Below, piece after piece: positions 1 to 64,000 of a stretch of DNA of 64,000 bases. The stretch comes from an uncultured Pelagibacteraceae bacterium. Its GTDB lineage: Bacteria; Pseudomonadota; Alphaproteobacteria; Pelagibacterales; Pelagibacteraceae. A program made the translations under genes and the position numbers. Location of the stretch: contig CACNXC010000003.1 of NCBI GenBank assembly GCA_902624315.1, forward strand, positions 1 to 64,000, given 5' to 3'. How positions within the stretch are numbered: position 1 is the first letter of the stretch; every line of letters begins with the position of its first letter. The notes beneath the pieces are model-generated. The model was not told the DNA's origin, ran no database searches, and saw only the letters and a list, made by a program, of their open reading frames with translations.

Positions 1-249
1 GAAAATATTAAAGACAGTGTCATAACTCAAATTGATGCAAAAACAAAATTACAAGAATTCTCTTTAAAAAGATTTAAAAAATTACCTATTTATAAACTTA
101 TTTCAAATACTGGACCAAGACATAAACCTCTTTTTAAGGTTGGTGTAAAATTAATTGATACCAAGTTTTTTTTAGCAGAAGGTAGCTCAAAAAAAGATGC
201 TGAGCAAAATGCTGCTATTAAATGTTTACAAAACCAAAGTAAATTATGA
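1..249 (+). CDS. rnc: Ribonuclease III, C-terminal part (5' end outside window)
   Basis: The reading frame is open from base 1 and ends at a TGA at 247-249, giving the last 82 residues. They match the double-stranded-RNA-binding domain that closes RNase III: a Gly-Pro-Arg-His segment, a beta strand, and a final helix with the SSKKDAEQNAA signature. The catalytic domain lies upstream of the window. RNase III cuts double-stranded RNA in rRNA maturation and mRNA decay. The stop overlaps the recO start as ATGA, and rnc followed by recO (usually with era) is a familiar proteobacterial order. Here era is not between them. Confidence 0.85.
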   Translation, partial: ENIKDSVITQIDAKTKLQEFSLKRFKKLPIYKLISNTGPRHKPLFKVGVKLIDTKFFLAEGSSKKDAEQNAAIKCLQNQSKL

Positions 250-926
250 TTTGGGACGATATTGGATTTCTATTAAATAAAAATAGATATAATGAAAATT
301 CATTAATATCCGAAATTTATACTAAAAATTTTGGTAAAATGAGCGGAATTATTTTCGGTGGAACTTCAAAAAAAATTAAGAATTATCTTCAAATAGGAAA
401 TAAACTGTATGTAAATTATAATTCTAAAAATGAAAATAGCATGGGTTATTTTAAAGTAGAGATTCAAGAAGCTTTATCTCCATTATATTTTGATAATCAT
501 CAAAAATTAACTTGTATTTCCTCAGCCATGAATTTGGTTAAATTACTTACAGCTGAGTCTCAAAAAAATGCAAAAATATTTTCTTTGTTAGAAGAATTTT
601 ATGTTCTATTAAACACTAAAGACTGGATAAAAAATTATATCTTTTGGGAGTTGGAATTATTCAAATCTTTAGGCTATGACTTAAATTTTGAGAATTTAGT
701 AAATGAAAAAATTATTGGTGATCAAAAACAATATATATCGAAGTCATCAAAAGAAAAAAGAATTATACCTAATTTTTTAATAGAAAAAAATAACTCAACT
801 GAAGATATAGGATCTTTACTAACAGGTCTTAAATTGTTAAGTGATTATCTTGAAAAGTCAATTTTAAAGCCAAATAACCTAAACCAACCAATCAGCAGAT
901 TACAATTTATAAATACTTTAAAATAA
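246..926 (+). CDS. recO: DNA repair protein RecO
   Basis: A 226-residue protein with the RecO layout. The N-terminal OB-fold starts MIWDDIGFLL and contains the Gly-rich GGTSKK turn; a helical domain follows. RecO loads RecA onto SSB-coated single-stranded DNA in the RecFOR gap-repair pathway. The four-cysteine zinc cluster of many bacterial RecO proteins is not visible, as is common in alphaproteobacteria. The start ATG overlaps the rnc stop by four bases, so the two are translationally coupled. It ends immediately before the convergent hemB stop, with no intergenic space. Confidence 0.85.
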   Translation: MIWDDIGFLLNKNRYNENSLISEIYTKNFGKMSGIIFGGTSKKIKNYLQIGNKLYVNYNSKNENSMGYFKVEIQEALSPLYFDNHQKLTCISSAMNLVKLLTAESQKNAKIFSLLEEFYVLLNTKDWIKNYIFWELELFKSLGYDLNFENLVNEKIIGDQKQYISKSSKEKRIIPNFLIEKNNSTEDIGSLLTGLKLLSDYLEKSILKPNNLNQPISRLQFINTLK

Positions 927-1916
927 TTATTTAATAATTTGGTCTAATCTATCAGCGTAATAACTAACAATCGCGTTTGCTCCAGCTCTCTTAAACGAAA
1001 TAAGACTTTCTAAAATAATATTTTTGTCAGTCAAATTATTTCTAATTCCATGCTCTAATAAAGAATATTCACCTGAGACTTGATATGCCATAACTGGAAT
1101 CTTAAAGTTTTCTTTAACTTTTTTTATAATATCAAGATATGGTAGACCTGGTTTAACCATAACCATATCAGCTCCTTCTTTAATATCCATAGCAACCTCT
1201 CTTAAGGCTTCATCACTATTTCTATAATCCATTTGATAATTTTTTTTATTTCCTTTTAATGAGTTTTTTGAACCAACTGCATCTCTAAAAGGACCATAAA
1301 AACTTGACGCATATTTAACAGCATAAGAAAGTATTTGTGTCATTTTAAGATTATGTTTGTCTAGATATTTTCTAATTTGACCAATTCGACCATCCATCAT
1401 GTCAGATGGTGCTAAAACATCACAACCCATTTGTGCCTGCAACAAAGATTGATCTAACAAAATTTTTATGGTTTCGTCATTTAACACATATTTGTTTTGT
1501 AAGAGTCCATCATGGCCATGTGAGGTATATGGATCTAATGCAACATCACACATTATTCCAATCTCATTCTTATAAGTTTTTTTTATTATCTGTAGAGCTC
1601 TACAAACCAGATTATTTTCGTTAAGAGCCTCGGTACCTAGGTCGTTTTTTTTTCTTTTTTCAGTGTATGGAAACAATGCAATCATAGGTATGTCTTTTTT
1701 AATTGCTCTATCTACTAGATTATTTAATTTATCTAAAGTGTATCTGTAAACACCTGGCATTGATTTAATAGATTGCTTTTTATTTTTTCCTTCAATCAAA
1801 AATATTGGTAATATAAAATCACTAGGGGTTAGGTTATTTTCCTCAATTAAGCGTCTAGACCAATCACTTTTACGGCTGCGTCTCATTCTTAAACTGGGAT
1901 ATTTTCCTGTAATCAT
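927..1916 (-). CDS. hemB: Delta-aminolevulinic acid dehydratase (porphobilinogen synthase)
   Basis: 329 residues, the usual family length. The enzyme condenses two 5-aminolevulinate molecules to porphobilinogen in heme synthesis. The Schiff-base lysine is in MVKPGLPYLD and the second active-site lysine in YAVKYASSFYG. The metal loop reads DVALDPYTSHGHDG, with aspartate and alanine where the zinc enzymes have cysteines, so this is the magnesium-type, zinc-independent form common in alphaproteobacteria. It is divergent from the hydroxylase-like gene across 88 bp that must hold both promoters, and convergent with recO. Confidence 0.95.
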   Translation of the reverse strand: MITGKYPSLRMRRSRKSDWSRRLIEENNLTPSDFILPIFLIEGKNKKQSIKSMPGVYRYTLDKLNNLVDRAIKKDIPMIALFPYTEKRKKNDLGTEALNENNLVCRALQIIKKTYKNEIGIMCDVALDPYTSHGHDGLLQNKYVLNDETIKILLDQSLLQAQMGCDVLAPSDMMDGRIGQIRKYLDKHNLKMTQILSYAVKYASSFYGPFRDAVGSKNSLKGNKKNYQMDYRNSDEALREVAMDIKEGADMVMVKPGLPYLDIIKKVKENFKIPVMAYQVSGEYSLLEHGIRNNLTDKNIILESLISFKRAGANAIVSYYADRLDQIIK

Positions 1917-2004
1917 GTTAAATTTCTATAATTAATGCGACAAATGTTATATACAAATATATCTTAAAAAAGATAATAAACAATGTTAGGAGACAAATTA
2001 TCTT

Positions 2005-2595
2005 ATGAATTTAAATTTTAATGACTTTCGAAAGCAAGATGTCAAATTTGACATATCTGAACTTAAAAAAGCATACAATGATGTTTTAGCTATAAGAGGT
2101 TTTACTGGTGTAGATGGTATTTCAAATTTTGGAGCCATATCACTAACTCAAATACCAGGTGATCCAGAATCAATTAAAGGTAATAAAGCTAGAGGAGTAT
2201 TTTGGACTAAACCAGACTCATCTGGAAAAGAGGCTATGCGAGATGTAATGATAAATGAGTCAGCATATTCTGAATTTATAGAAGATTATAAAAATACATA
2301 TTTTAAAGAAGTCTTTGATGTTCTATCCTCTAAATACAAACTAGGAAGAGTAAGAGTTTTATTAAAAGAGCCAAGATCGACTTTAAGCTGGCATAGAGAC
2401 CCAGAACCAAGGCTTCATATTCCTATAATTACAAATCCTGGATCAATAATGGTTATTGATAATGTAGCAAAGCATATGCCTGCAGATGGATCTGTTTGGA
2501 TAACAAACAATTTAAAGTATCATAATTTTTTTAATGGTGGGGAAGAAAATAGAATCCACTTAGTTGCATGCGTTTTAGATTATAAATTTAATTAA
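2005..2595 (+). CDS. Aspartyl/asparaginyl beta-hydroxylase-like Fe(II)/2-oxoglutarate oxygenase
   Basis: 196 residues. The C-terminal half has the pattern of the Asp/Asn hydroxylase family: TLSWHRDPEPRLHIPI (a metal-binding histidine, then R-L-H-I-P), a long insert, and YHNFFNGGEENRIHL, which supplies the distal histidine and the arginine expected to bind 2-oxoglutarate. The substrate cannot be read from the sequence; members hydroxylate amino-acid side chains in proteins or peptides. An AGGAG at about 1988-1992 lies 12 bases before the ATG, slightly far. It begins the operon that continues into rpiB after one base. Confidence 0.6.
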   Translation: MNLNFNDFRKQDVKFDISELKKAYNDVLAIRGFTGVDGISNFGAISLTQIPGDPESIKGNKARGVFWTKPDSSGKEAMRDVMINESAYSEFIEDYKNTYFKEVFDVLSSKYKLGRVRVLLKEPRSTLSWHRDPEPRLHIPIITNPGSIMVIDNVAKHMPADGSVWITNNLKYHNFFNGGEENRIHLVACVLDYKFN

Positions 2596-2596
2596 T

Positions 2597-3022
2597 TTGA
2601 AAAAAATATTTATTTCTTCAGATCACGCTGGATATAATTTGAAAGAGCAAATTAAAAAAAGATTTCTAAAAAAATACAATTTTCATGATCTTGGGACTGA
2701 TAATTCAAAGGTTTCGGTAAATTATCCATTTTATGCTCATAAATTATGTAAAAAGGTCAGTGTTAACTCCAAAAATATGGGTATTTTAGTTTGTGGTTCA
2801 GGCATGGGTATGTCTATGGCTGCAAATAAACATAAAAAAATTAGAGCTGCGATGTGTTATTCGGTAAAAAACACAAAATTATCTAGATTGCATAACAATG
2901 CTAATATTATAACATTAGGATCTAGATTGACAAAAAAAAATACTGCCTTTAAATGTATTGAAGCTTTCATTAGTACTAAATTTGAGGGTGGTAGACATAA
3001 AAAAAGAGTAAAAAAAATATAG
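2597..3022 (+). CDS. rpiB: Ribose-5-phosphate isomerase B
   Basis: 141 residues of the RpiB/LacAB family, interconverting ribose 5-phosphate and ribulose 5-phosphate. The N-terminal [10 protein letters not shown] has the phosphate-binding Asp-His, and [14 protein letters not shown] carries the catalytic cysteine and anion-hole loop. The only start that gives a complete N-terminus is TTG at 2597, one base after the upstream stop, so initiation probably relies on coupling. It precedes glyA by seven bases, a gene order seen in many alphaproteobacteria. Confidence 0.9.
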
Positions 3023-3029
3023 GAAAAAT

Positions 3030-4343
3030 ATGTCAAGTGAAACAAAATATATAAATTCTTCTTACCAGGATTTTTTTGAAAAAAGTCTTTCAAAATCTGA
3101 TCCAGATTTATTTAAGGCAATAAATGATGAGTTAATTAGACAACAAAACCATATTGAGTTAATAGCTTCTGAAAATATAGTTTCACAAGCTGTGTTAGAA
3201 GCTCAAGGGTCAGTTCTTACAAATAAATATGCAGAAGGATATCCAGGTAAAAGATATTACAATGGTTGTGAACATGTTGATGTAGCAGAACAACTGGCAC
3301 TTGAAAGAATAAAAAAACTTTTCAATTGTAAGTATGCAAATGTTCAACCTCATTCAGGTGCTCAAGCAAATGGTGCTGTATTTTTGGCTTTGTTAAAACC
3401 AAACGACACTTTTATGGGTATGAGCTTAAACTCAGGAGGTCACATAACTCATGGATTGAAAATTTCAATGTCAGGTAAATGGTTTAATGCAATAAGTTAT
3501 GACGTAGATAAAAAATCTGAATTAATTGATTATGATAATGTTGAGAAACTTGCTCTAGAACATAAACCAAAGTTAATTATTGCAGGTGGTAGTGCGTATT
3601 CAAGAGTAATTGATTTTAAAAGATTTAGAGAAATAGCTGATAAAGTTGGTGCATATCTTATGGTAGATATGGCCCATTTTTCTGGTTTAGTAGCCGGCAA
3701 AGGATACCCAAATCCTTGTGACTATGCACATGTCGTAACATCCACAACACATAAAGTATTTAGAAGTGCACGTGGTGGAATTATTTTATCGAATGATTTA
3801 GATCTTGGAAAAAAATTTGATACAGCTGTTTTTCCTGGTTATCAAGGTGGTCCTTTAATGCATATCATTGCCGCTAAAGCTGCAGGTTTTTTTGAAGCAT
3901 TAAAACCTGAATTTCAAACTTACATAAAAAATGTTTTAGCAAACGCTAAAATGTTAGCAGAGACTCTAAAAAATAATGGATTTAAGATTTACTCAGGTGG
4001 TACTGATACACATTTAATGTTAGTTGACTTGAGACCTTTTGGTGTAAAAGGAAATATAGCTTCTGAGAGTTTATGTAGAGCCAATATTACTTGTAATAAA
4101 AATGGGATCCCGTTTGATACAGAAAAACCAATGATAACTTCTGGTATAAGACTTGGTTCACAAGCTGCTACAACAAGAGGATTTGGCTTAAAAGAATTTG
4201 AAAAAGTTGGTGAATTAATAACTAAAGTAATAAAAGGATTATCCAAAAATCCAGAGGACAACAGTCAAATAGAGGAAGAAGTTAGGAAAGAAGTAATTGA
4301 TTTATGCTCTTCATTTCCGATTTATAAAAATTTGAATAGATGA
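3030..4343 (+). CDS. glyA: Serine hydroxymethyltransferase
   Basis: 437 residues, the normal length. This PLP enzyme interconverts serine plus tetrahydrofolate with glycine plus methylene-tetrahydrofolate. [10 protein letters not shown] near the N-terminus, [14 protein letters not shown] and the PLP lysine in STTHK (residue 242) are diagnostic. The residues after the lysine read VFRSARGG rather than the usual TLRGPRGG, a small variation. The TGA overlaps the nrdR ATG by four bases. No glycine riboswitch motif is seen upstream; the gene sits inside an operon. Confidence 0.97.
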
Positions 4344-4798
4344 TTTGTTCAATATGTAAGAAAGGTGAGACCTCAGTTGTAGACTCACGTCCAACAGAGG
4401 ATGGTACCGCTATACGTAGAAGAAGATTGTGCGTATGTGGTGCGAGATTTACTACATTTGAAAGAGTACAATTTAGAGAATTAATGGTAGTAAAAAAAAA
4501 TGGAAGAAAATCTGCTTTTGATAGAGATAAACTTGCAAAATCAATTTATATTGCTCTTAAAAAAAGACCTTTAGATACTGAAACTGTTGAAAAATTTATA
4601 AGTCGGATCTCTAGATCGCTTGAGGAACTCGGCCAAAATGAAATTTCGAGTAATACAATTGGAACAATGGTCATGGAAGGTTTGAAAGAACTTGATCCAG
4701 TTGCTTATGTTAGGTTTGCTTCTGTTTATAGAAACTTCAGAGAAGAACAAGATTTCGTGCAATTTGTGGACAAACTAGATGTCTACAAAAAAAGATAA
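4340..4798 (+). CDS. nrdR: Transcriptional repressor NrdR
   Basis: 152 residues. An N-terminal zinc ribbon starts [10 protein letters not shown], followed by the basic IRRRR stretch and an ATP-cone domain (RFTTFERVQ, then the [14 protein letters not shown] segment). NrdR senses dATP/ATP and represses ribonucleotide reductase genes. The second zinc knuckle reads Cys31-Val-Cys33 where the family normally has CxxC, one residue short. The gene lies in the standard alphaproteobacterial place between glyA and ribD; its 3' end overlaps ribD by 20 bases. Confidence 0.93.
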
Positions 4799-5882
4799 AT
4801 TTTCAACTCAAGATAAAAATTTTATGAAATTAGCTTTAAATTTGGCTAATGCGCGAAGAGGTTTAACAGGAAACAATCCATCGGTTGGATGTGTAATTGT
4901 GAAGAATAATAGAATAATATCTATAGGACAAACAGGCTATAATGGCAGACCTCATGCTGAACATAACGCTATTTTAAATTGTTCAGAAAATTTAAAAAAC
5001 TCAAAAATGTATGTTACTTTAGAACCATGTAGTCATTATGGAAAAACTCCACCCTGTACCAAAAATATTATAAAGAATAAAATTGGAGAAGTTTATTATT
5101 CTATGGACGACATTGATTTAAAAGTAAAAGGCAAGAGTTATTCAATATTAAGAAAAAATAACATTAGAGTTAAAAAGGGGCTTCTAAAAAAAAATGCAGA
5201 AAATTTATACAGGTCTTATTTTTTTAATAGAAAAAAGAATCTACCATATGTAATTGGAAAAATTGCAGTATCAAAAAATAAGATAATTTACAGCGAAATA
5301 TCAAAGAGAATTACTGATAAAACATCTGATAAATTGACTCATTATTTAAGATTAAAAAGTGATGGTATAATGATTTCTGGCAAAACACTAAATATCGATA
5401 ATCCAAAACTAAATTGTAGGTTGGAGGGTTTTAATCAATTTTCCCCAAAAAGAATTATTTTAGACAGAAATCTAGAAATAAATTTGAAAAGTTTTATAGC
5501 TAAATCAATTAAAAATGAAAATACTATAATTTTCCATAATTCCAACGATAAATCAAAAATAAAACTTTTAAAAAAGAGAGGAACTATTCTAATAAAACGA
5601 TCTACAGATAAATACAAAAATTTAGATCTAAAAAAAATTCTAAAAGATTTATATAAAATGGAAATAAGAAATCTATTGGTAGAAGGTGGAGATATATTAA
5701 CAAAAAATTTCCTTCAAAAGAAACTATTTAATGAATTTTATATGTTTAGAAGTTCAAAAAATTTATCTAAAAACAAAAAACATGTTAATTTTACCTCTTT
5801 CAGCATTTTAAATACCAAATATAATAAACATAAGATAAACTCAAAATTAGCTACCGATAAATTAACTATTTACAAAAATTGA
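4779..5882 (+). CDS. ribD: Bifunctional riboflavin biosynthesis deaminase/reductase RibD
   Basis: 367 residues, two domains. The N-terminal cytidine-deaminase-like domain (about 15-150) has the zinc motifs HAEHNAI and [12 protein letters not shown]. The C-terminal domain is the RibD reductase, ending with the conserved [13 protein letters not shown] segment. It deaminates and then reduces the pyrimidine formed from GTP. The start ATG is inside the nrdR end (20-base overlap), the first Met in front of the conserved FMKLALNLA helix. No FMN riboswitch precedes the rib genes here. Confidence 0.93.
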
Positions 5883-5883
5883 A

Positions 5884-6477
5884 ATGTTTAATGGAATTAT
5901 TTTCAACAAAGGTTTAATAACAAAAATAATTAAAAGACCTCAAGGAATTAATATTTTTGTAAAATCTAATCTAAAATTAGGTTTAAAAGATATAGGTGTT
6001 TCTATAGCCTGTGATGGAGTTTGTCTTACTCTTATTTCGATAAAAAAAAGGATTATGGAATTTTATTTATCAAATGAAACTATAAAAAGATCAAAATTTA
6101 AATACATAAAGTTAAATGATAGAATTAATCTAGAACTTCCCCTTAAATATGGTCAAAAAATTTCAGGGCATATTTGCCAAGGACATGTTGACACTGTTGG
6201 AAAAATATTATCAGTAAAAAAAATTGATAAATCTTATCTATTTGATTTTGAAATTATTAAAAAAGAGAGAAAAAATATAATCGAAAAAGCTTCAATTAGT
6301 ATAAATGGTATATCATTAACAATTTCTAAAGTGACAAAACAAGGTTTTCAGATCTGGATAATTCCTCATACTTATAAATTAACAAATCTATCATCTCTTA
6401 AAAAAGGTAATTTAGTTAACGTAGAAATAGATATTCTTTCAAAATACGTTAGAAACTATTTTTATGAAAAAAAATAA
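5884..6477 (+). CDS. ribE: Riboflavin synthase, alpha subunit
   Basis: 197 residues composed of two lumazine-binding repeats. The N-terminal MFNGII resembles the MFTGII/MFTGIV of the family. Each half carries a CDGVCLT or INGISLT strand, and GQKISGHICQGHVDTVG marks the linker region. It dismutates two 6,7-dimethyl-8-ribityllumazines to riboflavin. It starts one base after ribD and overlaps ribBA by 14 bases. The name ribC is used for the same enzyme in E. coli. Confidence 0.93.
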   Translation: MFNGIIFNKGLITKIIKRPQGINIFVKSNLKLGLKDIGVSIACDGVCLTLISIKKRIMEFYLSNETIKRSKFKYIKLNDRINLELPLKYGQKISGHICQGHVDTVGKILSVKKIDKSYLFDFEIIKKERKNIIEKASISINGISLTISKVTKQGFQIWIIPHTYKLTNLSSLKKGNLVNVEIDILSKYVRNYFYEKK

Positions 6478-7564
6478 TTATTCATCAATAGAAACTATAA
6501 TAAATGTTGCCAAAAAAGGTGGTATGTACATTTTAGTTGATGATGAAAAAAGAGAAAACGAGGGTGATTTAGTTATGTCAACCTCGGATACAAATGCAAA
6601 GAATATTAACTTTATGGCTAAATATGGAAGAGGCCTTATTTGTTTAGCCTTAGATAGTCTTCAAGCTAAAAGATTAAATTTATCTTTAATGTCACCTGTA
6701 AATCAATCAAGAAATCAAACAGCATTTACAATTTCAATAGAAGCCAAAAAAGGTATCACAACCGGGATATCAGCGAAAGATAGAGCAAAAACTATCAAAA
6801 TAGCCTCAAAGAAAAATGTTAATAAAAAAGATATAGTATCACCTGGCCATGTATTTCCAATCATCGCAAAGGATGGTGGTGTTCTTGTAAGAGCAGGTCA
6901 CACAGAAGCCTCTGTGGATATTTCAAAGTTAGCAAAAAAAAATAATTCAGCAGTTATTTGTGAAATAATGAATGAAGATGGAACAATGGCTAAGGGTCAA
7001 GCACTTTTTAATTTTGCACAAAAACATAAACTTAAGATTGGTAAAATTGAAGATTTAATTTCTTATCGATTAAAAAAAGAAAAATTAGTAAAATTAAAAA
7101 AATCATCTGATATCAATGTAAAAAATCAAAAATATAAAATCAAAATATATGAGAATCTTTTAGATGGATCAGAACACTTTGCTCTCATAAAAGGATCTCT
7201 AAAAAGGTCTATTGTACCACGTGTTAGAGTTATTTCATCAAACGTAGTTTATAATTATCTTATAAGTCAAAAACTTCCCAATTCATTTGATAAAACAATA
7301 AACTATTTTAAGAAATACAATAATTGTGTACTAATCTTTATTAAAGATACTAACTTAAATTCAGTCACTCAAACGCTTAAAAGTTTTAGAAATAAAAGTT
7401 TTAAAAAGAAAGGTAAAGATAATCTTATAAGAAATTATGGTATAGGTGCTCAAATTATTAAAGATTTAAAAATCAAAAAGATGATATTAATTACTAGAAC
7501 ACCAAAAAAAGTTATTGGATTAGAGGGGTATAACATTAAAATAACTAAACAAGAATTAATTTGA
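6464..7564 (+). CDS. ribB: RibBA-type protein: DHBP synthase with degenerate GTP cyclohydrolase II domain
   Basis: 366 residues. Residues 1-205 are a complete 3,4-dihydroxy-2-butanone-4-phosphate synthase: DDEKRENEGDLV, GLICLAL, SPGHVFP, RAGHTEASVD and CEIMNEDG are all present. The C-terminal 160 residues align in position with GTP cyclohydrolase II, but where that enzyme has HSECLTGD and CDCG zinc cysteines this one reads RVRVISSNVVYNYL and has no cysteine cluster. GGRGQ-type catalytic residues are also not visible. The second domain is therefore probably not a cyclohydrolase, as reported for RibBA of other alphaproteobacteria; a separate RibA would be needed. Confidence 0.9.
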   Translation: MKKNNYSSIETIINVAKKGGMYILVDDEKRENEGDLVMSTSDTNAKNINFMAKYGRGLICLALDSLQAKRLNLSLMSPVNQSRNQTAFTISIEAKKGITTGISAKDRAKTIKIASKKNVNKKDIVSPGHVFPIIAKDGGVLVRAGHTEASVDISKLAKKNNSAVICEIMNEDGTMAKGQALFNFAQKHKLKIGKIEDLISYRLKKEKLVKLKKSSDINVKNQKYKIKIYENLLDGSEHFALIKGSLKRSIVPRVRVISSNVVYNYLISQKLPNSFDKTINYFKKYNNCVLIFIKDTNLNSVTQTLKSFRNKSFKKKGKDNLIRNYGIGAQIIKDLKIKKMILITRTPKKVIGLEGYNIKITKQELI

Positions 7565-7950
7565 TGAAAAAAATTTTAATAGTCACAGCAAATTATTATA
7601 AAGATATTTCTATGGGTTTAATAAATAGTGCAAAAAAAAATCTCCCAAGAAATTTTAAGATAAAGATAATTAAAGTTCCTGGAGTGTTTGAAATACCTGT
7701 AACCATCTCAAAACATTTAAAAAAATTTGATGCTTTTATTGCCCTTGGATGTGTTATCAAGGGTCAAACTCCACATTTTGATTTCATATCTCAATCCTCA
7801 ACTAATGCTATTATGGATTTAGCTATTAATTCAAAAAAACCTATAGGAAATGGAATTCTAACTTGCTTGAATATGAAACAAGCAAAGGCTAGAAAAAAAA
7901 AGGGTGCTGAGGCAGCAAAAGCTATTGTTTCAGTTTTATCTCAAAAATGA
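7564..7950 (+). CDS. ribH: 6,7-dimethyl-8-ribityllumazine synthase
   Basis: 128 residues from the ATG at 7564, which shares one base with the ribBA stop (TGATG). A TTG three bases earlier is in frame but less likely. The family landmarks VPGVFEIP, ALGCVIKGQTPHFDFI and the C-terminal KGAEAA are present. The enzyme condenses the ribityl pyrimidine with DHBP and usually assembles as a pentamer or 60-mer. It overlaps nusB by four bases (ATGA), the common rib-nusB linkage. Confidence 0.93.
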   Translation: MKKILIVTANYYKDISMGLINSAKKNLPRNFKIKIIKVPGVFEIPVTISKHLKKFDAFIALGCVIKGQTPHFDFISQSSTNAIMDLAINSKKPIGNGILTCLNMKQAKARKKKGAEAAKAIVSVLSQK

Positions 7951-8351
7951 AACCAAAGTATAGCCCAAAAAATAACCCTAGAGTTATTATTATTCAAAAA
8001 TTATATGGTGTTTTGTTTAATAACGACAACAAAATAGAATTTCCAAAACATAGATTTAAAAAATTTATAAAAGATATTGTTTTAGGTACAATTGAACGAA
8101 ACGAAATCATTGTAGATGAATTAGATAAAAATTTAGGTGATAATTTTAATTTATTCAAATTAGATAAGATATTTCAAGTTATCTTAAAATCTGCAACATA
8201 TGAAATTTTATATAAACCTAATGTATCAATAAAGATAATCATTAAAGAATATCTAGATGCATCTAATCTCTTTTTAAATGACACTCAAACAAAATATTTA
8301 AATGCATTATTAGATAATGCTGCAAAAAAATTAAGATCATCAAATGCATGA
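7947..8351 (+). CDS. nusB: Transcription antitermination factor NusB
   Basis: 134 residues, an all-helical NusB-like protein. It has the N-terminal RVIIIQKLYGVLF helix and the C-terminal ILKSATYEILYKPNVSIKII segment followed by a helix ending NAAKKLR. NusB with NusE (S10) binds boxA RNA to prevent premature termination on rRNA operons. It is placed directly after ribH and overlaps thiL by eight bases, a standard bacterial order. Confidence 0.88.
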   Translation: MKPKYSPKNNPRVIIIQKLYGVLFNNDNKIEFPKHRFKKFIKDIVLGTIERNEIIVDELDKNLGDNFNLFKLDKIFQVILKSATYEILYKPNVSIKIIIKEYLDASNLFLNDTQTKYLNALLDNAAKKLRSSNA

Positions 8352-9303
8352 ATTTGAAATAATCAAAAAATATTTTTCAAAACTCTCTTTAAATAATAAA
8401 AATTCACTTAAATTAAATGATGATGTTTTTTTTGATAAATCAAAAAAATTAGTTATTTCTGTTGATACTTATATAGATAAATCACATTTTTTTGATTTTA
8501 GAGATCCTGATTTAGTTATTAAAAAAATTCTAAGATCTTCTATTTCTGATTTGATTTGCAAAGGTGCTAAACCAAAATATTATTTCATTTCAGGCTCTGG
8601 AAATAAAAAAACATTTACCAAATCAAATTTAAAAAAAATTTCCCAATCACTAAAACAAGAGCAAAAAAAGTTTGGAATTGATTTATCAGGTGGAGACACT
8701 GTTTTTTCAAATAAATTGAGCTTTACAATTATTTCTGTGGGCTTTTCCTCAAATATAATATTTAGAAATAAAGCAAAATTTAATGATGATATATATATAA
8801 CAGGTAACTTGGGTGATAGTTATATGGGCTTAAAAATATTAAAAAAAAAGCTTACTTTAAAAAAAAAACTTAATAATTATTTTATTAAGAAATATTACCT
8901 TCCAGAATTACATATTAATTTAACAAAAAAATTATTTAATTTTGTAAATACCTCTATAGATGTTTCTGACGGTCTTTTTGCTGATTTAGATAAATTAATT
9001 AATAAACAAAAATTATCTTATAAAGTAAATATTTCTAATATTCCAATCTCTAAAAATCTAAAAAAAATAATACTTTTAAAAAAATTAAAAAAAATTAACT
9101 TTGTTACTAAAGGTGACGATTATCAGATATTGTTTACTGCATCAAAAAAAAAGTCTAGAATCATCAAAAGAACCTTCAAATCTTTAGGTATTAAAATTTC
9201 AAAAATTGGAAATATTTCTTCAGGTACTCAAAAATCACAAATTATTGATGAAAAAGGGAATAAAATTGCCATTAAAAATAAAGGTCATTTTCACAATTTT
9301 TAA
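8344..9303 (+). CDS. thiL: Thiamine-monophosphate kinase
   Basis: 319 residues of the PurM/ThiL ATP-binding fold. Recognisable elements are NDDVFFD near the N-terminus, the SVDTYIDKSHF strand, DLSGGDTVFS (metal and ATP binding), SIDVSDGLFADLDKL and KGDDYQILFT. It phosphorylates thiamine monophosphate to thiamine diphosphate, the last step in making the cofactor. Retention of ThiL fits an organism that salvages thiamine precursors. It is the last gene of the operon; an 82-base gap then precedes hppA. Confidence 0.9.
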   Translation: MHEFEIIKKYFSKLSLNNKNSLKLNDDVFFDKSKKLVISVDTYIDKSHFFDFRDPDLVIKKILRSSISDLICKGAKPKYYFISGSGNKKTFTKSNLKKISQSLKQEQKKFGIDLSGGDTVFSNKLSFTIISVGFSSNIIFRNKAKFNDDIYITGNLGDSYMGLKILKKKLTLKKKLNNYFIKKYYLPELHINLTKKLFNFVNTSIDVSDGLFADLDKLINKQKLSYKVNISNIPISKNLKKIILLKKLKKINFVTKGDDYQILFTASKKKSRIIKRTFKSLGIKISKIGNISSGTQKSQIIDEKGNKIAIKNKGHFHNF

Positions 9304-9385
9304 AAGTTATTTATTGCCTTTTATAGCTTTTTTTGTATTGTCCGATTTTTAATAACTAATAACCAACAACATAATTAAGGTTTAT

Positions 9386-11491
9386 ATGACTTCAAACATC
9401 GAGACTATTCTTTTATATACTATTGGTGCCGGATTGTTATCTATAGTTTATGGATATTTAACTGGAAAAAATATTTTAAATTCAAGTGCTGGAAATTCTA
9501 AAATGCAAGATATTGCTTCAGCAATACAAATTGGTGCTAAAGCTTATCTAGCTAGACAATATAAAACAATTGCTATTGTTGGTGTTGTTGTTTTGGTTAT
9601 TGTAAGTTTTGCTTTCAGTATGCTTGTTGGTTTAGGCTACCTTATTGGTGCAACTTTATCAGGTATAGCTGGTTATGTTGGAATGTTGGTTTCAGTACAA
9701 GCAAATGTTAGGACAGCTGAGGCTTCTAGAAAAGGATTGGCTAGTGGTTTATCAGTAGCCTTTAAATCTGGTGCTGTAACTGGTATGTTGGTCGCTGGCT
9801 TAGCATTGTTATCAATAGCTGTTTATTATTATTTATTATTAAAATTTAATGTTGATGAGAGAGAAATTGTAAATGCATTGGTTGCTCTTGGATTTGGTGC
9901 ATCGTTAATTTCTATTTTTGCGAGACTTGGTGGGGGTATTTTCACTAAAGGTGCTGATGTTGGAGCTGATTTAGTTGGAAAAGTAGAGGCCGGTATACCA
10001 GAAGATGATCCAAGAAATCCTGCTGTAATCGCTGATAACGTTGGTGATAACGTAGGTGATTGCGCTGGAATGGCTGCTGATTTATTTGAAACTTATGCAG
10101 TAACTATCGTTGCTACAATGGTTTTATCCTCAATATTTTTTCCAGGAGATTTATCGATGATGATTTATCCACTAACAATTGGTGGGGCATGTATTTTAAC
10201 CTCAATTGTTGGAACTTTTTTTGTTAAACTTGGTAGAAGTAAAAATGTGATGGGGGCTTTGTATAAAGGATTTGTTGTATCAGCTTTAGCTTCCTTAGTT
10301 ATTTTATATCCAGTTACTAATTACGTTTTAGGTTTAGAAAATTCTTACGATTTAAATAATAAATCATTTTCTGGAATGAGTTTATATTATTGTGGAGTAA
10401 TAGGATTAGTTATTACAGGATTGCTAATTTGGGTGACAGAATATTATACAGGAACTAATTATAGACCTGTAAAAAGTGTTGCAAGCTCCTCTACGACTGG
10501 ACATGGTACCAACGTAATTCAAGGTTTAGCAATTTCTTTAGAGGCCACTGCTATACCAGCTTTGATAATTGTTGCTGGTATTTTGCTAACTAATCATATC
10601 GCTGGATTATATGGTATAGCTATAGCAGTAACAACAATGTTAGCTTTAGCAGGAATGGTTGTTGCATTAGACGCTTACGGACCAGTTACAGATAATGCTG
10701 GTGGTATTGCTGAAATGTCAAAGTTGCCAAATAATGTAAGAAAAACAACTGATGCATTAGATGCTGTAGGTAACACCACAAAAGCAGTTACAAAAGGTTA
10801 TGCTATTGGATCTGCGGGATTAGGTGCTCTAGTTCTTTTTGCGGCTTATACTGAAGATATAAAGCATTTTTCAAAAGAAATTGGCTCAAAATTAGAGGGA
10901 ATAGTTGTTACTTTTGACTTATCGAATCCTTATGTTGTAGTTGGTTTGTTGATTGGTGGAATGTTGCCTTATTTATTTGGATCTATGGGTATGCAAGCAG
11001 TTGGTAGAGCAGGGGGTGCTGTTGTTATTGAAGTAAGAAGACAATTTAAAAAGTACCCAGGTATAATGAAAAGAAAACAAAAACCTGATTATGCTAAATT
11101 AGTTGACCTATTAACTGTTGCTGCAATAAAAGAAATGATTGTCCCATCATTATTACCAGTTCTCTCACCAATTGTTTTATATTTAATAATATTTTCAATT
11201 GGGGGTCAAGTTGCTGCATTGGCGTCTGTTGGTGCAATGTTATTAGGTGTTATTATTACGGGTTTATTTGTTGCTGTTTCAATGACAGCAGGTGGAGGTG
11301 CTTGGGATAATGCTAAAAAATATATTGAAGACGGAAATCATGGCGGAAAAGGATCAGAGGCTCACAAAGCAGCAGTAACAGGTGATACGGTTGGTGATCC
11401 TTATAAAGATACAGCGGGACCAGCAGTAAATCCAATGATTAAGATAACAAATATTGTTGCTTTACTTTTATTAGCGGTTATCGCTGGCTAA
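9386..11491 (+). CDS. hppA: Membrane-bound proton-translocating pyrophosphatase
   Basis: 701 residues with about 16 membrane segments. The catalytic loop has [15 protein letters not shown], then [20 protein letters not shown] with its many aspartates, and the C-terminal [18 protein letters not shown] loop. It hydrolyses pyrophosphate and pumps protons across the inner membrane. The sequence GNTTK puts lysine at residue 466, where potassium-dependent enzymes have alanine, so this is the K+-independent class. It stands alone on the plus strand; its last 14 bases overlap the convergent bamE stop. Confidence 0.97.
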
Positions 11492-11963
11492 TTTCTTTTC
11501 TTTTTTTGGCCCTTACACCCAAAGGGTCATTAATTTTTTGTCTCATACTAGACATAAAATCATAAATAAAAGAATTTCTTGCAAAAGTCGCCTCAGTCGT
11601 TTCTTCAACAACTTTTATTTTTTTCATGTCATCCATGTTATAAAACTCTTTCTTTTTTAAAATTCCATAATCATCTATTTCAATAACAAGAATATCATTT
11701 TTAAAAATTTTCATTCTACCCAAATTTCTCAATCTGGATTGTGTTTGTTTTCTTTCGATATATATCCATATATCGTTATCAAATTTACTTCTAGTCGATG
11801 GTGTTCCAAGAATTTTTCTTACATCATTACTTGTTGACTGATCAACAATTAATTGTTTTTGTTTTTTATCTAAAAAAGGTACACCATGATGTTTTTCAAC
11901 TTTTTTAAAAGAACAATTTGATACTACTAATGCAAAAAAAAATATATATAATATTTTAATCAT
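11478..11963 (-). CDS. bamE: Outer membrane assembly lipoprotein BamE (SmpA/OmlA)
   Basis: 161 residues. The signal peptide ends in a lipobox-like VVSNC, so the mature protein would start at Cys16 and be lipidated. The SmpA/OmlA domain follows: a helix with [13 protein letters not shown], then [11 protein letters not shown] strands. BamE is an accessory subunit of the BAM complex that inserts beta-barrel proteins. A C-terminal extension of about 50 residues ([13 protein letters not shown]) goes beyond the minimal domain. Its ATG overlaps the divergent start of the next gene on a CATG. Confidence 0.85.
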
Positions 11964-12429
11964 GACTGAAAAATATATTAATGTTTATAACAATTTAATC
12001 AATTTCTCTAGAAATAAAGACTTATATAAAGCACTTAATAGAAAAGATAATTTTTCAGATCGATTAACGCTTTTTTTAATCCATTTTGCTTTCTTTTTAA
12101 AAACCTTCAAAAACAAAGAAAATAAGGAAATTTTACAAAAAATTTATGACTTTAATTTTAGACAATTGGAATTAAGCATAAGAGAAATAGGATATGGAGA
12201 TCAATCAATTAATAAAAAAATGAAAATTTATTTAAATTTATTTCATGCCATTGTTTCAGAAGTCCACTTTTGGGATAAACTAGATAAAAATGAAAAATCA
12301 AATAAACTATCCCTTTTTTTAGTGGATTTTAAAGAAATTGATATTTTGGTTGATTATTTTGATGTTTTTTATTTAAATTTGAAGAAAAAAAATTTGAATT
12401 TTTTCCTAAAAAGTGTAATTAGTCCTTAA
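11962..12429 (+). CDS. Ubiquinol-cytochrome c chaperone family protein (Cbp3-like)
   Basis: 155 residues, helical. It resembles the ubiquinol-cytochrome c chaperone domain family: [18 protein letters not shown], a long helix, then [15 protein letters not shown], where the G-Y/V-G-D segment is the family signature. Cbp3-type proteins help assemble cytochrome b of the bc1 complex. In other alphaproteobacteria the gene lies next to bamE and before rpmF/plsX, as here, supporting the call. The DUF177 (YceD) gene often found next is missing. The start codon overlaps bamE's on the other strand. Confidence 0.75.
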
Positions 12430-12431
12430 TT

Positions 12432-12614
12432 ATGGCTGTACCTAAACGAAAACAAACACCATCAAGAACTGGTATGAGAAGATCTCAAAATATGAAATTC
12501 TCAACAAAAAATGTGATTGAGGACAAAAAATCTGGCGAATATAGATTGTCTCATCACATAGATTTAAAAACTGGAATGTACAAAGGTCGTCAAGTTTTAG
12601 ACCCAAAAGAATAA
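12432..12614 (+). CDS. rpmF: Large ribosomal subunit protein bL32
   Basis: 60 residues starting [18 protein letters not shown], the hallmark of bL32. The protein is basic at the N-terminus and lacks the C-terminal cysteines found in zinc-binding forms. It sits two bases after the chaperone gene and 11 bases before plsX; the rpmF-plsX pair is widely conserved and links ribosome and phospholipid synthesis genes. Confidence 0.95.
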
Positions 12615-12625
12615 ATTATATTTAA

Positions 12626-13627
12626 ATGTCTGATTTAACAAAAATTGCAGTCGATGCAATGGGTGGCGATGGATCACCTAAGAAAATTGTTGATGGTATT
12701 ATTCATAGTCATAAATCAAATAAAAATAATTTTTTTAAGATTTTTGGAAATAAAATAAAAATTGAGATGCTTATTAAAGATAAGTTAAATAAAAACTTCT
12801 ACGAAATAATTCACACTGATAATATTGTTAAAAGCACAGATAGTCCTCTTGAAGCTGCTAAAAAAGGTAAAAATACAAGTATGTGGCTTGCAATTGAAAG
12901 TGTAAAAAAAAAAGAGGCTGATATTGTAATATCTGCAGGAAATACCGGTGCCTTACTTGTTATTTCTAAATTAAATCTAAAGATGATTGAAAATATAGAC
13001 AAACCCGCATTATCTGCGTTATGGCCAAATAAGAAGGGGATGAGCGTGGTATTAGATTTAGGTGCTAACATTGAATGCAGTTCAAAAAATTTAGTTGATT
13101 TCTCAATTATGGGAGCGTCTTTATATAAGTCTCTTTATCCAAATGAAATACCTAATACAGCTTTGTTGAATATTGGTTCAGAGGAATTAAAGGGTAATGA
13201 AACTATAAAGGAAACTTTTCAGATACTAAATGAAAAGAAATCTAATAATTTTAATTTTTCAGGATACATAGAGGGTAATGAACTTATGGAAGGAAACGTA
13301 GATGTAATAGTTTCTGATGGTTTTACAGGTAATGTAGCGCTTAAAACAGCGGAGGGTACAGCAAATTTTATTTCTAATGAGCTTAAAAAAGTTTTTAAAG
13401 GTTCAATTTTAGGTAAATTATCAGCAATCTTAAATTTTACAAATCTAAATAAGTTTAAACAACGACTAGATCCTAGACTTTATAATGGTGCAATTTTTAT
13501 CGGTTTAGATTCGCCTGTTGTAAAAAGTCATGGTGGAACAGATTTTATTGGTTTTTCAAATTCATTAGAAGTGTGTAGTAAAATTGTCAAAGGTAATTTA
13601 ATCAATAAAATTAGAGAAAATATTTAA
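12626..13627 (+). CDS. plsX: Phosphate acyltransferase PlsX
   Basis: 333 residues, typical length. The N-terminal IAVDAMGGDGSP and the ADIVISAGNTGALL segment are family signatures, as is DVIVSDGFTGNVALKTAEG near residue 230. PlsX makes acyl-phosphate from acyl-ACP for PlsY-dependent glycerophospholipid synthesis. In many bacteria fabH follows directly; here the next start, ihfA, comes only three bases after the stop, so fabH is absent from this position. Confidence 0.95.
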   Translation: MSDLTKIAVDAMGGDGSPKKIVDGIIHSHKSNKNNFFKIFGNKIKIEMLIKDKLNKNFYEIIHTDNIVKSTDSPLEAAKKGKNTSMWLAIESVKKKEADIVISAGNTGALLVISKLNLKMIENIDKPALSALWPNKKGMSVVLDLGANIECSSKNLVDFSIMGASLYKSLYPNEIPNTALLNIGSEELKGNETIKETFQILNEKKSNNFNFSGYIEGNELMEGNVDVIVSDGFTGNVALKTAEGTANFISNELKKVFKGSILGKLSAILNFTNLNKFKQRLDPRLYNGAIFIGLDSPVVKSHGGTDFIGFSNSLEVCSKIVKGNLINKIRENI

Positions 13628-13630
13628 TTA

Positions 13631-13936
13631 ATGAGAATTAATTTGACTAAAAAAGATCTTGTAAATGCAATTTACATGCAAGTTGGTTTTTCAAAACAAA
13701 TTACAGAAAATTTAGTTGAGGAATTTTTTTCTATAATTATTTCTAATTTATGCAAAAAAGAGTCTGTCAAGATATCAAAATTTGGAACATTTTCGATTAG
13801 ATCAAAAAGTTCTAGAATTGGCAGAAATCCAAGAACTAAAGAAGAAAAACAGATTTCTAAGAGAGATGTTATTCTATTCAGGCCATCAAAAGATTTTAAA
13901 GAATTCATAAACAATAGCGAAAAGAATGCAACCTAA
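13631..13936 (+). CDS. ihfA: Integration host factor alpha-type DNA-binding protein
   Basis: 101 residues of the HU/IHF family. Visible are the N-terminal LTKKDLVNAIY helix, KISKFGTFSIR, and the beta-arm RIGRNPRTKEEKQISKRDVILFRPS with the intercalating proline. The length and its position after plsX favour IHF alpha rather than HU. IHF bends DNA by roughly 180 degrees at specific sites and supports recombination, replication and transcription. An integrase lies 2.5 kb downstream, although IHF here is clearly the chromosomal gene. Confidence 0.8.
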   Translation: MRINLTKKDLVNAIYMQVGFSKQITENLVEEFFSIIISNLCKKESVKISKFGTFSIRSKSSRIGRNPRTKEEKQISKRDVILFRPSKDFKEFINNSEKNAT

Positions 13937-13981
13937 TAACACTTGATAAAGATTGAATTTTACAATAGAAGTCTGAAATTT

Positions 13982-14056
13982 GGTCCCTTCGTCTATCGGT
14001 TAGGACACGTGGTTTTCATCCTCGAAAGAGGGGTTCGATTCCCCTAGGGACCGCCA
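13982..14056 (+). tRNA. tRNA-Glu (anticodon TTC)
   Basis: A complete cloverleaf. The acceptor stem GGTCCCT pairs with AGGGACC, the anticodon arm GTTTTCATC has TTC in the loop, the T-arm is GGGGTTCGATTCCCC, the discriminator is G and CCA is encoded. A TACAAT at 13961-13966 could serve as the -10 box, but the -35 is poor. A GIY-YIG gene starts six bases after the CCA. tRNA genes are common integration points and a tyrosine recombinase lies 2.4 kb downstream. Confidence 0.97.
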
Positions 14057-14061
14057 TTTTT

Positions 14062-14310
14062 ATGATATTTTATGTTTATATGCTTAAAAGCGTAAATAAT
14101 AAAATAACAAAATCATATGTTGGATACACTAATAACCTTAAATTAAGATTAAAAAAACATAATACAGGGACTGGAGCTAAGTCAACACGTGGTTTAAAAT
14201 GGAAAATTATCTATAAAAAAAGATTTTATGATAAAAACTTAGCAATGTCATATGAATATAAATTAAAAAAAGATAAAAAAAAAAGAAAGTATTTACTAAG
14301 TTTAAGCTGA
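14062..14310 (+). CDS. GIY-YIG endonuclease domain protein (UPF0213/YhbQ type)
   Basis: 82 residues. The fold signature is FYVYMLKS, then SYVGYTNNLKLRLKKHNTG (the second half of GIY-YIG with the catalytic arginine), and a conserved Glu in SYEYKLKK. Small free-standing members of this family are widespread; a DNA-processing role is suspected but for most is unproven. It starts six bases after tRNA-Glu and its stop is followed two bases later by the glycosyltransferase, so the three may be read from one promoter. Confidence 0.85.
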   Translation: MIFYVYMLKSVNNKITKSYVGYTNNLKLRLKKHNTGTGAKSTRGLKWKIIYKKRFYDKNLAMSYEYKLKKDKKKRKYLLSLS

Positions 14311-14312
14311 CT

Positions 14313-16418
14313 ATGAAAATAGCATCAATTTTACCATACAAAGAAAACTATACACAAAAAGGAGCGGGAGCTGTTGCTTTATGGATAAGTGAATTTATGA
14401 GAGATTCTATTTTTAAAAATAGAACATATGTTTTTGGAAGTACTGTAAATAAGAATTATCTTACTAAAAACTATATAAATATAAATATAAACAATATAAA
14501 TTCTAGATTAAATAGTACTACAAAAGAATATTCTAAAAATATTATCAAAAAAATTAAAAATCAAAATTTTGATATTATAGAATTACATAACAGACCTGTG
14601 ATGGTCAGAGATTTTTTTAAAAAAATTAATTCTAAGATAATTTTATATTTTCATAATGATCCAACAACAATGAAAGGTGCTAAGTCAGTAAATGAGCGTA
14701 TTTATTTATTGGAAAATGTTGACAAGATAATATTTATTTCAAAATGGGTTAAACAAAGATTTTTTAAAAATTTACCAGCTTTATCAGACAACAAAACTCA
14801 AATAATTTATCATAGCATTGATCCAATAGAAAAAAAAATTAAAAAGAATAAACAAATAATTTTTGTAGGTAAACTAAATGAGTCAAAAGGCTATGATCTT
14901 TATTGTAAGTCTATGTTTAAAGTTTTAAATTTATACAAAGATTGGAAAGCCTATTCTGTAGGAGAAGAAAAAAGATTTCAAAATTATCCCACACACAAAA
15001 GACATTTTAATTTAGGCCAAATATCACACAATAAAGTATTAGATTTTTTAAGTGAATCGGAAATTGCAATAATTCCATCTAGGTGGGAAGAACCTTTTGG
15101 CAGAACTGCTCTTGAAGCTTCCTCAAGAGGATGTGCAACAATAATATCTAACACTGGTGGGTTAGCCGAAACCACAGATTATGCACTTAAATTAAAAAAG
15201 TTAGATGTTACAAATATTGAGACAGAAACTATCAAATTAATCGAAAATTATGAATTTAGAAAAAAAATTCAAAAAAATAGTAAAAAATTTGTAAAACATA
15301 AATTAAAGATAAATTCTAAAGTAATTGACTTGATGAGAGACTCATTATTTCCATTTAACAAAATCAATATTAACAAAGGTAAATTAAGAATTTTGAATAT
15401 CTATAATTTAGCTCAAAAACTTAATCATAGAATTTATAATTTATCATTAGGTAAAAAATTTACTAACGGTTTTATCAGAAATGGACATGATGTAATTGAA
15501 ATAAGTGACCGAGATTACGTTAGACAAAATAAAGGTCTTAATTTGTTGAATATTAAAGATAAGTTCCATACTTATCTTGTTGAAACTTTTAAGAATTATA
15601 ATCCTGACCTCATTATTTTTGGACACTCTGACAATATTACAGAGAATATTTTAAATGATTTTAAATTAATCAATAAAAATGTAATTATTTCACAATGGAA
15701 TGAAGATCCTTTAATGGCTAATTTGCCTGATACATTTGTCAATATAAATAAATTAAAAAAATTTATCCCTATTGTTGATCATTCATTTATAACAACAAAT
15801 CCCTCAGTATTAAAATTTTCAAAAAAAAACAATCAACATATTCATTTTTTCATGACTCCAGTAGATAGAAATATAGAGTGTTTTGATGTTTTTAAACTTA
15901 AACCTCGAAATGATGTTTTTTATGCAATGAGTCACGGAGTTAATCGAGCAACTTTAAAAGAAGGAAAAACAGATAATAGAGTAAATTTTCTAAATAAACT
16001 TATCAAAAAATGTGATGGTATCAAATATGATTTTTATGGTTTTGGTAAACAAGAGCCTGTTTGGGGTAATGAATTTTATAGATCGTTATTAAATTCAAAA
16101 ATGGCATTAAATCTTAGTCGAGGAAAGCCTACAAAACATTATTCAAGTAATAGAATTGCTTCTCTTATGGGAAATGGCCTCATGGTTTTGATAGATGAAA
16201 AAGTTAAAATGAATAATTTTTTTAACTCAAATGAAATTGTTTCTTATTATGATATTAATGATTTAGCTGACAAAATAAAATTTTATAAGAAAAACGATAG
16301 ATCTAGAATAAAAATAGCAAAAAAGGGCAAAGAAAAATATTTCAAATTATTTAACGAGGTAAAAATTTCAAAATATATCATTGATAAATCTTTAGGAAAA
16401 AAGGTTTCTTTAATTTGA
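14313..16418 (+). CDS. Two-domain glycosyltransferase
   Basis: 701 residues with two glycosyltransferase-like halves. Residues about 1-350 are GT4-like: GAGAVALWISEF near the N-terminus, HNRPVM, FVGKLNESKGYDLY and the C-terminal nucleotide-sugar motif IIPSRWEEPFGRTALEAS, then GGLAETTDYA. Residues about 360-701 form a second GT-B-like unit of the Glyco_trans_1_2/CgeB kind, with YDFYGFGKQ, SKMALNLSRGKPTKHYSSNRI and a Rossmann-like FLNKLIKK. Both are probably cytoplasmic and build a surface polysaccharide. The acceptor and sugars are unknown. Two-domain GTs like this occur in variable SAR11 surface-modification regions. Confidence 0.75.
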   Translation: MKIASILPYKENYTQKGAGAVALWISEFMRDSIFKNRTYVFGSTVNKNYLTKNYINININNINSRLNSTTKEYSKNIIKKIKNQNFDIIELHNRPVMVRDFFKKINSKIILYFHNDPTTMKGAKSVNERIYLLENVDKIIFISKWVKQRFFKNLPALSDNKTQIIYHSIDPIEKKIKKNKQIIFVGKLNESKGYDLYCKSMFKVLNLYKDWKAYSVGEEKRFQNYPTHKRHFNLGQISHNKVLDFLSESEIAIIPSRWEEPFGRTALEASSRGCATIISNTGGLAETTDYALKLKKLDVTNIETETIKLIENYEFRKKIQKNSKKFVKHKLKINSKVIDLMRDSLFPFNKININKGKLRILNIYNLAQKLNHRIYNLSLGKKFTNGFIRNGHDVIEISDRDYVRQNKGLNLLNIKDKFHTYLVETFKNYNPDLIIFGHSDNITENILNDFKLINKNVIISQWNEDPLMANLPDTFVNINKLKKFIPIVDHSFITTNPSVLKFSKKNNQHIHFFMTPVDRNIECFDVFKLKPRNDVFYAMSHGVNRATLKEGKTDNRVNFLNKLIKKCDGIKYDFYGFGKQEPVWGNEFYRSLLNSKMALNLSRGKPTKHYSSNRIASLMGNGLMVLIDEKVKMNNFFNSNEIVSYYDINDLADKIKFYKKNDRSRIKIAKKGKEKYFKLFNEVKISKYIIDKSLGKKVSLI

Positions 16419-16423
16419 ATAAT

Positions 16424-17377
16424 TTAAATTTTGATTTTGTTTAGAGCGTTGTTTTTAAAGATATTTGCTTCTCTTATATATCTTCTAACCATCTGTGTTG
16501 TTTTATGGCCAGTCATTGCCATAATGCTACGTTCATCGGCGCCAGACTCTGCAGCAGCAGTTGCAAAACCAGATCTCAAACTATGACCTGCAAAATTTTT
16601 ATTCTCAATGCCTGCTAAATTTAAATATTCTTTTATTAACAAAACCACTGATTGGTCGGTTAATCTTTTTTCAGTAAGAGATAAACCTTTGGAAAATCTT
16701 CTAAAAATAGGTCCAGATTTAATTTTAGAAATTTCTAGCCACTTTTTAAGATTGACTACAGGACAGTAGTTTTCGTTAGTAAAATAGGGTAGTCCTTTAA
16801 TCATTCCTTCACCGAATTGATCAGTTTTTGACCTTCTAATGGTGATTTTAAGACCTTCAGTTACAAATTCCAAGTCTTCATAATCAATAGAAATAAGCTC
16901 AGTTCGTCTAAAACCACCTCCAAAGCCCACTAAGATAATTGACTTATCTCTAAACTTTTTTACATCATCAATTTTTTGCTTATCTATTACATTAATTATT
17001 AATTTTAAATGATTGATTAATATGGGTTTTTTGCCTTTTTGAATACTACCTTTTACCCTTTTTATTCCCATTAAATTTTCAACAATAATTGGATGTTTTG
17101 TATCTAGATAATGTCCCTTAAGTTTATGCACCATGCTTATGGAAACTAATCTTCTTCTTAAAGTACTAATTTTTGACTTTTTAGAGAGATGAGTTAGGTA
17201 TAAGGAAACTATTTTTGGCTCTGATGGCAAAGAATTTAAACCATGCTTAAAACAAAAAGCTCCAAAATCCTTAAAGTCTGATTTATAGGCTCTTAAAGTA
17301 TTATTTGCCTTTGAACTTTTAAGGTTATTCAAAGTTGCTTCATGAAGCATTTTTAAATCTGTTGTCAGTTCATTCAT
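16424..17377 (-). CDS. Tyrosine recombinase/phage-type integrase
   Basis: 317 residues, full length and apparently intact. The N-terminal SAM-like core-binding domain has NTLRAYKSDFKDFGAF. The catalytic domain keeps all residues: Arg157 (GFRRTE), Lys184 (SKTDQ), His265 and Arg268 (GHSLRSGFA), His291 (TGHKT) and Tyr300 (RRYIR). The C-terminal motifs resemble chromosomal and plasmid integrases more than XerC/XerD. It is convergent with the glycosyltransferase (five-base gap). No other phage gene is nearby. A near-perfect inverted repeat (17381-17415) begins four bases upstream of its ATG and covers a plausible promoter (TTGATA, 17 bases, TATTGT), suggesting autoregulation or a recombination site. 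Confidence 0.93.
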   Translation of the reverse strand: MNELTTDLKMLHEATLNNLKSSKANNTLRAYKSDFKDFGAFCFKHGLNSLPSEPKIVSLYLTHLSKKSKISTLRRRLVSISMVHKLKGHYLDTKHPIIVENLMGIKRVKGSIQKGKKPILINHLKLIINVIDKQKIDDVKKFRDKSIILVGFGGGFRRTELISIDYEDLEFVTEGLKITIRRSKTDQFGEGMIKGLPYFTNENYCPVVNLKKWLEISKIKSGPIFRRFSKGLSLTEKRLTDQSVVLLIKEYLNLAGIENKNFAGHSLRSGFATAAAESGADERSIMAMTGHKTTQMVRRYIREANIFKNNALNKIKI

Positions 17378-17380
17378 ATA

Positions 17381-17415
17381 ATTACTATTGATAACAATAA
17401 ATTATCACTAGTAAT
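17381..17415. promoter_or_regulatory. 14-bp inverted repeat beside the integrase gene (candidate recombination core or operator)
   Basis: Left arm ATTACTATTGATAA (17381-17394), a 7-base spacer, right arm TTATCACTAGTAAT (17402-17415): 13 of 14 positions match as an inverted repeat. A further half-site, AGTGAT at 17422-17427, mirrors the ATCACT of the right arm. Arms that face each other with ATAA and TTAT around 6-8 central bases are what Xer and phage integrases cut. The repeat also overlaps the likely integrase promoter. Which role is correct cannot be settled from sequence. Confidence 0.55.
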
Positions 17416-17458
17416 ATATCAAGTGATTTTTAATGTCAATAGTTTAAATATAAAAATT

Positions 17459-17635
17459 ATGGGTTCAATTGATGGAGAAATTCCTGCTGTATGGTTTTTA
17501 ATTACCTCTGTGGGATTTATTATTTTAAGTTCAATTCAGTACAAAAATCATGGCAAAAGCATTGAAACTATTTTTTTATCTATCTTGGCAATCTTATTTT
17601 TAATCAGCTATTTTATCTTAGTTTTCAAAGCTTAA
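17459..17635 (+). CDS. Small two-helix membrane protein, unknown function
   Basis: 58 residues if the ATG at 17459 is used; a GTG at 17423 would add 12 residues that look less protein-like. Two hydrophobic segments (AVWFLITSVGFIILSSI and IFLSILAILFLISYFILVF) flank a short polar loop with KNHGKS. No ribosome-binding site is obvious. It is divergent from the integrase across the inverted repeat. I recognise no family, but the regular spacing of two membrane helices makes a real protein plausible. Confidence 0.5.
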   Translation: MGSIDGEIPAVWFLITSVGFIILSSIQYKNHGKSIETIFLSILAILFLISYFILVFKA

Positions 17636-17730
17636 TTTATCCCCAATATTCACAGGAATTTTTGTAAATTTTCAGAATCAATTAAAAGGTGATACAGCTT
17701 TAAAATCATAACTGTTAAAGTATATATGAA

Positions 17731-17903
17731 TTAAGGGGCAACCCTTAACTGGCCAATTGGGCAAAAGCCGAGAGGTACAAATCCAAGGGGCAGAAAGTTC
17801 TGCAAAGCATCGCTGAACATGCAGAACGGGAGGCATGGCGGTAGCGCATCAACGACGTGCCAAAACAACTGTTCTTTGCACCCTTAAAAGTGCAAGGAAA
17901 CAG
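17731..17903 (+). ncRNA. Candidate structured RNA upstream of ogt
   Basis: This stretch is visibly GC-richer than its surroundings. Hairpins: 17731-17748, a perfect 7-bp stem TTAAGGG/CCCTTAA with a GCAA tetraloop; 17797-17827, GTTCTGC paired with GCAGAAC; 17832-17861, GGCATG with CGTGCC enclosing GCG/CGC; 17869-17903, a 13-bp stem with one bulge (CTGTTC, TTTGCAC against GTGCAAG, GAACAG with the extra A). The last loop plus its closing base repeats CCCTTAA and could pair with the first stem's TTAAGGG. A TATATA at 17721-17726 could be a -10 box. It is not recognisably tmRNA, RNase P, SRP or a known riboswitch. No T-run follows, so it may be a leader of ogt. Confidence 0.5.
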
Positions 17904-17919
17904 GGGTTTCACAAGAAAA

Positions 17920-18195
17920 ATGCATCTTAAAGGCACTAAATTTCAATTAAAAGTCTGGAAATACCTCAAAACTATACCAAAAGGTAAAATAAGAACATAT
18001 AAACAAGTTGCTGCTGCCATAAACAGCCCTAAATCAGCCAGAGCTGTAGCTAATGCTTGTGCTAAAAACCCATATGCCCCAAAAATACCTTGTCATAGAG
18101 TGATTAGATCTGATGGAGCTCTTGGAGGTTACTCTGGTAGAGGTGGAATCAAGCAAAAACTCAAATTACTCAGATCTGAAAAAGTAGCTATTTAA
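17920..18195 (+). CDS. ogt: Methylated-DNA--cysteine alkyltransferase, minimal form
   Basis: 91 residues from the ATG at 17920. This is the Ogt/MGMT DNA-binding active-site domain alone: GTKFQLKVWKYLKTIPKGKI, the helix RAVANACAKNP with the arginine finger, the acceptor cysteine in PCHRV (Cys58) and GGYSGRGG. It transfers alkyl groups from O6-alkylguanine to itself. The N-terminal domain of full Ogt (about 60-80 residues) is missing. An in-frame ATG at 17857 exists but its extra 21 codons lie in the RNA hairpin region and look untranslated. AGGGG at 17902-17906 is far for a ribosome-binding site. Confidence 0.85.
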   Translation: MHLKGTKFQLKVWKYLKTIPKGKIRTYKQVAAAINSPKSARAVANACAKNPYAPKIPCHRVIRSDGALGGYSGRGGIKQKLKLLRSEKVAI

Positions 18196-18325
18196 AGCTA
18201 TTTTAAACATTTTTTAAGTTAAAAAAGTGAGTAAAATCAACGCTTTTTTACCTTTTTGTAAGATTACTTTCTAAATAACATAATTCACCCTTTGGTTGTA
18301 CCATATATTAGCCTATACCAAAAAT
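18196..18325. other. Non-coding stretch after ogt
   Basis: No open frame or RNA recognised. A short AT-rich stem (GTAAAA with TTTTAC) around 18230-18252 followed by a few Ts could terminate ogt, but is weak. TTGGTT (18292-18297) and TATACC (18314-18319), 16 bases apart, form a possible promoter reading into the next element. Confidence 0.35.
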
Positions 18326-18418
18326 AGACCCCTCTATGGGCGTTTAAATGCTATATTCAATTAGTGCATCGCTCTACTATTCAACTATATCAATGCTTTT
18401 AGACTGCCCTTTTTTTTT
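18326..18418 (+). ncRNA. Candidate small RNA or terminator with closing stem and T-run
   Basis: GGGCGTTTAAA (18338-18348) pairs with TTTAGACTGCCC (18398-18409): eleven base pairs including one G-U, one bulged T, plus two inner pairs after a mismatch. Nine Ts follow directly at 18410-18418. The 46-49-base interior is larger than a simple terminator loop, so the element may be a short RNA ending in its own terminator. The assumed 5' end (about 18326) comes from the possible promoter at 18292-18319 and is a guess. Confidence 0.35.
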
Positions 18419-18653
18419 AGAATTTTCATAACCACAATCGGAAAAAGTCCCTATTTTAAAAGGTTATTTGATGTTTTTCATAATTTGTTATAAATCTTCA
18501 CTTTCGCGGGGCATATTAGGGTGATTTTAACATTAAACAATCCAAATTATTCAAAAATTAATATTATTTATATTTATAATAAAATACAATAAATACAATA
18601 GTTTATAAATAATACTTAATGTAATACATTAGAAAGTAGTAAACAAATATTAC
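18419..18653. other. Non-coding stretch before the convergent DMT transporter
   Basis: No open frame longer than a few codons, no RNA recognised. The last 110 bases are almost pure A and T with short repeats such as ATACAATAAATACAATA. It may be remnant sequence of the accessory patch. Confidence 0.4.
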
Positions 18654-19508
18654 CTATTTTTTTACTTTTTTAACCAAGTTCTCTCTTCTTGAGATGTAAA
18701 TACCACTTATTACAATAATAAACAAACCTAAGAAAGTCCAATTGTCAGGGAAATCACTAAAGAAATAATAACCTATAATTATGTTTGTAATGATCTCAAA
18801 GTAACTGAAAGGAGCTAATTTTGAAGCATCAGCGTATTTTAGAGATAATATTAGAAATAAATGACCTACACAGGCAAATACGCCAATCGCAGCCATCATT
18901 GACCATTGATTAATTGTTGGCTTGATCCAAACAAAAGGCATTACACATGAAATAATAACAGCCCCCACTACACCAGTTAACAATAAAGTTAATAAAGGAT
19001 TGTCTGAAGTACTTAACTTACGAGTAATAATTAAATAAAATCCATACATTATTCCTGTTCCAAGCGCAGCAATACTTGCTAAATTAATTTCTACAAAACC
19101 AGGTCTTATAACAACCAACGATCCTATAAATCCTATAATTACAGCTGACCATCTTCTAAATCCAACCCTCTCTCTTAAAAAAAATGGAGAAAAAGCTGTA
19201 ACAATCAAAGGTGCAACAAAAGCCAAAGTTAATGCTTTTGCTAAAGAGATTACTGAAATGGCATAAAAGAAACAAATATTTGCTGTCAAAAGTATTAAGC
19301 CTCTTATAAATTGTAGCTTCGGTTTGTCTGTCCAAACGAGATTTTCTCGAAAAAAGAAAAACATAATTGGTAAGGTGAACGCCACAGTAAAAAAATATCT
19401 TGCCCAAGTGATTTGTAATACAGGCAATTCAGCACTAAGATATTTTGCAAAACCATCCATAATTGGAAGCATTATCCACGCTAAAAGATTAAATGTAATA
19501 GCCTTCAT
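18654..19508 (-). CDS. EamA/DMT-family transporter
   Basis: 284 residues with about ten membrane helices in two EamA repeats. The first repeat has MLPIMDGFAKYLS, then LPVLQITWARYFF; SLAKALTLAFVAPLIVTAFSPFFLRERV ends it. The second has TGIMYGFYLIITRKLS and PFSYFEIITNIIIGYYFFSDFPD. Such proteins export metabolites or amino acids; the substrate cannot be told. It precedes no gene closely on its strand and is separated by 16 bases from the upstream AEC transporter, so the two may be co-transcribed with hom. Confidence 0.85.
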   Translation of the reverse strand: MKAITFNLLAWIMLPIMDGFAKYLSAELPVLQITWARYFFTVAFTLPIMFFFFRENLVWTDKPKLQFIRGLILLTANICFFYAISVISLAKALTLAFVAPLIVTAFSPFFLRERVGFRRWSAVIIGFIGSLVVIRPGFVEINLASIAALGTGIMYGFYLIITRKLSTSDNPLLTLLLTGVVGAVIISCVMPFVWIKPTINQWSMMAAIGVFACVGHLFLILSLKYADASKLAPFSYFEIITNIIIGYYFFSDFPDNWTFLGLFIIVISGIYISRRENLVKKVKK

Positions 19509-19524
19509 ATAAGAAGGATATAGA

Positions 19525-20427
19525 TTAATTAAAGTATTTTAAAGCAAAGAATACAACAATTGGAATTGTTATAAAAGACATAAGTGTTGACACAACAATT
19601 GTACTAGCAACGCTATCAACAATTTTTTTAGGTGAATAAATTGATGCAACAAGATAATTAAGAACTGCGCTGGGCATTGAACATTGTATTAGTAATACAC
19701 CAGCTGCAAAACCCTCAAGACCAAAATATAATATCAATAAATAACCAATAATAGGTCCAACAATCACTCGGCCTAAAGAAGAAAATATTGCCTTGTTAAG
19801 TGAAAAAACTTTAAGTCTTGTTAGTGCTATTCCTAATGACATCAAAATTAAAAATATTGTGGCATACATTAATAAAAAAGTAGTATTTTCTATAAATCCC
19901 GGAAGTTCATAATCATAATAAAGTAAAAAAACTGCAATAATGATTGCATAAAAAGGTGGGCTTTTTAGTATGACTTGTAAACTAAATTTTCTATCTGCTA
20001 AAAAAACACCTAATGTAAAGTGACACAAAATGATTAAAGCAGAAATAGCGGCTGAAACACCAAGACCTTGAGAACCATACGCAAATAAACATATTGGTAA
20101 ACCCATATTACCAGTATTAGGCATTGTTAAAGGCGGAAGTTCCCTTATTATATCTTTAGTATTTAAAAGAAATAATATTATTATTCCAACAATAATGAAC
20201 CCAACAATTGCGATTGCATAGTACCAAAAATAGTTAATAAAAATAGTGAACGATATATTTACCGGATTTAATGCATAAATAATCATTGCTGGTGTGCCAA
20301 CATTTGCAGCAAAATTAGTGATAAATGTAGTATCAATTTTAGGATTTTTTTTACCAAGATAATATCCGATACCCACAACAAAGAATACTGGAAACAAAAC
20401 TTCAAAAAGTTTTATATAAATATCCAT
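19525..20427 (-). CDS. AEC (auxin efflux carrier) family transporter
   Basis: 300 residues, ten predicted membrane helices. The N-terminal VLFPVFFVVGIGYYLGKK, the MPNTGNMGLPICLFAYG segment (the N-x-G-x-G-L-P crossover of the AEC fold) and LIQCSMPSAVLNYLVA near the C-terminus identify the family. Bacterial members transport small organic acids. Its ATG shares a base with the hom stop, and the linkage with homoserine dehydrogenase may hint at an amino-acid-related substrate, but this is only context. Confidence 0.85.
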   Translation of the reverse strand: MDIYIKLFEVLFPVFFVVGIGYYLGKKNPKIDTTFITNFAANVGTPAMIIYALNPVNISFTIFINYFWYYAIAIVGFIIVGIIILFLLNTKDIIRELPPLTMPNTGNMGLPICLFAYGSQGLGVSAAISALIILCHFTLGVFLADRKFSLQVILKSPPFYAIIIAVFLLYYDYELPGFIENTTFLLMYATIFLILMSLGIALTRLKVFSLNKAIFSSLGRVIVGPIIGYLLILYFGLEGFAAGVLLIQCSMPSAVLNYLVASIYSPKKIVDSVASTIVVSTLMSFITIPIVVFFALKYFN

Positions 20428-21719
20428 TAATTATAAAGTCTAATTAAAGTTGGAAATTTGAGAATATTTTTATTTTTTTTAAAAATTGATAGACAATTTT
20501 TTATATTTTTTTCGGTAGTTTTATGACTTATAATAACAATTGTAGCCTTCTTATTTTTCTTATCAGGAGTTTGGATAATTCTTTTTACTGAGATCTTAAA
20601 TTTAGATAATCGATTTGTTATTAAAGATAAAACGCCCTGTTTATCCTTAACCTCAAATCTAAGATATAATGAATTAGAATAATTTTGATTGTTAAAGGGT
20701 TTTATAGATTTTCTTTTATTATAAGAAATTCCAAAAGGGGGTTTTATATTTCCTCTCAAAATTGATAGTAAATCGGATAATAAGGATGATGAAGTTGGTC
20801 CAGGACCTGCCCCCTCTCCTTGTAAAATACTTTGACCTACCGGTTTGCCTTCTGTAATAACCGCATTCATTACACCATTCACATTTCCGATATATGAGTT
20901 TTTACTCACTAAACATGGATGTACGGTTTCAAATAATTGATTATTGATAATTTCAGAAATCCCAAGTAATTTTATCCTCAAACCTAATTGATTTGCTATT
21001 TTAATATCTTCTAGCTTAATGTTTTCAATTCCTTCCATTATACACTTACTTTTTGATATTTTGATATTAAATGAAAGAGCTGATAAAATTCTAATTTTAG
21101 CAAACGCATCAAAACCATTAAGATCTAATTTAGGATTACCTGGTTCCGCATAACCAAGTACCTGAGCTTTCTTTAAAACTTTTTCAAAACTTTCGTTACT
21201 ATTTTCCATCTCTGATAAGATATAATTAGTTGTCCCATTTAGAATTCCATAAACTTTTTTAATTTTATTGGTTGCTAATCCTTCTTTAATAGTTCGAAGA
21301 ATTGGAATTCCTCCAGCTACAGAGGCTTCAAACTCTAGATTTACTTTATTCATTTCTGCTAGTTTCGCTAAATAATCCCCATGTTTAGCAATTAATGCTT
21401 TATTTGGCGTTATTACATTTACTTTATTTTTCAAAGCGTATTCTACTATTTTTTTGGAAATACCATCAGATAGACCAATACATTCAAATAAAATATCTAT
21501 TTTTTTTTCTTTAAAAATTTTGAAAGGATTAGAATAAAAAATTTTTTTATCTATGTTAAATCGTCTTTTTTTATTTTTATTCTTAGCGGATATAGCTACA
21601 ATATTTATTCTTTTTCCAGTTTTTATCTCGATTTCTTTCTTTTTTGAATTTAATTCATTGTACAAAAATATTCCGACCTGACCCAATCCAACAAGTGCAA
21701 TATTTATATTTTTATTCAT
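20427..21719 (-). CDS. hom: Homoserine dehydrogenase
   Basis: 430 residues, the monofunctional form with a C-terminal ACT domain. The Rossmann motif is GLGQVGIFLYNEL; NVITPNKALIAKHG, VAGGIPILRTIKEGL, GILNGTTNYILSEM and GEGAGPGPTSSSLLSDL are the classic segments. The ACT domain (about 350-430) starts LYLRFEVKDKQGVLSLI and suggests threonine feedback. It makes homoserine for threonine and methionine synthesis, upstream of metY, which is in this window. It overlaps the lipoprotein gene by one base. Confidence 0.96.
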   Translation of the reverse strand: MNKNINIALVGLGQVGIFLYNELNSKKKEIEIKTGKRINIVAISAKNKNKKRRFNIDKKIFYSNPFKIFKEKKIDILFECIGLSDGISKKIVEYALKNKVNVITPNKALIAKHGDYLAKLAEMNKVNLEFEASVAGGIPILRTIKEGLATNKIKKVYGILNGTTNYILSEMENSNESFEKVLKKAQVLGYAEPGNPKLDLNGFDAFAKIRILSALSFNIKISKSKCIMEGIENIKLEDIKIANQLGLRIKLLGISEIINNQLFETVHPCLVSKNSYIGNVNGVMNAVITEGKPVGQSILQGEGAGPGPTSSSLLSDLLSILRGNIKPPFGISYNKRKSIKPFNNQNYSNSLYLRFEVKDKQGVLSLITNRLSKFKISVKRIIQTPDKKNKKATIVIISHKTTEKNIKNCLSIFKKNKNILKFPTLIRLYN

Positions 21720-21940
21720 TAGTTAATATCCGGAAATTTACTTTTTTTGATATAATTATTTATATAAATTTCATACTCTTCAATTGTCATTAATCTAATA
21801 TCATTTGTTTTTTTTATTATTTCAGTCAGTCTGTTATTATCATTTTTTTTATCACTTTTCTCATTCCAATATTTAGAGTCAATATTAAATGAACATGCAT
21901 TTAAAAATAAGAAGAGAGCTATAAATAATAATCTATTCAT
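21719..21940 (-). CDS. Small lipoprotein of unknown function
   Basis: 73 residues. The signal peptide LLFIALFLFLNAC ends in a lipobox with Cys16, so the mature protein would be a 58-residue lipoprotein. The rest is charged, with a possible helix TEIIKKTNDIRLMTIEEYEIYINNYI. It overlaps argC by four bases and hom by one, so it is translated with amino-acid genes although its role is obscure. I recognise no family. Confidence 0.65.
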   Translation of the reverse strand: MNRLLFIALFLFLNACSFNIDSKYWNEKSDKKNDNNRLTEIIKKTNDIRLMTIEEYEIYINNYIKKSKFPDIN

Positions 21941-22959
21941 TTTAAACCAGCATCTTTTGGAAAATTAAATTTCATATTCATATTTTGTATTGCTTGACCC
22001 GCCCCGCCTTTAATAAGATTATCAATAGCAGAAAGTATAATTATCTTATTCTTATTTTTTGATTTACAAACAGATATATTGCAATTATTCGTATTAATTA
22101 CATCATTTGTGCTTATTAATTCATTTTTATTTAATATTTTTATAAAATTTGCTTTTTTATAATATTTTTTCAGTGTGTTTAATATTTTTGATGCTGAAGA
22201 AGTCTGATTAAGCTCAACATAAATTGTGCTTAAAATGCCTTTAAACATAGGTGATAAATGAGGAGTAAAATCAAATTGAATATTTCCTTTAACACATCTC
22301 TTGATCATTTCTTCAATTTCAGGATTATGTCTATGTGATGCAACACCATAAGCACTTAAAGATTCATACAAATTTTTATCTTTATATTTTTTGTGTACAC
22401 CTCTTCCAGCACCAGAATATCCTGATTTTGAGTCAATTATAATATTATGATTTTTAATTAATCTTTTTTTTAATAAAGGTACCAAAGGTAATAGAATAGA
22501 AGTCGGATAACATCCAGGACAAGAAATAATTTTATAATCTTGAACTTTTTTACCTGTAATTTCAGGTAAAGAATAAATACTATTCTTAATATTATATTTT
22601 GCTTTATGATCTTTTTTATACCATTTTTTGTAATCTAAAGCTTTTTGAAGCCTAAAATCTGCGGCAAGATCAATTAAAACATTCTGTTTATTTAAATATT
22701 TTGAAATTACTTGCGCTTCTCCATTGGGAAGTGCTGTAAATACAACATCAATTTCATTCAAAAATTTTTTATTGAATTTTACAATTTTGGGTAATCTTTT
22801 TAATCCAATTGTTTTATCGTAATAAGAAATTTTTTTTCCTATTGATTTGTTTCCACATAAATACTTTATTTTTACATATTTATGTTTGTTCAACAATTTT
22901 ATCAATTGGATACCAATATAACCAGTTGATCCAGCGACTAATACATTAAGCTTAGGCAT
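21937..22959 (-). CDS. argC: N-acetyl-gamma-glutamyl-phosphate reductase
   Basis: 340 residues, the long alphaproteobacterial/enterobacterial type. GSTGYIGIQLIKLL is the NADP-binding loop; the catalytic cysteine is in SCPGCYPTS; SGAGRG and HRHNPEI supply further active-site residues, and IDNLIKGGAGQAIQNMN closes the protein. It reduces N-acetylglutamyl phosphate in arginine synthesis. The gene follows rpsI by 33 bases, the usual alphaproteobacterial rplM-rpsI-argC order. Confidence 0.96.
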   Translation of the reverse strand: MPKLNVLVAGSTGYIGIQLIKLLNKHKYVKIKYLCGNKSIGKKISYYDKTIGLKRLPKIVKFNKKFLNEIDVVFTALPNGEAQVISKYLNKQNVLIDLAADFRLQKALDYKKWYKKDHKAKYNIKNSIYSLPEITGKKVQDYKIISCPGCYPTSILLPLVPLLKKRLIKNHNIIIDSKSGYSGAGRGVHKKYKDKNLYESLSAYGVASHRHNPEIEEMIKRCVKGNIQFDFTPHLSPMFKGILSTIYVELNQTSSASKILNTLKKYYKKANFIKILNKNELISTNDVINTNNCNISVCKSKNKNKIIILSAIDNLIKGGAGQAIQNMNMKFNFPKDAGLK

Positions 22960-22992
22960 TTCTTATTATAACAGTTAAAAATTAAAAAAAAA

Positions 22993-23430
22993 TTATCTTT
23001 TAGAAAACTGAAAGCTTCTTCTAGCTTTTCTTCTTCCAGGTTTTTTTCGTTCAACTGCCCTGGAGTCTCTCGTGGTTAATTTCTCAGTTCTAAGAGTAGA
23101 TTTAAGACTTTCATCAAATAATACCAAAGCTTTTGAAATTCCATGTACCATTGCCCCTGCTTGTCCTGTTGGACCGCCACCTTTAACATTACATCTCACA
23201 TCATAATCTGTCGCTTGATTAATTAATTCAAAAGGTCTGGTAATTTGCATTTTGTGATTCTCACTAGCAAAATACTCATTGTATAATTTGCCATTAACAT
23301 AAATTTTTCCTGAACCCTTTTTAAGCCAAACTCTTGCAATAGATGTTTTCCTTCTTCCAGTTGCATATTTGCTATCCTTAAAATCAAGTTTTAATTTTGT
23401 TGTTTTTGATGAAGTTTGAGCGTTTTCCAT
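22993..23430 (-). CDS. rpsI: Small ribosomal subunit protein uS9
   Basis: 145 residues. YATGRRKTSIARVWL and the basic tail ending RRSFQFSKR with KPGRRKARR are diagnostic; the last residues reach the P-site tRNA. A 15-residue N-terminal extension is normal for alphaproteobacteria. It lies one base after rplM, as in most bacteria. Confidence 0.98.
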   Translation of the reverse strand: MENAQTSSKTTKLKLDFKDSKYATGRRKTSIARVWLKKGSGKIYVNGKLYNEYFASENHKMQITRPFELINQATDYDVRCNVKGGGPTGQAGAMVHGISKALVLFDESLKSTLRTEKLTTRDSRAVERKKPGRRKARRSFQFSKR

Positions 23431-23431
23431 A

Positions 23432-23890
23432 TTAATTTCTTGCTATATTCTTGCTATTCAACTTATCTAATTCAATTACTTTAGGATTTTGAGCTGAGTG
23501 AGGATGACTGTCACCAGCATATATTTTAAGTTTTGTAAGTTGTTTTCTTCCTAAAACACCACCTGGTAACATTCTTTTAACTGCTAATTTTAATGCCTCG
23601 CCTGGTTTTTTTTCATGTAATTTTTCTGGAGTTGTTTCTTTAATACCTCCAGGATGGCCAGTGTGTCTGTAATATTTCTTATTTTGAAATTTTTTTCCTG
23701 TAAATTTTGCATGCTCGATATTTTTGACTACTACAAAATCTCCTGTATCCATATGAGGAGTGTATGTTGCTTTATTTTTTCCTCTAATGATTTTAGATAC
23801 AATTGTTGCAAGTCTTCCAACAACAGCGTTTTTTGCATCAATTTCAAACCAAGATGAATTAAGCTCACTTTTTTTAACAAATTTTGTCAT
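23432..23890 (-). CDS. rplM: Large ribosomal subunit protein uL13
   Basis: 152 residues. WFEIDAKNAVVGRLATIVSKI, the HMDTGDFVVV strand, YRHTGHPGG and MLPGGVLGRKQL match uL13. It begins the rplM-rpsI-(argC) unit. The 204-base region upstream is shared with divergent metY and contains the metY riboswitches on the other strand; no leader structure for rplM itself was recognised. Confidence 0.98.
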   Translation of the reverse strand: MTKFVKKSELNSSWFEIDAKNAVVGRLATIVSKIIRGKNKATYTPHMDTGDFVVVKNIEHAKFTGKKFQNKKYYRHTGHPGGIKETTPEKLHEKKPGEALKLAVKRMLPGGVLGRKQLTKLKIYAGDSHPHSAQNPKVIELDKLNSKNIARN

Positions 23891-23971
23891 TACGCGAGGA
23901 TTAATACTATTATTAGGTTTAAAGTCAATTTTATATTTACCTTGTAAAATAACTCTATTCTGTTAAAAAGA

Positions 23972-24016
23972 GATTGCCGATTTGATCCTATTGCGGGCAT
24001 AAACTGCTAAAAAGGA
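23972..24016 (+). promoter_or_regulatory. SAM-II riboswitch aptamer (first of tandem)
   Basis: The segment GATTTGATCCTATTGC followed by GGGC and AAACTGCTAAAAAGG has the order and spacing of the SAM-II pseudoknot consensus (GATTTAACCGTATTGC ... GTAGCTAAAAAGG). TGCC at 23975-23978 can pair with GGCA at 23996-23999 to give P1. SAM-II binds S-adenosylmethionine and represses methionine genes in alphaproteobacteria. Here it lies about 80 bases before metY and just ahead of SAM-V. No ribosome-binding site lies within it, so control at RNA level is likely. Confidence 0.8.
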
Positions 24017-24032
24017 AATTCTCATAAAATCG

Positions 24033-24089
24033 GTAGGCATTTGAACTGTATTGTGCGCCTTGCATAAAGCAAAAGCACTAAAAAAGGAG
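24033..24089 (+). promoter_or_regulatory. SAM-V riboswitch aptamer covering the metY ribosome-binding site (second of tandem)
   Basis: AGGCATTTGAACTGTATTG then TGCGCCTTGC, a small TTGC/GCAA hairpin, and GCACTAAAAAAGGAG match the SAM-V consensus. P1 is GGC with GCC, and GTGC pairs with GCAC as the pseudoknot helix. AGGAG (24085-24089), five bases before the ATG, is inside the 3' end, so ligand binding should hide it and block translation. SAM-V was first described in Candidatus Pelagibacter. Confidence 0.85.
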
Positions 24090-24094
24090 TAAAA

Positions 24095-25423
24095 ATGAGT
24101 ACAAAAAGAAATAATCCAGAAACTATAGCCATTCATGGTGGTGACTATAAAAGTGATCCAGCCACAAATGCTGTAGCTGTACCTATCTATAGAACAACAT
24201 CGTATCAATTTAATAATACTGAACATGCTGCTAATCTTTTTGCATTAAAAGAATTTGGAAACATCTACACGAGAATTATGAATCCAACCAATGATGTTTT
24301 AGAAAAAAGAGTTGCTGCTTTAGAGGGAGGATTATCTTGTGTAACAGTATCTTCAGGTCAAACAGCATCATCTTTTGCAATATTAAATGTGGCTCAAGCT
24401 GGCGACAACATTGTAAGTTCAACAGATCTATATGGTGGAACTGTATCTTTATTTACTCATACATTAAGTAAATTGGGAATTGAAATTAGATATGCGGACC
24501 CAAGTGATCCAAAAAATTTTGAAAAAATGGTAGATGATAAAACAAGAGCTTTTTATGGAGAAACTTTACCAAATCCTTATCTTAGAGTTTTTCCTATAAA
24601 AGAAGTTTCTGATATTGGCAGAAAATATAATATTCCATTAATCATGGACAACACTGCATCACCAGTTATTTGTAAACCTATCGAACATGGCGCAGCCATA
24701 GTAATTCATTCACTTACTAAATATATTGGTGGACATGGAACTGCAGTAGCAGGGAGCATTGTTGATAGTGGTAATTTTGATTGGACTGCTGACCCAAAAA
24801 GACAACCTTTATTTAATGAACCTGATGCTAGTTATGGTGGTGTAATATGGGGTAAAGCAGTGCCTGAGCTTACAGGAGCAAATGTTCCTTTTGCAGTTAG
24901 AGCTAGAGTATGTTTACTAAGAGATCTTGGTTCAGCATTAGCACCTGATAATGCTTTTGCTATAATTCAGGGTTTAGAGACTGTAGCTTTACGTATGAAA
25001 CAACATTGTGAGAATGCTGAGAAAGTTGTTAATTTTTTAAAAAAACACAAAGAGGTTACAAAAGTAATCTATTCTACTGAACATAATAAACCAATCGCTG
25101 ATAGAGCAAAAAAATACCTAAAAGGTGGTTATGGGCCAATGGTTGGTATTGAATTAAAAGGTGGTATTGAGGCTGGAAAAACATTCATTGAGTCTTTAAA
25201 AATGTTTTATCATGTCGCAAATATTGGTGATGTAAGAAGTTTAGCAATACATCCTGCTAGCACAACTCATAGCCAATTAAATGAAAAAGAACTTGCAGCA
25301 TCTGGAGTTACACAGAGCTATGTAAGACTTTGTATTGGTATTGAGCATGTAGATGATATCATTGAGGATTTAAACCAAGCTTTAAACAAATCTTCTAAAG
25401 GTAAATTAAGGGCAGTTAGTTAA
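24095..25423 (+). CDS. metY: O-acetylhomoserine sulfhydrylase (MetY-type, PLP enzyme)
   Basis: 442 residues. The Cys/Met-metabolism PLP fold shows YTRIMNPTNDVLEKRVAALEGG, the YGGT phosphate loop, MDNTASPV and the PLP lysine in HSLTKYIGGHG. The long insert with DASYGGVIWG and the total length favour the O-acetylhomoserine sulfhydrylase branch over cystathionine gamma-synthase. It would make homocysteine directly from acetylhomoserine and sulfide. The tandem SAM-II/SAM-V leader shows feedback by S-adenosylmethionine. Its 3' end overlaps the convergent heme A synthase gene by eight bases. Confidence 0.9.
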   Translation: MSTKRNNPETIAIHGGDYKSDPATNAVAVPIYRTTSYQFNNTEHAANLFALKEFGNIYTRIMNPTNDVLEKRVAALEGGLSCVTVSSGQTASSFAILNVAQAGDNIVSSTDLYGGTVSLFTHTLSKLGIEIRYADPSDPKNFEKMVDDKTRAFYGETLPNPYLRVFPIKEVSDIGRKYNIPLIMDNTASPVICKPIEHGAAIVIHSLTKYIGGHGTAVAGSIVDSGNFDWTADPKRQPLFNEPDASYGGVIWGKAVPELTGANVPFAVRARVCLLRDLGSALAPDNAFAIIQGLETVALRMKQHCENAEKVVNFLKKHKEVTKVIYSTEHNKPIADRAKKYLKGGYGPMVGIELKGGIEAGKTFIESLKMFYHVANIGDVRSLAIHPASTTHSQLNEKELAASGVTQSYVRLCIGIEHVDDIIEDLNQALNKSSKGKLRAVS

Positions 25424-26432
25424 ATCTTGTATTAAGAAATAAAAAATAGATACAAGAACTTACCAAAAAGATTGAACTTATTTGGTGCATAGATGCTATA
25501 TAGATTTGTGCACCATATAAAACTGTTATTATTCCTAAAAAAATTTGTAATAAAATAAAGAAACCCAATACATTTATAGACTTGTATAAATCAAAAATTT
25601 TGTTCTTATAAATTTTGTAAAATATAAATAAATAATAAAATCCGATTATATAAGCTAAGTTTCTATGAATAAATTGAACTAAAGATGGATCGCTAAAAGC
25701 AGATAGTTTAAATAAATCAACAAATTCATTGTCGTCAGGAAAATATGCTGTACCCATATTTGGCCAGGAATTATAAATTTTTCCAGCATCCATACCAGAT
25801 ACAAAAGCTCCTATAACAATTTGTGTAAAGACCAATGTTAAAAAAACGAGTGGTATTAAAGGATTTATTTTATTTGTTGTATTATAACTCAAATTTAGCT
25901 TTAGATAGTTCCAGAATATTAATGATAAGATAATAAAAGCAATCAATAAATGAATAGATAATCTAAAATGACTTACATCAACTCTATCTACAAGACCACT
26001 GCTGACCATATACCAACCAATAAAGCCTTGAAAACATATTAGAAAAAAAATAAAATACAAACTATATAATTTTGAAATACTAATTTTAAAAGAAAAATAA
26101 ATTAATGGTATTAAAAATCCGATACCAATTAATCTTCCTAAAAAACGATGTGCCCATTCCCACCAAAAAATAATTTTGAATTCTTGCATACTCATATTGT
26201 AATTTTGTAATTTGAATTCAGGTATTTGCTTATAAAGATTAAAATATGAAATCCAGTCTTCTTGATTTAAAGGTGGTAAAAATCCTGAGAAAAGTTGCCA
26301 TTTAGTAATTGAAAGACCCGAGTCCGTTAATCTTGTTAAGCCTCCAACAACAATCATAATGGATACAATCCAAAACATTGAAATTAACCAGAGAGATAAT
26401 TGATAATTAATCTTATGATTTGCTGTGTACAT
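25416..26432 (-). CDS. ctaA: Heme A synthase (COX15/CtaA type)
   Basis: 338 residues, eight membrane segments. VVGGLTRLTDSGLSITKW is the family signature, with WEWAHRFLGRLIG giving one heme-ligand histidine, VSHFRLSIHLLIA another, and VQFIHRNLAYI and ASMHQISSIFLV the C-terminal pair. It oxidises the C8 methyl of heme O to heme A for cytochrome aa3 oxidase. The long version without cysteine pairs is the alphaproteobacterial/mitochondrial type. Confidence 0.93.
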   Translation of the reverse strand: MYTANHKINYQLSLWLISMFWIVSIMIVVGGLTRLTDSGLSITKWQLFSGFLPPLNQEDWISYFNLYKQIPEFKLQNYNMSMQEFKIIFWWEWAHRFLGRLIGIGFLIPLIYFSFKISISKLYSLYFIFFLICFQGFIGWYMVSSGLVDRVDVSHFRLSIHLLIAFIILSLIFWNYLKLNLSYNTTNKINPLIPLVFLTLVFTQIVIGAFVSGMDAGKIYNSWPNMGTAYFPDDNEFVDLFKLSAFSDPSLVQFIHRNLAYIIGFYYLFIFYKIYKNKIFDLYKSINVLGFFILLQIFLGIITVLYGAQIYIASMHQISSIFLVSSCIYFLFLNTRFN

Positions 26433-26475
26433 ATGCGCATAAATATAATAATTTTTTAATTATCCAAATATATAA

Positions 26476-26763
26476 ATGTCGCCGCAAAAACGAAAAAAAC
26501 TAAGCAAAATTAGATCAGAACTAGATAAAATAGATAATTCACTTATAAAAATTATAAAAAAAAGAACATTTCTTGTAAAAAAAGTTTTAGAACTTAAAGA
26601 TAGAAAAAATCAAATAGTTGATCAAAAAAGAATTAGATCCATACTTAGTAATATAAGAAAAAAATCTTTAAAGAATAAAATTGATCCACGTATTACTAAT
26701 CGAATATGGAAAAATATGATCTGGTCTTATATTGATTACGAAAGAAGAAATTTTAAAAAATGA
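26476..26763 (+). CDS. Chorismate mutase, AroQ class
   Basis: 95 residues, all helical. IRSELDKIDNSLIKIIKKRTFLVKKVLELK contains the conserved arginine and lysine pattern; the second helix carries RIRSILSNIRKKS. It converts chorismate to prephenate for phenylalanine and tyrosine synthesis. It stands alone, divergent from ctaA by 43 bases, and its stop abuts the convergent rpmG stop. The core residues are close enough to the family for a confident call, although activity is inferred. Confidence 0.8.
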   Translation: MSPQKRKKLSKIRSELDKIDNSLIKIIKKRTFLVKKVLELKDRKNQIVDQKRIRSILSNIRKKSLKNKIDPRITNRIWKNMIWSYIDYERRNFKK

Positions 26764-26955
26764 TTATTTACTATGTGGTGGTAATTTTTTTTCAACAAAA
26801 ATTTCATGTTTTCTAGTTGAAGGATTATATTTCCTAGCTTTTAATTTTACTTTGGCTTTTTCTCCACCAGCAGGTTTTTTTACATAATAAAAAAAAGGAC
26901 TATCTGGTTTTTCTTCAGGGACTAAACGAACTTTTATATGAGTTTTTTTTGCCAT
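26764..26955 (-). CDS. rpmG: Large ribosomal subunit protein bL33
   Basis: 63 residues: MAKKTHIKVRLVPEE, a FFYYVKK strand, then KARKYNPSTRKHEIFVEKK, which is the typical bL33 C-terminal half. The CxxC zinc pairs of the zinc-binding version are absent, so this is the C-minus form. It is separated by one base from the MerR-like regulator upstream. Confidence 0.92.
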   Translation of the reverse strand: MAKKTHIKVRLVPEEKPDSPFFYYVKKPAGGEKAKVKLKARKYNPSTRKHEIFVEKKLPPHSK

Positions 26956-26956
26956 C

Positions 26957-27328
26957 TTATTTAAATTTTTTTAAACTTTTTACAATTCTTGAAATTTTAT
27001 TTAACTTATTTTTTAAATTATCTGTTCTTATAGAATTATCTGCCATTTCGTCAAGCTTTAAAGGTTCTTTATTGTTTAATATTTTTTTTACACCTTTGAT
27101 AGTCATTCCTTGATCTTTTAATAAAAAATGAATTTTTTTTAATAATTCAATGTTTTTTTTGTCATAATATCTTCTATTTCCAGTAAGTATTTTAGGTTTA
27201 ATTTGTTTAAATTCTTTTTCCCAGAAACGAAGAGTGTGAGTGGGTAAAGAATCCCCTTTTTTTGATTTTAAATTTAATATTTTAACAACTTCACTTATAG
27301 TTTTGTAAGAATTATCTTCTTTATTCAT
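26957..27328 (-). CDS. MerR-family transcriptional regulator
   Basis: 123 residues. The winged helix-turn-helix has KTISEVVKILNL, THTLRFWEKEFKQIKP and NRRYYDKKNIELLKKIHFLL, followed by GMTIKGVKKILNNK and a helical tail. The R-F-W-E-K-E-F form is that of the MerR gene commonly found next to ihfA in alphaproteobacteria; here it is separated from ihfA by 13 kb. No effector-binding domain follows, so the signal is unknown. It overlaps glpX by eight bases. Confidence 0.82.
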   Translation of the reverse strand: MNKEDNSYKTISEVVKILNLKSKKGDSLPTHTLRFWEKEFKQIKPKILTGNRRYYDKKNIELLKKIHFLLKDQGMTIKGVKKILNNKEPLKLDEMADNSIRTDNLKNKLNKISRIVKSLKKFK

Positions 27329-28268
27329 CTATTTCATTTTTTGATTTTATTATTTTTTTCAAATTTGTAGATTTATGCGTAATGAGCGTTTCTGATATAT
27401 AATTATTTTCCTCTCTTTTTATTCCAGAAACAATGTCCCCGTTTGTAATGCCGGTTGCACAAAAAATTGAGTCACCTGTAATTATTTCATTTAACAAATA
27501 CTTTTTATTTAAATCATTTATACCCATTTTTTTTGCCCTATTCACATCATTTTCATTATCGAAAATGAATCTACCTTGAAAAAAACAATCAAAAGCATCC
27601 AAAGCAGAAGCTGCAAGCACACCCTCAGGTCCGCCACCAATACCCATAAAAATATCTATATTATATTTCTTATCAGAAACTAATAAAGCTCCTGATACAT
27701 CTCCATCAGAAATAAGTTTTAAATTCACCTTCAAATTCCTTAGTTCTTCAATAATCTTTTTATGCCTTGGTCGATCTAAAATACATGCAGAAAGTTCATT
27801 GGGTTGTTTATTCTTATAATCTGCAAGATTAGAAATATTTTTTTTAACTGAATAATCCAAATCAATAATACCCTCAGAGGGTACATTTGCAGAAATTTTG
27901 TTCATATAAGTCTCTGGTGCACTAAATAAGTTTGACTTTTCTGCAACTGCAATAACAGATAATGCTCCTGGCTGATTATTTGCTGCAAAATTAGTTCCCT
28001 CTAAAGGATCCACAGCAATATCTAACTCAGGACCACTCATGGTACCTAAAGTTTCGCCAATATAAAGCATAGGAGCTTCATCCAGCTCTCCCTCTCCTAT
28101 AACCACCTTTCCTCTCATTTCTATTTCATTAAGTTTATTTCTCATTGCATCTACAGCCGATTTATCTGCTGCTATTTTATTTTTTTTTCCAACAAAATGG
28201 TAAGATGATAAGGCTGCTTTGATTGAAACATTTAAAAATAAGTCTTCAAATTTTTTGTCTAATGACAT
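27321..28268 (-). CDS. glpX: Fructose-1,6-bisphosphatase class II
   Basis: 315 residues. The metal and phosphate sites GEGELDEAPMLYIGE and DIAVDPLEGTNFAA are the GlpX signature, with LISDGDVSGALL and MGIGGGPEGVLAA further on. It hydrolyses fructose 1,6-bisphosphate in gluconeogenesis. In many alphaproteobacteria it follows hom; here hom is 6 kb away on the same strand. Its ATG shares a base with the SbmA-like gene's stop. Confidence 0.95.
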   Translation of the reverse strand: MSLDKKFEDLFLNVSIKAALSSYHFVGKKNKIAADKSAVDAMRNKLNEIEMRGKVVIGEGELDEAPMLYIGETLGTMSGPELDIAVDPLEGTNFAANNQPGALSVIAVAEKSNLFSAPETYMNKISANVPSEGIIDLDYSVKKNISNLADYKNKQPNELSACILDRPRHKKIIEELRNLKVNLKLISDGDVSGALLVSDKKYNIDIFMGIGGGPEGVLAASALDAFDCFFQGRFIFDNENDVNRAKKMGINDLNKKYLLNEIITGDSIFCATGITNGDIVSGIKREENNYISETLITHKSTNLKKIIKSKNEIDE

Positions 28269-29260
28269 TATTTTGCAGTTTCAATAGATGTATTTTTCTC
28301 TAATTTTGATTCAAATTCTCTCAATCTTTTCCAAACTGAAATTAGTTCAACAATAATTGGCCAGCTTCTAACTAAATATTGTAGTGATGTTTCAACTCGA
28401 CCAAAAGCTCTTATAATTTGTTGAACAAAACCAAGTGTTATTGCGCCAGTTACAATCGTTGGTGCTAATGCTAAATATGGAACAATTACCATACCTTGTA
28501 AGTAACTCCATTTTACTGCATTAAAGTAAAGGTAGTGAAAATACATCTTATAATGAATTTTTCTAACACCACCATAAAGATCTGTAATTTTTGCAGGTTG
28601 TGCACTTTCTTTAAAATCCTCTCCTAAAACTAATTCTTTCCTATAAGCAGCCTCTTCTTTTTGAATATCATATTCAATGCCAGGAAGTTTAATCCCAACA
28701 CTAGCCAATATTATTGTTCCACCCAGTGCTGATATTATCGCGACCCAAACTAAAGCATGTTCAACTTCGCCAATCCATGGTAACACTGTAATACTTTTTG
28801 ATAAGCCCCATAAAATTGGAGTAAAAGCAATCAACGTCATTACACTTCTCAGTAATTCAGCCCCTAGCCCTTCCATTATTCTAGCAAATTTAAGAGTGTC
28901 CTCCTGAACTCTTTGAGATGCACCTTCTATAGAAGAGGCATCATTCCATTTATCGTGATAAAAATCTGCCATTGCAGTTCTCCATCTAAATGTCCAGTGG
29001 CTGGTAAAATAATCACTAAAAATAACTACTAAAATGTATACAGCTGCAATTTTAGCAAATGTAAAAAGATATGCGATAAATTCTTTTTCAGATACAGAAT
29101 TAGGATTAGTGAGAGCTTTTTGCAAAGTATCGTAAAATTCACCAAACCATTCATTAATTCTCACATCAAGTTGAACCTGATACCAAGTAGCCATTAAAAT
29201 CAGTAACGTTCCACCTATACTCCATAAATACCATCTTCTATCTGTAAAAAATTTAAACAT
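28268..29260 (-). CDS. SbmA/BacA-like transporter
   Basis: 330 residues, about six to seven membrane helices. YLWSIGGTLLILMATWYQVQLDV, then the cytoplasmic WTFRWRTAMADFYHDKW and SQRVQEDTLKFARIMEGLG are typical of SbmA/BacA, which import peptides by proton-driven movement without an ABC ATPase domain. Confirmed by the absence of Walker motifs. SbmA itself is about 400 residues, so this is slightly short, but the start at the membrane segment looks natural. Operon with glpX. Confidence 0.85.
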   Translation of the reverse strand: MFKFFTDRRWYLWSIGGTLLILMATWYQVQLDVRINEWFGEFYDTLQKALTNPNSVSEKEFIAYLFTFAKIAAVYILVVIFSDYFTSHWTFRWRTAMADFYHDKWNDASSIEGASQRVQEDTLKFARIMEGLGAELLRSVMTLIAFTPILWGLSKSITVLPWIGEVEHALVWVAIISALGGTIILASVGIKLPGIEYDIQKEEAAYRKELVLGEDFKESAQPAKITDLYGGVRKIHYKMYFHYLYFNAVKWSYLQGMVIVPYLALAPTIVTGAITLGFVQQIIRAFGRVETSLQYLVRSWPIIVELISVWKRLREFESKLEKNTSIETAK

Positions 29261-29267
29261 TATTTAT

Positions 29268-29549
29268 CTATTTTAAAAAATTATCTGCGTAGGATTTTTT
29301 TACTATTTTTCTTTTTTTTGGCTCAATTAGTTCATAATCAATTTTTTTCTTCTTTGCATAATTTATGGCTAATTCTTTGGTTGAAAATTCTAATTTCAGC
29401 TCAGTATAAGTATCATTAGAACTTTCCCATCCCATTAAAGGATTTTTTGTGGGATCATTTGTTTCAAATTCAAGTATCCATTTATCAAGTTTTCCTAAAC
29501 CAGATTGCATTGCACTTTTGTTAGGTATGTAAATTTTTGCTTTTTTCAT
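29268..29549 (-). CDS. NADH dehydrogenase accessory subunit, NDUFS4 (18 kDa) family
   Basis: 93 residues. AKIYIPNKSAMQSGLGKLDKW has the A/S-x-x-x-S-G pattern, then WILEFE, NPLMGWESSNDTYTEL and the KELAINYAKKKKIDYEL helix match the ETC complex I subunit conserved region. This supernumerary subunit is shared by mitochondria and alphaproteobacteria and stabilises complex I. Its ATG is close to the tRNA-Pro gene. Confidence 0.88.
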   Translation of the reverse strand: MKKAKIYIPNKSAMQSGLGKLDKWILEFETNDPTKNPLMGWESSNDTYTELKLEFSTKELAINYAKKKKIDYELIEPKKRKIVKKSYADNFLK

Positions 29550-29554
29550 ATCAA

Positions 29555-29631
<77 letters not shown>

Positions 29632-29753
29632 AGAATGTTCGTTATAGCGTTTTTACTTATGTTTTCAATAAAAAGAAAAAGGTTAAATGATAAGGAAAAG
29701 TAGAAATAATTGATTTTACCTTCTATATTTTAATATAATTCATAGAAGCGACA

Positions 29754-30539
29754 ATGTTTATATTAAATAGATATTATAAATTTTATAAATATAACGGATT
29801 AATAAAAACTATTACAAAAGTTTTAACAACACCCTATCGAATTATTAAAAAGCATATTTATCAAAAAAATAAAAAAAATATCTTTAATCAAAACACTTCA
29901 GAAAAAAGATTTAATCTTATTTATAAAACTAATTTCTGGTCCTCAAATGAAAGTGTTTCAGGTTATGGATCTGAGTTAAAAAATACCATCAATATCGAGA
30001 AAGAAATAATTAATATTATTAAAGAGTATCAAATTAAAAGTATTTTAGATGCACCATGTGGAGATTTCAATTGGATTAAAAATGTTTTAGATAAGGATTT
30101 GACCTATATTGGTGGAGATATTGTGCAAGAAATAATTGATAATAATATTAGAAAATTTAAGAATAATAAATTAGATTTCATTAAACTAGATATTACTAAA
30201 GAAAATTTACCAGACTCAGATTTAATGATTTGTAGAGATTGTTTAATTCATTTGTCATTTAAAAGTATTAAATTATTTTTTGAAAACTTTAAAAAAAGTA
30301 AGATTAATTACTTATTGCTCACAACATATAAGTTAAAAGATAAAAATAAAGAAATAGATAATTTAGATATTCCTGATGGAGAATATAGAGAAATTGACTT
30401 AACTAGACCTCCCTTTTTACTGCCTAAACCATTACATGAAATACTAGATAAAGATGAACTAAATAAAAATAGCGGTTTTAATTGTTACCTAAATCTTTAT
30501 ACAAAAAATCAGATTAGTGAAATAAAATTAAATAAATAA
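29754..30539 (+). CDS. Class I SAM-dependent methyltransferase
   Basis: 261 residues. The SAM-binding motif is SILDAPCGDFNWIK (about 95-108), the acidic second strand YIGGDIVQ, and the post-II region DLMICRDCLIHLSF. The N-terminal FYKYNGLIKTITKVLTTPYRIIKKH is a basic hydrophobic helix. Related proteins are found in polysaccharide or lipid modification clusters; the substrate is unknown. It is convergent with, and overlaps by 12 bases, a GMA12-like glycosyltransferase, which may point to surface glycan work. Confidence 0.75.
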   Translation: MFILNRYYKFYKYNGLIKTITKVLTTPYRIIKKHIYQKNKKNIFNQNTSEKRFNLIYKTNFWSSNESVSGYGSELKNTINIEKEIINIIKEYQIKSILDAPCGDFNWIKNVLDKDLTYIGGDIVQEIIDNNIRKFKNNKLDFIKLDITKENLPDSDLMICRDCLIHLSFKSIKLFFENFKKSKINYLLLTTYKLKDKNKEIDNLDIPDGEYREIDLTRPPFLLPKPLHEILDKDELNKNSGFNCYLNLYTKNQISEIKLNK

Positions 30540-31274
30540 ATTCTTATATTTTTTGATAAATTCAACTCTATCTCTCCGCCTTATACCAGCTAAATGAATT
30601 ATTACAGGATTAAAATAATAATTTGATATTTCATTATTTTTTGGATCATTAAAATTTTTATTAGGCATACTATTCCAAATTCCTGATAAAAATTGAATCT
30701 TATTTAAAGTAAATTTATTTGGTTTATTATTTGACAAATTTGAAATTTCAGCTTTGAAACCAATTTCATCCATTACTGCTGCATTATCTGGCCAATAATG
30801 ATTTAAATATCTTTTTTTATTCCATACATTTTTAAAAAAGTTTAGAGACCAACTTGTATTTCTTACAAGGATTACTCCAACATTAGGCCCCCATGTTAAA
30901 AAATCGACATTTTTATATTTTGTTTTATGTTTGGATTTAAAAAATTGATTATGAATAAAAATATGTTTTTTTTTATCAATATGATTTAAAATATTTTCAT
31001 ATCTACACACAAAAGAGTCGGCATCTAACCATAGATAGAATTCATGGCTTTTAGCCTCAAGGTGTTCAATTAGCATCTTTATTTTCAACCAATAAAAATG
31101 TCTCTCAAATGATGTTCTTTTATCAATTTCATAATCAAATTTAAAATGATTGGCATATTTGATAATTGTTTTTTCTGATTCTTTTCCAATATTTCTATAT
31201 CTATAGTTGTAACCTGATAAAATTTTAAGTTTACTATTTTTGAAATTTTTGCTTCTACTTTTAAAAAAGAACAT
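30528..31274 (-). CDS. GT34-like galactosyl/mannosyl transferase (GMA12/MNN10 family)
   Basis: 248 residues. The sequence shows YEIDKRTSFERHFYWLKIKMLIEHL, the nucleotide-sugar-binding DxD in WLDADSFVC, then NVGVILVRNTSWSLNFF and the DNAAVMDE segment, in the order found in the GMA12/MNN10 family, a type well known in yeast Golgi and rare bacteria. The acceptor is unknown. Base composition matches the neighbours, so recent transfer is not evident, but the gene pair with the methyltransferase sits beside a tRNA gene. Confidence 0.7.
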   Translation of the reverse strand: MFFFKSRSKNFKNSKLKILSGYNYRYRNIGKESEKTIIKYANHFKFDYEIDKRTSFERHFYWLKIKMLIEHLEAKSHEFYLWLDADSFVCRYENILNHIDKKKHIFIHNQFFKSKHKTKYKNVDFLTWGPNVGVILVRNTSWSLNFFKNVWNKKRYLNHYWPDNAAVMDEIGFKAEISNLSNNKPNKFTLNKIQFLSGIWNSMPNKNFNDPKNNEISNYYFNPVIIHLAGIRRRDRVEFIKKYKNLFI

Positions 31275-31378
31275 TTATTAATTATTAAGAATTTTCAATA
31301 TTTTTACCTTATACATCACAATTAAAATGTAAATTAAAAAGACCGACAACTGTTTCTGTAAAAACTATAATTAACTTT

Positions 31379-31405
31379 TGCTTATAAATAGATATAAGAT
31401 AAGCA
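31379..31405. promoter_or_regulatory. Inverted repeat upstream of the zinc-ribbon gene
   Basis: TGCTTAT (31379-31385) is repeated inverted as ATAAGCA (31399-31405), 13 bases between. It sits about 20 bases upstream of the gene start at 31427 and could be an operator or part of the promoter. In DNA this AT-rich, chance is a real alternative. Confidence 0.25.
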
Positions 31406-31426
31406 TAACATTTATTTTATAAAATA

Positions 31427-31900
31427 ATGATTATTGAATGTATTAATTGTAATAAAGTATTTGAAGTAAATTCAGAACTTATTCCTGAAAATGGAAGAAC
31501 TATTCAGTGTGGCTCGTGTAATCATGTTTGGTTTTATAATCCTAAAATTGCAGATTTTAAAAAAGAAATAAAACAGAATGTTGAAATTGATGTCAGAGAA
31601 AAACCAACTATAAATCAAACAAAAAAAAAAGAACTAAAATCGTTTAAAGAGGAAAGCTTTTCTAAATTAAAAGATAAAAAAAATTATGAGATAACAAAAT
31701 ATACGGCAAGAAAAAGTTTATCATTTACTAAATTACTTTCATTTTTAATTGTACTTTTGATAACTTTTGTTGCTTTATTAATTATCATAGATACTTTTAG
31801 CACGTATTTATATCAATTATTCCCTTCTCTTGAGCTTGTTATATTTAGTCTTTTTGAGATATTGAAAGATATTAAATTATTTATTAAAGACTTAGCTTAA
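31427..31900 (+). CDS. Zinc-ribbon domain membrane protein (MJ0042-type finger)
   Basis: 157 residues. The N-terminal IIECINCNKVFEVNSELIP, then GRTIQCGSCNHVWFYNP, is the MJ0042-type zinc finger with two CxxC pairs. A charged linker follows and then a membrane helix LSFLIVLLITFVALLIIID (about 105-125), with a second hydrophobic stretch near the C-terminus. Such proteins are common and poorly understood in alphaproteobacteria. It is followed two bases later by nhaA. Confidence 0.8.
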   Translation: MIIECINCNKVFEVNSELIPENGRTIQCGSCNHVWFYNPKIADFKKEIKQNVEIDVREKPTINQTKKKELKSFKEESFSKLKDKKNYEITKYTARKSLSFTKLLSFLIVLLITFVALLIIIDTFSTYLYQLFPSLELVIFSLFEILKDIKLFIKDLA

Positions 31901-31902
31901 TC

Positions 31903-33075
31903 ATGATTAATTACTTATCTAAACCTTTTAAATGGTTTTTTAAACTTGAAGCAGCTAGCGGTTTAGTTTTACTATTTGCGGCTATAATTGCATTAATAAT
32001 CAGCAACTCTAATTTATCTGATTTATATTTTTCAACTTTAAATAAATACCTATTTATAGGTATTAACAACTTTGGTTTAAAATTATCTGTCTTACATTGG
32101 ATTAATGACGCCTTAATGGCAATATTTTTTTTCTTTGTCACTTTAGAAATAAAAAGAGAATTTTTACAAGGAGAACTTTCAAATATAAAACAAGCTTTAC
32201 TTCCAATAATTGCTGCTGTAGGCGGTATGTTGGTTCCTGCATTATTTTATGTATTTATAAACTTTGGTGACAGTGAAACTATGAATGGGTGGGCCATTCC
32301 CTCTGCTACCGATATTGCTTTCTCACTTGGTGTATTATCTCTATTGGGAAAAAGAGTGCCGTTATCTCTAAAAGTTTTTTTAACCGCTTTAGCAATTATT
32401 GATGACTTAGGAGCGATTGTTATCATTGCTTTGTTTTATTCAGGTGATTTGAGTATTAAATACTTAACGCTTATGCTGTTAACTTTTATTGTCCTGTTAG
32501 TAATAAATAAATTTAATATAAAAAGATTTTTACCTTACTTGATTGTAGGTATATTTCTGTGGGACTTTACACATAATTCAGGTATTCACGCTACTATTGC
32601 TGGAGTTTTATTAGCCATGACCATACCTCACCGAAAGAAAGAAAAAGATTTTTCTTTGTTAATCAAAGTTGAACATGCAATAAGTCCCTACGTAGCTTTT
32701 GGTATTATGCCTTTATTTGCTTTTGCCAATGCAGGAGTATCTCTAGAAGGCTTATCTTTTAGTTCTTTATTAGACAAAGTGCCACTCGGAATTTTATTAG
32801 GATTATTTGTGGGTAAACAATTAGGTGTCTTTGTATTTTCGTATGTAGCAATTAAAACAAAAATTGCTCAAATGCCTAATAATTCAAATTGGTATAACTT
32901 TTATGGTGTGGGTGTTCTAACTGGTATTGGTTTCACAATGAGTCTTTTTGTTGGAAATTTAGCTTTTATTGAGAATATGCAATATATGGATGGTGTAAAA
33001 ATAGGAGTACTAACTGGGTCACTTTTATCCACTTTATTTGGTTACTTCTTAATATTACTTACACCTAATAAATGA
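31903..33075 (+). CDS. nhaA: Na+/H+ antiporter NhaA
   Basis: 390 residues, twelve membrane helices. The NhaA core has NDALMAIFFFFVTLEIKREF near the start, SATDIAFSLGVLSLLGKRVP and ALAIIDDLGAIVIIALFY (the aspartate pair of the ion-binding site), and the helix TGIGFTMSLFVGNLAF. It expels Na+ at the expense of the proton gradient, useful for a marine cell. It overlaps the glutathione peroxidase gene by four bases (ATGA). Confidence 0.95.
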   Translation: MINYLSKPFKWFFKLEAASGLVLLFAAIIALIISNSNLSDLYFSTLNKYLFIGINNFGLKLSVLHWINDALMAIFFFFVTLEIKREFLQGELSNIKQALLPIIAAVGGMLVPALFYVFINFGDSETMNGWAIPSATDIAFSLGVLSLLGKRVPLSLKVFLTALAIIDDLGAIVIIALFYSGDLSIKYLTLMLLTFIVLLVINKFNIKRFLPYLIVGIFLWDFTHNSGIHATIAGVLLAMTIPHRKKEKDFSLLIKVEHAISPYVAFGIMPLFAFANAGVSLEGLSFSSLLDKVPLGILLGLFVGKQLGVFVFSYVAIKTKIAQMPNNSNWYNFYGVGVLTGIGFTMSLFVGNLAFIENMQYMDGVKIGVLTGSLLSTLFGYFLILLTPNK

Positions 33076-33617
33076 CAAAAAAATTTATATTAGGTTTTAC
33101 AATTATTATGTTTTTTTTTAAAAGTTCAGCTATCGCAAATTACGAAAAAACTTTTTTTGATCTAAATATTGAGAGCATATCGGGCGATATAATAAATTTT
33201 AGTGATTTTAAAAATAATACAGTATTAGTTGTAAATACGGCAAGCTATTGTGGATTTACAAATCAATATGAAGAACTTCAAATTCTTTGGGATAAATATA
33301 AAAATAAGGGTTTAGTTGTTCTTGCTGTACCGTCAAATTCATTTAATCAAGAGAAAAATAAAAACTCAGAAGTTAAAGAATTTTGTGAAGTAAATTTTAA
33401 TATCACCTTTCCACTTTCAGCTATCACTGAGGTAAAAGGAAATAATGCACATGAGTTATTTAAATGGGCTAAAACTAATCATGGTAGCTCAGCAGTACCA
33501 AAATGGAATTTTCATAAGATTTTAATAAACAAAGAGGGAAAAATTGAAGATACATTTTCCTCTTTCACCAAACCATTATCAAATAAAATAATTAATAAAA
33601 TAGAGAGTATTTTATAA
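33072..33617 (+). CDS. Glutathione peroxidase-family protein (secreted)
   Basis: 181 residues. A signal peptide (KKFILGFTIIMFFFKSSAIA) precedes the mature domain. The active-site loop is VVNTASYCGFTNQY with a cysteine (Cys60), not selenocysteine; the second and third catalytic residues are in VPSNSFNQE and KWNFHKIL (tryptophan). It reduces peroxides, possibly with thioredoxin-like donors rather than glutathione. A periplasmic location follows from the signal. Its stop overlaps the convergent MBL gene by six bases. Confidence 0.9.
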   Translation: MTKKFILGFTIIMFFFKSSAIANYEKTFFDLNIESISGDIINFSDFKNNTVLVVNTASYCGFTNQYEELQILWDKYKNKGLVVLAVPSNSFNQEKNKNSEVKEFCEVNFNITFPLSAITEVKGNNAHELFKWAKTNHGSSAVPKWNFHKILINKEGKIEDTFSSFTKPLSNKIINKIESIL

Positions 33618-34382
33618 ATTTAGAGTAAGCCCATCGAAAGCAGGTATTATATTTTTTGGTAAAATTTTCATGAGAACTTTATAATCTAATACTGGAGATA
33701 AATTGGTTAAGATAGCTTTTTTAGGTTTGAACTTTCTTATCATAGAAAGAGAAGTCTCTAAATTAAAATGTGATGGATGGTAATTATACCAAAGGCAATC
33801 TATGACTAAAAACTTCAAATTTTTGAAATATCTAAAATCTTTAGTGTAAATTTTACTTACATCGCTTATATAAGCCAATTTCTTATCAATTATAAAGCAA
33901 TTAGATTTAACTTTTCCGTGTTCAACTTTAATAGATTTAACAGAAATTTTTTTCTTATTATTAGATGTAAAAAAAGTTTTTGGTAATTTATGCAATTTTA
34001 AAGTAGCAGGATATTCTCTAGAGTAACTTTTGAATATATATGAAAAACTATTTTTTAAATATTTAGAAGTAAATGAGTCTGCGTATACATCGATTTGATT
34101 TTTGCTACTTATATAAAATGATCTTAGATCATTTATTCCATGTGTTTGATCACCATGCATGTGGGAAAAAAGCACTTTATCTATTTTTTTAATCTTATGT
34201 CTTAATAATTGTTGACGTAAATCAGGTGAAGTATCAATCAATATATTTTGATTAGAGGTTTTTAATAGTGCTGAACATCGTGTTCTATAATTCTTCTTGA
34301 TTTTAGGATCACAATTACCAAAAAAGCCATCTGGTCTTGGTACACCCATTGAACTACCACAACCAAGTATTATAAACTTCAT
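33612..34382 (-). CDS. Metallo-beta-lactamase-fold hydrolase (PhnP-like)
   Basis: 256 residues. The N-terminal FIILGCGSSMGVPRPDG, RTRCSALL and the LIDTSPDLRQQLL strand precede the metal-binding motif SHMHGDQTHGI (HxHxDH-like). The conserved position after tatD in alphaproteobacteria, and the GCGSSxGVPR pattern, match the PhnP/MBL-fold phosphodiesterase group. The substrate is not known here. It is the last gene of the mltB-to-MBL operon. Confidence 0.85.
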   Translation of the reverse strand: MKFIILGCGSSMGVPRPDGFFGNCDPKIKKNYRTRCSALLKTSNQNILIDTSPDLRQQLLRHKIKKIDKVLFSHMHGDQTHGINDLRSFYISSKNQIDVYADSFTSKYLKNSFSYIFKSYSREYPATLKLHKLPKTFFTSNNKKKISVKSIKVEHGKVKSNCFIIDKKLAYISDVSKIYTKDFRYFKNLKFLVIDCLWYNYHPSHFNLETSLSMIRKFKPKKAILTNLSPVLDYKVLMKILPKNIIPAFDGLTLNL

Positions 34383-34388
34383 ATAATT

Positions 34389-35150
34389 TTAATTAAAAAA
34401 AAGATTATTAAAATTATTAGTGGTAATTTTGATAAGTTCAGATTTTTCAATGCCCTTTATTTCTGCAAGTTTGGCTGCAGTAAAATCTATAAATGATGGT
34501 TCATTTTTTTTTCCTCGATTTGGAACTGGAGCTAAAAAGGGGCTATCTGTTTCAATAAGAATTTTATCTAATGGAAGAGACTTAAATGTATTTTGAAGAT
34601 CAACAGAATTTTTAAAAGTGATAATACCACTTGCAGAAAAATAAGAATTAAATTTTAAAAGCTTTTCTGCAAATTTTTGGGATCCTGTGAAACAATGCAT
34701 CAAAATTTTTAACTTTTCATCCTTATATTCATTTAAGACTTCATAAGTTTTTTCTTCAGCATTTCTTGAATGTATAATTAATGGTATATTTGCTTTCAAG
34801 GCAGCTTTTATGTGTATCTTAAAACTTTCTATTTGTTTATCTCTATCTGAATTATCATAATAAAAATCAAGACCAGTTTCCCCTACTCCAATAATTTTTT
34901 TATTTTCATCTAAATTTTTCGTAAAAAATTCTGAATTGACGTTATTTTTATCTGCCTCATGTGGGTGTATTCCAATTGTACCAAATATAATTTCATCCTT
35001 ATTTACAATTTCTTTAACTCTGGAAAAGCTTTCAATAGATGTTGAGATAGTTAATAATCTTTTAACACCAATTTCTTTTGATCGCTGTATAACATTTTTT
35101 AGATCACTAAATAATGGCTCATGATCTAGATGACAATGAGAATCAATCAT
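34389..35150 (-). CDS. tatD: TatD-family metal-dependent DNase
   Basis: 253 residues of the TIM-barrel TatD family. The first metal motif is IDSHCHLDHE; GIHPHEAD, GVGETGLDFYYD, HSRNAEEKT and LIETDSPFLAPVPNRGK follow in order. It hydrolyses DNA 3' ends and has been linked to DNA repair, apoptosis-like decay and tRNA quality. Overlaps metG by eight bases, the universal neighbour. Confidence 0.95.
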   Translation of the reverse strand: MIDSHCHLDHEPLFSDLKNVIQRSKEIGVKRLLTISTSIESFSRVKEIVNKDEIIFGTIGIHPHEADKNNVNSEFFTKNLDENKKIIGVGETGLDFYYDNSDRDKQIESFKIHIKAALKANIPLIIHSRNAEEKTYEVLNEYKDEKLKILMHCFTGSQKFAEKLLKFNSYFSASGIITFKNSVDLQNTFKSLPLDKILIETDSPFLAPVPNRGKKNEPSFIDFTAAKLAEIKGIEKSELIKITTNNFNNLFFN

Positions 35151-36684
35151 TTTCTTTTTCTATTTTGTTAAATAATATATCAATTTTATTAATAGCACTT
35201 CCTTTTTTTAAAAATTCATTATTTCCAATTGACTGAAAAATTACATCTTTTTCTTCAAGATTGAAAATTTTAAGTGCTTTAAGAGATGATTGCGGAATAA
35301 TTGGATATAATAAGAAAGTTACTTTTCTAACAATTTCAAGAGTTGTATAAACTATTGTATTTAACCTGATTTTATCATCTTTTTTTTTCCACGGCTCCTG
35401 GTCATTAAAATATTTATTAGCTTCAAATAATCGATTTACAATATAATCAATATAATAATTGATATTTTGATTATCTATTTCCGATCTCAACTTGTCTAAA
35501 TTCTGACTATATTCATCTAAAATTTTTATATCATCATCTTCAAATTTAATTTTTTCTGGCACTTTGCTATCACAATTTTTAATAACAAATGCAGATACAC
35601 GTTGACATAAATTACCAAAATTATTAGCTAAATCACTATTAATACAATCCTCTAATCTTTCTTGAGAAATATTACCATCATTTCCAAATGAAACTTCTTT
35701 TATTAAATAATATCTCAAAGGATCCAATCCATATTGTTTTATAATTTCTAATGGATCTAATATATTTCCTTTTGATTTAGACATTTTTTCCTCATTAGAT
35801 AATATCCATCCATGTCCATAAACTTTTTTTGGAGGAGCTATTTTTGCAGCCAATAAGAACGCAGGCCAATATATTGCATGAAATCTTAATATATCTTTTC
35901 CAATCAAATGAACAGATGCTGGCCAAAATTTTTTATATAATTCATCATCTTTATTGGGATAATTTAAAGCACTAATATAATTAGTGAGAGCATCTAACCA
36001 CACATAAATTACGTGTTCATTATCATTTGGAACTTTAATACCCCAAGAAAAACTTTTTCTACTAACTGACAAATCTTTTAATCCGCTTTTAACAAAACTT
36101 ATGACTTCATTTTTTCTAGACGCTGGAGAGATAAAAGAAGGATTTTTTTCATAAAATTCTAATAATGGCTTTTCCCACTTAGATAATCTAAAAAAATAAG
36201 ATTCCTCATCAACCCATTCAACAGGAGACTTAGATGATATGGCCACTTTTTTATTATCAAGATCTTCAATTTCATCCTCATTGTAAAACGCTTCATCCGA
36301 TACAGAATACCAACCAGAATATTTAGATAAATAAATGTCATCATTTTTTTTTAATTCTTCCCACAAATATTGAACAGATTTTTTGTGTCGAGACTCAGTA
36401 GTTCTTATAAAATCATTATTTGTTAAATTAAGAGTTTTTGATAAATTCTTGAATGTTTTGCTAATTTCATCGCAGAACGCTAAAGGTTCAACTCCTTTTT
36501 TTTCAGCAGCTCTTTGAATTTTTAAACCATGTTCATCAGTCCCAGTCAGAAAATAAACTTTATATCCATCAATTCTTTTAAACCTAGCAAAAAAATCAGC
36601 AATAATACTTGAATAAGCATGTCCCATATGGGGTTTGGCTGAGGGATAATAAATAGGTGTTGTAATATAGTAATTTTTATCCAT
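35143..36684 (-). CDS. metG: Methionyl-tRNA synthetase
   Basis: 513 residues. ITTPIYYPSAKPHMGHAYSSI carries a HIGH-like motif; LTGTDEHGLKIQ and GWYSVSDEAFY are in the catalytic domain, KMSKSKGN is the ATP loop, and the anticodon helix bundle has NFGNLCQRVSAFV. The zinc-knuckle cysteines of E. coli-type MetRS are absent, as in shorter bacterial forms. The C-terminal dimerisation domain is missing. Operon between holB and tatD. Confidence 0.96.
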   Translation of the reverse strand: MDKNYYITTPIYYPSAKPHMGHAYSSIIADFFARFKRIDGYKVYFLTGTDEHGLKIQRAAEKKGVEPLAFCDEISKTFKNLSKTLNLTNNDFIRTTESRHKKSVQYLWEELKKNDDIYLSKYSGWYSVSDEAFYNEDEIEDLDNKKVAISSKSPVEWVDEESYFFRLSKWEKPLLEFYEKNPSFISPASRKNEVISFVKSGLKDLSVSRKSFSWGIKVPNDNEHVIYVWLDALTNYISALNYPNKDDELYKKFWPASVHLIGKDILRFHAIYWPAFLLAAKIAPPKKVYGHGWILSNEEKMSKSKGNILDPLEIIKQYGLDPLRYYLIKEVSFGNDGNISQERLEDCINSDLANNFGNLCQRVSAFVIKNCDSKVPEKIKFEDDDIKILDEYSQNLDKLRSEIDNQNINYYIDYIVNRLFEANKYFNDQEPWKKKDDKIRLNTIVYTTLEIVRKVTFLLYPIIPQSSLKALKIFNLEEKDVIFQSIGNNEFLKKGSAINKIDILFNKIEKEND

Positions 36685-37597
36685 TTAAAAGCTTTGAATT
36701 TATTTCTAAAAATAAAGATTCATCATCTAAATTGAATTTCTTAAAATCATTTATTCTTTTCAAAAAATAATTGTAAACATCTGAATTTGAAACCGAAATA
36801 TCTTTTATCAGAAATAATTCAAGTATATTATAAACAAATGTTTTAGATTGCTTATCATCCTTATAAATATTTTCACTTATCAATTTTAATAAAAAATCTT
36901 TTAAATTTATTTCTTTTAAATCAATTTTTTTTTCTTCAGAAAATTTTAAAAGATTATAAATTTCTCCAGGTGTAGAATAATAATTTAATAAATCTTTATT
37001 TATGAGATTATCAATATCATTATCAAAAAGAAGTGAACTTATTTCATTAACCTTATCATTTTCTAAGAATATATTGAAATTAAGACAACGAGATAGAAGT
37101 GTTGGAATTATTTTCTTATTACTATTAATTAAAATAAAAAATATATTCTCATTAGGTTCCTCTAACGTTTTTAACAGCGCATTTACTGAATTTAAATTCA
37201 AATATTCAATATTATCAATTAAAACAAATCTGGGTTTATTATTGAATGAAGATTTATTGAGTTGAATTATTAATTCTCTAATTTGTTCTACGTCTATGTT
37301 TTTTTTATCAGGTTTAATATCAATTAAATTGAAATTTGGACAAGAACCATTTTGAATTAACTTGAATGAGCGATTATTTAAATTTATTTTAAATTCAACT
37401 AAATCATAAGGCATTTCTTCATCTTTTGATAAAACAAAATTAATTAAATGATAAGCGAGAGTACATTTGCCAACACCTTTTTGACCGGTTAATAAAATCT
37501 TTGATGGTAATCTTTTTTGGTCAAATAATTTAGCAAAAACTAAAAGGTTATCCTGTAATCCATAAAGATTTGTTTGACTGTTAGGATATAAATTCAT
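36677..37597 (-). CDS. holB: DNA polymerase III subunit delta'
   Basis: 306 residues. The P-loop is LTGQKGVGKCTLAYHL, followed by the VEQIRELI helix, PRFVLIDNIEYLNLNSVNALLKTLEEP (Walker B) and LLSRCLNFNI (sensor I, S/SRC). It is the clamp-loader stator that helps place the beta clamp. The zinc module of E. coli delta' is absent. The position after tmk is the classic tmk-holB pair. Confidence 0.88.
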   Translation of the reverse strand: MNLYPNSQTNLYGLQDNLLVFAKLFDQKRLPSKILLTGQKGVGKCTLAYHLINFVLSKDEEMPYDLVEFKINLNNRSFKLIQNGSCPNFNLIDIKPDKKNIDVEQIRELIIQLNKSSFNNKPRFVLIDNIEYLNLNSVNALLKTLEEPNENIFFILINSNKKIIPTLLSRCLNFNIFLENDKVNEISSLLFDNDIDNLINKDLLNYYSTPGEIYNLLKFSEEKKIDLKEINLKDFLLKLISENIYKDDKQSKTFVYNILELFLIKDISVSNSDVYNYFLKRINDFKKFNLDDESLFLEINSKLLNG

Positions 37598-38208
37598 TTT
37601 AATAATTTTTCAATTTTATTAATTATGATTTTTTTGTTTAATTCTGTTGGAAGGTTTGAATTGATTATTTTATATCTTTTTTTATTTTTTGATATTCTTA
37701 AAAAACCATTTTGTACTTTTTTGTAAAATTTTTCTTTGAATGTATCGTAACGATTAAGTTTTTTTCGTTGTTTCAATCTTTTTTGCATATTGTTTATGTT
37801 AACAATACATAAAAATGTAAAATCTACTTTAAATGATTTTAAAATATGATTATTAATCTTTTTAATAATGTCTAAATTTACACCCATTCCAAAATGTTGA
37901 TAAGCAATGGTAGAGTCGGTAAACCTATCAAGTAAAATTATCTTTTTTCTAAAATTTTTTTTCAAATTATCCATATTTTCACTTCTGGCCGCTAAATAAA
38001 GTAATAAATCAGTTTTTTTTTTAAAATTAGATTTCTTATCTAAAATCAATTTTCTTATTTTTTCTGAGTTCTTATTTCCCCCAGGCTCTCTTAATTTTAT
38101 ATGAGGTATTTTTTTTCTTTTTAAATGTTTAGAAACATTATCAATATGAAAAGTTTTTCCACTACCTTCAATACCCTCAAAGGCTATAACAATTTTTTTA
38201 GACATCAC
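37594..38208 (-). CDS. tmk: Thymidylate kinase
   Basis: 204 residues. The P-loop is FEGIEGSGKTFHI, then REPGGNKNSEKIR (the DR/P motif binding dTMP) and the LLLYLAARSE helix; ILLDRFTDSTIAYQ has the conserved DRxxxS. It phosphorylates dTMP to dTDP. Overlaps holB by four and dacA by 11 bases. Confidence 0.95.
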   Translation of the reverse strand: MMSKKIVIAFEGIEGSGKTFHIDNVSKHLKRKKIPHIKLREPGGNKNSEKIRKLILDKKSNFKKKTDLLLYLAARSENMDNLKKNFRKKIILLDRFTDSTIAYQHFGMGVNLDIIKKINNHILKSFKVDFTFLCIVNINNMQKRLKQRKKLNRYDTFKEKFYKKVQNGFLRISKNKKRYKIINSNLPTELNKKIIINKIEKLLK

Positions 38209-39349
38209 CCCAAATCAAATAATTTAAGGATTTCATTAATCTTGAAAAAATATTTACTTTATTCACTTGTTCTTTTGCCAAAAGATCATATTCATCAATT
38301 AATTCATCATCATAAATAATCCTTAATTTTGCTAAAACTTGATCTTTACTAATTGGAGCTTCCACAGGTCCTTCATATAACATTTTAACTTTTAATAGTT
38401 TTTTCTTACCTTTTTTTATAATTTTATAGATATCTTCTTTAGTATAAACTTTAACAGAATCCTTTTTTCCTAACCAAACATCAACGCTATCAAATTCTTC
38501 TTCCGATTTGTTTATTTCTACTAAATCAAAATTCGTTAAACCATATGTCAATAGTTTTGAGCTTTCTCTAGATCTAGAATTTTTAGTTTCAAAGCCACTA
38601 GCTACTGCAATTAACCGTCTACCTTTTCTTTCTAATGATGATGCTAAAGAATATTTTTCCACTGCAAGATATCCAGTTTTAATTCCATCTGCACCCATAT
38701 TTTTATATAAAAGTGGATTTCTATTTCCTTGAGTAATTGGATCGCCACCAGTTCTATCCCAAGTAAATTCTTTTTCACTGAACCACTCGTAATATTCTGG
38801 ATAGTTTTTAATTAAATAATGAGACATTATCATTATGTCTTTTACTGTTGAATAATTGTCAGGATCATTAATTCCAGATGAGTTTGCAAAATTTGTATTA
38901 CTCATACCTATTTCTTGTGCTTTGGAAGTCATCATAATTGCAAATTCCTCTTCAGTTCCTGCTATTCCTTCAGCTAATGCAACACAAGCATCATTTCCTG
39001 AGGCAACAATAATACCTCTAAGTAAATTTTCTACACTCACCTCATCATTGACCATAACAAACATTGAAGAATATCCAGAAGTTGATAGCCGCCAAGCTTT
39101 CTCTGAAATAATAAATTTTTCATCTAAAGTTAAATCGCCTGATTTAATTAAATCAAAAGCAATAATGGAGGTCATTATTTTTGTCATTGAAGCAGGATAA
39201 ATTGATCTGTCTGGTTCTTTTTCATATAAAATTTCACCCGACAAAAAATCTTGTAAGATTGCTGTTCTTGCTTTTATCTCAATATTAGAATGCGCACTGT
39301 TAGAAATAAAAAAAGTTATAAGAATTGTAATTAGAAAATTTTTAAACAT
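38198..39349 (-). CDS. D-alanyl-D-alanine carboxypeptidase (penicillin-binding protein 5/6 family)
   Basis: 383 residues. A signal peptide (NFLITILITFFISNSAHS) is followed by the penicillin-binding core: SMTKIMT (nucleophile serine and lysine), ASGNDACVALAEGIAG (SxN), and KTGYL (KTG). The C-terminal PBP5-like domain is beta-rich and ends with a possible amphipathic helix. It trims the terminal D-alanine of muropeptides in the periplasm. Belongs to the mltB-rlpA-dacA-tmk operon common to alphaproteobacteria. Confidence 0.92.
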   Translation of the reverse strand: MFKNFLITILITFFISNSAHSNIEIKARTAILQDFLSGEILYEKEPDRSIYPASMTKIMTSIIAFDLIKSGDLTLDEKFIISEKAWRLSTSGYSSMFVMVNDEVSVENLLRGIIVASGNDACVALAEGIAGTEEEFAIMMTSKAQEIGMSNTNFANSSGINDPDNYSTVKDIMIMSHYLIKNYPEYYEWFSEKEFTWDRTGGDPITQGNRNPLLYKNMGADGIKTGYLAVEKYSLASSLERKGRRLIAVASGFETKNSRSRESSKLLTYGLTNFDLVEINKSEEEFDSVDVWLGKKDSVKVYTKEDIYKIIKKGKKKLLKVKMLYEGPVEAPISKDQVLAKLRIIYDDELIDEYDLLAKEQVNKVNIFSRLMKSLNYLIWGDV

Positions 39350-40091
39350 TTTTTAACACTTCTAAGTTTTCGAAATTAAGAGATTTTAACTTCTCAAATG
39401 ACTCTTTCAAACTTTTTATATCATTAAAAGGACCTATTAATACTCTAAATTTAGTTTGAGATAATTTTTTTATCCTAGAGTTTTTTATAGAAGTTTCATC
39501 TTTGATTCTAGAAATCATCATTTTAGCAGTAGATTTATAGTAAAAATCAGCAATCTTTATTGAGTAAGAAAATTTTTCTTTAGTTGTTTTTTTTTCTTTT
39601 TTCTTAGTTTTGCTTAAATCATTAATTTGAATACCGTCAATTGGCGCCTTTTCTGCAACGTTTTTTTCCTCATCGAAAGTTTTACTTTTTTTTGCAATAA
39701 AAGTAGAATTTCTAGATATTAACACTATTTCCAATAAGGGTTCATTGAAATCAAGATCTAAATCTTCAGCAATTCTTCTAGATATAACAGAATTGTAAAA
39801 ATCTGAAAATTTTTGGTTATTAGATTTTACTTCTGCAATTAAAGACTTTCCGTTTTTTGGATTTGTAATCTTAACAGCAGATTTTCTTTTAAGTGATTTG
39901 TGATGAATCATTAATGATCTATCATCTAATTTTTTAATTTTTTTTATATTTTCGTCAAAGATTAAAGCAAAGCCACTATTACTATATTTTTTCTCTATTT
40001 TTGTTTCAATCTTATCTGGCTTCATTGCTACTTGTTCACAACCTATCAAAAATATTGATAACAAAAATATTAATAAAATTTTATAATTCAT
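39342..40091 (-). CDS. RlpA-like lipoprotein with C-terminal SPOR domain, catalytic residues not seen
   Basis: 249 residues. The signal peptide ends in a lipobox ISIFLIGC (Cys18), so it is lipid-anchored. The middle part (about 37-115) resembles the RlpA double-psi barrel (YSNSGFALIFDE, AVKITNPKNGKSLIAEVKSN, then RIAEDLDLD), but the segment that should read NDRGPF with the catalytic aspartate is absent. The last 80 residues are a SPOR domain (YSIKIADFYYKSTAKMMI, FRVLIGPFNDIKSL) that binds denuded glycan strands. It may bind septal peptidoglycan without cutting. Placed between mltB and dacA as in relatives. Confidence 0.72.
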   Translation of the reverse strand: MNYKILLIFLLSIFLIGCEQVAMKPDKIETKIEKKYSNSGFALIFDENIKKIKKLDDRSLMIHHKSLKRKSAVKITNPKNGKSLIAEVKSNNQKFSDFYNSVISRRIAEDLDLDFNEPLLEIVLISRNSTFIAKKSKTFDEEKNVAEKAPIDGIQINDLSKTKKKEKKTTKEKFSYSIKIADFYYKSTAKMMISRIKDETSIKNSRIKKLSQTKFRVLIGPFNDIKSLKESFEKLKSLNFENLEVLKNV

Positions 40092-41091
40092 TTTTAAATT
40101 TATCTTTTAAGGTACAAACAGCTAAAGCAAATCTTAGAGATCTATTCCATTGGAGAATTATTTCGTAGTTATCAAATACAATATATGCAGGATTTAAAGT
40201 ATCTGCACCAGGAATAATATCTTTGTCTGGAGTGATTATTGCAACATTATGATTTGATTTTAGAAAGCTTATATCATCATAATTATCAATATATTTCTTA
40301 AAAAATCCAATTTTTTTTTTATTTTGGAGTTTTTTTGCAGAAACATTCAAATATTTTTTTGGAATATCTTCTTTAAGATCTATTCTATAAAAACAAGGTG
40401 AGTCTTTTTTCCAACCAATTTTTTTAAGATAATTAGCTGCTGAAGCATAAGCATCATGAGAATTTTTTAAATCAATATAATTATCTGTATTAAAATCAAT
40501 TGCGTGATTTTTTATGGTTGAGGGCATGAATTGAAAAAAACCAAATGCACCTGCCCATGAACCATACAATGATTTATAATCTATCTGATTTTCATCAATT
40601 AATTTTAATAAGATTAAAAGCTCTTTAGTAAAAAATTCAGATCTTCTTTTATCATAACTTAAAGTTGCTAGTGAGGAAAGGATATCCATTTTTCCAACAT
40701 AAGTTCCATAATTTGTTTCAATGCCCATCAATGACAATAGAAGTTCCTTCTCAATTTTAAACTTATTTTCAACAATATTAATCAAATCTTTATTATTTAA
40801 ATAGAAGTCGATACCTTTATTTAATTTTTTTGTAGAAGATCTCTTTGATATATAAGTTTTGGTGTCTTCATAAAATTCAGGCTGGTATCTGTCATATTTT
40901 ATAACATTTGCTAAGAACTTAGTATCTGTCATTACCAGATCAAAAGTTTTCTCAGAAATATTATTTGCTAAAGCTCTTTGTTTGAAATCTTTTTTCCACT
41001 TTTCAAAATCTGTATTCTCATTTGCAAATAAGTTGGAATTTAGAAAAAATAGAATTAAAAAAAAAATTTTAATTTTTTTCATATAAGTCAT
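40081..41091 (-). CDS. mltB: Lytic murein transglycosylase MltB family
   Basis: 336 residues as called. A Met three codons in (41082) begins a good signal peptide, KKIKIFFLILFFLNSNLFA, and is the likelier start. The catalytic glutamate is in LMGIETNYGTYVG, and AGAFGFFQFMPST, HDAYASAANYLKKIGW and the LQWNRSLRFALAV end match MltB. It cleaves the glycan strand to 1,6-anhydro products. The overlap with rarD's end by about 14 bases suggests coupling. Confidence 0.9.
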   Translation of the reverse strand: MTYMKKIKIFFLILFFLNSNLFANENTDFEKWKKDFKQRALANNISEKTFDLVMTDTKFLANVIKYDRYQPEFYEDTKTYISKRSSTKKLNKGIDFYLNNKDLINIVENKFKIEKELLLSLMGIETNYGTYVGKMDILSSLATLSYDKRRSEFFTKELLILLKLIDENQIDYKSLYGSWAGAFGFFQFMPSTIKNHAIDFNTDNYIDLKNSHDAYASAANYLKKIGWKKDSPCFYRIDLKEDIPKKYLNVSAKKLQNKKKIGFFKKYIDNYDDISFLKSNHNVAIITPDKDIIPGADTLNPAYIVFDNYEIILQWNRSLRFALAVCTLKDKFKNEL

Positions 41092-41947
41092 TTAAATATA
41101 TAATTACAGCAATCCAAATAATAATAAAACTTAGAAATTTAACTAATGAAAAATCCTCTCCGTAATAAAAATAACCTAAAATGAACTGTAATGTTGGCGT
41201 TATATAAAATATCATTCCGGTAGGTCCTAATCCAATTAACTCAACCCCTCTTACATATAGAAACAAAGGAATCACAGTCATCGGACCTGCTAAAAGTAAA
41301 TATAGACTTAATCCTGGATTACTTAAGTTAAAGTCGTTTAGACCATTATTTGCAATTATATAAAATGCAACTAAAGCAAAAGGGAAAATATATAAACTTT
41401 CAATTAGCAACCCAATATCGGTATCAATTTCGATTTTTTTTCGAACTAAATTATAAAAGGCCCAACTAAAAGCCACAATGAGACCGACCCATGGTAATGA
41501 TTTAAGATTAAAAAAAATTAAAATTAATATTGAAACAAAAACTAGAATAATTGAAAAAATCCTTTTTTTGTTTAGTTCCTCTTTAAAAAAAATATACCCC
41601 AGAAGAACACTAATTATTGGCATTATAAAATAACCAAAACTAGCATCAATAATTCTTTCTGATGCAACAGCATATATCCATATAGACCAATTAACAAAAA
41701 TTAAAAAACCAGACAAAAATAATGCAATTAATTTTTTTTTATCTTTTAACTCTTTTAAAAAAATTTTCCATTTAGACAGAAATGTTGTGGTTAAAATTAA
41801 CATTATTGCTGTCCACAGACATCTGTGAACAACTAATTCAGTATGACCAATAAAAGAAACTGACTCAAAATATATAACTCCAATAAATCCCCACCAAAAG
41901 GAACCTAAAGAAGTTAAAATTAAACCTTTGTTAAAATCATTTTTCAT
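41069..41947 (-). CDS. rarD: RarD-type EamA transporter
   Basis: 292 residues, ten helices. SLGSFWWGFIGVIYFESVSFIGHTELVVHRCLWT is the RarD opening, and YFIMPIISVLLGYIFFKE plus LLAGPMTVIPLFLYVRGVELIGLGPTGM the two conserved halves. RarD of E. coli is linked to chloramphenicol sensitivity, but the natural substrate is uncertain. It lies upstream of mltB on the same strand, with a short overlap. Confidence 0.88.
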   Translation of the reverse strand: MKNDFNKGLILTSLGSFWWGFIGVIYFESVSFIGHTELVVHRCLWTAIMLILTTTFLSKWKIFLKELKDKKKLIALFLSGFLIFVNWSIWIYAVASERIIDASFGYFIMPIISVLLGYIFFKEELNKKRIFSIILVFVSILILIFFNLKSLPWVGLIVAFSWAFYNLVRKKIEIDTDIGLLIESLYIFPFALVAFYIIANNGLNDFNLSNPGLSLYLLLAGPMTVIPLFLYVRGVELIGLGPTGMIFYITPTLQFILGYFYYGEDFSLVKFLSFIIIWIAVIIYLNDLYEKN

Positions 41948-41991
41948 ACTAATTAAATGAATAAAATATCATGAGTAATTAGACTATTTTA

Positions 41992-42020
41992 TTGTTGAAT
42001 TAAATATTTTTAATTATAAA
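41992..42020 (+). promoter_or_regulatory. Promoter for tRNA-Ser
   Basis: TTGTTG (41992-41997), a 17-base spacer and TATAAA (42015-42020) form a good sigma70-type promoter. Transcription would begin about 42027, five bases before the mature tRNA. Confidence 0.65.
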
Positions 42021-42031
42021 AGCTTCTACAC

Positions 42032-42121
42032 GGAGAGATGGCTGAGCGGTTGAAAGCACCGGTCTTGAAAACCGGCAAAGGGGCAACTCTTTCCTGGGTT
42101 CGAATCCCAGTCTCTCCGCCA
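42032..42121 (+). tRNA. tRNA-Ser (anticodon TGA)
   Basis: A 90-base class II tRNA: acceptor GGAGAGA/TCTCTCC, anticodon loop with TGA, a long variable arm around 42077-42092, T-arm TGGGTTCGAATCCCA, discriminator G and encoded CCA. Confidence 0.98.
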
Positions 42122-42129
42122 TATAATTG

Positions 42130-42387
42130 TTAATATTTAAAATTTTTAAATAGATTATTTATTTTGTTATCTTTAAATTCAATGTTGGTTTTTAATCCAT
42201 TATAAAAATTGTAAAGATTATTATCATCTATTTCTAAGAATTTTATAAGTTCATTTAAATCTTCAACATTTAATTGATCTAAGTATTTATTAGTGAATGC
42301 TCCTAAAAGTTTATCCATTTCTTTGGTACCGCGATAATTTGATCTATATATAATTTTTTTTTTTATTTGTTCTATATCAGCGGTCAT
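42130..42387 (-). CDS. sdhE: Succinate dehydrogenase assembly factor SdhE (YgfY/DUF339)
   Basis: 85 residues. The RGxxE motif is in SNYRGTKEMDKLLGAF, and LDQLNVEDLNELIKFLEIDDNNLY is the second half of the five-helix bundle. SdhE helps attach FAD to succinate dehydrogenase. It is located next to recG, the usual neighbour in alphaproteobacteria, and divergent from it by only 22 bases. Confidence 0.88.
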   Translation of the reverse strand: MTADIEQIKKKIIYRSNYRGTKEMDKLLGAFTNKYLDQLNVEDLNELIKFLEIDDNNLYNFYNGLKTNIEFKDNKINNLFKNFKY

Positions 42388-42409
42388 ATTAGGAATATAA
42401 TATTAGTTT

Positions 42410-44461
42410 ATGGATATTAAAAGAAATTATGAATATTTATTATCTGACCTAAAATCTATAAAAGGTGTTGGTTTAAAAACATCAAATTTATTAAAAAGAA
42501 AAAAAATTAATAGTATTTTTGATCTGTTATGGAAATTACCAAAATCTTATACGGATCGAAGTTTATCCTCAAAAATTAAAGATTTAAAAATAGATGAGAT
42601 ACAAACTATAACTATAATTCCTCAAAAATATTCATTTCCAAGAGTAAGAAACTTACCAAATCGAGTTTTATGCAAAGATGAAACTGGTGAAATAGATTGT
42701 GTTTTTTTTAATAGTTACGAAGGATATATTAGAAAAATATTACCTATTGGAAAAGAAGTAACAATTAGTGGTAAAATTAAATACTTTCGAAATAAATATC
42801 AATTAACAAATCCTAAATATATTTCAGAAGACTCATCTATAATAAAACAAAAGCATAATACCTATTCATTAACTGAAGGAATTAGTGAAAAGGTTTATAA
42901 TAAAATAATATTTCAAATTATTAAAAATTTACCTCAGATTGATGAGTGGCACTCAAAAGATATATTAAAAAATTTTGGTAATATTGGTTGGAATGACTCA
43001 ATCAAAAAATTACACGATCCAGAAAACATTGGTAAATTCAAGGAAAATTTCTATCAAAGACTTGCTTTTGATGAAATTTTTTCAACTTTTTTAGTTAATT
43101 CAGAAATTAGAAAAAAGATCAAAAAAATAAAAAAAACAAAGAAAAAATTCGATATTAAAAAACAAGGTGAAATAATATCAAAATTAGATTTTTTCTTAAC
43201 CAATGATCAAACTAAAACATTAAATGAGATTAACAAAGATTTGTGCTCAGATAACAAGATGTTTAGATTGCTTCAGGGTGATGTTGGTAGTGGTAAAACA
43301 ATCGTAGCGTTATTATCTGCATTCAATACCATCAGTTCTGATTTTCAAGTAGCAGTAATGGCTCCTACAGAAATATTAGCAAGACAGCATTTTTTATTAG
43401 CAAAAAAAATATATCCAAAAAATATTAAGATAGAATTACTTTCTGGAAAATCATCATACAAAGATAAGAAAAAAATTTTAAATAAACTTATTAAAAAAGA
43501 AATTGATATTATTTTTGGAACACATGCCTTATTTCAAAAAAAAGTAGAATTCAAAAAACTAGGTTTAATAATAATTGATGAACAACACAAATTTGGAGTT
43601 AGTCAGAGAAAAAAATTATCTGATAAAGCTGGGAAAGATTGTGATGTTCTTTTAATGACAGCAACACCAATTCCACGTACTTTAACAATGACTATTTATG
43701 GAGATATGGATCTTTCAATTATACGAGAAAAACCGAATAACCGAAAACCTGTAAAAACTTATAGTAAAATTGAAAGTAAGATTGAGGATGTACTTAAATT
43801 CATCAAGAAAGAAATACAACTTGGAAATCAAATTTTTTGGGTATGCCCTCTTATAGAAGAGTCAAAAAAAATTGATCATTCTTCAGCGATTAAAAAGTCT
43901 GAATATCTAAAAAAAATTTTTCCAAATGAGGTTTATTTACTCCATGGAAAAACAACCATTGAGGAAAAAGAGGAAATCTTAAACAAATTTTTAAGAAATG
44001 AATTTAAGATATTAGTTTCTACTACTATCATTGAAGTTGGTATAGATTTTCCTAATGCAAATGTAATTATAATAGAAAATGCAAATAAGTTTGGTTTGTC
44101 TCAATTACATCAACTTAGAGGTAGAGTTGGAAGAGGCAACAAAGAGTCTTCATGTGTATTAATGTTTAAGTCAAATCTAAGTGAAAATGCTAAAAAAAGA
44201 ATCAATATATTAAAAGACTCTAATGATGGATTTAAAATATCTGAAGAAGATATGAAATTAAGAGGTTTTGGAGATATTCTTGGTTTTAAACAAAGTGGAA
44301 TAAAAAACTTTAAATTGGCAGATCCAATACATAATCATAATCTTTTTATTTTAGCTGAAAAAGAAATTAAAAGAATTGAAAATGAAAAAGAGGATATAGG
44401 AAGATTTAAACCATTAATTAAATTATATGATCGTGCAGATATAATTAACGATATAGCTTAA
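42410..44461 (+). CDS. recG: ATP-dependent DNA helicase RecG
   Basis: 683 residues. The N-terminal wedge and OB-fold include KGVGLKTSNLL and FDLLWKLPKSYTDRS; LLQGDVGSGKT is Walker A, IDEQHKFGVSQR the DExH box, MTATPIPRTL motif III, and HGKTTIEEKEEIL with STTIIEVGIDFPNA and QLRGRVGRG the C-terminal helicase motifs. It rescues stalled forks and remodels Holliday junctions. The convergent DUF502 stop overlaps by four bases. Confidence 0.97.
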   Translation: MDIKRNYEYLLSDLKSIKGVGLKTSNLLKRKKINSIFDLLWKLPKSYTDRSLSSKIKDLKIDEIQTITIIPQKYSFPRVRNLPNRVLCKDETGEIDCVFFNSYEGYIRKILPIGKEVTISGKIKYFRNKYQLTNPKYISEDSSIIKQKHNTYSLTEGISEKVYNKIIFQIIKNLPQIDEWHSKDILKNFGNIGWNDSIKKLHDPENIGKFKENFYQRLAFDEIFSTFLVNSEIRKKIKKIKKTKKKFDIKKQGEIISKLDFFLTNDQTKTLNEINKDLCSDNKMFRLLQGDVGSGKTIVALLSAFNTISSDFQVAVMAPTEILARQHFLLAKKIYPKNIKIELLSGKSSYKDKKKILNKLIKKEIDIIFGTHALFQKKVEFKKLGLIIIDEQHKFGVSQRKKLSDKAGKDCDVLLMTATPIPRTLTMTIYGDMDLSIIREKPNNRKPVKTYSKIESKIEDVLKFIKKEIQLGNQIFWVCPLIEESKKIDHSSAIKKSEYLKKIFPNEVYLLHGKTTIEEKEEILNKFLRNEFKILVSTTIIEVGIDFPNANVIIIENANKFGLSQLHQLRGRVGRGNKESSCVLMFKSNLSENAKKRINILKDSNDGFKISEEDMKLRGFGDILGFKQSGIKNFKLADPIHNHNLFILAEKEIKRIENEKEDIGRFKPLIKLYDRADIINDIA

Positions 44462-45078
44462 TTCTTACCTGTGGATGTTCCTGCAGAAACAATAAATTTG
44501 GATGCCTCTTCAAATGTCATATTCAGATATATAACTTCATCTATAGGAAACATTAGTAAAAAACCACTTGTAGGATTTGGTGTAGTTGGAACAAATACGT
44601 TTATTAATTTTTTATTTGTTTTTTCAGCCATTTCACCTTTATTTTCTTTTGTTGCAAATCCAACAGCCCAAACACCTTTTCTTGGATATTCTACTAAAAC
44701 AACACTTTTTTTATCATTGTCATCTTTATTAGAAAATGTCTCGGTCATTTGTACTATTGCTGAATAAATAGTTCTTAAAACAGGAATTCTTTTAAATAGA
44801 TCATCAATAAGTTTGAGAATTCGTTTACCTAAAAAGGATAATGATAATCCCCCAACAATTGTTATAAATGCTACAGAAATAATTATTTCTATTCCAGGTA
44901 TGGCAAAAGGTAAGTAGTTATTAGGATTTATATTTTCTGGAATTATTTTAGAAGAAATGCCTATTAAAATTTTACTTAAATATAAAGTAAAACCAATAGG
45001 AATTAATACCACTACACCCGTTATAAAATAATTTCTAAGAATAAGAGTAAGTGATCGTTTTTTTTTATTCTTTTTCAT
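44458..45078 (-). CDS. DUF502 family membrane protein
   Basis: 206 residues. Two membrane helices (YFITGVVVLIPIGFTLYLS and IIISVAFITIVGGLSLSFLG) enclose a loop; the following domain has RIPVLRTIYSAIVQMTETF and the strand-rich GVWAVGFATKE...VFVPTTPNPTSGFLLMFP, the DUF502 signature. The function is unknown. In relatives the gene is next to recG, as here. A 25-codon frame precedes it on the same strand. Confidence 0.85.
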   Translation of the reverse strand: MKKNKKKRSLTLILRNYFITGVVVLIPIGFTLYLSKILIGISSKIIPENINPNNYLPFAIPGIEIIISVAFITIVGGLSLSFLGKRILKLIDDLFKRIPVLRTIYSAIVQMTETFSNKDDNDKKSVVLVEYPRKGVWAVGFATKENKGEMAEKTNKKLINVFVPTTPNPTSGFLLMFPIDEVIYLNMTFEEASKFIVSAGTSTGKN

Positions 45079-45083
45079 AAAAT

Positions 45084-45161
45084 TTATTTAAAACTAGAGT
45101 AAACTACAAAAGAAATCGCAATAATAAATAAAAATACTAATATTTTATTATTTAGATTCAT
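45084..45161 (-). CDS. Possible 25-residue membrane peptide
   Basis: Reading frame MNLNNK followed by ILVFLFIIAISFVVYSS and FK, a single hydrophobic helix with a charged end on both sides. It ends five bases before the DUF502 start. Its placement, lack of stop and membrane character are suggestive, but it is very short and has no clear ribosome-binding site. Confidence 0.35.
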   Translation of the reverse strand: MNLNNKILVFLFIIAISFVVYSSFK

Positions 45162-45191
45162 TTTAAAATATATTATCAATGATAATTAAAA

Positions 45192-46013
45192 ATGGATAGA
45201 AGAAAATTCTTAACTTATGTTGGTTGTACTTGTTGTAGTTTAGCTCTGAATTCATGTGCTACTGCACCAATCACTGATCGAAAACAATTAAAACTAATAC
45301 CTGAAGCTAAATTAAATGCTCAGGCAGCCCAAATTTTTGAAAAAATTAAGGAAAAAGAAAAATTAATAACAGGACCAAAACTTAATCAGATTAAAGAAAT
45401 TGGCAAAAGAATGGAAAATTCTATAGGAGAATATTTTTATCAATCAAAACTTGATGACCCGACAGTTGGTTTTGATTGGGAATATATATTAATCGATAAA
45501 AAAAATATGAGAAATGCATTTTGTATGCCAGGAGGTAAAATAGCAGTTTTTTCAGGCATATTAGAAGTAACCAAAAATACTGATGGCTTAGCTGCTGTCA
45601 TGGGTCATGAAATTGCACATGCTGTAGCAAAACACTCGGTAGAACGAGCGAGCAGAGGTGTTGTTTTAAACGTAGGGACAAATGTTATTGATATATTATC
45701 TGGAGGAAAATTATCTCAAGTTAATAGAACAACAGGTATGAATACTATTGGTATGGTCTCTCAACTAGGTATAATGAACCCTTTTAATAGAAAACAAGAA
45801 ACTGAAGCTGACTATTTGGGTATGATTTTTGCCTCTTTGTCTGGTTACGATATAAGAGAAACACCTAAAATTTGGGAAAGAATGAAAAAATTTAGTAAAG
45901 GAAAAAAACAATCTGAATTTCTTAGTACACACCCATCACCTGACAATCGCATTAAAAAAATAAATGAGTGGACAAATAGTATAATTCTGGATTACCCACC
46001 AATTAAAATATAA
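45192..46013 (+). CDS. M48 family zinc metalloprotease lipoprotein
   Basis: 273 residues. The N-terminal RRKFLTYVGCTCCSLALNSC has a twin-arginine-like start and lipobox, so it may be Tat-exported and lipidated. The catalytic motif is VMGHEIAHAVAKHS (HExxH), with the third ligand in ETEADYLG, and FLSTHPSPDNRIKKI at the end, like BepA/LoiP. It probably degrades misfolded outer-membrane proteins in the periplasm. Confidence 0.9.
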   Translation: MDRRKFLTYVGCTCCSLALNSCATAPITDRKQLKLIPEAKLNAQAAQIFEKIKEKEKLITGPKLNQIKEIGKRMENSIGEYFYQSKLDDPTVGFDWEYILIDKKNMRNAFCMPGGKIAVFSGILEVTKNTDGLAAVMGHEIAHAVAKHSVERASRGVVLNVGTNVIDILSGGKLSQVNRTTGMNTIGMVSQLGIMNPFNRKQETEADYLGMIFASLSGYDIRETPKIWERMKKFSKGKKQSEFLSTHPSPDNRIKKINEWTNSIILDYPPIKI

Positions 46014-46024
46014 GTATTAATTGA

Positions 46025-46100
<76 letters not shown>

Positions 46101-46171
46101 AAAATTACTTCGTATATACATATTTATTTTAATATTTCAAATGGGAATTGATGAGACATATAGTTTCTTTA

Positions 46172-47284
46172 TCACAACTTATCTATGTATTTATCATGAA
46201 ATTCATTAAAAGTGCCTTTTTGAATATTTTTTCTTATTTCGCTCATTAATTCTTGATAAAAGTTGATATTATTTAACGTTAAAAGCATCGACCCTAAAAT
46301 TTCATTAGTATTGAATAAATGATTCAAATAATTTTTTGAATATTTGTTTAAATTTAAATTTTTACACTTTTCATCAAGAGGTGAATTGTCATTTTGATAT
46401 TTATTATTTTTAATATTTATTCTTCCATTCCATGTAAAAGCCAGACCTGTTCTCCCTGATCTAGTCGGCATTACACAATCAAACATGTCTATTCCTCTTT
46501 TAACTGCACCTAAAATATCAGAAGGTGTGCCCACACCCATTAAATAATGTGGTTTATTTTCTGGAAGATTTTCCTTGATGTCATCCAAAACTTTAAACAT
46601 TTCCTCTTGTGTTTCACCAACTGCAAGACCACCAATGGCATATCCATCAAAATTTAGATTTAACAAACCTTTTAGAGACAAAAGTCTCAAATCTTTAAAA
46701 AGACCTCCTTGGACTATGCCAAAAAGAGCTTTATGAGGATTTTTTCCAAAGGCTTTTTTGGATCTATCAGCCCAATATAATGATAGTTCCATTGATTTTT
46801 TAATCAGTTCATAGTCATTTGTTTTCTTAGGACATTCATCCATGATCATTACAATATCTGAGTTCAAGCCAAGTTGAATTTTTATACTTTCTTCAGGGCT
46901 CAAATAAAATTTTTTTCCGTCAACATGAGAGTTAAAAATTGCACCTTTTTCTCGGTCTATTTTATTTAATTTTGAAAGAGACATTACTTGAAAACCACCT
47001 GAGTCAGTAAGTATTGGCAAATCACAATTCATAAAGGAATGTAATCCACCAGCATTTTGAATTCGTTCAACTCCTGGACGGATCATTAAATGATATGTAT
47101 TAGCTAAAATTATATCTGAGCCAGTTTTTTTAATATCGTCAATCGTACAAGCTTTTACAGTTGCCTGAGTTCCAACTGGCATAAAAGCAGGAGTTCTAAT
47201 AATACCTCTATGCGTTTCTATAATTCCTTCTCTTGCATAGTTGTCTTTGTTCAATAATTTAAAGGCAAATTCTTTTAATGCCAT
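46172..47284 (-). CDS. tgt: tRNA-guanine transglycosylase, with incomplete zinc site
   Basis: 370 residues. Asp in LTDSGGFQVMSL and the nucleophile in DMFDCVMPTRSGR, plus FGIVQGG and YAIGGLAVGE, are the queuine-insertion landmarks. The zinc site of the family is CxCxxC plus a downstream His; here only the first Cys (307) and the His (NHLFN) remain, and the second and third positions are Asn and Leu. Either the site is lost or the metal is held differently. It exchanges G34 for the queuosine precursor. Confidence 0.92.
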   Translation of the reverse strand: MALKEFAFKLLNKDNYAREGIIETHRGIIRTPAFMPVGTQATVKACTIDDIKKTGSDIILANTYHLMIRPGVERIQNAGGLHSFMNCDLPILTDSGGFQVMSLSKLNKIDREKGAIFNSHVDGKKFYLSPEESIKIQLGLNSDIVMIMDECPKKTNDYELIKKSMELSLYWADRSKKAFGKNPHKALFGIVQGGLFKDLRLLSLKGLLNLNFDGYAIGGLAVGETQEEMFKVLDDIKENLPENKPHYLMGVGTPSDILGAVKRGIDMFDCVMPTRSGRTGLAFTWNGRINIKNNKYQNDNSPLDEKCKNLNLNKYSKNYLNHLFNTNEILGSMLLTLNNINFYQELMSEIRKNIQKGTFNEFHDKYIDKL

Positions 47285-47290
47285 TAAATA

Positions 47291-47851
47291 TTATAATGAT
47301 TTAAAACTAATTATTTTATCTGGATCTGTGACCGCACCATTATTGTTTTCATCACCACGTTTAATTTTATCAACAAATTCCATTCCTTCGATCACTTTTC
47401 CAAAAACTGTATACTGATTATCTAAAAAAGGAGCAGATTTAAAACAGATAAAAAATTGACTATTTGCACTATTTGGATCTTGTGACCTAGCCATAGATAA
47501 AGTTCCTCTATCATGAGGTAAATTATTAAATTCTTGTTTTAGGTCTGGTAAATCTGATCCTCCCATTCCTGCCATTCTTAAATTAAAATCGCTTGATGAT
47601 GAATTACCAAATTTTACATCACCAGTTTGTGCCATGAAACCATCAATAACTCTGTGAAAAACAACATTATCATATTTACCACTATTGGCTAAATCTTTAA
47701 TTCTTTTAACATGATTAGGTGCTACATCTTCAAATAATTCAATTTTAACATCTCCATCTTTAAGTTTCAAAATCATAATATTCTCCTGTGACATTACTTG
47801 GTTTATGGTTAAAAAAAAGAAAATAAATATATTTATTAAAATTTTACTCAT
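47291..47851 (-). CDS. Peptidyl-prolyl cis-trans isomerase, cyclophilin type, periplasmic
   Basis: 186 residues. A signal peptide (NIFIFFFLTINQVMS) precedes a cyclophilin domain with VVFHRVIDGFMAQTGD, RGTLSMARSQDPNSANSQFFICF and QYTVFGKVIEGMEFVD. It speeds proline isomerisation of exported proteins. Only six bases separate it from tgt. The start overlaps coaD's end by eight bases. Confidence 0.93.
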   Translation of the reverse strand: MSKILINIFIFFFLTINQVMSQENIMILKLKDGDVKIELFEDVAPNHVKRIKDLANSGKYDNVVFHRVIDGFMAQTGDVKFGNSSSSDFNLRMAGMGGSDLPDLKQEFNNLPHDRGTLSMARSQDPNSANSQFFICFKSAPFLDNQYTVFGKVIEGMEFVDKIKRGDENNNGAVTDPDKIISFKSL

Positions 47852-48338
47852 ATTTTCTTTTTAATAATTTAATTGTACTTTTGGTAGTAAATTTTTTGAT
47901 ATCACCTTTTAAATTTACTATTTCTTTAACAAATCTTGATGAAATAATCTGATTTTCAACATCAGACATTAAAAAAAGAGTTTCAATATTTTTATTTAAT
48001 TTTCTATTCATTCCTGCTAATTGGAATTCATATTCAAAATCTGAAACTGCTCTTAATCCTCTTAAAATAATATTTGATTTATATTTTTTACACAATTCAG
48101 TGGTTAAAGAGCTAAAAGAAATTACGACAACTTTTTTTTTATTCAGTTTCAAATCATAAAATAAAGCTTTTTTTACAATTTCAATTCGTTCATCAGAGTC
48201 GAATAAATAATCTTTATTTTCAACGTTAGATACTGCAACGACAATCTTATCAAAAAGTTTTAGTCCTTTTTTAATAACATCTATATGGCCAAACGTAATT
48301 GGATCAAATGTTCCAGGATAGATTGCAACTTTATTCAT
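47844..48338 (-). CDS. coaD: Phosphopantetheine adenylyltransferase
   Basis: 164 residues. The N-terminal AIYPGTFDPITFGHIDVIKKGL has the TxGH nucleotidyltransferase motif; RGLRAVSDFEYEFQLA and EIVNLKGDI are conserved further. It makes dephospho-CoA. The coaD-gyrA linkage is common in alphaproteobacteria. The ATG shares a base with the gyrA stop. Confidence 0.96.
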   Translation of the reverse strand: MNKVAIYPGTFDPITFGHIDVIKKGLKLFDKIVVAVSNVENKDYLFDSDERIEIVKKALFYDLKLNKKKVVVISFSSLTTELCKKYKSNIILRGLRAVSDFEYEFQLAGMNRKLNKNIETLFLMSDVENQIISSRFVKEIVNLKGDIKKFTTKSTIKLLKRKYE

Positions 48339-50917
48339 TAAACTAAGTTATCATCTATTTTATCAGCTGAAACAACTTTTTCTTCACCAGTTAATTTAAT
48401 AATTTTAACACCCTGAGTATTTCTACCCGCAGTTCTAATTTCTTTTACCGCTACACGTATTACTCTTCCTTTGTTAGTAGATATAAGTATTTCATCACCA
48501 TCATAAACAGGAAAAGAAGATGAGATATTACCATTTCTTGGTGAATTTATAATTCCAATAATTCCCTTCCCTCCTCTATTGGTTACTCTATATTCTGTAT
48601 GACTAGTTTTTTTACCAAAACCATTTTCTGTAATTGATAATATAAACTTTTGTTTAGCTTTTAATTCTGATTGCTCGTCCTTCGATTTCTTCCCATTTTT
48701 TTTGAATTTATCATTATCTATAATTGAAAGGGAGACTATTTGGTCGTTTGGAGACAAAACAATACCTTTAATCCCTTTAGAGGATCTACCCTTAAAAACT
48801 CTTAATTTTTTAGACTCAAAACGTATACATTTTCCTAATTTTGTGCTTAAGATTATATCCTGATCATCTTTACAAATTTTAACTCCCACAATTTTATCAT
48901 TATTGTCTAATTTCATTGCAATTTTTCCAGACGTATTAATTGAAGAAAAATCCTCTAAACTATTTTTTCTGATTTTCCCTTGAGCAGTAGCAAATACAAT
49001 TTGATAATTTTTCATTTCAGATTCATTGTCAGGAAAAGGCATAATAGAACTTATTGACTGATGGTTTTTTAGTGGAAGAATATTAAACAACGATTTTCCC
49101 TTAGAAACTGAAGATCCCTCAGGTATTTTCCAGGCTTTTATTCTATAAACTAAACCTTCTGTAGAGAAAAACAAAACTGATGTATGGGTATTAACTGATA
49201 GAGTTTGGACTACAGAGTCTTCGTTTCTAGTAGTCATGCCAGTTTTTCCTTTACCTCCTCTTTTTTGTGTCTTAACACTATTCAAAGATCCACGTTTAAT
49301 GTAACCCTGCAATGTAACTGTAATCAATACAGATTGTTTTTGAATGGTTTCTTCTATATCGTAATTTAATACAGCATCAATTATTTTAGTTCTTCGGGGT
49401 GATGAATATTTATCTTTAATATTCTTTAACTCTTCACTAATAACTTTTAACAATTCTTTTTTAGATGAAATTATTTTTTTATATTTCGTGATTAATTCAG
49501 CTAACTTCTTAATTTCTATTTCAATTTCATTTATTCCTAACGCTGTCAGCTTTTGTAATCTTAATTCTAAAATAGCATTCACTTGTAAAGTTGATAAGGA
49601 GTATAAAGTTTTTGATTTTGAACTTTCTACAAGTGAAATTAATTTTTTTGACTTATTAATTTTCCATTTAGTTTGTAAAAGAGATTTCTTTGCATCTTCC
49701 GGATTTTTTGATGATCTGATTGTTTTGATAACTTTGTCTAAATTTTCAACTGAAACCGATAAACCTATTAAGATATGCGCTCGCTCTTCTGCTTTTTGTA
49801 AGTCAAATTTTGTTTTTTTGACTACGACGTCCTCCCTAAAGGATAAAAAATTTGATAAGAAATCTTTTAAGTTACAAGTTTCAGGTTTACCATCAACTAT
49901 TGCAAGTGTATTAAATCCAAATGAACTTTCAATTTGTGTATTCTTGTAAAGTTGTCTTTTTACTGTTTCAGGTTCTACTCCACTTCTCAAATCTATTGAA
50001 ACTCTGATTCCTTCTCGATTAGACTCATCTCTTATATCTCTTATACCCTCAATTTTTTTTTCTCTAACAAGCTGAGCAATTCTCTCATTCAAAACAGATT
50101 TATTAACTTGATAAGGAATTGATGTTATAACCAATCTTTCTCTTCCATTTTTTAAACTTTCTATAGAAATTTCGCCTCTAATTTTAAAAGAACCTCTGCC
50201 TTTGTTGTAACCTTGTTTGATCATATCTTTTCCAATTATTACTCCTCCAGTTGGAAAATCAGGTCCAGGTATGTGCTTCATAAGATCTTTAATTTTAATA
50301 TCTTTATTTTCAATTAAAGCTAATGTTCCATTAATTATTTCACCTAGATTATGTGGTGGTATGCTAGTCGCCATTCCAACTGCAATCCCACCTGCACCGT
50401 TTACTAATAAATTAGGAAATTGAGCTGGTAAAACTGTTGGTTCTTTCTCCGTTTCGTCGTAATTATTTTTAAATGAAATTGTATTTTTTTCAATATCATC
50501 AATTAAATATTGTGAAACTTTAGATAATCTAGTTTCCGTATATCTCATCGCAGCAGCGGGATCGCCATCAATAGATCCAAAATTTCCTTGTCCATCAACT
50601 AAAGGCAAGCTCATTGAAAAATCCTGAACCATTCTTACTAGAGCATCATAAACTGACTGGTCTCCATGCGGGTGATACTTACCAATAACATCTCCAACAA
50701 TTCTTGCAGATTTTCTAAATTGTTTTGACCAATCATATCCACCTTTGTACATCGCATACAAAATTCTTCTATGAACTGGTTTTAAACCATCTCGTATATC
50801 TGGAAGTGCTCTACTGACTATAACACTCATTGCATACGATAGATAAGATGAGCTCATCTCATCATGCATTGAGATTAATTTTATATTCTTATCCTCAGGA
50901 ATTTCAGTTTTTTGCAT
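48338..50917 (-). CDS. gyrA: DNA gyrase subunit A
   Basis: 859 residues. [30 protein letters not shown] opens the breakage-reunion domain; the catalytic tyrosine is in AMRYTETRL. The GyrA box QKRGGKG (RGGKGKTGM) and beta-pinwheel repeats fill the C-terminal third. It introduces negative supercoils. At the quinolone hot spot the sequence is GDQSVYD, with glutamine (87) where E. coli has Ser83. Confidence 0.97.
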
Positions 50918-50922
50918 AAATA

Positions 50923-51372
50923 TTAAAATGGAATTTCATCATCCATGTCATTTGAAATTTGTGACATGTCATCATTATTAGATTGAGTATTATCATTTGA
51001 AATACTTCCACCTGAATTACCTCCACCTAACATAGTTAAAGATGAGTTATATCCTTGAATAACAATTTCAGTCGAGTATTTGTCTTGACCAGACTGCTCA
51101 TCTTTCCATTTTCGGGTCGTTAATTGTCCCTCAACATATATTTGGGCTCCCTTTTTTAAATATTGTTGAACAACATTTACCAATCCCTCATTAAATACAA
51201 CTATACGGTGCCATTCTGTTTTTTCTTTTTTTTCACCAGTATTCTTATCTTTCCAAGATTGACTTGTTGCCAGACTTAATCGTGCAACACTTTTGCCATT
51301 TACCATTTGTTTGATCTCTGGATCTGCGCCCAAACGACCAATTAAAAGTACTTTATTTAAACTTCCAGCCAT
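50923..51372 (-). CDS. ssb: Single-stranded DNA-binding protein
   Basis: 149 residues. The OB-fold has [42 protein letters not shown] and [15 protein letters not shown] short linker leads to the acidic tip MDDEIPF, the protein-interaction peptide. It sits five bases upstream of gyrA on the same strand and is divergent from uvrA, the classic ssb/uvrA pair. Confidence 0.97.
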
Positions 51373-51462
51373 AATATTTTAATATTTGTTAAATTTGTTA
51401 ATTAGAACTATACCACAATTTACTCTGAATATTAATTTTATTAAGTCAAAGCAACAAAAATT

Positions 51463-54315
51463 ATGATGAAAAAGATAGTTATTAAAGGAGCTAAAGAACA
51501 CAATTTAAAAAATGTTTCTTTAGAGATACCCAAAGATAAATTTGTTGTCATAACTGGTCTATCAGGCTCAGGAAAGTCGTCTTTAGCTTTTGATACAGTC
51601 TATGCAGAAGGTCAAAGAAGATATGTTGAGAGTTTATCTGCTTATGCAAGACAATTTTTGGATAAAATGAAAAAGCCAAATGTTGATTTAATTGAAGGGT
51701 TAAGCCCAGCTATATCAATAGAACAAAAAAATACTTCTAAAAATCCAAGATCAACTGTTGCTACAGTAACTGAAATATATGATTACATGCGTGTTTTATA
51801 TGCGAGAGCGGGTATACCCTATTCACCTTTTACAGGTAAACCAATCACATCACAAACGATTACACAAATTGTGGATAAAATTAAAGAGCTACCAAAAAAA
51901 TCAACTATATATATTTACGCTCCAGTAGTCAGAGGAAGAAAGGGAGAATATAAAAAGGAAATCCTTAATTTTAAAAAAAGAGGATTTCGAAAAATAAAAG
52001 TAGACGATGTAATTTATGATATTGATAAAGTTCCTGAATTAAATAAGAAAATTAAGCATGACATATATATTCTGGTCGATAGAATTGTTTTAAATTCATC
52101 TTTAGGAAACAGATTAGCTGAAAGTATTGAAACATCAGTAAATTTAGCGAATGGATTAGTATTCGTCGAATATGAAGATGAAACCTTACCGAAAAAATAT
52201 CGAAAAGTAGAAAAATTAATATTTTCAACTAAATTTGCATGTCCTGAAAGTGGCTTTACAATTGAAGAAATTGAACCAAGACTTTTTTCATTTAATAGTC
52301 CTTTTGGTGCTTGTGAAGAATGTGAAGGAATAGGAATTAAACTAAATGTTGATCCAAATTTAGTAGTACCAAATCATAAAAAAAGTATTGCTGATGGTGC
52401 TATAGAACCCTGGGCTAAAACAACCACCCTATATTATGCACAAACATTATCGTCTTTAGCAAAACATTATAGCTTCTCATTAGATGAGAAATGGTCAAAA
52501 CTTTCAAAAAAAATAAAGGATATCATTCTTTATGGATCTGATGATGAAGAAATAAAATTTTCATATGATGATGGTTACGAAAAATACTCACATAAAAAGA
52601 CATTTGAAGGGGTAATAAATAATTTAGAGAGAAGATATTTAGAAACCGATAGTGATTGGAAAAGAGAAGAAATAGCTCAATATCAGTCAGATACTAAATG
52701 TGAAAGATGTAATGGTCATAGATTAAAAGATGAGGCATTATGTGTGAAAATTGACGGCCTACACATTAGTGAGGTTACTGAAAAATCAATTTTAGATGCT
52801 GCAAAATGGTTTGAAGATTTAAAGTTCAATTTAGATAAAAGACAGGTCAAAATTGCTGAACATATCCTAAAAGAAATTAATGAAAGATTAAATTTTCTTT
52901 TAAATGTTGGTCTTGATTATCTTACATTGTCAAGAGAGTCTGGTACTTTATCAGGCGGAGAAGCACAAAGAATTCGTTTAGCATCTCAAATCGGATCTGG
53001 TTTAACTGGAGTGTTATACGTCTTAGATGAGCCATCTATTGGTTTGCATCAAAAAGATAATGTAAAACTGATCAATGCTCTTAAAAGATTACGAGATTTA
53101 GGAAATACAGTTATAGTAGTTGAGCATGATACAGAAACAATGGAAAATGCAGATCATATTATTGATCTTGGTCCTGAGGCAGGAAACAAAGGTGGTGAAG
53201 TTGTTGCACAAGGAACTTTTGATGAGATAACAAAAAATAAAATTAGCATCACAGGAAAATATCTTTCAAACAAATTAAGAATTGATGTTCCAAAAAAAAG
53301 AAGGTTAGCAAAAAATGGAAGGTTTCTTGAAATAACAGGTGCGACTGGTAATAATTTGAATAATGTTAATTTAAAAATACCTTTGGGTAGTTTAACTTGT
53401 GTCACCGGTGTATCAGGAAGTGGTAAATCAACATTAATCTTACAGACATTGTACAATGCATTAAACTTAACTTTGAACAATAATAAATCTAGAAAAATTC
53501 CAAAACCATTCAAAGGTTTCAAAGGTACAGAATTAATTGACAAGATAATTGATATTGATCAATCACCAATTGGACGTACCCCAAGATCTAATCCAGCAAC
53601 TTATACTGGAGCTTTTGGGCCAATAAGAGATTGGTTTACAGGATTACCTGAATCAAAAACAAGAGGATACAAACCAGGAAGGTTCTCTTTCAATGTCAAA
53701 GGAGGTAGATGCGAAGCTTGTGAGGGAGATGGAGTTATTACTTATGAAATGCATTTTCTTCCAGACGTTTATATACAATGTGATGAGTGTAAAGGAACCA
53801 GATATAACCGAGAAACATTAGAGATAAAATTCAAAGATAAGAGTATCGCGGATGTTTTGAATATGACAGTTGATGAAGGATGTGAATATTTTGAAAATAT
53901 TTCAAATATAAAGACTAAATTGCTGACTTTAAAAAAAGTTGGTTTAGGCTATATAAAAATTGGTCAACAAGCTACAACTCTTTCAGGGGGTGAAGCACAA
54001 AGAATTAAATTAGCTAAAGAATTATCAAAAAGATCGACAGGAAGAACAATGTATATATTAGATGAACCAACTACTGGTCTTCACCAGCACGACATCAAAA
54101 AATTATTAGAAATTTTACATACATTTGTTTCACTAGGTAACACGGTGGTTGTTATAGAACACAACTTGGATGTCATAAAAACAGCAGATTATATAGTCGA
54201 TATGGGTCCTGAGGGCGGTGTAAAGGGTGGAAAAATTATCGCTGAGGGAAAACCTGAGGAAATTTGTAAAATTCAAACTAGTTACACAGGCAAATTTTTA
54301 AAACCACTTTTGTAA
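51463..54315 (+). CDS. uvrA: UvrABC excinuclease subunit A
   Basis: 950 residues. Two ABC cassettes: [15 protein letters not shown] with [19 protein letters not shown], and [11 protein letters not shown] with [18 protein letters not shown]. Zinc fingers appear as CPESGFTI...[15 protein letters not shown] and CEACEGDG...CDECKG. It detects DNA damage in nucleotide-excision repair. The 90 bases to ssb contain no convincing SOS box. The start is the first of two adjacent ATGs. Confidence 0.98.
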
Positions 54316-54382
54316 ATGTATAGCTTATCAATAATGGTGCAATTAATTTGATAAAATTGACTTAATAAAATAAAATATTTCT

Positions 54383-54805
54383 ATGATTGATAATGAAAAT
54401 ACAAATACTGAATTTAGGATATTTGGTATGTCTATAGAAAATTTATCAATTATTTATGGAATATTATTGATTTGTTGGGGAGTAATAATAAGTTTTATTA
54501 GTGGTAGCGATTCTTTTACTTCATTCATTCCCTCTTTTTTGGGATTTCCAATTTTAATTTTTTCATATTTGTCTATTAAATTTATCAGTAAAAAAAAATT
54601 TTTTATGCACATTGTAGTACTTTTAGGATTAATAATTTTTATTGGTGGATTAGATTTTTTTAGAACAATTATAACAGGGAATGTTTTTACAAATTTTTGG
54701 GCAGATATCTCTAAATTAATGATGTTATTAACCGGTCTATTTTTTACAATTCAATGTGTTAGATCTTTCATTCACGCGAGAAGAACAGCAAAAACAGAAA
54801 GTTAG
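54383..54805 (+). CDS. Four-helix membrane protein, unknown function
   Basis: 140 residues. Four hydrophobic segments: LSIIYGILLICWGVIISFI, SFLGFPILIFSYLSIKF, MHIVVLLGLIIFIGGLDFF and KLMMLLTGLFFTIQCVRSF. The tail RSFIHARRTAKTES is basic. The gene has its own 67-base upstream gap and overlaps the convergent sodB stop by four bases. I recognise no named family; the regular topology indicates a real membrane protein. Confidence 0.7.
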   Translation: MIDNENTNTEFRIFGMSIENLSIIYGILLICWGVIISFISGSDSFTSFIPSFLGFPILIFSYLSIKFISKKKFFMHIVVLLGLIIFIGGLDFFRTIITGNVFTNFWADISKLMMLLTGLFFTIQCVRSFIHARRTAKTES

Positions 54806-55395
54806 TCTAATAAAGACTCAACAAATTCCCAATTAATTAGATTTTCCACAAATTTTTCTAAATATTCTGGTCGTCGATTTCTATAATCAATATAATAAGA
54901 GTGTTCCCAAACATCACATCCTAAAATAGGCTGCATATTATCAATTAGAGGATTTGCTGCATTTGCAGTTTTTGTAACTACAAGTTTACCATTACTTATA
55001 GATAACCAACACCAGCCAGAGCCAAATTGTGTTATTCCAGCTTGTTTAAAATCTGTTTTAAACTTTTCAACACTTCCAAAATCTCCAATGATTCTTTTTT
55101 CAAGTTTTGGAGGAATTTTTCCACCTCCGTTTGGTTTCATACACTTCCAAAAAAGATTGTGATTCCAATGTTGGCTTGCATTATTAAATATTCCAGCTTT
55201 AGATTTATCCTCAAAACTTTTTAAAATTATATCTTCCAATGATGAATTAGATAAATCAGTGTCTTTAATAAAATTATTTAAGTTAGTTATATAAGTCTGA
55301 TGATGTTTACCATGATGAAGTTCTAAAGTTTCCTCGGACATTATTGGGGAGAGCGCATTGTTTGCATAATCAAGTTTTGGTAGTTCAAATGTCAT
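54802..55395 (-). CDS. sodB: Iron/manganese superoxide dismutase (probably iron type)
   Basis: 197 residues. The metal ligands are in LELHHGKHHQTYI, QHWNHNLFWKCM and DVWEHSYYIDYRNRRPEY. AGITQFGSGWCWLSI is of the FeSOD kind (glutamine near Gly). It removes superoxide in the cytoplasm. It is divergent from the PuuD-like gene over 126 bases; two TATAAT boxes lie in that interval. Confidence 0.92.
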   Translation of the reverse strand: MTFELPKLDYANNALSPIMSEETLELHHGKHHQTYITNLNNFIKDTDLSNSSLEDIILKSFEDKSKAGIFNNASQHWNHNLFWKCMKPNGGGKIPPKLEKRIIGDFGSVEKFKTDFKQAGITQFGSGWCWLSISNGKLVVTKTANAANPLIDNMQPILGCDVWEHSYYIDYRNRRPEYLEKFVENLINWEFVESLLD

Positions 55396-55521
55396 TATTT
55401 GAAATTATTAAATTATATAATTTGAATATACAAGAAGTTTATCGATTAATTTGAATTCATAATGATTTGTTCTTAAAAATTATTTTAAAAAGTTATAATG
55501 TAGTATATAATTGTCATTATA

Positions 55522-56124
55522 ATGGGTAATTTGCTATCGTCTTTATCAAGAACAGTTCATGTATCATTAGCTATAACAGTATTATTATTTCTAGGATTAT
55601 TTTATCAAAATGATGGTTTTAGTTTTGATGCACTTTTTTGGAGCTGGTTTGCACAACTTGTGCAGGTTATAACTGGTATTATGTGGATTGGATTATTGTG
55701 GTACTTTAATTTTGTACAAATTCCAAATATGGCAAGAATTCCAGATGAGCAAAAACCAGCTATCAACAAAGTAATTGCTCCAGCTGCATTGTTTTATTTT
55801 AGGTGGGGAGCAGTTTTAGCGATTTTATCTGGTTTTGCAATTATGGCTCTTAACGAATATTTATATGACGCAATGACCTTAAGTATAGGCTCTGGTATTC
55901 CAAAACATACCACAATAGGAATTGGTATGTGGCTAGGTTTGATAATGGCATTTAACGTATGGTTTATAATATGGCCAAATCAAAAAAGGGCGTTGGGTAT
56001 AGTAGAATGTGATCCAGAATATAAAGCTAGGTCAGCTAGAAGAGCAATGTTATTTTTGAGAGTTAATACCTTAATTTCAATACCTATGTTACTTACTTTG
56101 GTGGCTGCTCAAAATCTTTATTAA
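55522..56124 (+). CDS. PuuD-like membrane protein (urate oxidase N-terminal family), no cytochrome c domain
   Basis: 200 residues, about five membrane helices. FWSWFAQLVQVITGIMWIGLLWYFNFVQIP resembles the urate hydroxylase PuuD N-terminal family (DUF989): the G-x-x-W-I-G-L-L-W-Y-F-N-F-V-Q segment is diagnostic, with conserved histidine sites TTIGIGMW. PuuD carries a C-terminal cytochrome c; here the protein ends after the membrane part (LLTLVAAQNLY). The electron partner would have to be separate, and urate may not be the substrate. Confidence 0.75.
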   Translation: MGNLLSSLSRTVHVSLAITVLLFLGLFYQNDGFSFDALFWSWFAQLVQVITGIMWIGLLWYFNFVQIPNMARIPDEQKPAINKVIAPAALFYFRWGAVLAILSGFAIMALNEYLYDAMTLSIGSGIPKHTTIGIGMWLGLIMAFNVWFIIWPNQKRALGIVECDPEYKARSARRAMLFLRVNTLISIPMLLTLVAAQNLY

Positions 56125-57008
56125 TTACTATCGTCATCTCTTAAAACTGTTTTTTGAGAAACTCTTAATCTAACCAAAACTGTATTAGCAATATAGATAG
56201 ATGAATAAGTACCAAAAATTACACCAAATATCATAGCTAAAGAAAAACCTTTTAGTATCTCACCACCAAAGAAAAATATTGATAGCAACGCTAATAAAGT
56301 CGTTATTGATGTAATTAAAGTTCTAGATAAAGTTTCATTGATAGAGATATTAGTTAAATCATAAATCTTAATGTCAGAATATTTTCTTAAATTTTCTCTT
56401 ACTCTATCAAAAATAACCACTGTATCATTCATAGAGTAACCAACGATAGTTAATACAGCAGCAATAATAGATAAATTGATTTCAAGACCAAGTAATGAGA
56501 ATAAACCTAAAGTTACCAACACATCATGGAACAAAGCTAAAATAGCTCCTAAACTAAATTGCCATTCAAATCTAATCCAAATATAAATTAACATTAAAGT
56601 TAATGCCACTGCGATAGCTATTACTCCAGATTTAAGCAACTCAGCACTTACTTTCGGTCCTACGTTTTCAACTCTTCTAAAATCAAAAGTATTGCCAAAT
56701 GATTTATCTAAATTTGATTTAATTTCCTCAATAATATTTTTGTTATTATTAATTTCAAATTTAATAAGAAAGTCTGTCTCGTTTCCAAAATTTTTTACTG
56801 AAACATCACCTAAATTCATAGAATTTAAATTATCTCTCAGAGATGACACATTAATTTTGCTGTCAGTTGATCTTAATTCAATTAGCGTTCCGCCCTTAAA
56901 ATCTATTCCAAAGTTAAGACCTTTGAAAGTCAGTAAAAATAATGAAATAACGACTAAAGATATTGAGAGTATGTTAAATTGATTATAGTATTTGTTAAAG
57001 GCAATCAT
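56121..57008 (-). CDS. secF: Protein translocase subunit SecF
   Basis: 295 residues. Six helices with a periplasmic loop. FGIDFKGGTLIELRS, RRVENVGPKVSAELL, VGYSMNDTVVIFDRVRENLRK and TSITTLLALLSIFFFGGEILKGFSLAM are SecF signatures. With SecD it uses the proton gradient to complete protein export. It follows secD without a gap. Confidence 0.96.
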   Translation of the reverse strand: MIAFNKYYNQFNILSISLVVISLFLLTFKGLNFGIDFKGGTLIELRSTDSKINVSSLRDNLNSMNLGDVSVKNFGNETDFLIKFEINNNKNIIEEIKSNLDKSFGNTFDFRRVENVGPKVSAELLKSGVIAIAVALTLMLIYIWIRFEWQFSLGAILALFHDVLVTLGLFSLLGLEINLSIIAAVLTIVGYSMNDTVVIFDRVRENLRKYSDIKIYDLTNISINETLSRTLITSITTLLALLSIFFFGGEILKGFSLAMIFGVIFGTYSSIYIANTVLVRLRVSQKTVLRDDDSN

Positions 57009-58565
57009 TTAAATTAAACCCTCTTTTTCTTTGTTTCTGTACACATACAAAACAGTCAATAACCTCGCTATGAAATAAACTGAAAATAATGTTGTAAATA
57101 TTCCAATCCCGAGGGTAAGTGAAAAACCTTTGATTGGACCTGAGCCCATAAAAAATAAGATAATAGCTGCTAATAATGTTGTTATATTTGCATCAAGAAT
57201 AGCGGTTCTAGATTTTGTGTAACCACTATCAAAGGCTATTAAATTATTTTTTTCATTTTTTAGCTCTTCTTTAATTCTCTCAAAGATTAAAACATTTGCA
57301 TCGACTGCCATACCAACTGTCAAAATTATTCCAGCGATCCCTGGAAGAGTTAAGGTCGCCTCGAATATAGTCAAAATTCCAATGAGTAAGAAAAGGTTAA
57401 GTATTAATGTTATATTGGTAATTAAACCAAATACCTTATATTTAACAAATATAAATACTATTACTAATACAAAACCAATTGCTAATGCAATCATCCCTGC
57501 ATTAATTGAGTCTTGTCCTAAGTCGGGACCAACTGTTCGTTCCTCAATAATATTTAAAGGTGCAGGTAATGCACCAGATCTTAATAAAAGAGCTAAATCT
57601 GTTGCTGATTGAAAAGTAAATCCTCCACTGATTTGACCTGATCCACTTGCAATTGTATCTCTTATAACCGGTGCACTTATAATTTTACCATCCAATACTA
57701 TTGCTAATTGTTTACCAATACCAGTCGATGTAGCTTTACCAAATCTTTTAGCTCCAACTCTATCAAGTGTAAATGTAACCACTGTTTCATTCGTCTCACT
57801 ATCCATTCTTGGTTGAGCATCTAACAGATTGTCTCCACTTAAAATAATTCTTTTACTTACCAGAGCATCTTCTTCAGACTCATCTTCATAACTAAGTTTT
57901 TCCGCTCCAAAAGAGTCTTGATCGTTATTAGTTACAAATCTAAATGTAAGATTTGCAGTTTTACCGAGCAATGATTTAATTCTCATTGGATCATCTAATC
58001 CAGGTAATTCAACAAGAATTCTGTCGTTTCCTCTTTTTAAAATATTTGGCTCATTAGTTCCTATCTCATCAATTCTTCTTCTTACAATTTCTAATGCTTG
58101 ATCTTGAGAAGATGTTTTTAGTTTAACAATACCTTGGGTTGAGTAATTGACAAAAAAAATATTATTTTCCTCAGTGATATCTAATTGATGAGATTTAAAT
58201 CTTGGATAATAAGGATTTAATTCACTTTCCTCATCATTAAACGTATCTAGAATAGTTTGTTTAAAGTTTTCATCTACAGAAAAAGATAATTTTTGTCCTA
58301 AAATTTTTAAATTTTTAATTCTTATATTTTTGTCTTTGAAATAATTTCTAATGGTAATTGAAAGATTTTGTATTTTTTGCTCAATAACTGGATTATTATC
58401 AATTTCGAGTAGGAGGTAAGAACCTCCCTGAAGATCTAATCCAAGATTAATTTTCTTATTTAGTACGTTATTTTCAAACTTAAATAAATTTGATGAGGCA
58501 ATTAAAATAAAAAATAGAGAAATTAATATTACTGATATTATTCTGAATTTTGAAAAATATAACAC
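57009..58565 (-). CDS. secD: Protein translocase subunit SecD
   Basis: 518 residues. One N-terminal helix, a large periplasmic domain with NLGLDLQGGSYLLLEID, and the C-terminal five helices with the GLIMVFIFVKYK-like region, GIAGIILTVGMAVDANVLIFERIKEEL, and ANITTLLAAIILFFMGSGPIKGFSLTLGIG. It works with SecF and YajC at the SecYEG channel. Operon: yajC-secD-secF. Confidence 0.96.
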   Translation of the reverse strand: MLYFSKFRIISVILISLFFILIASSNLFKFENNVLNKKINLGLDLQGGSYLLLEIDNNPVIEQKIQNLSITIRNYFKDKNIRIKNLKILGQKLSFSVDENFKQTILDTFNDEESELNPYYPRFKSHQLDITEENNIFFVNYSTQGIVKLKTSSQDQALEIVRRRIDEIGTNEPNILKRGNDRILVELPGLDDPMRIKSLLGKTANLTFRFVTNNDQDSFGAEKLSYEDESEEDALVSKRIILSGDNLLDAQPRMDSETNETVVTFTLDRVGAKRFGKATSTGIGKQLAIVLDGKIISAPVIRDTIASGSGQISGGFTFQSATDLALLLRSGALPAPLNIIEERTVGPDLGQDSINAGMIALAIGFVLVIVFIFVKYKVFGLITNITLILNLFLLIGILTIFEATLTLPGIAGIILTVGMAVDANVLIFERIKEELKNEKNNLIAFDSGYTKSRTAILDANITTLLAAIILFFMGSGPIKGFSLTLGIGIFTTLFSVYFIARLLTVLYVYRNKEKEGLI

Positions 58566-58580
58566 TTTACTTTAACAAAA

Positions 58581-58868
58581 TTACTTTTTAACTTCTTGAG
58601 AGTTCATCAGACTTTGTACACCTGTACCTCTGATAACTTCAACAGTCACATTTTCAGCAACCTCAACTTCTATTTTATCGTTATCTACAACTCTGGTTAT
58701 GGTTCCTGTAATACCGCCTGAAGTTACAATCTTATCACCTTTTTTTAAACCCTCGACCATAGCTTTATGCTCTTTAACTTTTTTTTGCTGTGGTCTTATC
58801 AAGAAAAAATAAAAAATAACAAAAATTAATATTAGTGGTATAAATTGACCTATTCCTGAACTTTCCAT
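58581..58868 (-). CDS. yajC: Preprotein translocase accessory subunit YajC
   Basis: 95 residues. A single helix FIPLILIFVIFYFFLIRPQQKK is followed by EHKAMVEGLKKGDKIVTSGGITGTI, the family signature. It is a partner of SecDF. It lies 16 bases upstream of secD, and 54 bases downstream of serS on the same strand. Confidence 0.95.
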   Translation of the reverse strand: MESSGIGQFIPLILIFVIFYFFLIRPQQKKVKEHKAMVEGLKKGDKIVTSGGITGTITRVVDNDKIEVEVAENVTVEVIRGTGVQSLMNSQEVKK

Positions 58869-58922
58869 AAAACTCCTTAATTAAAAATGAATTTTTATAC
58901 TATCTCTTAAGTTAAAACAACT

Positions 58923-60182
58923 TTAATTCAGACTAATTTTTTCTAGATTATTCATATAAGGTCTAAGCACTTTTGGAATACTTATAGACCCATCCTTTTG
59001 CTGAAAATTTTCTAATATGGCAATAAGAGTTCTACCCACTGCTAAACCACTTCCATTAAGCGTTCCAACAAATACTGTTTCTTTATTTGAATTTTTATAT
59101 CTAGCTTTCATTCTTGTTGCTTGAAAAGTTGAACATGATGAACATGAAGATATTTCTCTATATTTGTTTTCTGAAGGTAGCCATACTTCTATATCGTAAG
59201 TTTTTTCTGCACTAAATCCCATATCTCCACTACATAAAATCATTTTTCTATATGGTAAGTCTAACAAATCCAAAATTCCTGTGGCACAATTTGTCATTCT
59301 CTCTAATTCTTCAAGACATTTATTTTGTTCCACAATACTTACTAATTCAACTTTATAAAATTGATGTTGTCTAATCATCCCTTTTGTATCTTTACCATAA
59401 CTACCAGCCTCTTTTCTAAAACATGGGGTAGATGCAACAAATCTCATCGGTAATGTTTTAAGATCTAAAATTTTATCTTTTACAATATTGGTTAAAATAA
59501 CTTCTGCTGTAGGAATTAAAAATTTTCTACCACTTCCCTCTTCTAATTTTACTTCAAATTGATCATTTTCAAATTTAGGTAATTGACCAGTTCCGAACAT
59601 TGTATTTTCTGATGCTAATAAAGGTGGTGAAATTTCCTCATATCCATTTTTTGAAGTATGTATATCAAGCATAAAATTTGAAATTGCTCTTTCAAGTAAT
59701 GCTAATTTATTCTTAACAAAAACAAACCTTGAACCGGTGGTTTTTGTGGCAAGATCAAAATCTAACATGCCAAGTGTTTCACCTAATTCGTAGTGTGATT
59801 TTGGAGTAAATTCAAAATTAGGAATTTGACCCGATTTAGTTAATTCAACATTTTCATTTTCATTAGATCCTATAGGCACATCATCATGAGGTATATTTGG
59901 AATACTTGATAAAATTTCATCTAAGTCTGATTTAATTTTTGATTGTTGATCAGTAATTTTATCAATAGATTGGGTAATTTCTTTTGACCTAGAAAATAAA
60001 GCCTTATCTTTTGTTTTTGAAATATCTTTCTTTTCTTTTTCTAATGTTTCTTTTTTTTGAATTAAATCTCTATTATCTATATCTAATTTTTTGAGTTTAT
60101 TGAGATCTATATCAATTGATCTTTTTTTTAATGCTTTTGAAAATGCATCAAAATCTTTTCTAATTTCTTTAATGTTATGCAT
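58923..60182 (-). CDS. serS: Seryl-tRNA synthetase
   Basis: 419 residues. The N-terminal coiled-coil arm spans about residues 25-105. Class II motifs are RFVASTPCFRKEAGSYGKDTKGMIRQHQFYKVEL (motif 2), and GTLNGSGLAVGRTLIAILENFQ (motif 3). ISSCSSCSTFQATRMKARYKN is typical. Overlaps tatC by eight bases, the usual alphaproteobacterial neighbour. Confidence 0.97.
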   Translation of the reverse strand: MHNIKEIRKDFDAFSKALKKRSIDIDLNKLKKLDIDNRDLIQKKETLEKEKKDISKTKDKALFSRSKEITQSIDKITDQQSKIKSDLDEILSSIPNIPHDDVPIGSNENENVELTKSGQIPNFEFTPKSHYELGETLGMLDFDLATKTTGSRFVFVKNKLALLERAISNFMLDIHTSKNGYEEISPPLLASENTMFGTGQLPKFENDQFEVKLEEGSGRKFLIPTAEVILTNIVKDKILDLKTLPMRFVASTPCFRKEAGSYGKDTKGMIRQHQFYKVELVSIVEQNKCLEELERMTNCATGILDLLDLPYRKMILCSGDMGFSAEKTYDIEVWLPSENKYREISSCSSCSTFQATRMKARYKNSNKETVFVGTLNGSGLAVGRTLIAILENFQQKDGSISIPKVLRPYMNNLEKISLN

Positions 60183-60945
60183 CAGAATTTTTTAAATTTT
60201 TATTCTCAATAAGTTTTACTGAAAATATTGATAATTCATATAGAATTAATAATGGTATCGCTAAACCAATTTGTGTGATGGGATCTGGGGGTGTGAGTAA
60301 AGCTGCGGCTGCAAATATAATAACCACAACATATTTTCTTCGTTTCTTTAAAAAATCAGAATCAACTAACCCTACCCTCGCTAATAAACTCAACACAACA
60401 GGTAATTGAAAACTTATGCCAAACGCAAATATAAGTTTCATTACCAATGAAAGATATTCGTTTACTTTTGCTTCTAATTGAATTGGTAAATTTGTTGAAA
60501 GACCAGAACTTTCAAAAGATAAAAAGAATTTTATCGCTAGCGGCATTATTAAATAATAAACCAACATCCCTCCTAGTAAGAATAAGATTGGGGTTAAAAC
60601 TAAATAAGGTAAAATTGCAATTTTTTCATGTTTATAAAGACCAGGAGCAATAAATTTCCAAATCTGCATTAAAATAAATGGACAAGTAACAAAAAAAGCT
60701 GTGAAAAAAGATACTTTCAAATAAGTAAGGAAAGTTTCTTGTAAAGCTGTGAAAATTAATCTTCTATCAGTTCCATCATCTTTAACTGCTTGTGCATATG
60801 GCTCTACTAAAAAACCATAAAGATGTTCAGCAAAAAAATAACATCCAATAAAAAAGATTATTAGAAAAATAAAACTATGAATTAGTCTTTTTCTTAACTC
60901 TGCTAAATGACTTACAAAGCCACCTTCATTTTCGTCATGACTCAT
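60175..60945 (-). CDS. tatC: Sec-independent protein translocase TatC
   Basis: 256 residues, six membrane helices. FVSHLAELRKRLIHSFIF, PFILMQIWKFIAPGLYKHEK (the signal-peptide recognition cytoplasmic part) and LLTPPDPITQIGLAIPLLILYEL identify TatC. It recognises twin-arginine signals. Together with TatB and TatA it exports folded proteins, likely including the M48 lipoprotein in this window. Overlaps tatB by 11 bases. Confidence 0.96.
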   Translation of the reverse strand: MSHDENEGGFVSHLAELRKRLIHSFIFLIIFFIGCYFFAEHLYGFLVEPYAQAVKDDGTDRRLIFTALQETFLTYLKVSFFTAFFVTCPFILMQIWKFIAPGLYKHEKIAILPYLVLTPILFLLGGMLVYYLIMPLAIKFFLSFESSGLSTNLPIQLEAKVNEYLSLVMKLIFAFGISFQLPVVLSLLARVGLVDSDFLKKRRKYVVVIIFAAAALLTPPDPITQIGLAIPLLILYELSIFSVKLIENKNLKNSDA

Positions 60946-61147
60946 CTTTTTTTTCTTCTTTTTTTTCTATTTTATTATCTTCAAGATCAATATTTGAGAC
61001 TTCGTTTTGAATATTATTGACATATTTTTTTGCAGAGCCAATCCATGAACCAACTTTTTTGAGCATTATTGGAAAGTCTTTAGGTCCCAAAACCACAATA
61101 GCTATTGCAACTATAATTAAAATCTCAAACCAACCAATAGTAGGCAT
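60935..61147 (-). CDS. tatB: Twin-arginine translocase subunit TatB
   Basis: 70 residues. The membrane helix IGWFEILIIVAIAIVVLGPKDFP with the conserved Glu and Gly-Pro bend is of TatB type, and an amphipathic helix VGSWIGSAKKYVNNIQNEV follows. The short acidic tail is truncated relative to E. coli TatB. It lies between tatA and tatC. Confidence 0.9.
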   Translation of the reverse strand: MPTIGWFEILIIVAIAIVVLGPKDFPIMLKKVGSWIGSAKKYVNNIQNEVSNIDLEDNKIEKKEEKKDES

Positions 61148-61152
61148 GTGAT

Positions 61153-61353
61153 TTATTCTTTTTTGTTCGAATCTTGATTATCGTCAGAAATATTTTTAGG
61201 TTCATTGTCATCAGTCACATCTGATGCCATACCCTTTTTAAAACTTTTTATTCCTTTTGCTACATCGCCCATAAGGCTAGAAATTTTTCCTCTACCAAAT
61301 AATAATACCACAAGTATTACAACGATTGCTATTTGCCAAATTCCAATGCTCAT
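61153..61353 (-). CDS. tatA: Twin-arginine translocase subunit TatA
   Basis: 66 residues. [22 protein letters not shown] is the TatA helix with the FGRGKI hinge, followed by the amphipathic [11 protein letters not shown] and an acidic tail. TatA forms the variable export pore. It is 50 bases after scpB and five before tatB. Confidence 0.95.
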
Positions 61354-61403
61354 AGAAAAGTTATAACCTTTTTATCAATAATTGAAAAGTCTAATTTGTA
61401 GGC

Positions 61404-62105
61404 CTAACTCTTCTCATCCGAGTCAAGAGTGCTACTTAACATTTCATCAATATTTGAATAAATGTCCTCTTTTTTATTATCTTGTTTTTCTTTATAGAAT
61501 TTTCCAGTGCCAAAAATAGCGTTATCAATATTGGTACTATCAATTAAACCTGCAGCTCCAAGTTCATCTACTGTTGGTAAATCAGATAATTTTTGCAAGT
61601 TAAAATGGCTTAAAAAATCATCCGTCGTGACATATTGAATAGGTCGACCAGGGACATTTTTTCGTCCACCAGGTTTAACCCAATTTAATTCCATCAAAAT
61701 TTCTAATGTGTTGGTTCCAAAAGCTACACCTCTAATTTCTTCTATCTCTGCACGAGTAACTGGTTGATGATAAACAATTATAGCAAGAGTTTCTATTGCA
61801 GCTTTTGATAATTTTTTTTCAACAGTTTTTTCTTGGGTCATTAAATTTGAAAGATTAGGTGAGGTTCTAAAGGACCATTTTTTAGAAATACAAACTAAGT
61901 TAATACCTCGATTTGAATATTCAGCTTGTAATTTTAACAAAATTTTTTCGACATCTGTTTTTTTAGATATCTTATTTTCAATAGTTTCAATATCTAGTGG
62001 TTCAGCAGCAGCAAAAACAATCCCTTCAATTTCCTTTTCAATTGAAGATAATTTAGTTGGAAAATTAATAATATTATCTTTTTTCTTAATCTTTTTTTTA
62101 ATCAT
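61404..62105 (-). CDS. scpB: Segregation and condensation protein B
   Basis: 233 residues. Two winged helices with IEGIVFAAAEPLDIETIE, LSKAAIETLAIIVYHQPVTRAEIEEIRGV, and GRPIQYVTTDDFLSHFNL. It partners ScpA and SMC to condense and separate chromosomes. Unlike B. subtilis ScpB it has a C-terminal tail of about 55 charged residues. Overlaps scpA by four bases. Confidence 0.94.
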   Translation of the reverse strand: MIKKKIKKKDNIINFPTKLSSIEKEIEGIVFAAAEPLDIETIENKISKKTDVEKILLKLQAEYSNRGINLVCISKKWSFRTSPNLSNLMTQEKTVEKKLSKAAIETLAIIVYHQPVTRAEIEEIRGVAFGTNTLEILMELNWVKPGGRKNVPGRPIQYVTTDDFLSHFNLQKLSDLPTVDELGAAGLIDSTNIDNAIFGTGKFYKEKQDNKKEDIYSNIDEMLSSTLDSDEKS

Positions 62106-62845
62106 TTGTTTTCTTTTATATAAATATCATCAAAAAGGTTTTCTTGCTTTATGCTTAGGTTGCCCTCCTTGACCAACTCAAGAGAGCCAGCAAATATTCC
62201 TGCTTTACCTGTTCGTTTGTACTTTGAGTCACTTTTAAAATTTTTCGGTATTAAATCATCTAATTTTTTCCAATCCATTAATTTTCCAAAAAAATCTTTT
62301 ATAGTTTTTATACCTTCTTCTGTTGTAAAAACTGGTAACTTTGGAATATTAATTCTCTGAAAATCTTTAGTCATAATTATAGTAGAATAGGTTTTCATGA
62401 GGTCAAATAAATTTAGTTTATATTCACTATTGTAGATAGGTCTTATGCCTGCTCTCATACCCCTAGTTCTTATTTCTCTTCCTAATCTTTTTCTTTTAAG
62501 CATCTGTTCAGATAATAACCTTATTAATTCAAGTTTCTTAAGTTGAAGTTTTAATTTTTCAGCCACTTCTTGAACTTTAAACTCTTCTTCAGGGGTGCCT
62601 GGTAATAGTAATTTTGATTTTAAATATGCTAACCATGTTGCCATTAATAAGTATTCTGAAGCAATTTCTAAATTTAATTTTTTTTCTTGAGTAATAAAAT
62701 CATGAAACTGATCTGCTAATTTTGTAATGGATATATCCTCAAGATTAACTTTTTGAGCTTTTGCAAGATCTAAAAGAACATCCAATGGTCCATTATAATT
62801 TTCAACATCTACTTTAAAAAGTTCAGAATCATTTTCAATCATCAA
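62102..62845 (-). CDS. scpA: Segregation and condensation protein A (kleisin)
   Basis: 247 residues. The N-terminal NYNGPLDVLLDLAKAQKVNLEDISITKLADQF is the ScpA signature, and EYLLMATWLAYLKSKLLLP follows. The C-terminal half closes the SMC ring through the head. The order nagZ-scpA-scpB-tatA is standard in alphaproteobacteria. Confidence 0.95.
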   Translation of the reverse strand: MMIENDSELFKVDVENYNGPLDVLLDLAKAQKVNLEDISITKLADQFHDFITQEKKLNLEIASEYLLMATWLAYLKSKLLLPGTPEEEFKVQEVAEKLKLQLKKLELIRLLSEQMLKRKRLGREIRTRGMRAGIRPIYNSEYKLNLFDLMKTYSTIIMTKDFQRINIPKLPVFTTEEGIKTIKDFFGKLMDWKKLDDLIPKNFKSDSKYKRTGKAGIFAGSLELVKEGNLSIKQENLFDDIYIKENK

Positions 62846-62851
62846 TCAATA

Positions 62852-63799
62852 TTAACTTAAAATTTTGTAAAATTGTGATGTTTTTTTAACGAGAAAAGGA
62901 TTTATCAATGGTGAATTATTTCCTACAATTTTCATTTCATTTAAATTTCCATTACAATGTAAGGCTAAATTACAACCTGCACTAAACGTTTTGATTGTAT
63001 TTTCCTTTAAATCACCCTTAAGACTTTTCATGGATAAATCATCAGAAATCAAAATATTTTTAAAACCAATTTCATTGCGAATTAATTTAATAAATTTTTT
63101 TGAGTGAGTAACACAATTTTCTTTGTCAATTTGAGTAAAAATTATGTGAGCGGTCATAGCAAAAAAAGTTTTTTTATTTTTAAATGGAAGAAAATCTCTC
63201 TTGGTTAAATAACTCAATTTTTTATTTACCATCGGAGTAAAATGGTGACTATCTACTTTTGCAAGACCATGTCCTGGAATATGCTTTATGACTGTTCCAA
63301 TACCATTTTGATGAAAATAATTGATACAATAATCTCCTATTTTAGATACAATTTTGGGATTATTGGAAAAAGATCTATTCCCAATGATATTTGATGCACC
63401 TTTAATTCTCAAATCTAAGACCGGGGAAGTATTAATATTAATACCAAGAGATTTTAATAAATATGAAGTTTTATCAATAAATAATTTATAATAAAATTTA
63501 AATTCATCTACATTTTTAACATATTTTTTTCCAAAAAATTCTGAAGTCAAATTATCGAATGATATAATATTTTCTAAACGATTAACTTTACCCCCTTCTT
63601 GATCAATTAAGATAGGATATTTTTTATCTTTGAATAATTTTCTTATTGACGTGGTGAGATTTAAAGTTTGATCAATATTTTTAATATTTCTTGTAAATAA
63701 GATAACTCCCCAGGGTTTATAATTTTTAAGAAATGACTTTTCTTTTACTGAAAGTTTTGTTGATTTGATACCAACGATAAAAGATCGACGTTTATTCAT
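62852..63799 (-). CDS. nagZ: Beta-N-acetylhexosaminidase, NagZ type
   Basis: 315 residues of glycoside hydrolase family 3. KPWGVILFTRNI, LIDQEGGKVNRL, KHIPGHGLAKVDSHHFTPMV (catalytic His on a mobile loop), and LISDDLSMKSLKGD with the nucleophile aspartate. It removes GlcNAc from recycled muropeptides. It is six bases upstream of scpA, and overlaps the upstream partial gene by eight bases. Confidence 0.93.
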   Translation of the reverse strand: MNKRRSFIVGIKSTKLSVKEKSFLKNYKPWGVILFTRNIKNIDQTLNLTTSIRKLFKDKKYPILIDQEGGKVNRLENIISFDNLTSEFFGKKYVKNVDEFKFYYKLFIDKTSYLLKSLGININTSPVLDLRIKGASNIIGNRSFSNNPKIVSKIGDYCINYFHQNGIGTVIKHIPGHGLAKVDSHHFTPMVNKKLSYLTKRDFLPFKNKKTFFAMTAHIIFTQIDKENCVTHSKKFIKLIRNEIGFKNILISDDLSMKSLKGDLKENTIKTFSAGCNLALHCNGNLNEMKIVGNNSPLINPFLVKKTSQFYKILS

Positions 63800-64000
63800 T
63801 ATTTTCTAATAATTTCCAAAAATTAAATTTTTTCTTTTTTTTATTGGTTGTTTGCTCAACGTATTCAATAATATTTTTCGTATCATCTTCTAAAATTGGT
63901 AATTTTTCTGAGTAAGTATTTATCTTGTTTTCGATATTGTTAAGTGATCTATAAGATTTTTTTTTATAGGCATCAGAAAAATAATATTTTGCTGTAAAAA
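63792..64000 (-). CDS. C-terminal part of an unidentified protein (start outside window)
   Basis: The frame is open from the window edge and yields about 69 codons ending ...KFNFWKLLENNE. It is rich in lysine and glutamate, with no recognisable motif. In relatives a SPOR-domain protein gene comes immediately upstream of nagZ, but a SPOR domain would be C-terminal and is not visible here. It overlaps nagZ by eight bases. Confidence 0.55.
   Translation of the reverse strand, partial: FTAKYYFSDAYKKKSYRSLNNIENKINTYSEKLPILEDDTKNIIEYVEQTTNKKKKKFNFWKLLENNE

Follow-up and report, generated by a model that had tools for sequence, protein, structure and literature searches.

An IMES-2 RNA beside ogt in a Pelagibacteraceae genome, with a predicted loop-loop helix between hairpins P3 and P4

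Is the GC-rich, strongly folding segment just before an ogt-like gene in an uncultured Pelagibacteraceae bacterium the leader of that gene, or an RNA that acts elsewhere? The segment lies in a 64,000-nt stretch of contig CACNXC010000003.1 (the window), and an earlier note, made from the letters alone, had described several hairpins at 17731-17903, suggested that two folds compete there, and proposed either a regulatory leader or a trans-acting RNA of no recognised class. The compositional part of that description is correct: G+C content is 0.51 for 17724-17863, as against 0.27-0.29 in the surrounding 8-kb blocks. The host group, SAR11, is described in PMC2704228 as the dominant aerobic heterotrophs in marine surface waters.

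A covariance-model search against Rfam (cmscan), which the earlier note had proposed as a check, matches the plus strand at 17724-17863 to RF02035 (IMES-2) with 144.1 bits (E 2e-37; gathering score 54.7). The alignment is full length, covering model positions 1-141 of 141, and since the match extends over the whole model, the class of the window RNA has already been named: it is a further copy of the known family IMES-2, and the assertion that no known class applied was wrong. The window copy shares with the family this full-length match, the four hairpins of the model and a SAR11 host; the Rfam model ends at 17863 and leaves unscored the 3′ hairpin, the upstream block and the P3-P4 kissing helix that we describe below. 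The sole other Rfam match near the locus at E ≤ 5 is a chance-level one to gyrA RNA (13.5 bits against 45), and neither the Rfam models nor ARAGORN find tmRNA, RNase P RNA or SRP RNA at the locus. For strain HTCC1062, Table 1 of PMC2704228 lists these three RNAs at other places. In the literature that we searched, which did not include the 2009 descriptions, no title concerned IMES-2 RNA itself (the term occurs in a giant squid genome paper), the term IMES-1 did not occur, and the combination of IMES, noncoding RNA and Breaker likewise returned nothing. Papers of 2009 reportedly described these RNAs, IMES-2 is said there to be expressed in marine communities, and we know of no role for it. IMES-1 (RF02034) got its name from similar marine discovery studies; considered as a replacement for IMES-2, its model matched 0 of 26 genomes, a count that cannot mean absence because the control genomes were silent too.

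The plus strand folds at -66.8 kcal/mol, compared with -47.6 ± 3.95 for shuffles (z -4.86), and the minus strand reaches a z of -2.33. The fold comprises P1 (17731-17748, plus strand; 7-bp arms 17731-17737/17742-17748 with a GCAA tetraloop), the compound hairpin P2 with a GAGA tetraloop (17749-17793), and the hairpins P3 (17797-17827) and P4 (17832-17861), both with large loops and, like P2, on the plus strand. The hairpins listed in the earlier note are real, and its descriptions hold for the first hairpin, for the 6-bp stem around a 3-bp one (17832-17861) and for the 13-pair hairpin with a bulge (17869-17881/17890-17903); its '7-bp stem' is presumably P3, which has 8 pairs in the fold, and P2 had gone unlisted. 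In the window, two model pairs of P2 are A-G and A-A, and one Rfam pair of P4, G-A here, is never standard in the 60 sequences aligned below.

For comparison, genome contigs were scanned with a P4 pattern, which listed at least 170 loci; 11 failed the locus filter and 159 were kept. Left out were L026, L045, L088 and L115, whose IMES-2 copies are cut by the locus edge, and L037, L082, L089, L122 and L141, which have no 5′ hairpin (L122 and L141 were inspected in sequence); L169 and L170 were handled separately, and a strict P4-end pattern dropped L039, L054, L058 and L102 (4/159). Alignment A1, made with MAFFT, holds 60 distinct sequences, namely 40 of the 42 loci of a wider set (leaving out L252, which is truncated, and L260, which is close to L256) and 20 chosen loci of genus g1. 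Across A1, 100% of cells are paired in P1, 94.5% and 93.0% in outer and inner P2, 87.5% and 83.3% in outer and inner P3, and 87.4% in P4. For the Rfam stems together with the added helix, 92.2% of cells are paired as compared with 77.0% in shuffles, a level reached by 0/500 of them. Two-sided changes occur in 34 of 45 pairs (39 of the Rfam structure plus 6 added), and two-sided cells number 448 versus 126 in shuffles (0/500), in counts that ignore shared ancestry and exchanged halves. Compensatory change in the stems, another check put forward in the earlier note, is thus present, and the comparison supports the IMES-2 stems.

The added helix would join the loops of P3 and P4. In the window, UCGCUG in the P3 loop (17810-17815, plus strand) faces UAGCGC in the P4 loop (17842-17847, plus strand), with five of six pairs forming, one as G-U, and one mismatch. 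Loci from the P4-pattern scan of genome contigs were kept out of the assessment of this helix, as the pattern held part of the P4 loop constant. In A1, the kissing helix alone has 93.1% of its cells paired compared with 84.7% in shuffles (0/500); its two-sided cells number 35 (shuffles 8.5) and its covariation score is 0.314 (shuffles 0.141; 0/500 each); two of the five measures, the counts of pairs and types, are not above shuffles (255 and 276 of 500). One inner pair is C-G in 46 sequences, U-A in 13 and A-U in 1, and the other G-C in 41, A-U in 17 and U-A in 2, both with no mismatch in 60; the pairs at the two ends do not form in 8 and 17 of the 60. Shifting the helix by 1 to 3 columns leaves no more than 57.5% of cells paired. 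These data support, at the level of sequence comparison, a loop-loop (kissing) helix between P3 and P4, which is an addition relative to the Rfam model; the original 2009 drawing lies outside this comparison.

The helix takes many forms, including GCGCUA/UAGCGC, GUACUA/UAGUAC, GUGCUA/UAGCAC, GUUCUA/UAGAAC, GAACUA/UAGUUC and GCACUA/UAGUGC, and differing forms are present inside the genera g280, g281, g282 and g284. Some of these come with exchanged 3′ halves, so the number of events is below the number of cells. A clean example among close relatives is the pair L263/L264 of g280, whose 3′ halves are 0.89 alike and in which one inner pair is C-G at one locus but U-A at the other. Since a number of the variant loops lack self-complementarity, pairing of identical loops in a dimer is not a conserved feature; P3-P4 pairing between two molecules would still be compatible with the data. 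A 3-bp stem inside P4 of the computed fold would compete with the kissing helix.

Both flanks of the core carry further elements. A block, AATCAATTAAAAGGTGATA in the window (17676-17694, plus strand), lies around position -35 relative to the RNA and, in the form WCAAYYAWWWAGTGATA, is kept across gene settings in a profile of 165 upstream regions, at least 3 rows of which are wrongly anchored. As regards a promoter regulon shared with other genes, matches to the block with two mismatches allowed are roughly as frequent in five genomes as matches to its reversed sequence, used as control (for instance G000, 61 versus 45; G012, 69 versus 67). A putative -10 region and transcription start lies at 17719-17728 (plus strand), where a loose hexamer is found in 155/163 loci, a count without a shuffle control; a sigma-70 consensus scan of the window found no site there and returned one weak promoter-like site at 17649-17678, where shuffles give 0.6. 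Further upstream, the tandem element TTATCCCCA followed by ATATTCACA (17637-17654, plus strand) resembles the DnaA-box consensus, TTATNCACA. The looser form TTWTNCMCA is present in 99/163 upstream regions versus 3.5 in mononucleotide shuffles and in 21/41 of the wider set, the loci not being independent, and strict TTATNCACA in 35/163 versus 1.45. These DnaA-box-like elements hinted at a replication origin, a candidate that we rejected: the cumulative GC skew of the contig has a maximum near 16 kb, which is terminus-like, and there is no turn at the locus in genome G520. The skew peak near 16 kb (resolved in 8-kb steps) adjoins a tyrosine recombinase gene (16424-17377, PF00589) and the IMES-2 gene.

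On the 3′ side, the window has a terminator-like hairpin (-16.4 kcal/mol) with a short U tract, UUU (17869-17909, plus strand). A loosely defined T-rich stretch follows a fold of between -15.6 and -25.1 kcal/mol in 159/163 loci, again without a shuffle control and with 3 loci omitted because their tails are too short; the 4 exceptions include the window and L018, a close relative, both with TTT alone, and a consensus terminator scan finds none in the window copy. Given this short U tract and the 16 nt between the 3′ hairpin and the ogt start codon, read-through from IMES-2 into ogt is plausible in the window's clade.

Taken together, we consider it probable that the region is a stand-alone IMES-2 gene, made up of the upstream block, a core of about 140 nt with four hairpins and the 3′ terminator-like hairpin, and that its product is a trans-acting structured RNA with a protein partner. 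Structure and independence of neighbours come from comparison, and we infer transcription, abundance and the protein partner. Transcription would start from the conserved upstream block and end at the 3′ hairpin. The P3-P4 kissing pair would hold the 3′ half of IMES-2 rigid, so that invariant unpaired bases (the AGAAA linker and the tetraloops) would be displayed to a protein partner. IMES-2 would then function as an RNP, or as an RNA that binds a protein, and not as a riboswitch. The trans-acting RNA proposed in the earlier note is supported as far as sequence can take the matter. Because a SelO-like neighbour is shared between gene settings and 3′ halves are exchanged (both described below), two supports of this explanation are slightly weaker than they would otherwise be.

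A stand-alone gene with a terminator-like hairpin would also suit a base-pairing (antisense) regulatory sRNA, in which an unpaired conserved stretch pairs with mRNAs, and the AGAAA linker between P2 and P3, which is unpaired and invariant or nearly so, could be such a stretch. The unpaired conserved runs of IMES-2 are short (about 5 nt), however, and most of the conservation is held by stems and loop-loop pairs, which makes antisense regulation an unlikely reading, if the most serious of the rivals.

The distribution of IMES-2 is patchy and, in the genomes searched, confined to one family. The Rfam model matches 134/197 Pelagibacteraceae genomes, in 12 of 14 genera, and 198/399 genomes of the window's genus; among genus genomes at least 90% complete, 29/58 match, i.e. 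half are without the gene. A class-level sample yields 3 matches in 385 genomes, all three belonging to the family, and 0 of 24 genomes match in family f2 of the same order. With R1, a wider covariance model that we built from 60 sequences, 60/157 genomes of the order match, in 4 of 10 genera, all of them members of family f1. In a less strict R1 search of 32 genomes, clear matches are confined to G843 and G796, which were included as positives; G796 has a weak second match, two other genomes reach E values of 0.06 and 0.09, and outside family f1 no IMES-2 relative appears in the 7 f2 genomes searched. Matching genomes have one match each above the cut-off in the f2, genus and family scans; extra matches at 12 to 19 bits were taken as chance, as 4/14 control genomes also respond at that threshold. 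Among the matches listed, most named genome records that contain the P4 pattern are Pelagibacteraceae/Pelagibacterales (SAR11), and the few unrelated ones do not have the remainder of the IMES-2 RNA. A phage origin was also rejected: the single viral contig with the pattern (L141) is an unrelated G+C-rich sequence with no 5′ hairpin. On this comparative evidence, IMES-2 is absent from some relatives.

Could IMES-2 stand in for 6S RNA as a 6S-like RNA that binds RNA polymerase? The two are alike in being stand-alone bacterial RNAs of similar length, and the Rfam 6S model (RF00013) finds no match in 11 genomes (10 of the family and 1 order-mate), at the window locus or in four divergent IMES-2 copies, when 6 of 14 controls respond, 4 of them over the cut-off (the responding controls include Caulobacter and five others). 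Against this, 6S RNA has the shape of one long hairpin with a central bubble, whereas IMES-2 consists of four separate hairpins, and three genomes without IMES-2 (G012, G322 and G718) are also without a 6S match. We therefore hold a 6S-like function to be distinctly improbable.

Turning back to the IMES-2 gene, its two halves may not always share the same history. At six loci of g280, g281, g282 and g284, the 5′ half has a similarity of 0.91-0.97 to the locus's own genus; for the 3′ half this figure falls to 0.44-0.59, and comparing the 3′ halves of these loci with one another across genera gives 0.62-0.78. The 5′ half of these mosaic loci is 0.87-0.92 alike to the same loci of other genera, and being conserved everywhere it marks the genus weakly; for L250 the closest 5′ halves come from other genera. 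Some mosaic loci also have their terminator hairpin in common. From these comparisons, the P3-P4 half can vary inside a genus while P1-P2 stays much alike, and exchange of the P3-P4 half between genera would be the simplest reading, with the alternative half perhaps a cassette swapped within a small RNA gene. In the mosaic 3′ halves P3 and P4 travel together, as a kissing pair would require. The alternative P3-P4 half, common to several genera, occurs at L236, L249, L250, L251, L253, L254 and L257 (RNA at about 1501-1640). A bolder version would see two modules in IMES-2, an unvarying 5′ half and a P3-P4 specificity half that is exchanged between genera as a cassette, in some cases with the terminator, and defines recognition types, be it for RNA dimers or for a partner molecule; transcription would be tied to replication via the DnaA-box-like sites. 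We regard this version as speculative and give it a slim chance.

In the window, as the earlier note had it, the RNA does stand just before ogt: an ogt-like gene with an MGMT DNA-binding domain (PF01035, 2.6e-33) lies directly downstream, outside the RNA, at 17920-18195 on the plus strand. The note's cis-regulatory ogt leader with two competing folds gains further support from the pattern-found loci, where, among the matches listed, a PCHRV motif (one substitution allowed) occurs at most 700 nt downstream in 146 of 159. The other 13 tell against it in part: 2 end too early, and 11 have at least 790 nt without the motif. At these 11 loci the next long ORF differs (convergent in 9, codirectional in 2), and the 3′ hairpin sequences are unlike that of the window. 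At L005 and L052 a small ORF lies between RNA and ogt. In the 42 wider-set loci (120 nt viewed downstream; L237 shows 19 nt), the start of ogt is visible in 3, namely those that belong to genus g1. Neighbours read at 12 of the 42 loci fall into four gene settings: an MnmA-like gene upstream of the RNA (8/12 loci); a staphylococcal-nuclease-like gene upstream with SRAP downstream (two g5 loci); what we take to be a SelO-like gene, recognised without a domain scan, upstream with RmuC downstream (one g285 locus); and recombinase with ogt (L268). Pfam supports the MnmA-like (PF03054), SRAP, SNase, RmuC, recombinase and MGMT-domain calls, with one example each. A SelO-like ORF also lies within 1.5 kb in the g5 loci, so that, with such a gene near both g5 and g285, the four settings are not wholly unrelated.

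The converse also occurs. Of 15 genomes of the genus without IMES-2, 14 have ogt. In three of these (G322, G937 and G899) the site is empty: 6 nt separate ogt from the small ORF found upstream in the window too, a gap that in the window spans 284 nt and holds the RNA. In the remaining 11 a different ORF precedes ogt. G808 and G520 carry both ogt and IMES-2, but on separate contigs or at a distance of about 178 kb. Either can be present where the other is missing, which does not support the leader reading, and IMES-2 is, on comparative grounds, independent of ogt and of any one neighbour. Riboswitches such as SAM-V and others of SAR11 are likewise structured RNAs in SAR11 intergenic regions, but riboswitches stay linked to one set of genes, whereas the setting of IMES-2 varies. 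The small upstream ORF of the window (17423-17635) has 70 aa as listed and 58 aa from ATG, with no Pfam match; at L005 and L052 it is a relative of this ORF that lies between RNA and ogt, rather than upstream of the RNA.

The strand switch postulated for such a leader fares no better. The repeat is present as described, with CCCTTAA at 17742-17748 and 17881-17887 and TTAAGGG at 17731-17737, and the second pairing is possible on paper. Forcing 17731-17737 onto 17881-17887, however, gives -56.5 versus -66.8 kcal/mol, i.e. 10.3 kcal/mol worse, with a pair probability of about 1e-8, and a second copy of the P1 arm's 7-mer lies in the tail at 8 of 154 loci, window included (those of the 163 loci with exact GGCAAC). 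The repeat looks like a coincidence of the window's subclade, the claim of competing folds does not hold up, and with four gene settings, no constant gene link and ogt kept where the RNA is missing, a leader of ogt is very improbable. A chance fold in A+T-rich DNA, to which we give practically no weight, is refuted by the Rfam match and the covariation of stems and kissing helix, and the z of the plus-strand fold also stands against it.

With a defined gene, a covarying loop-loop contact, relatives without the gene and a half that differs among close relatives, IMES-2 becomes testable in culture. Elsewhere in the window, at 24026-24092, there is a SAM-V riboswitch match of 86.9 bits.
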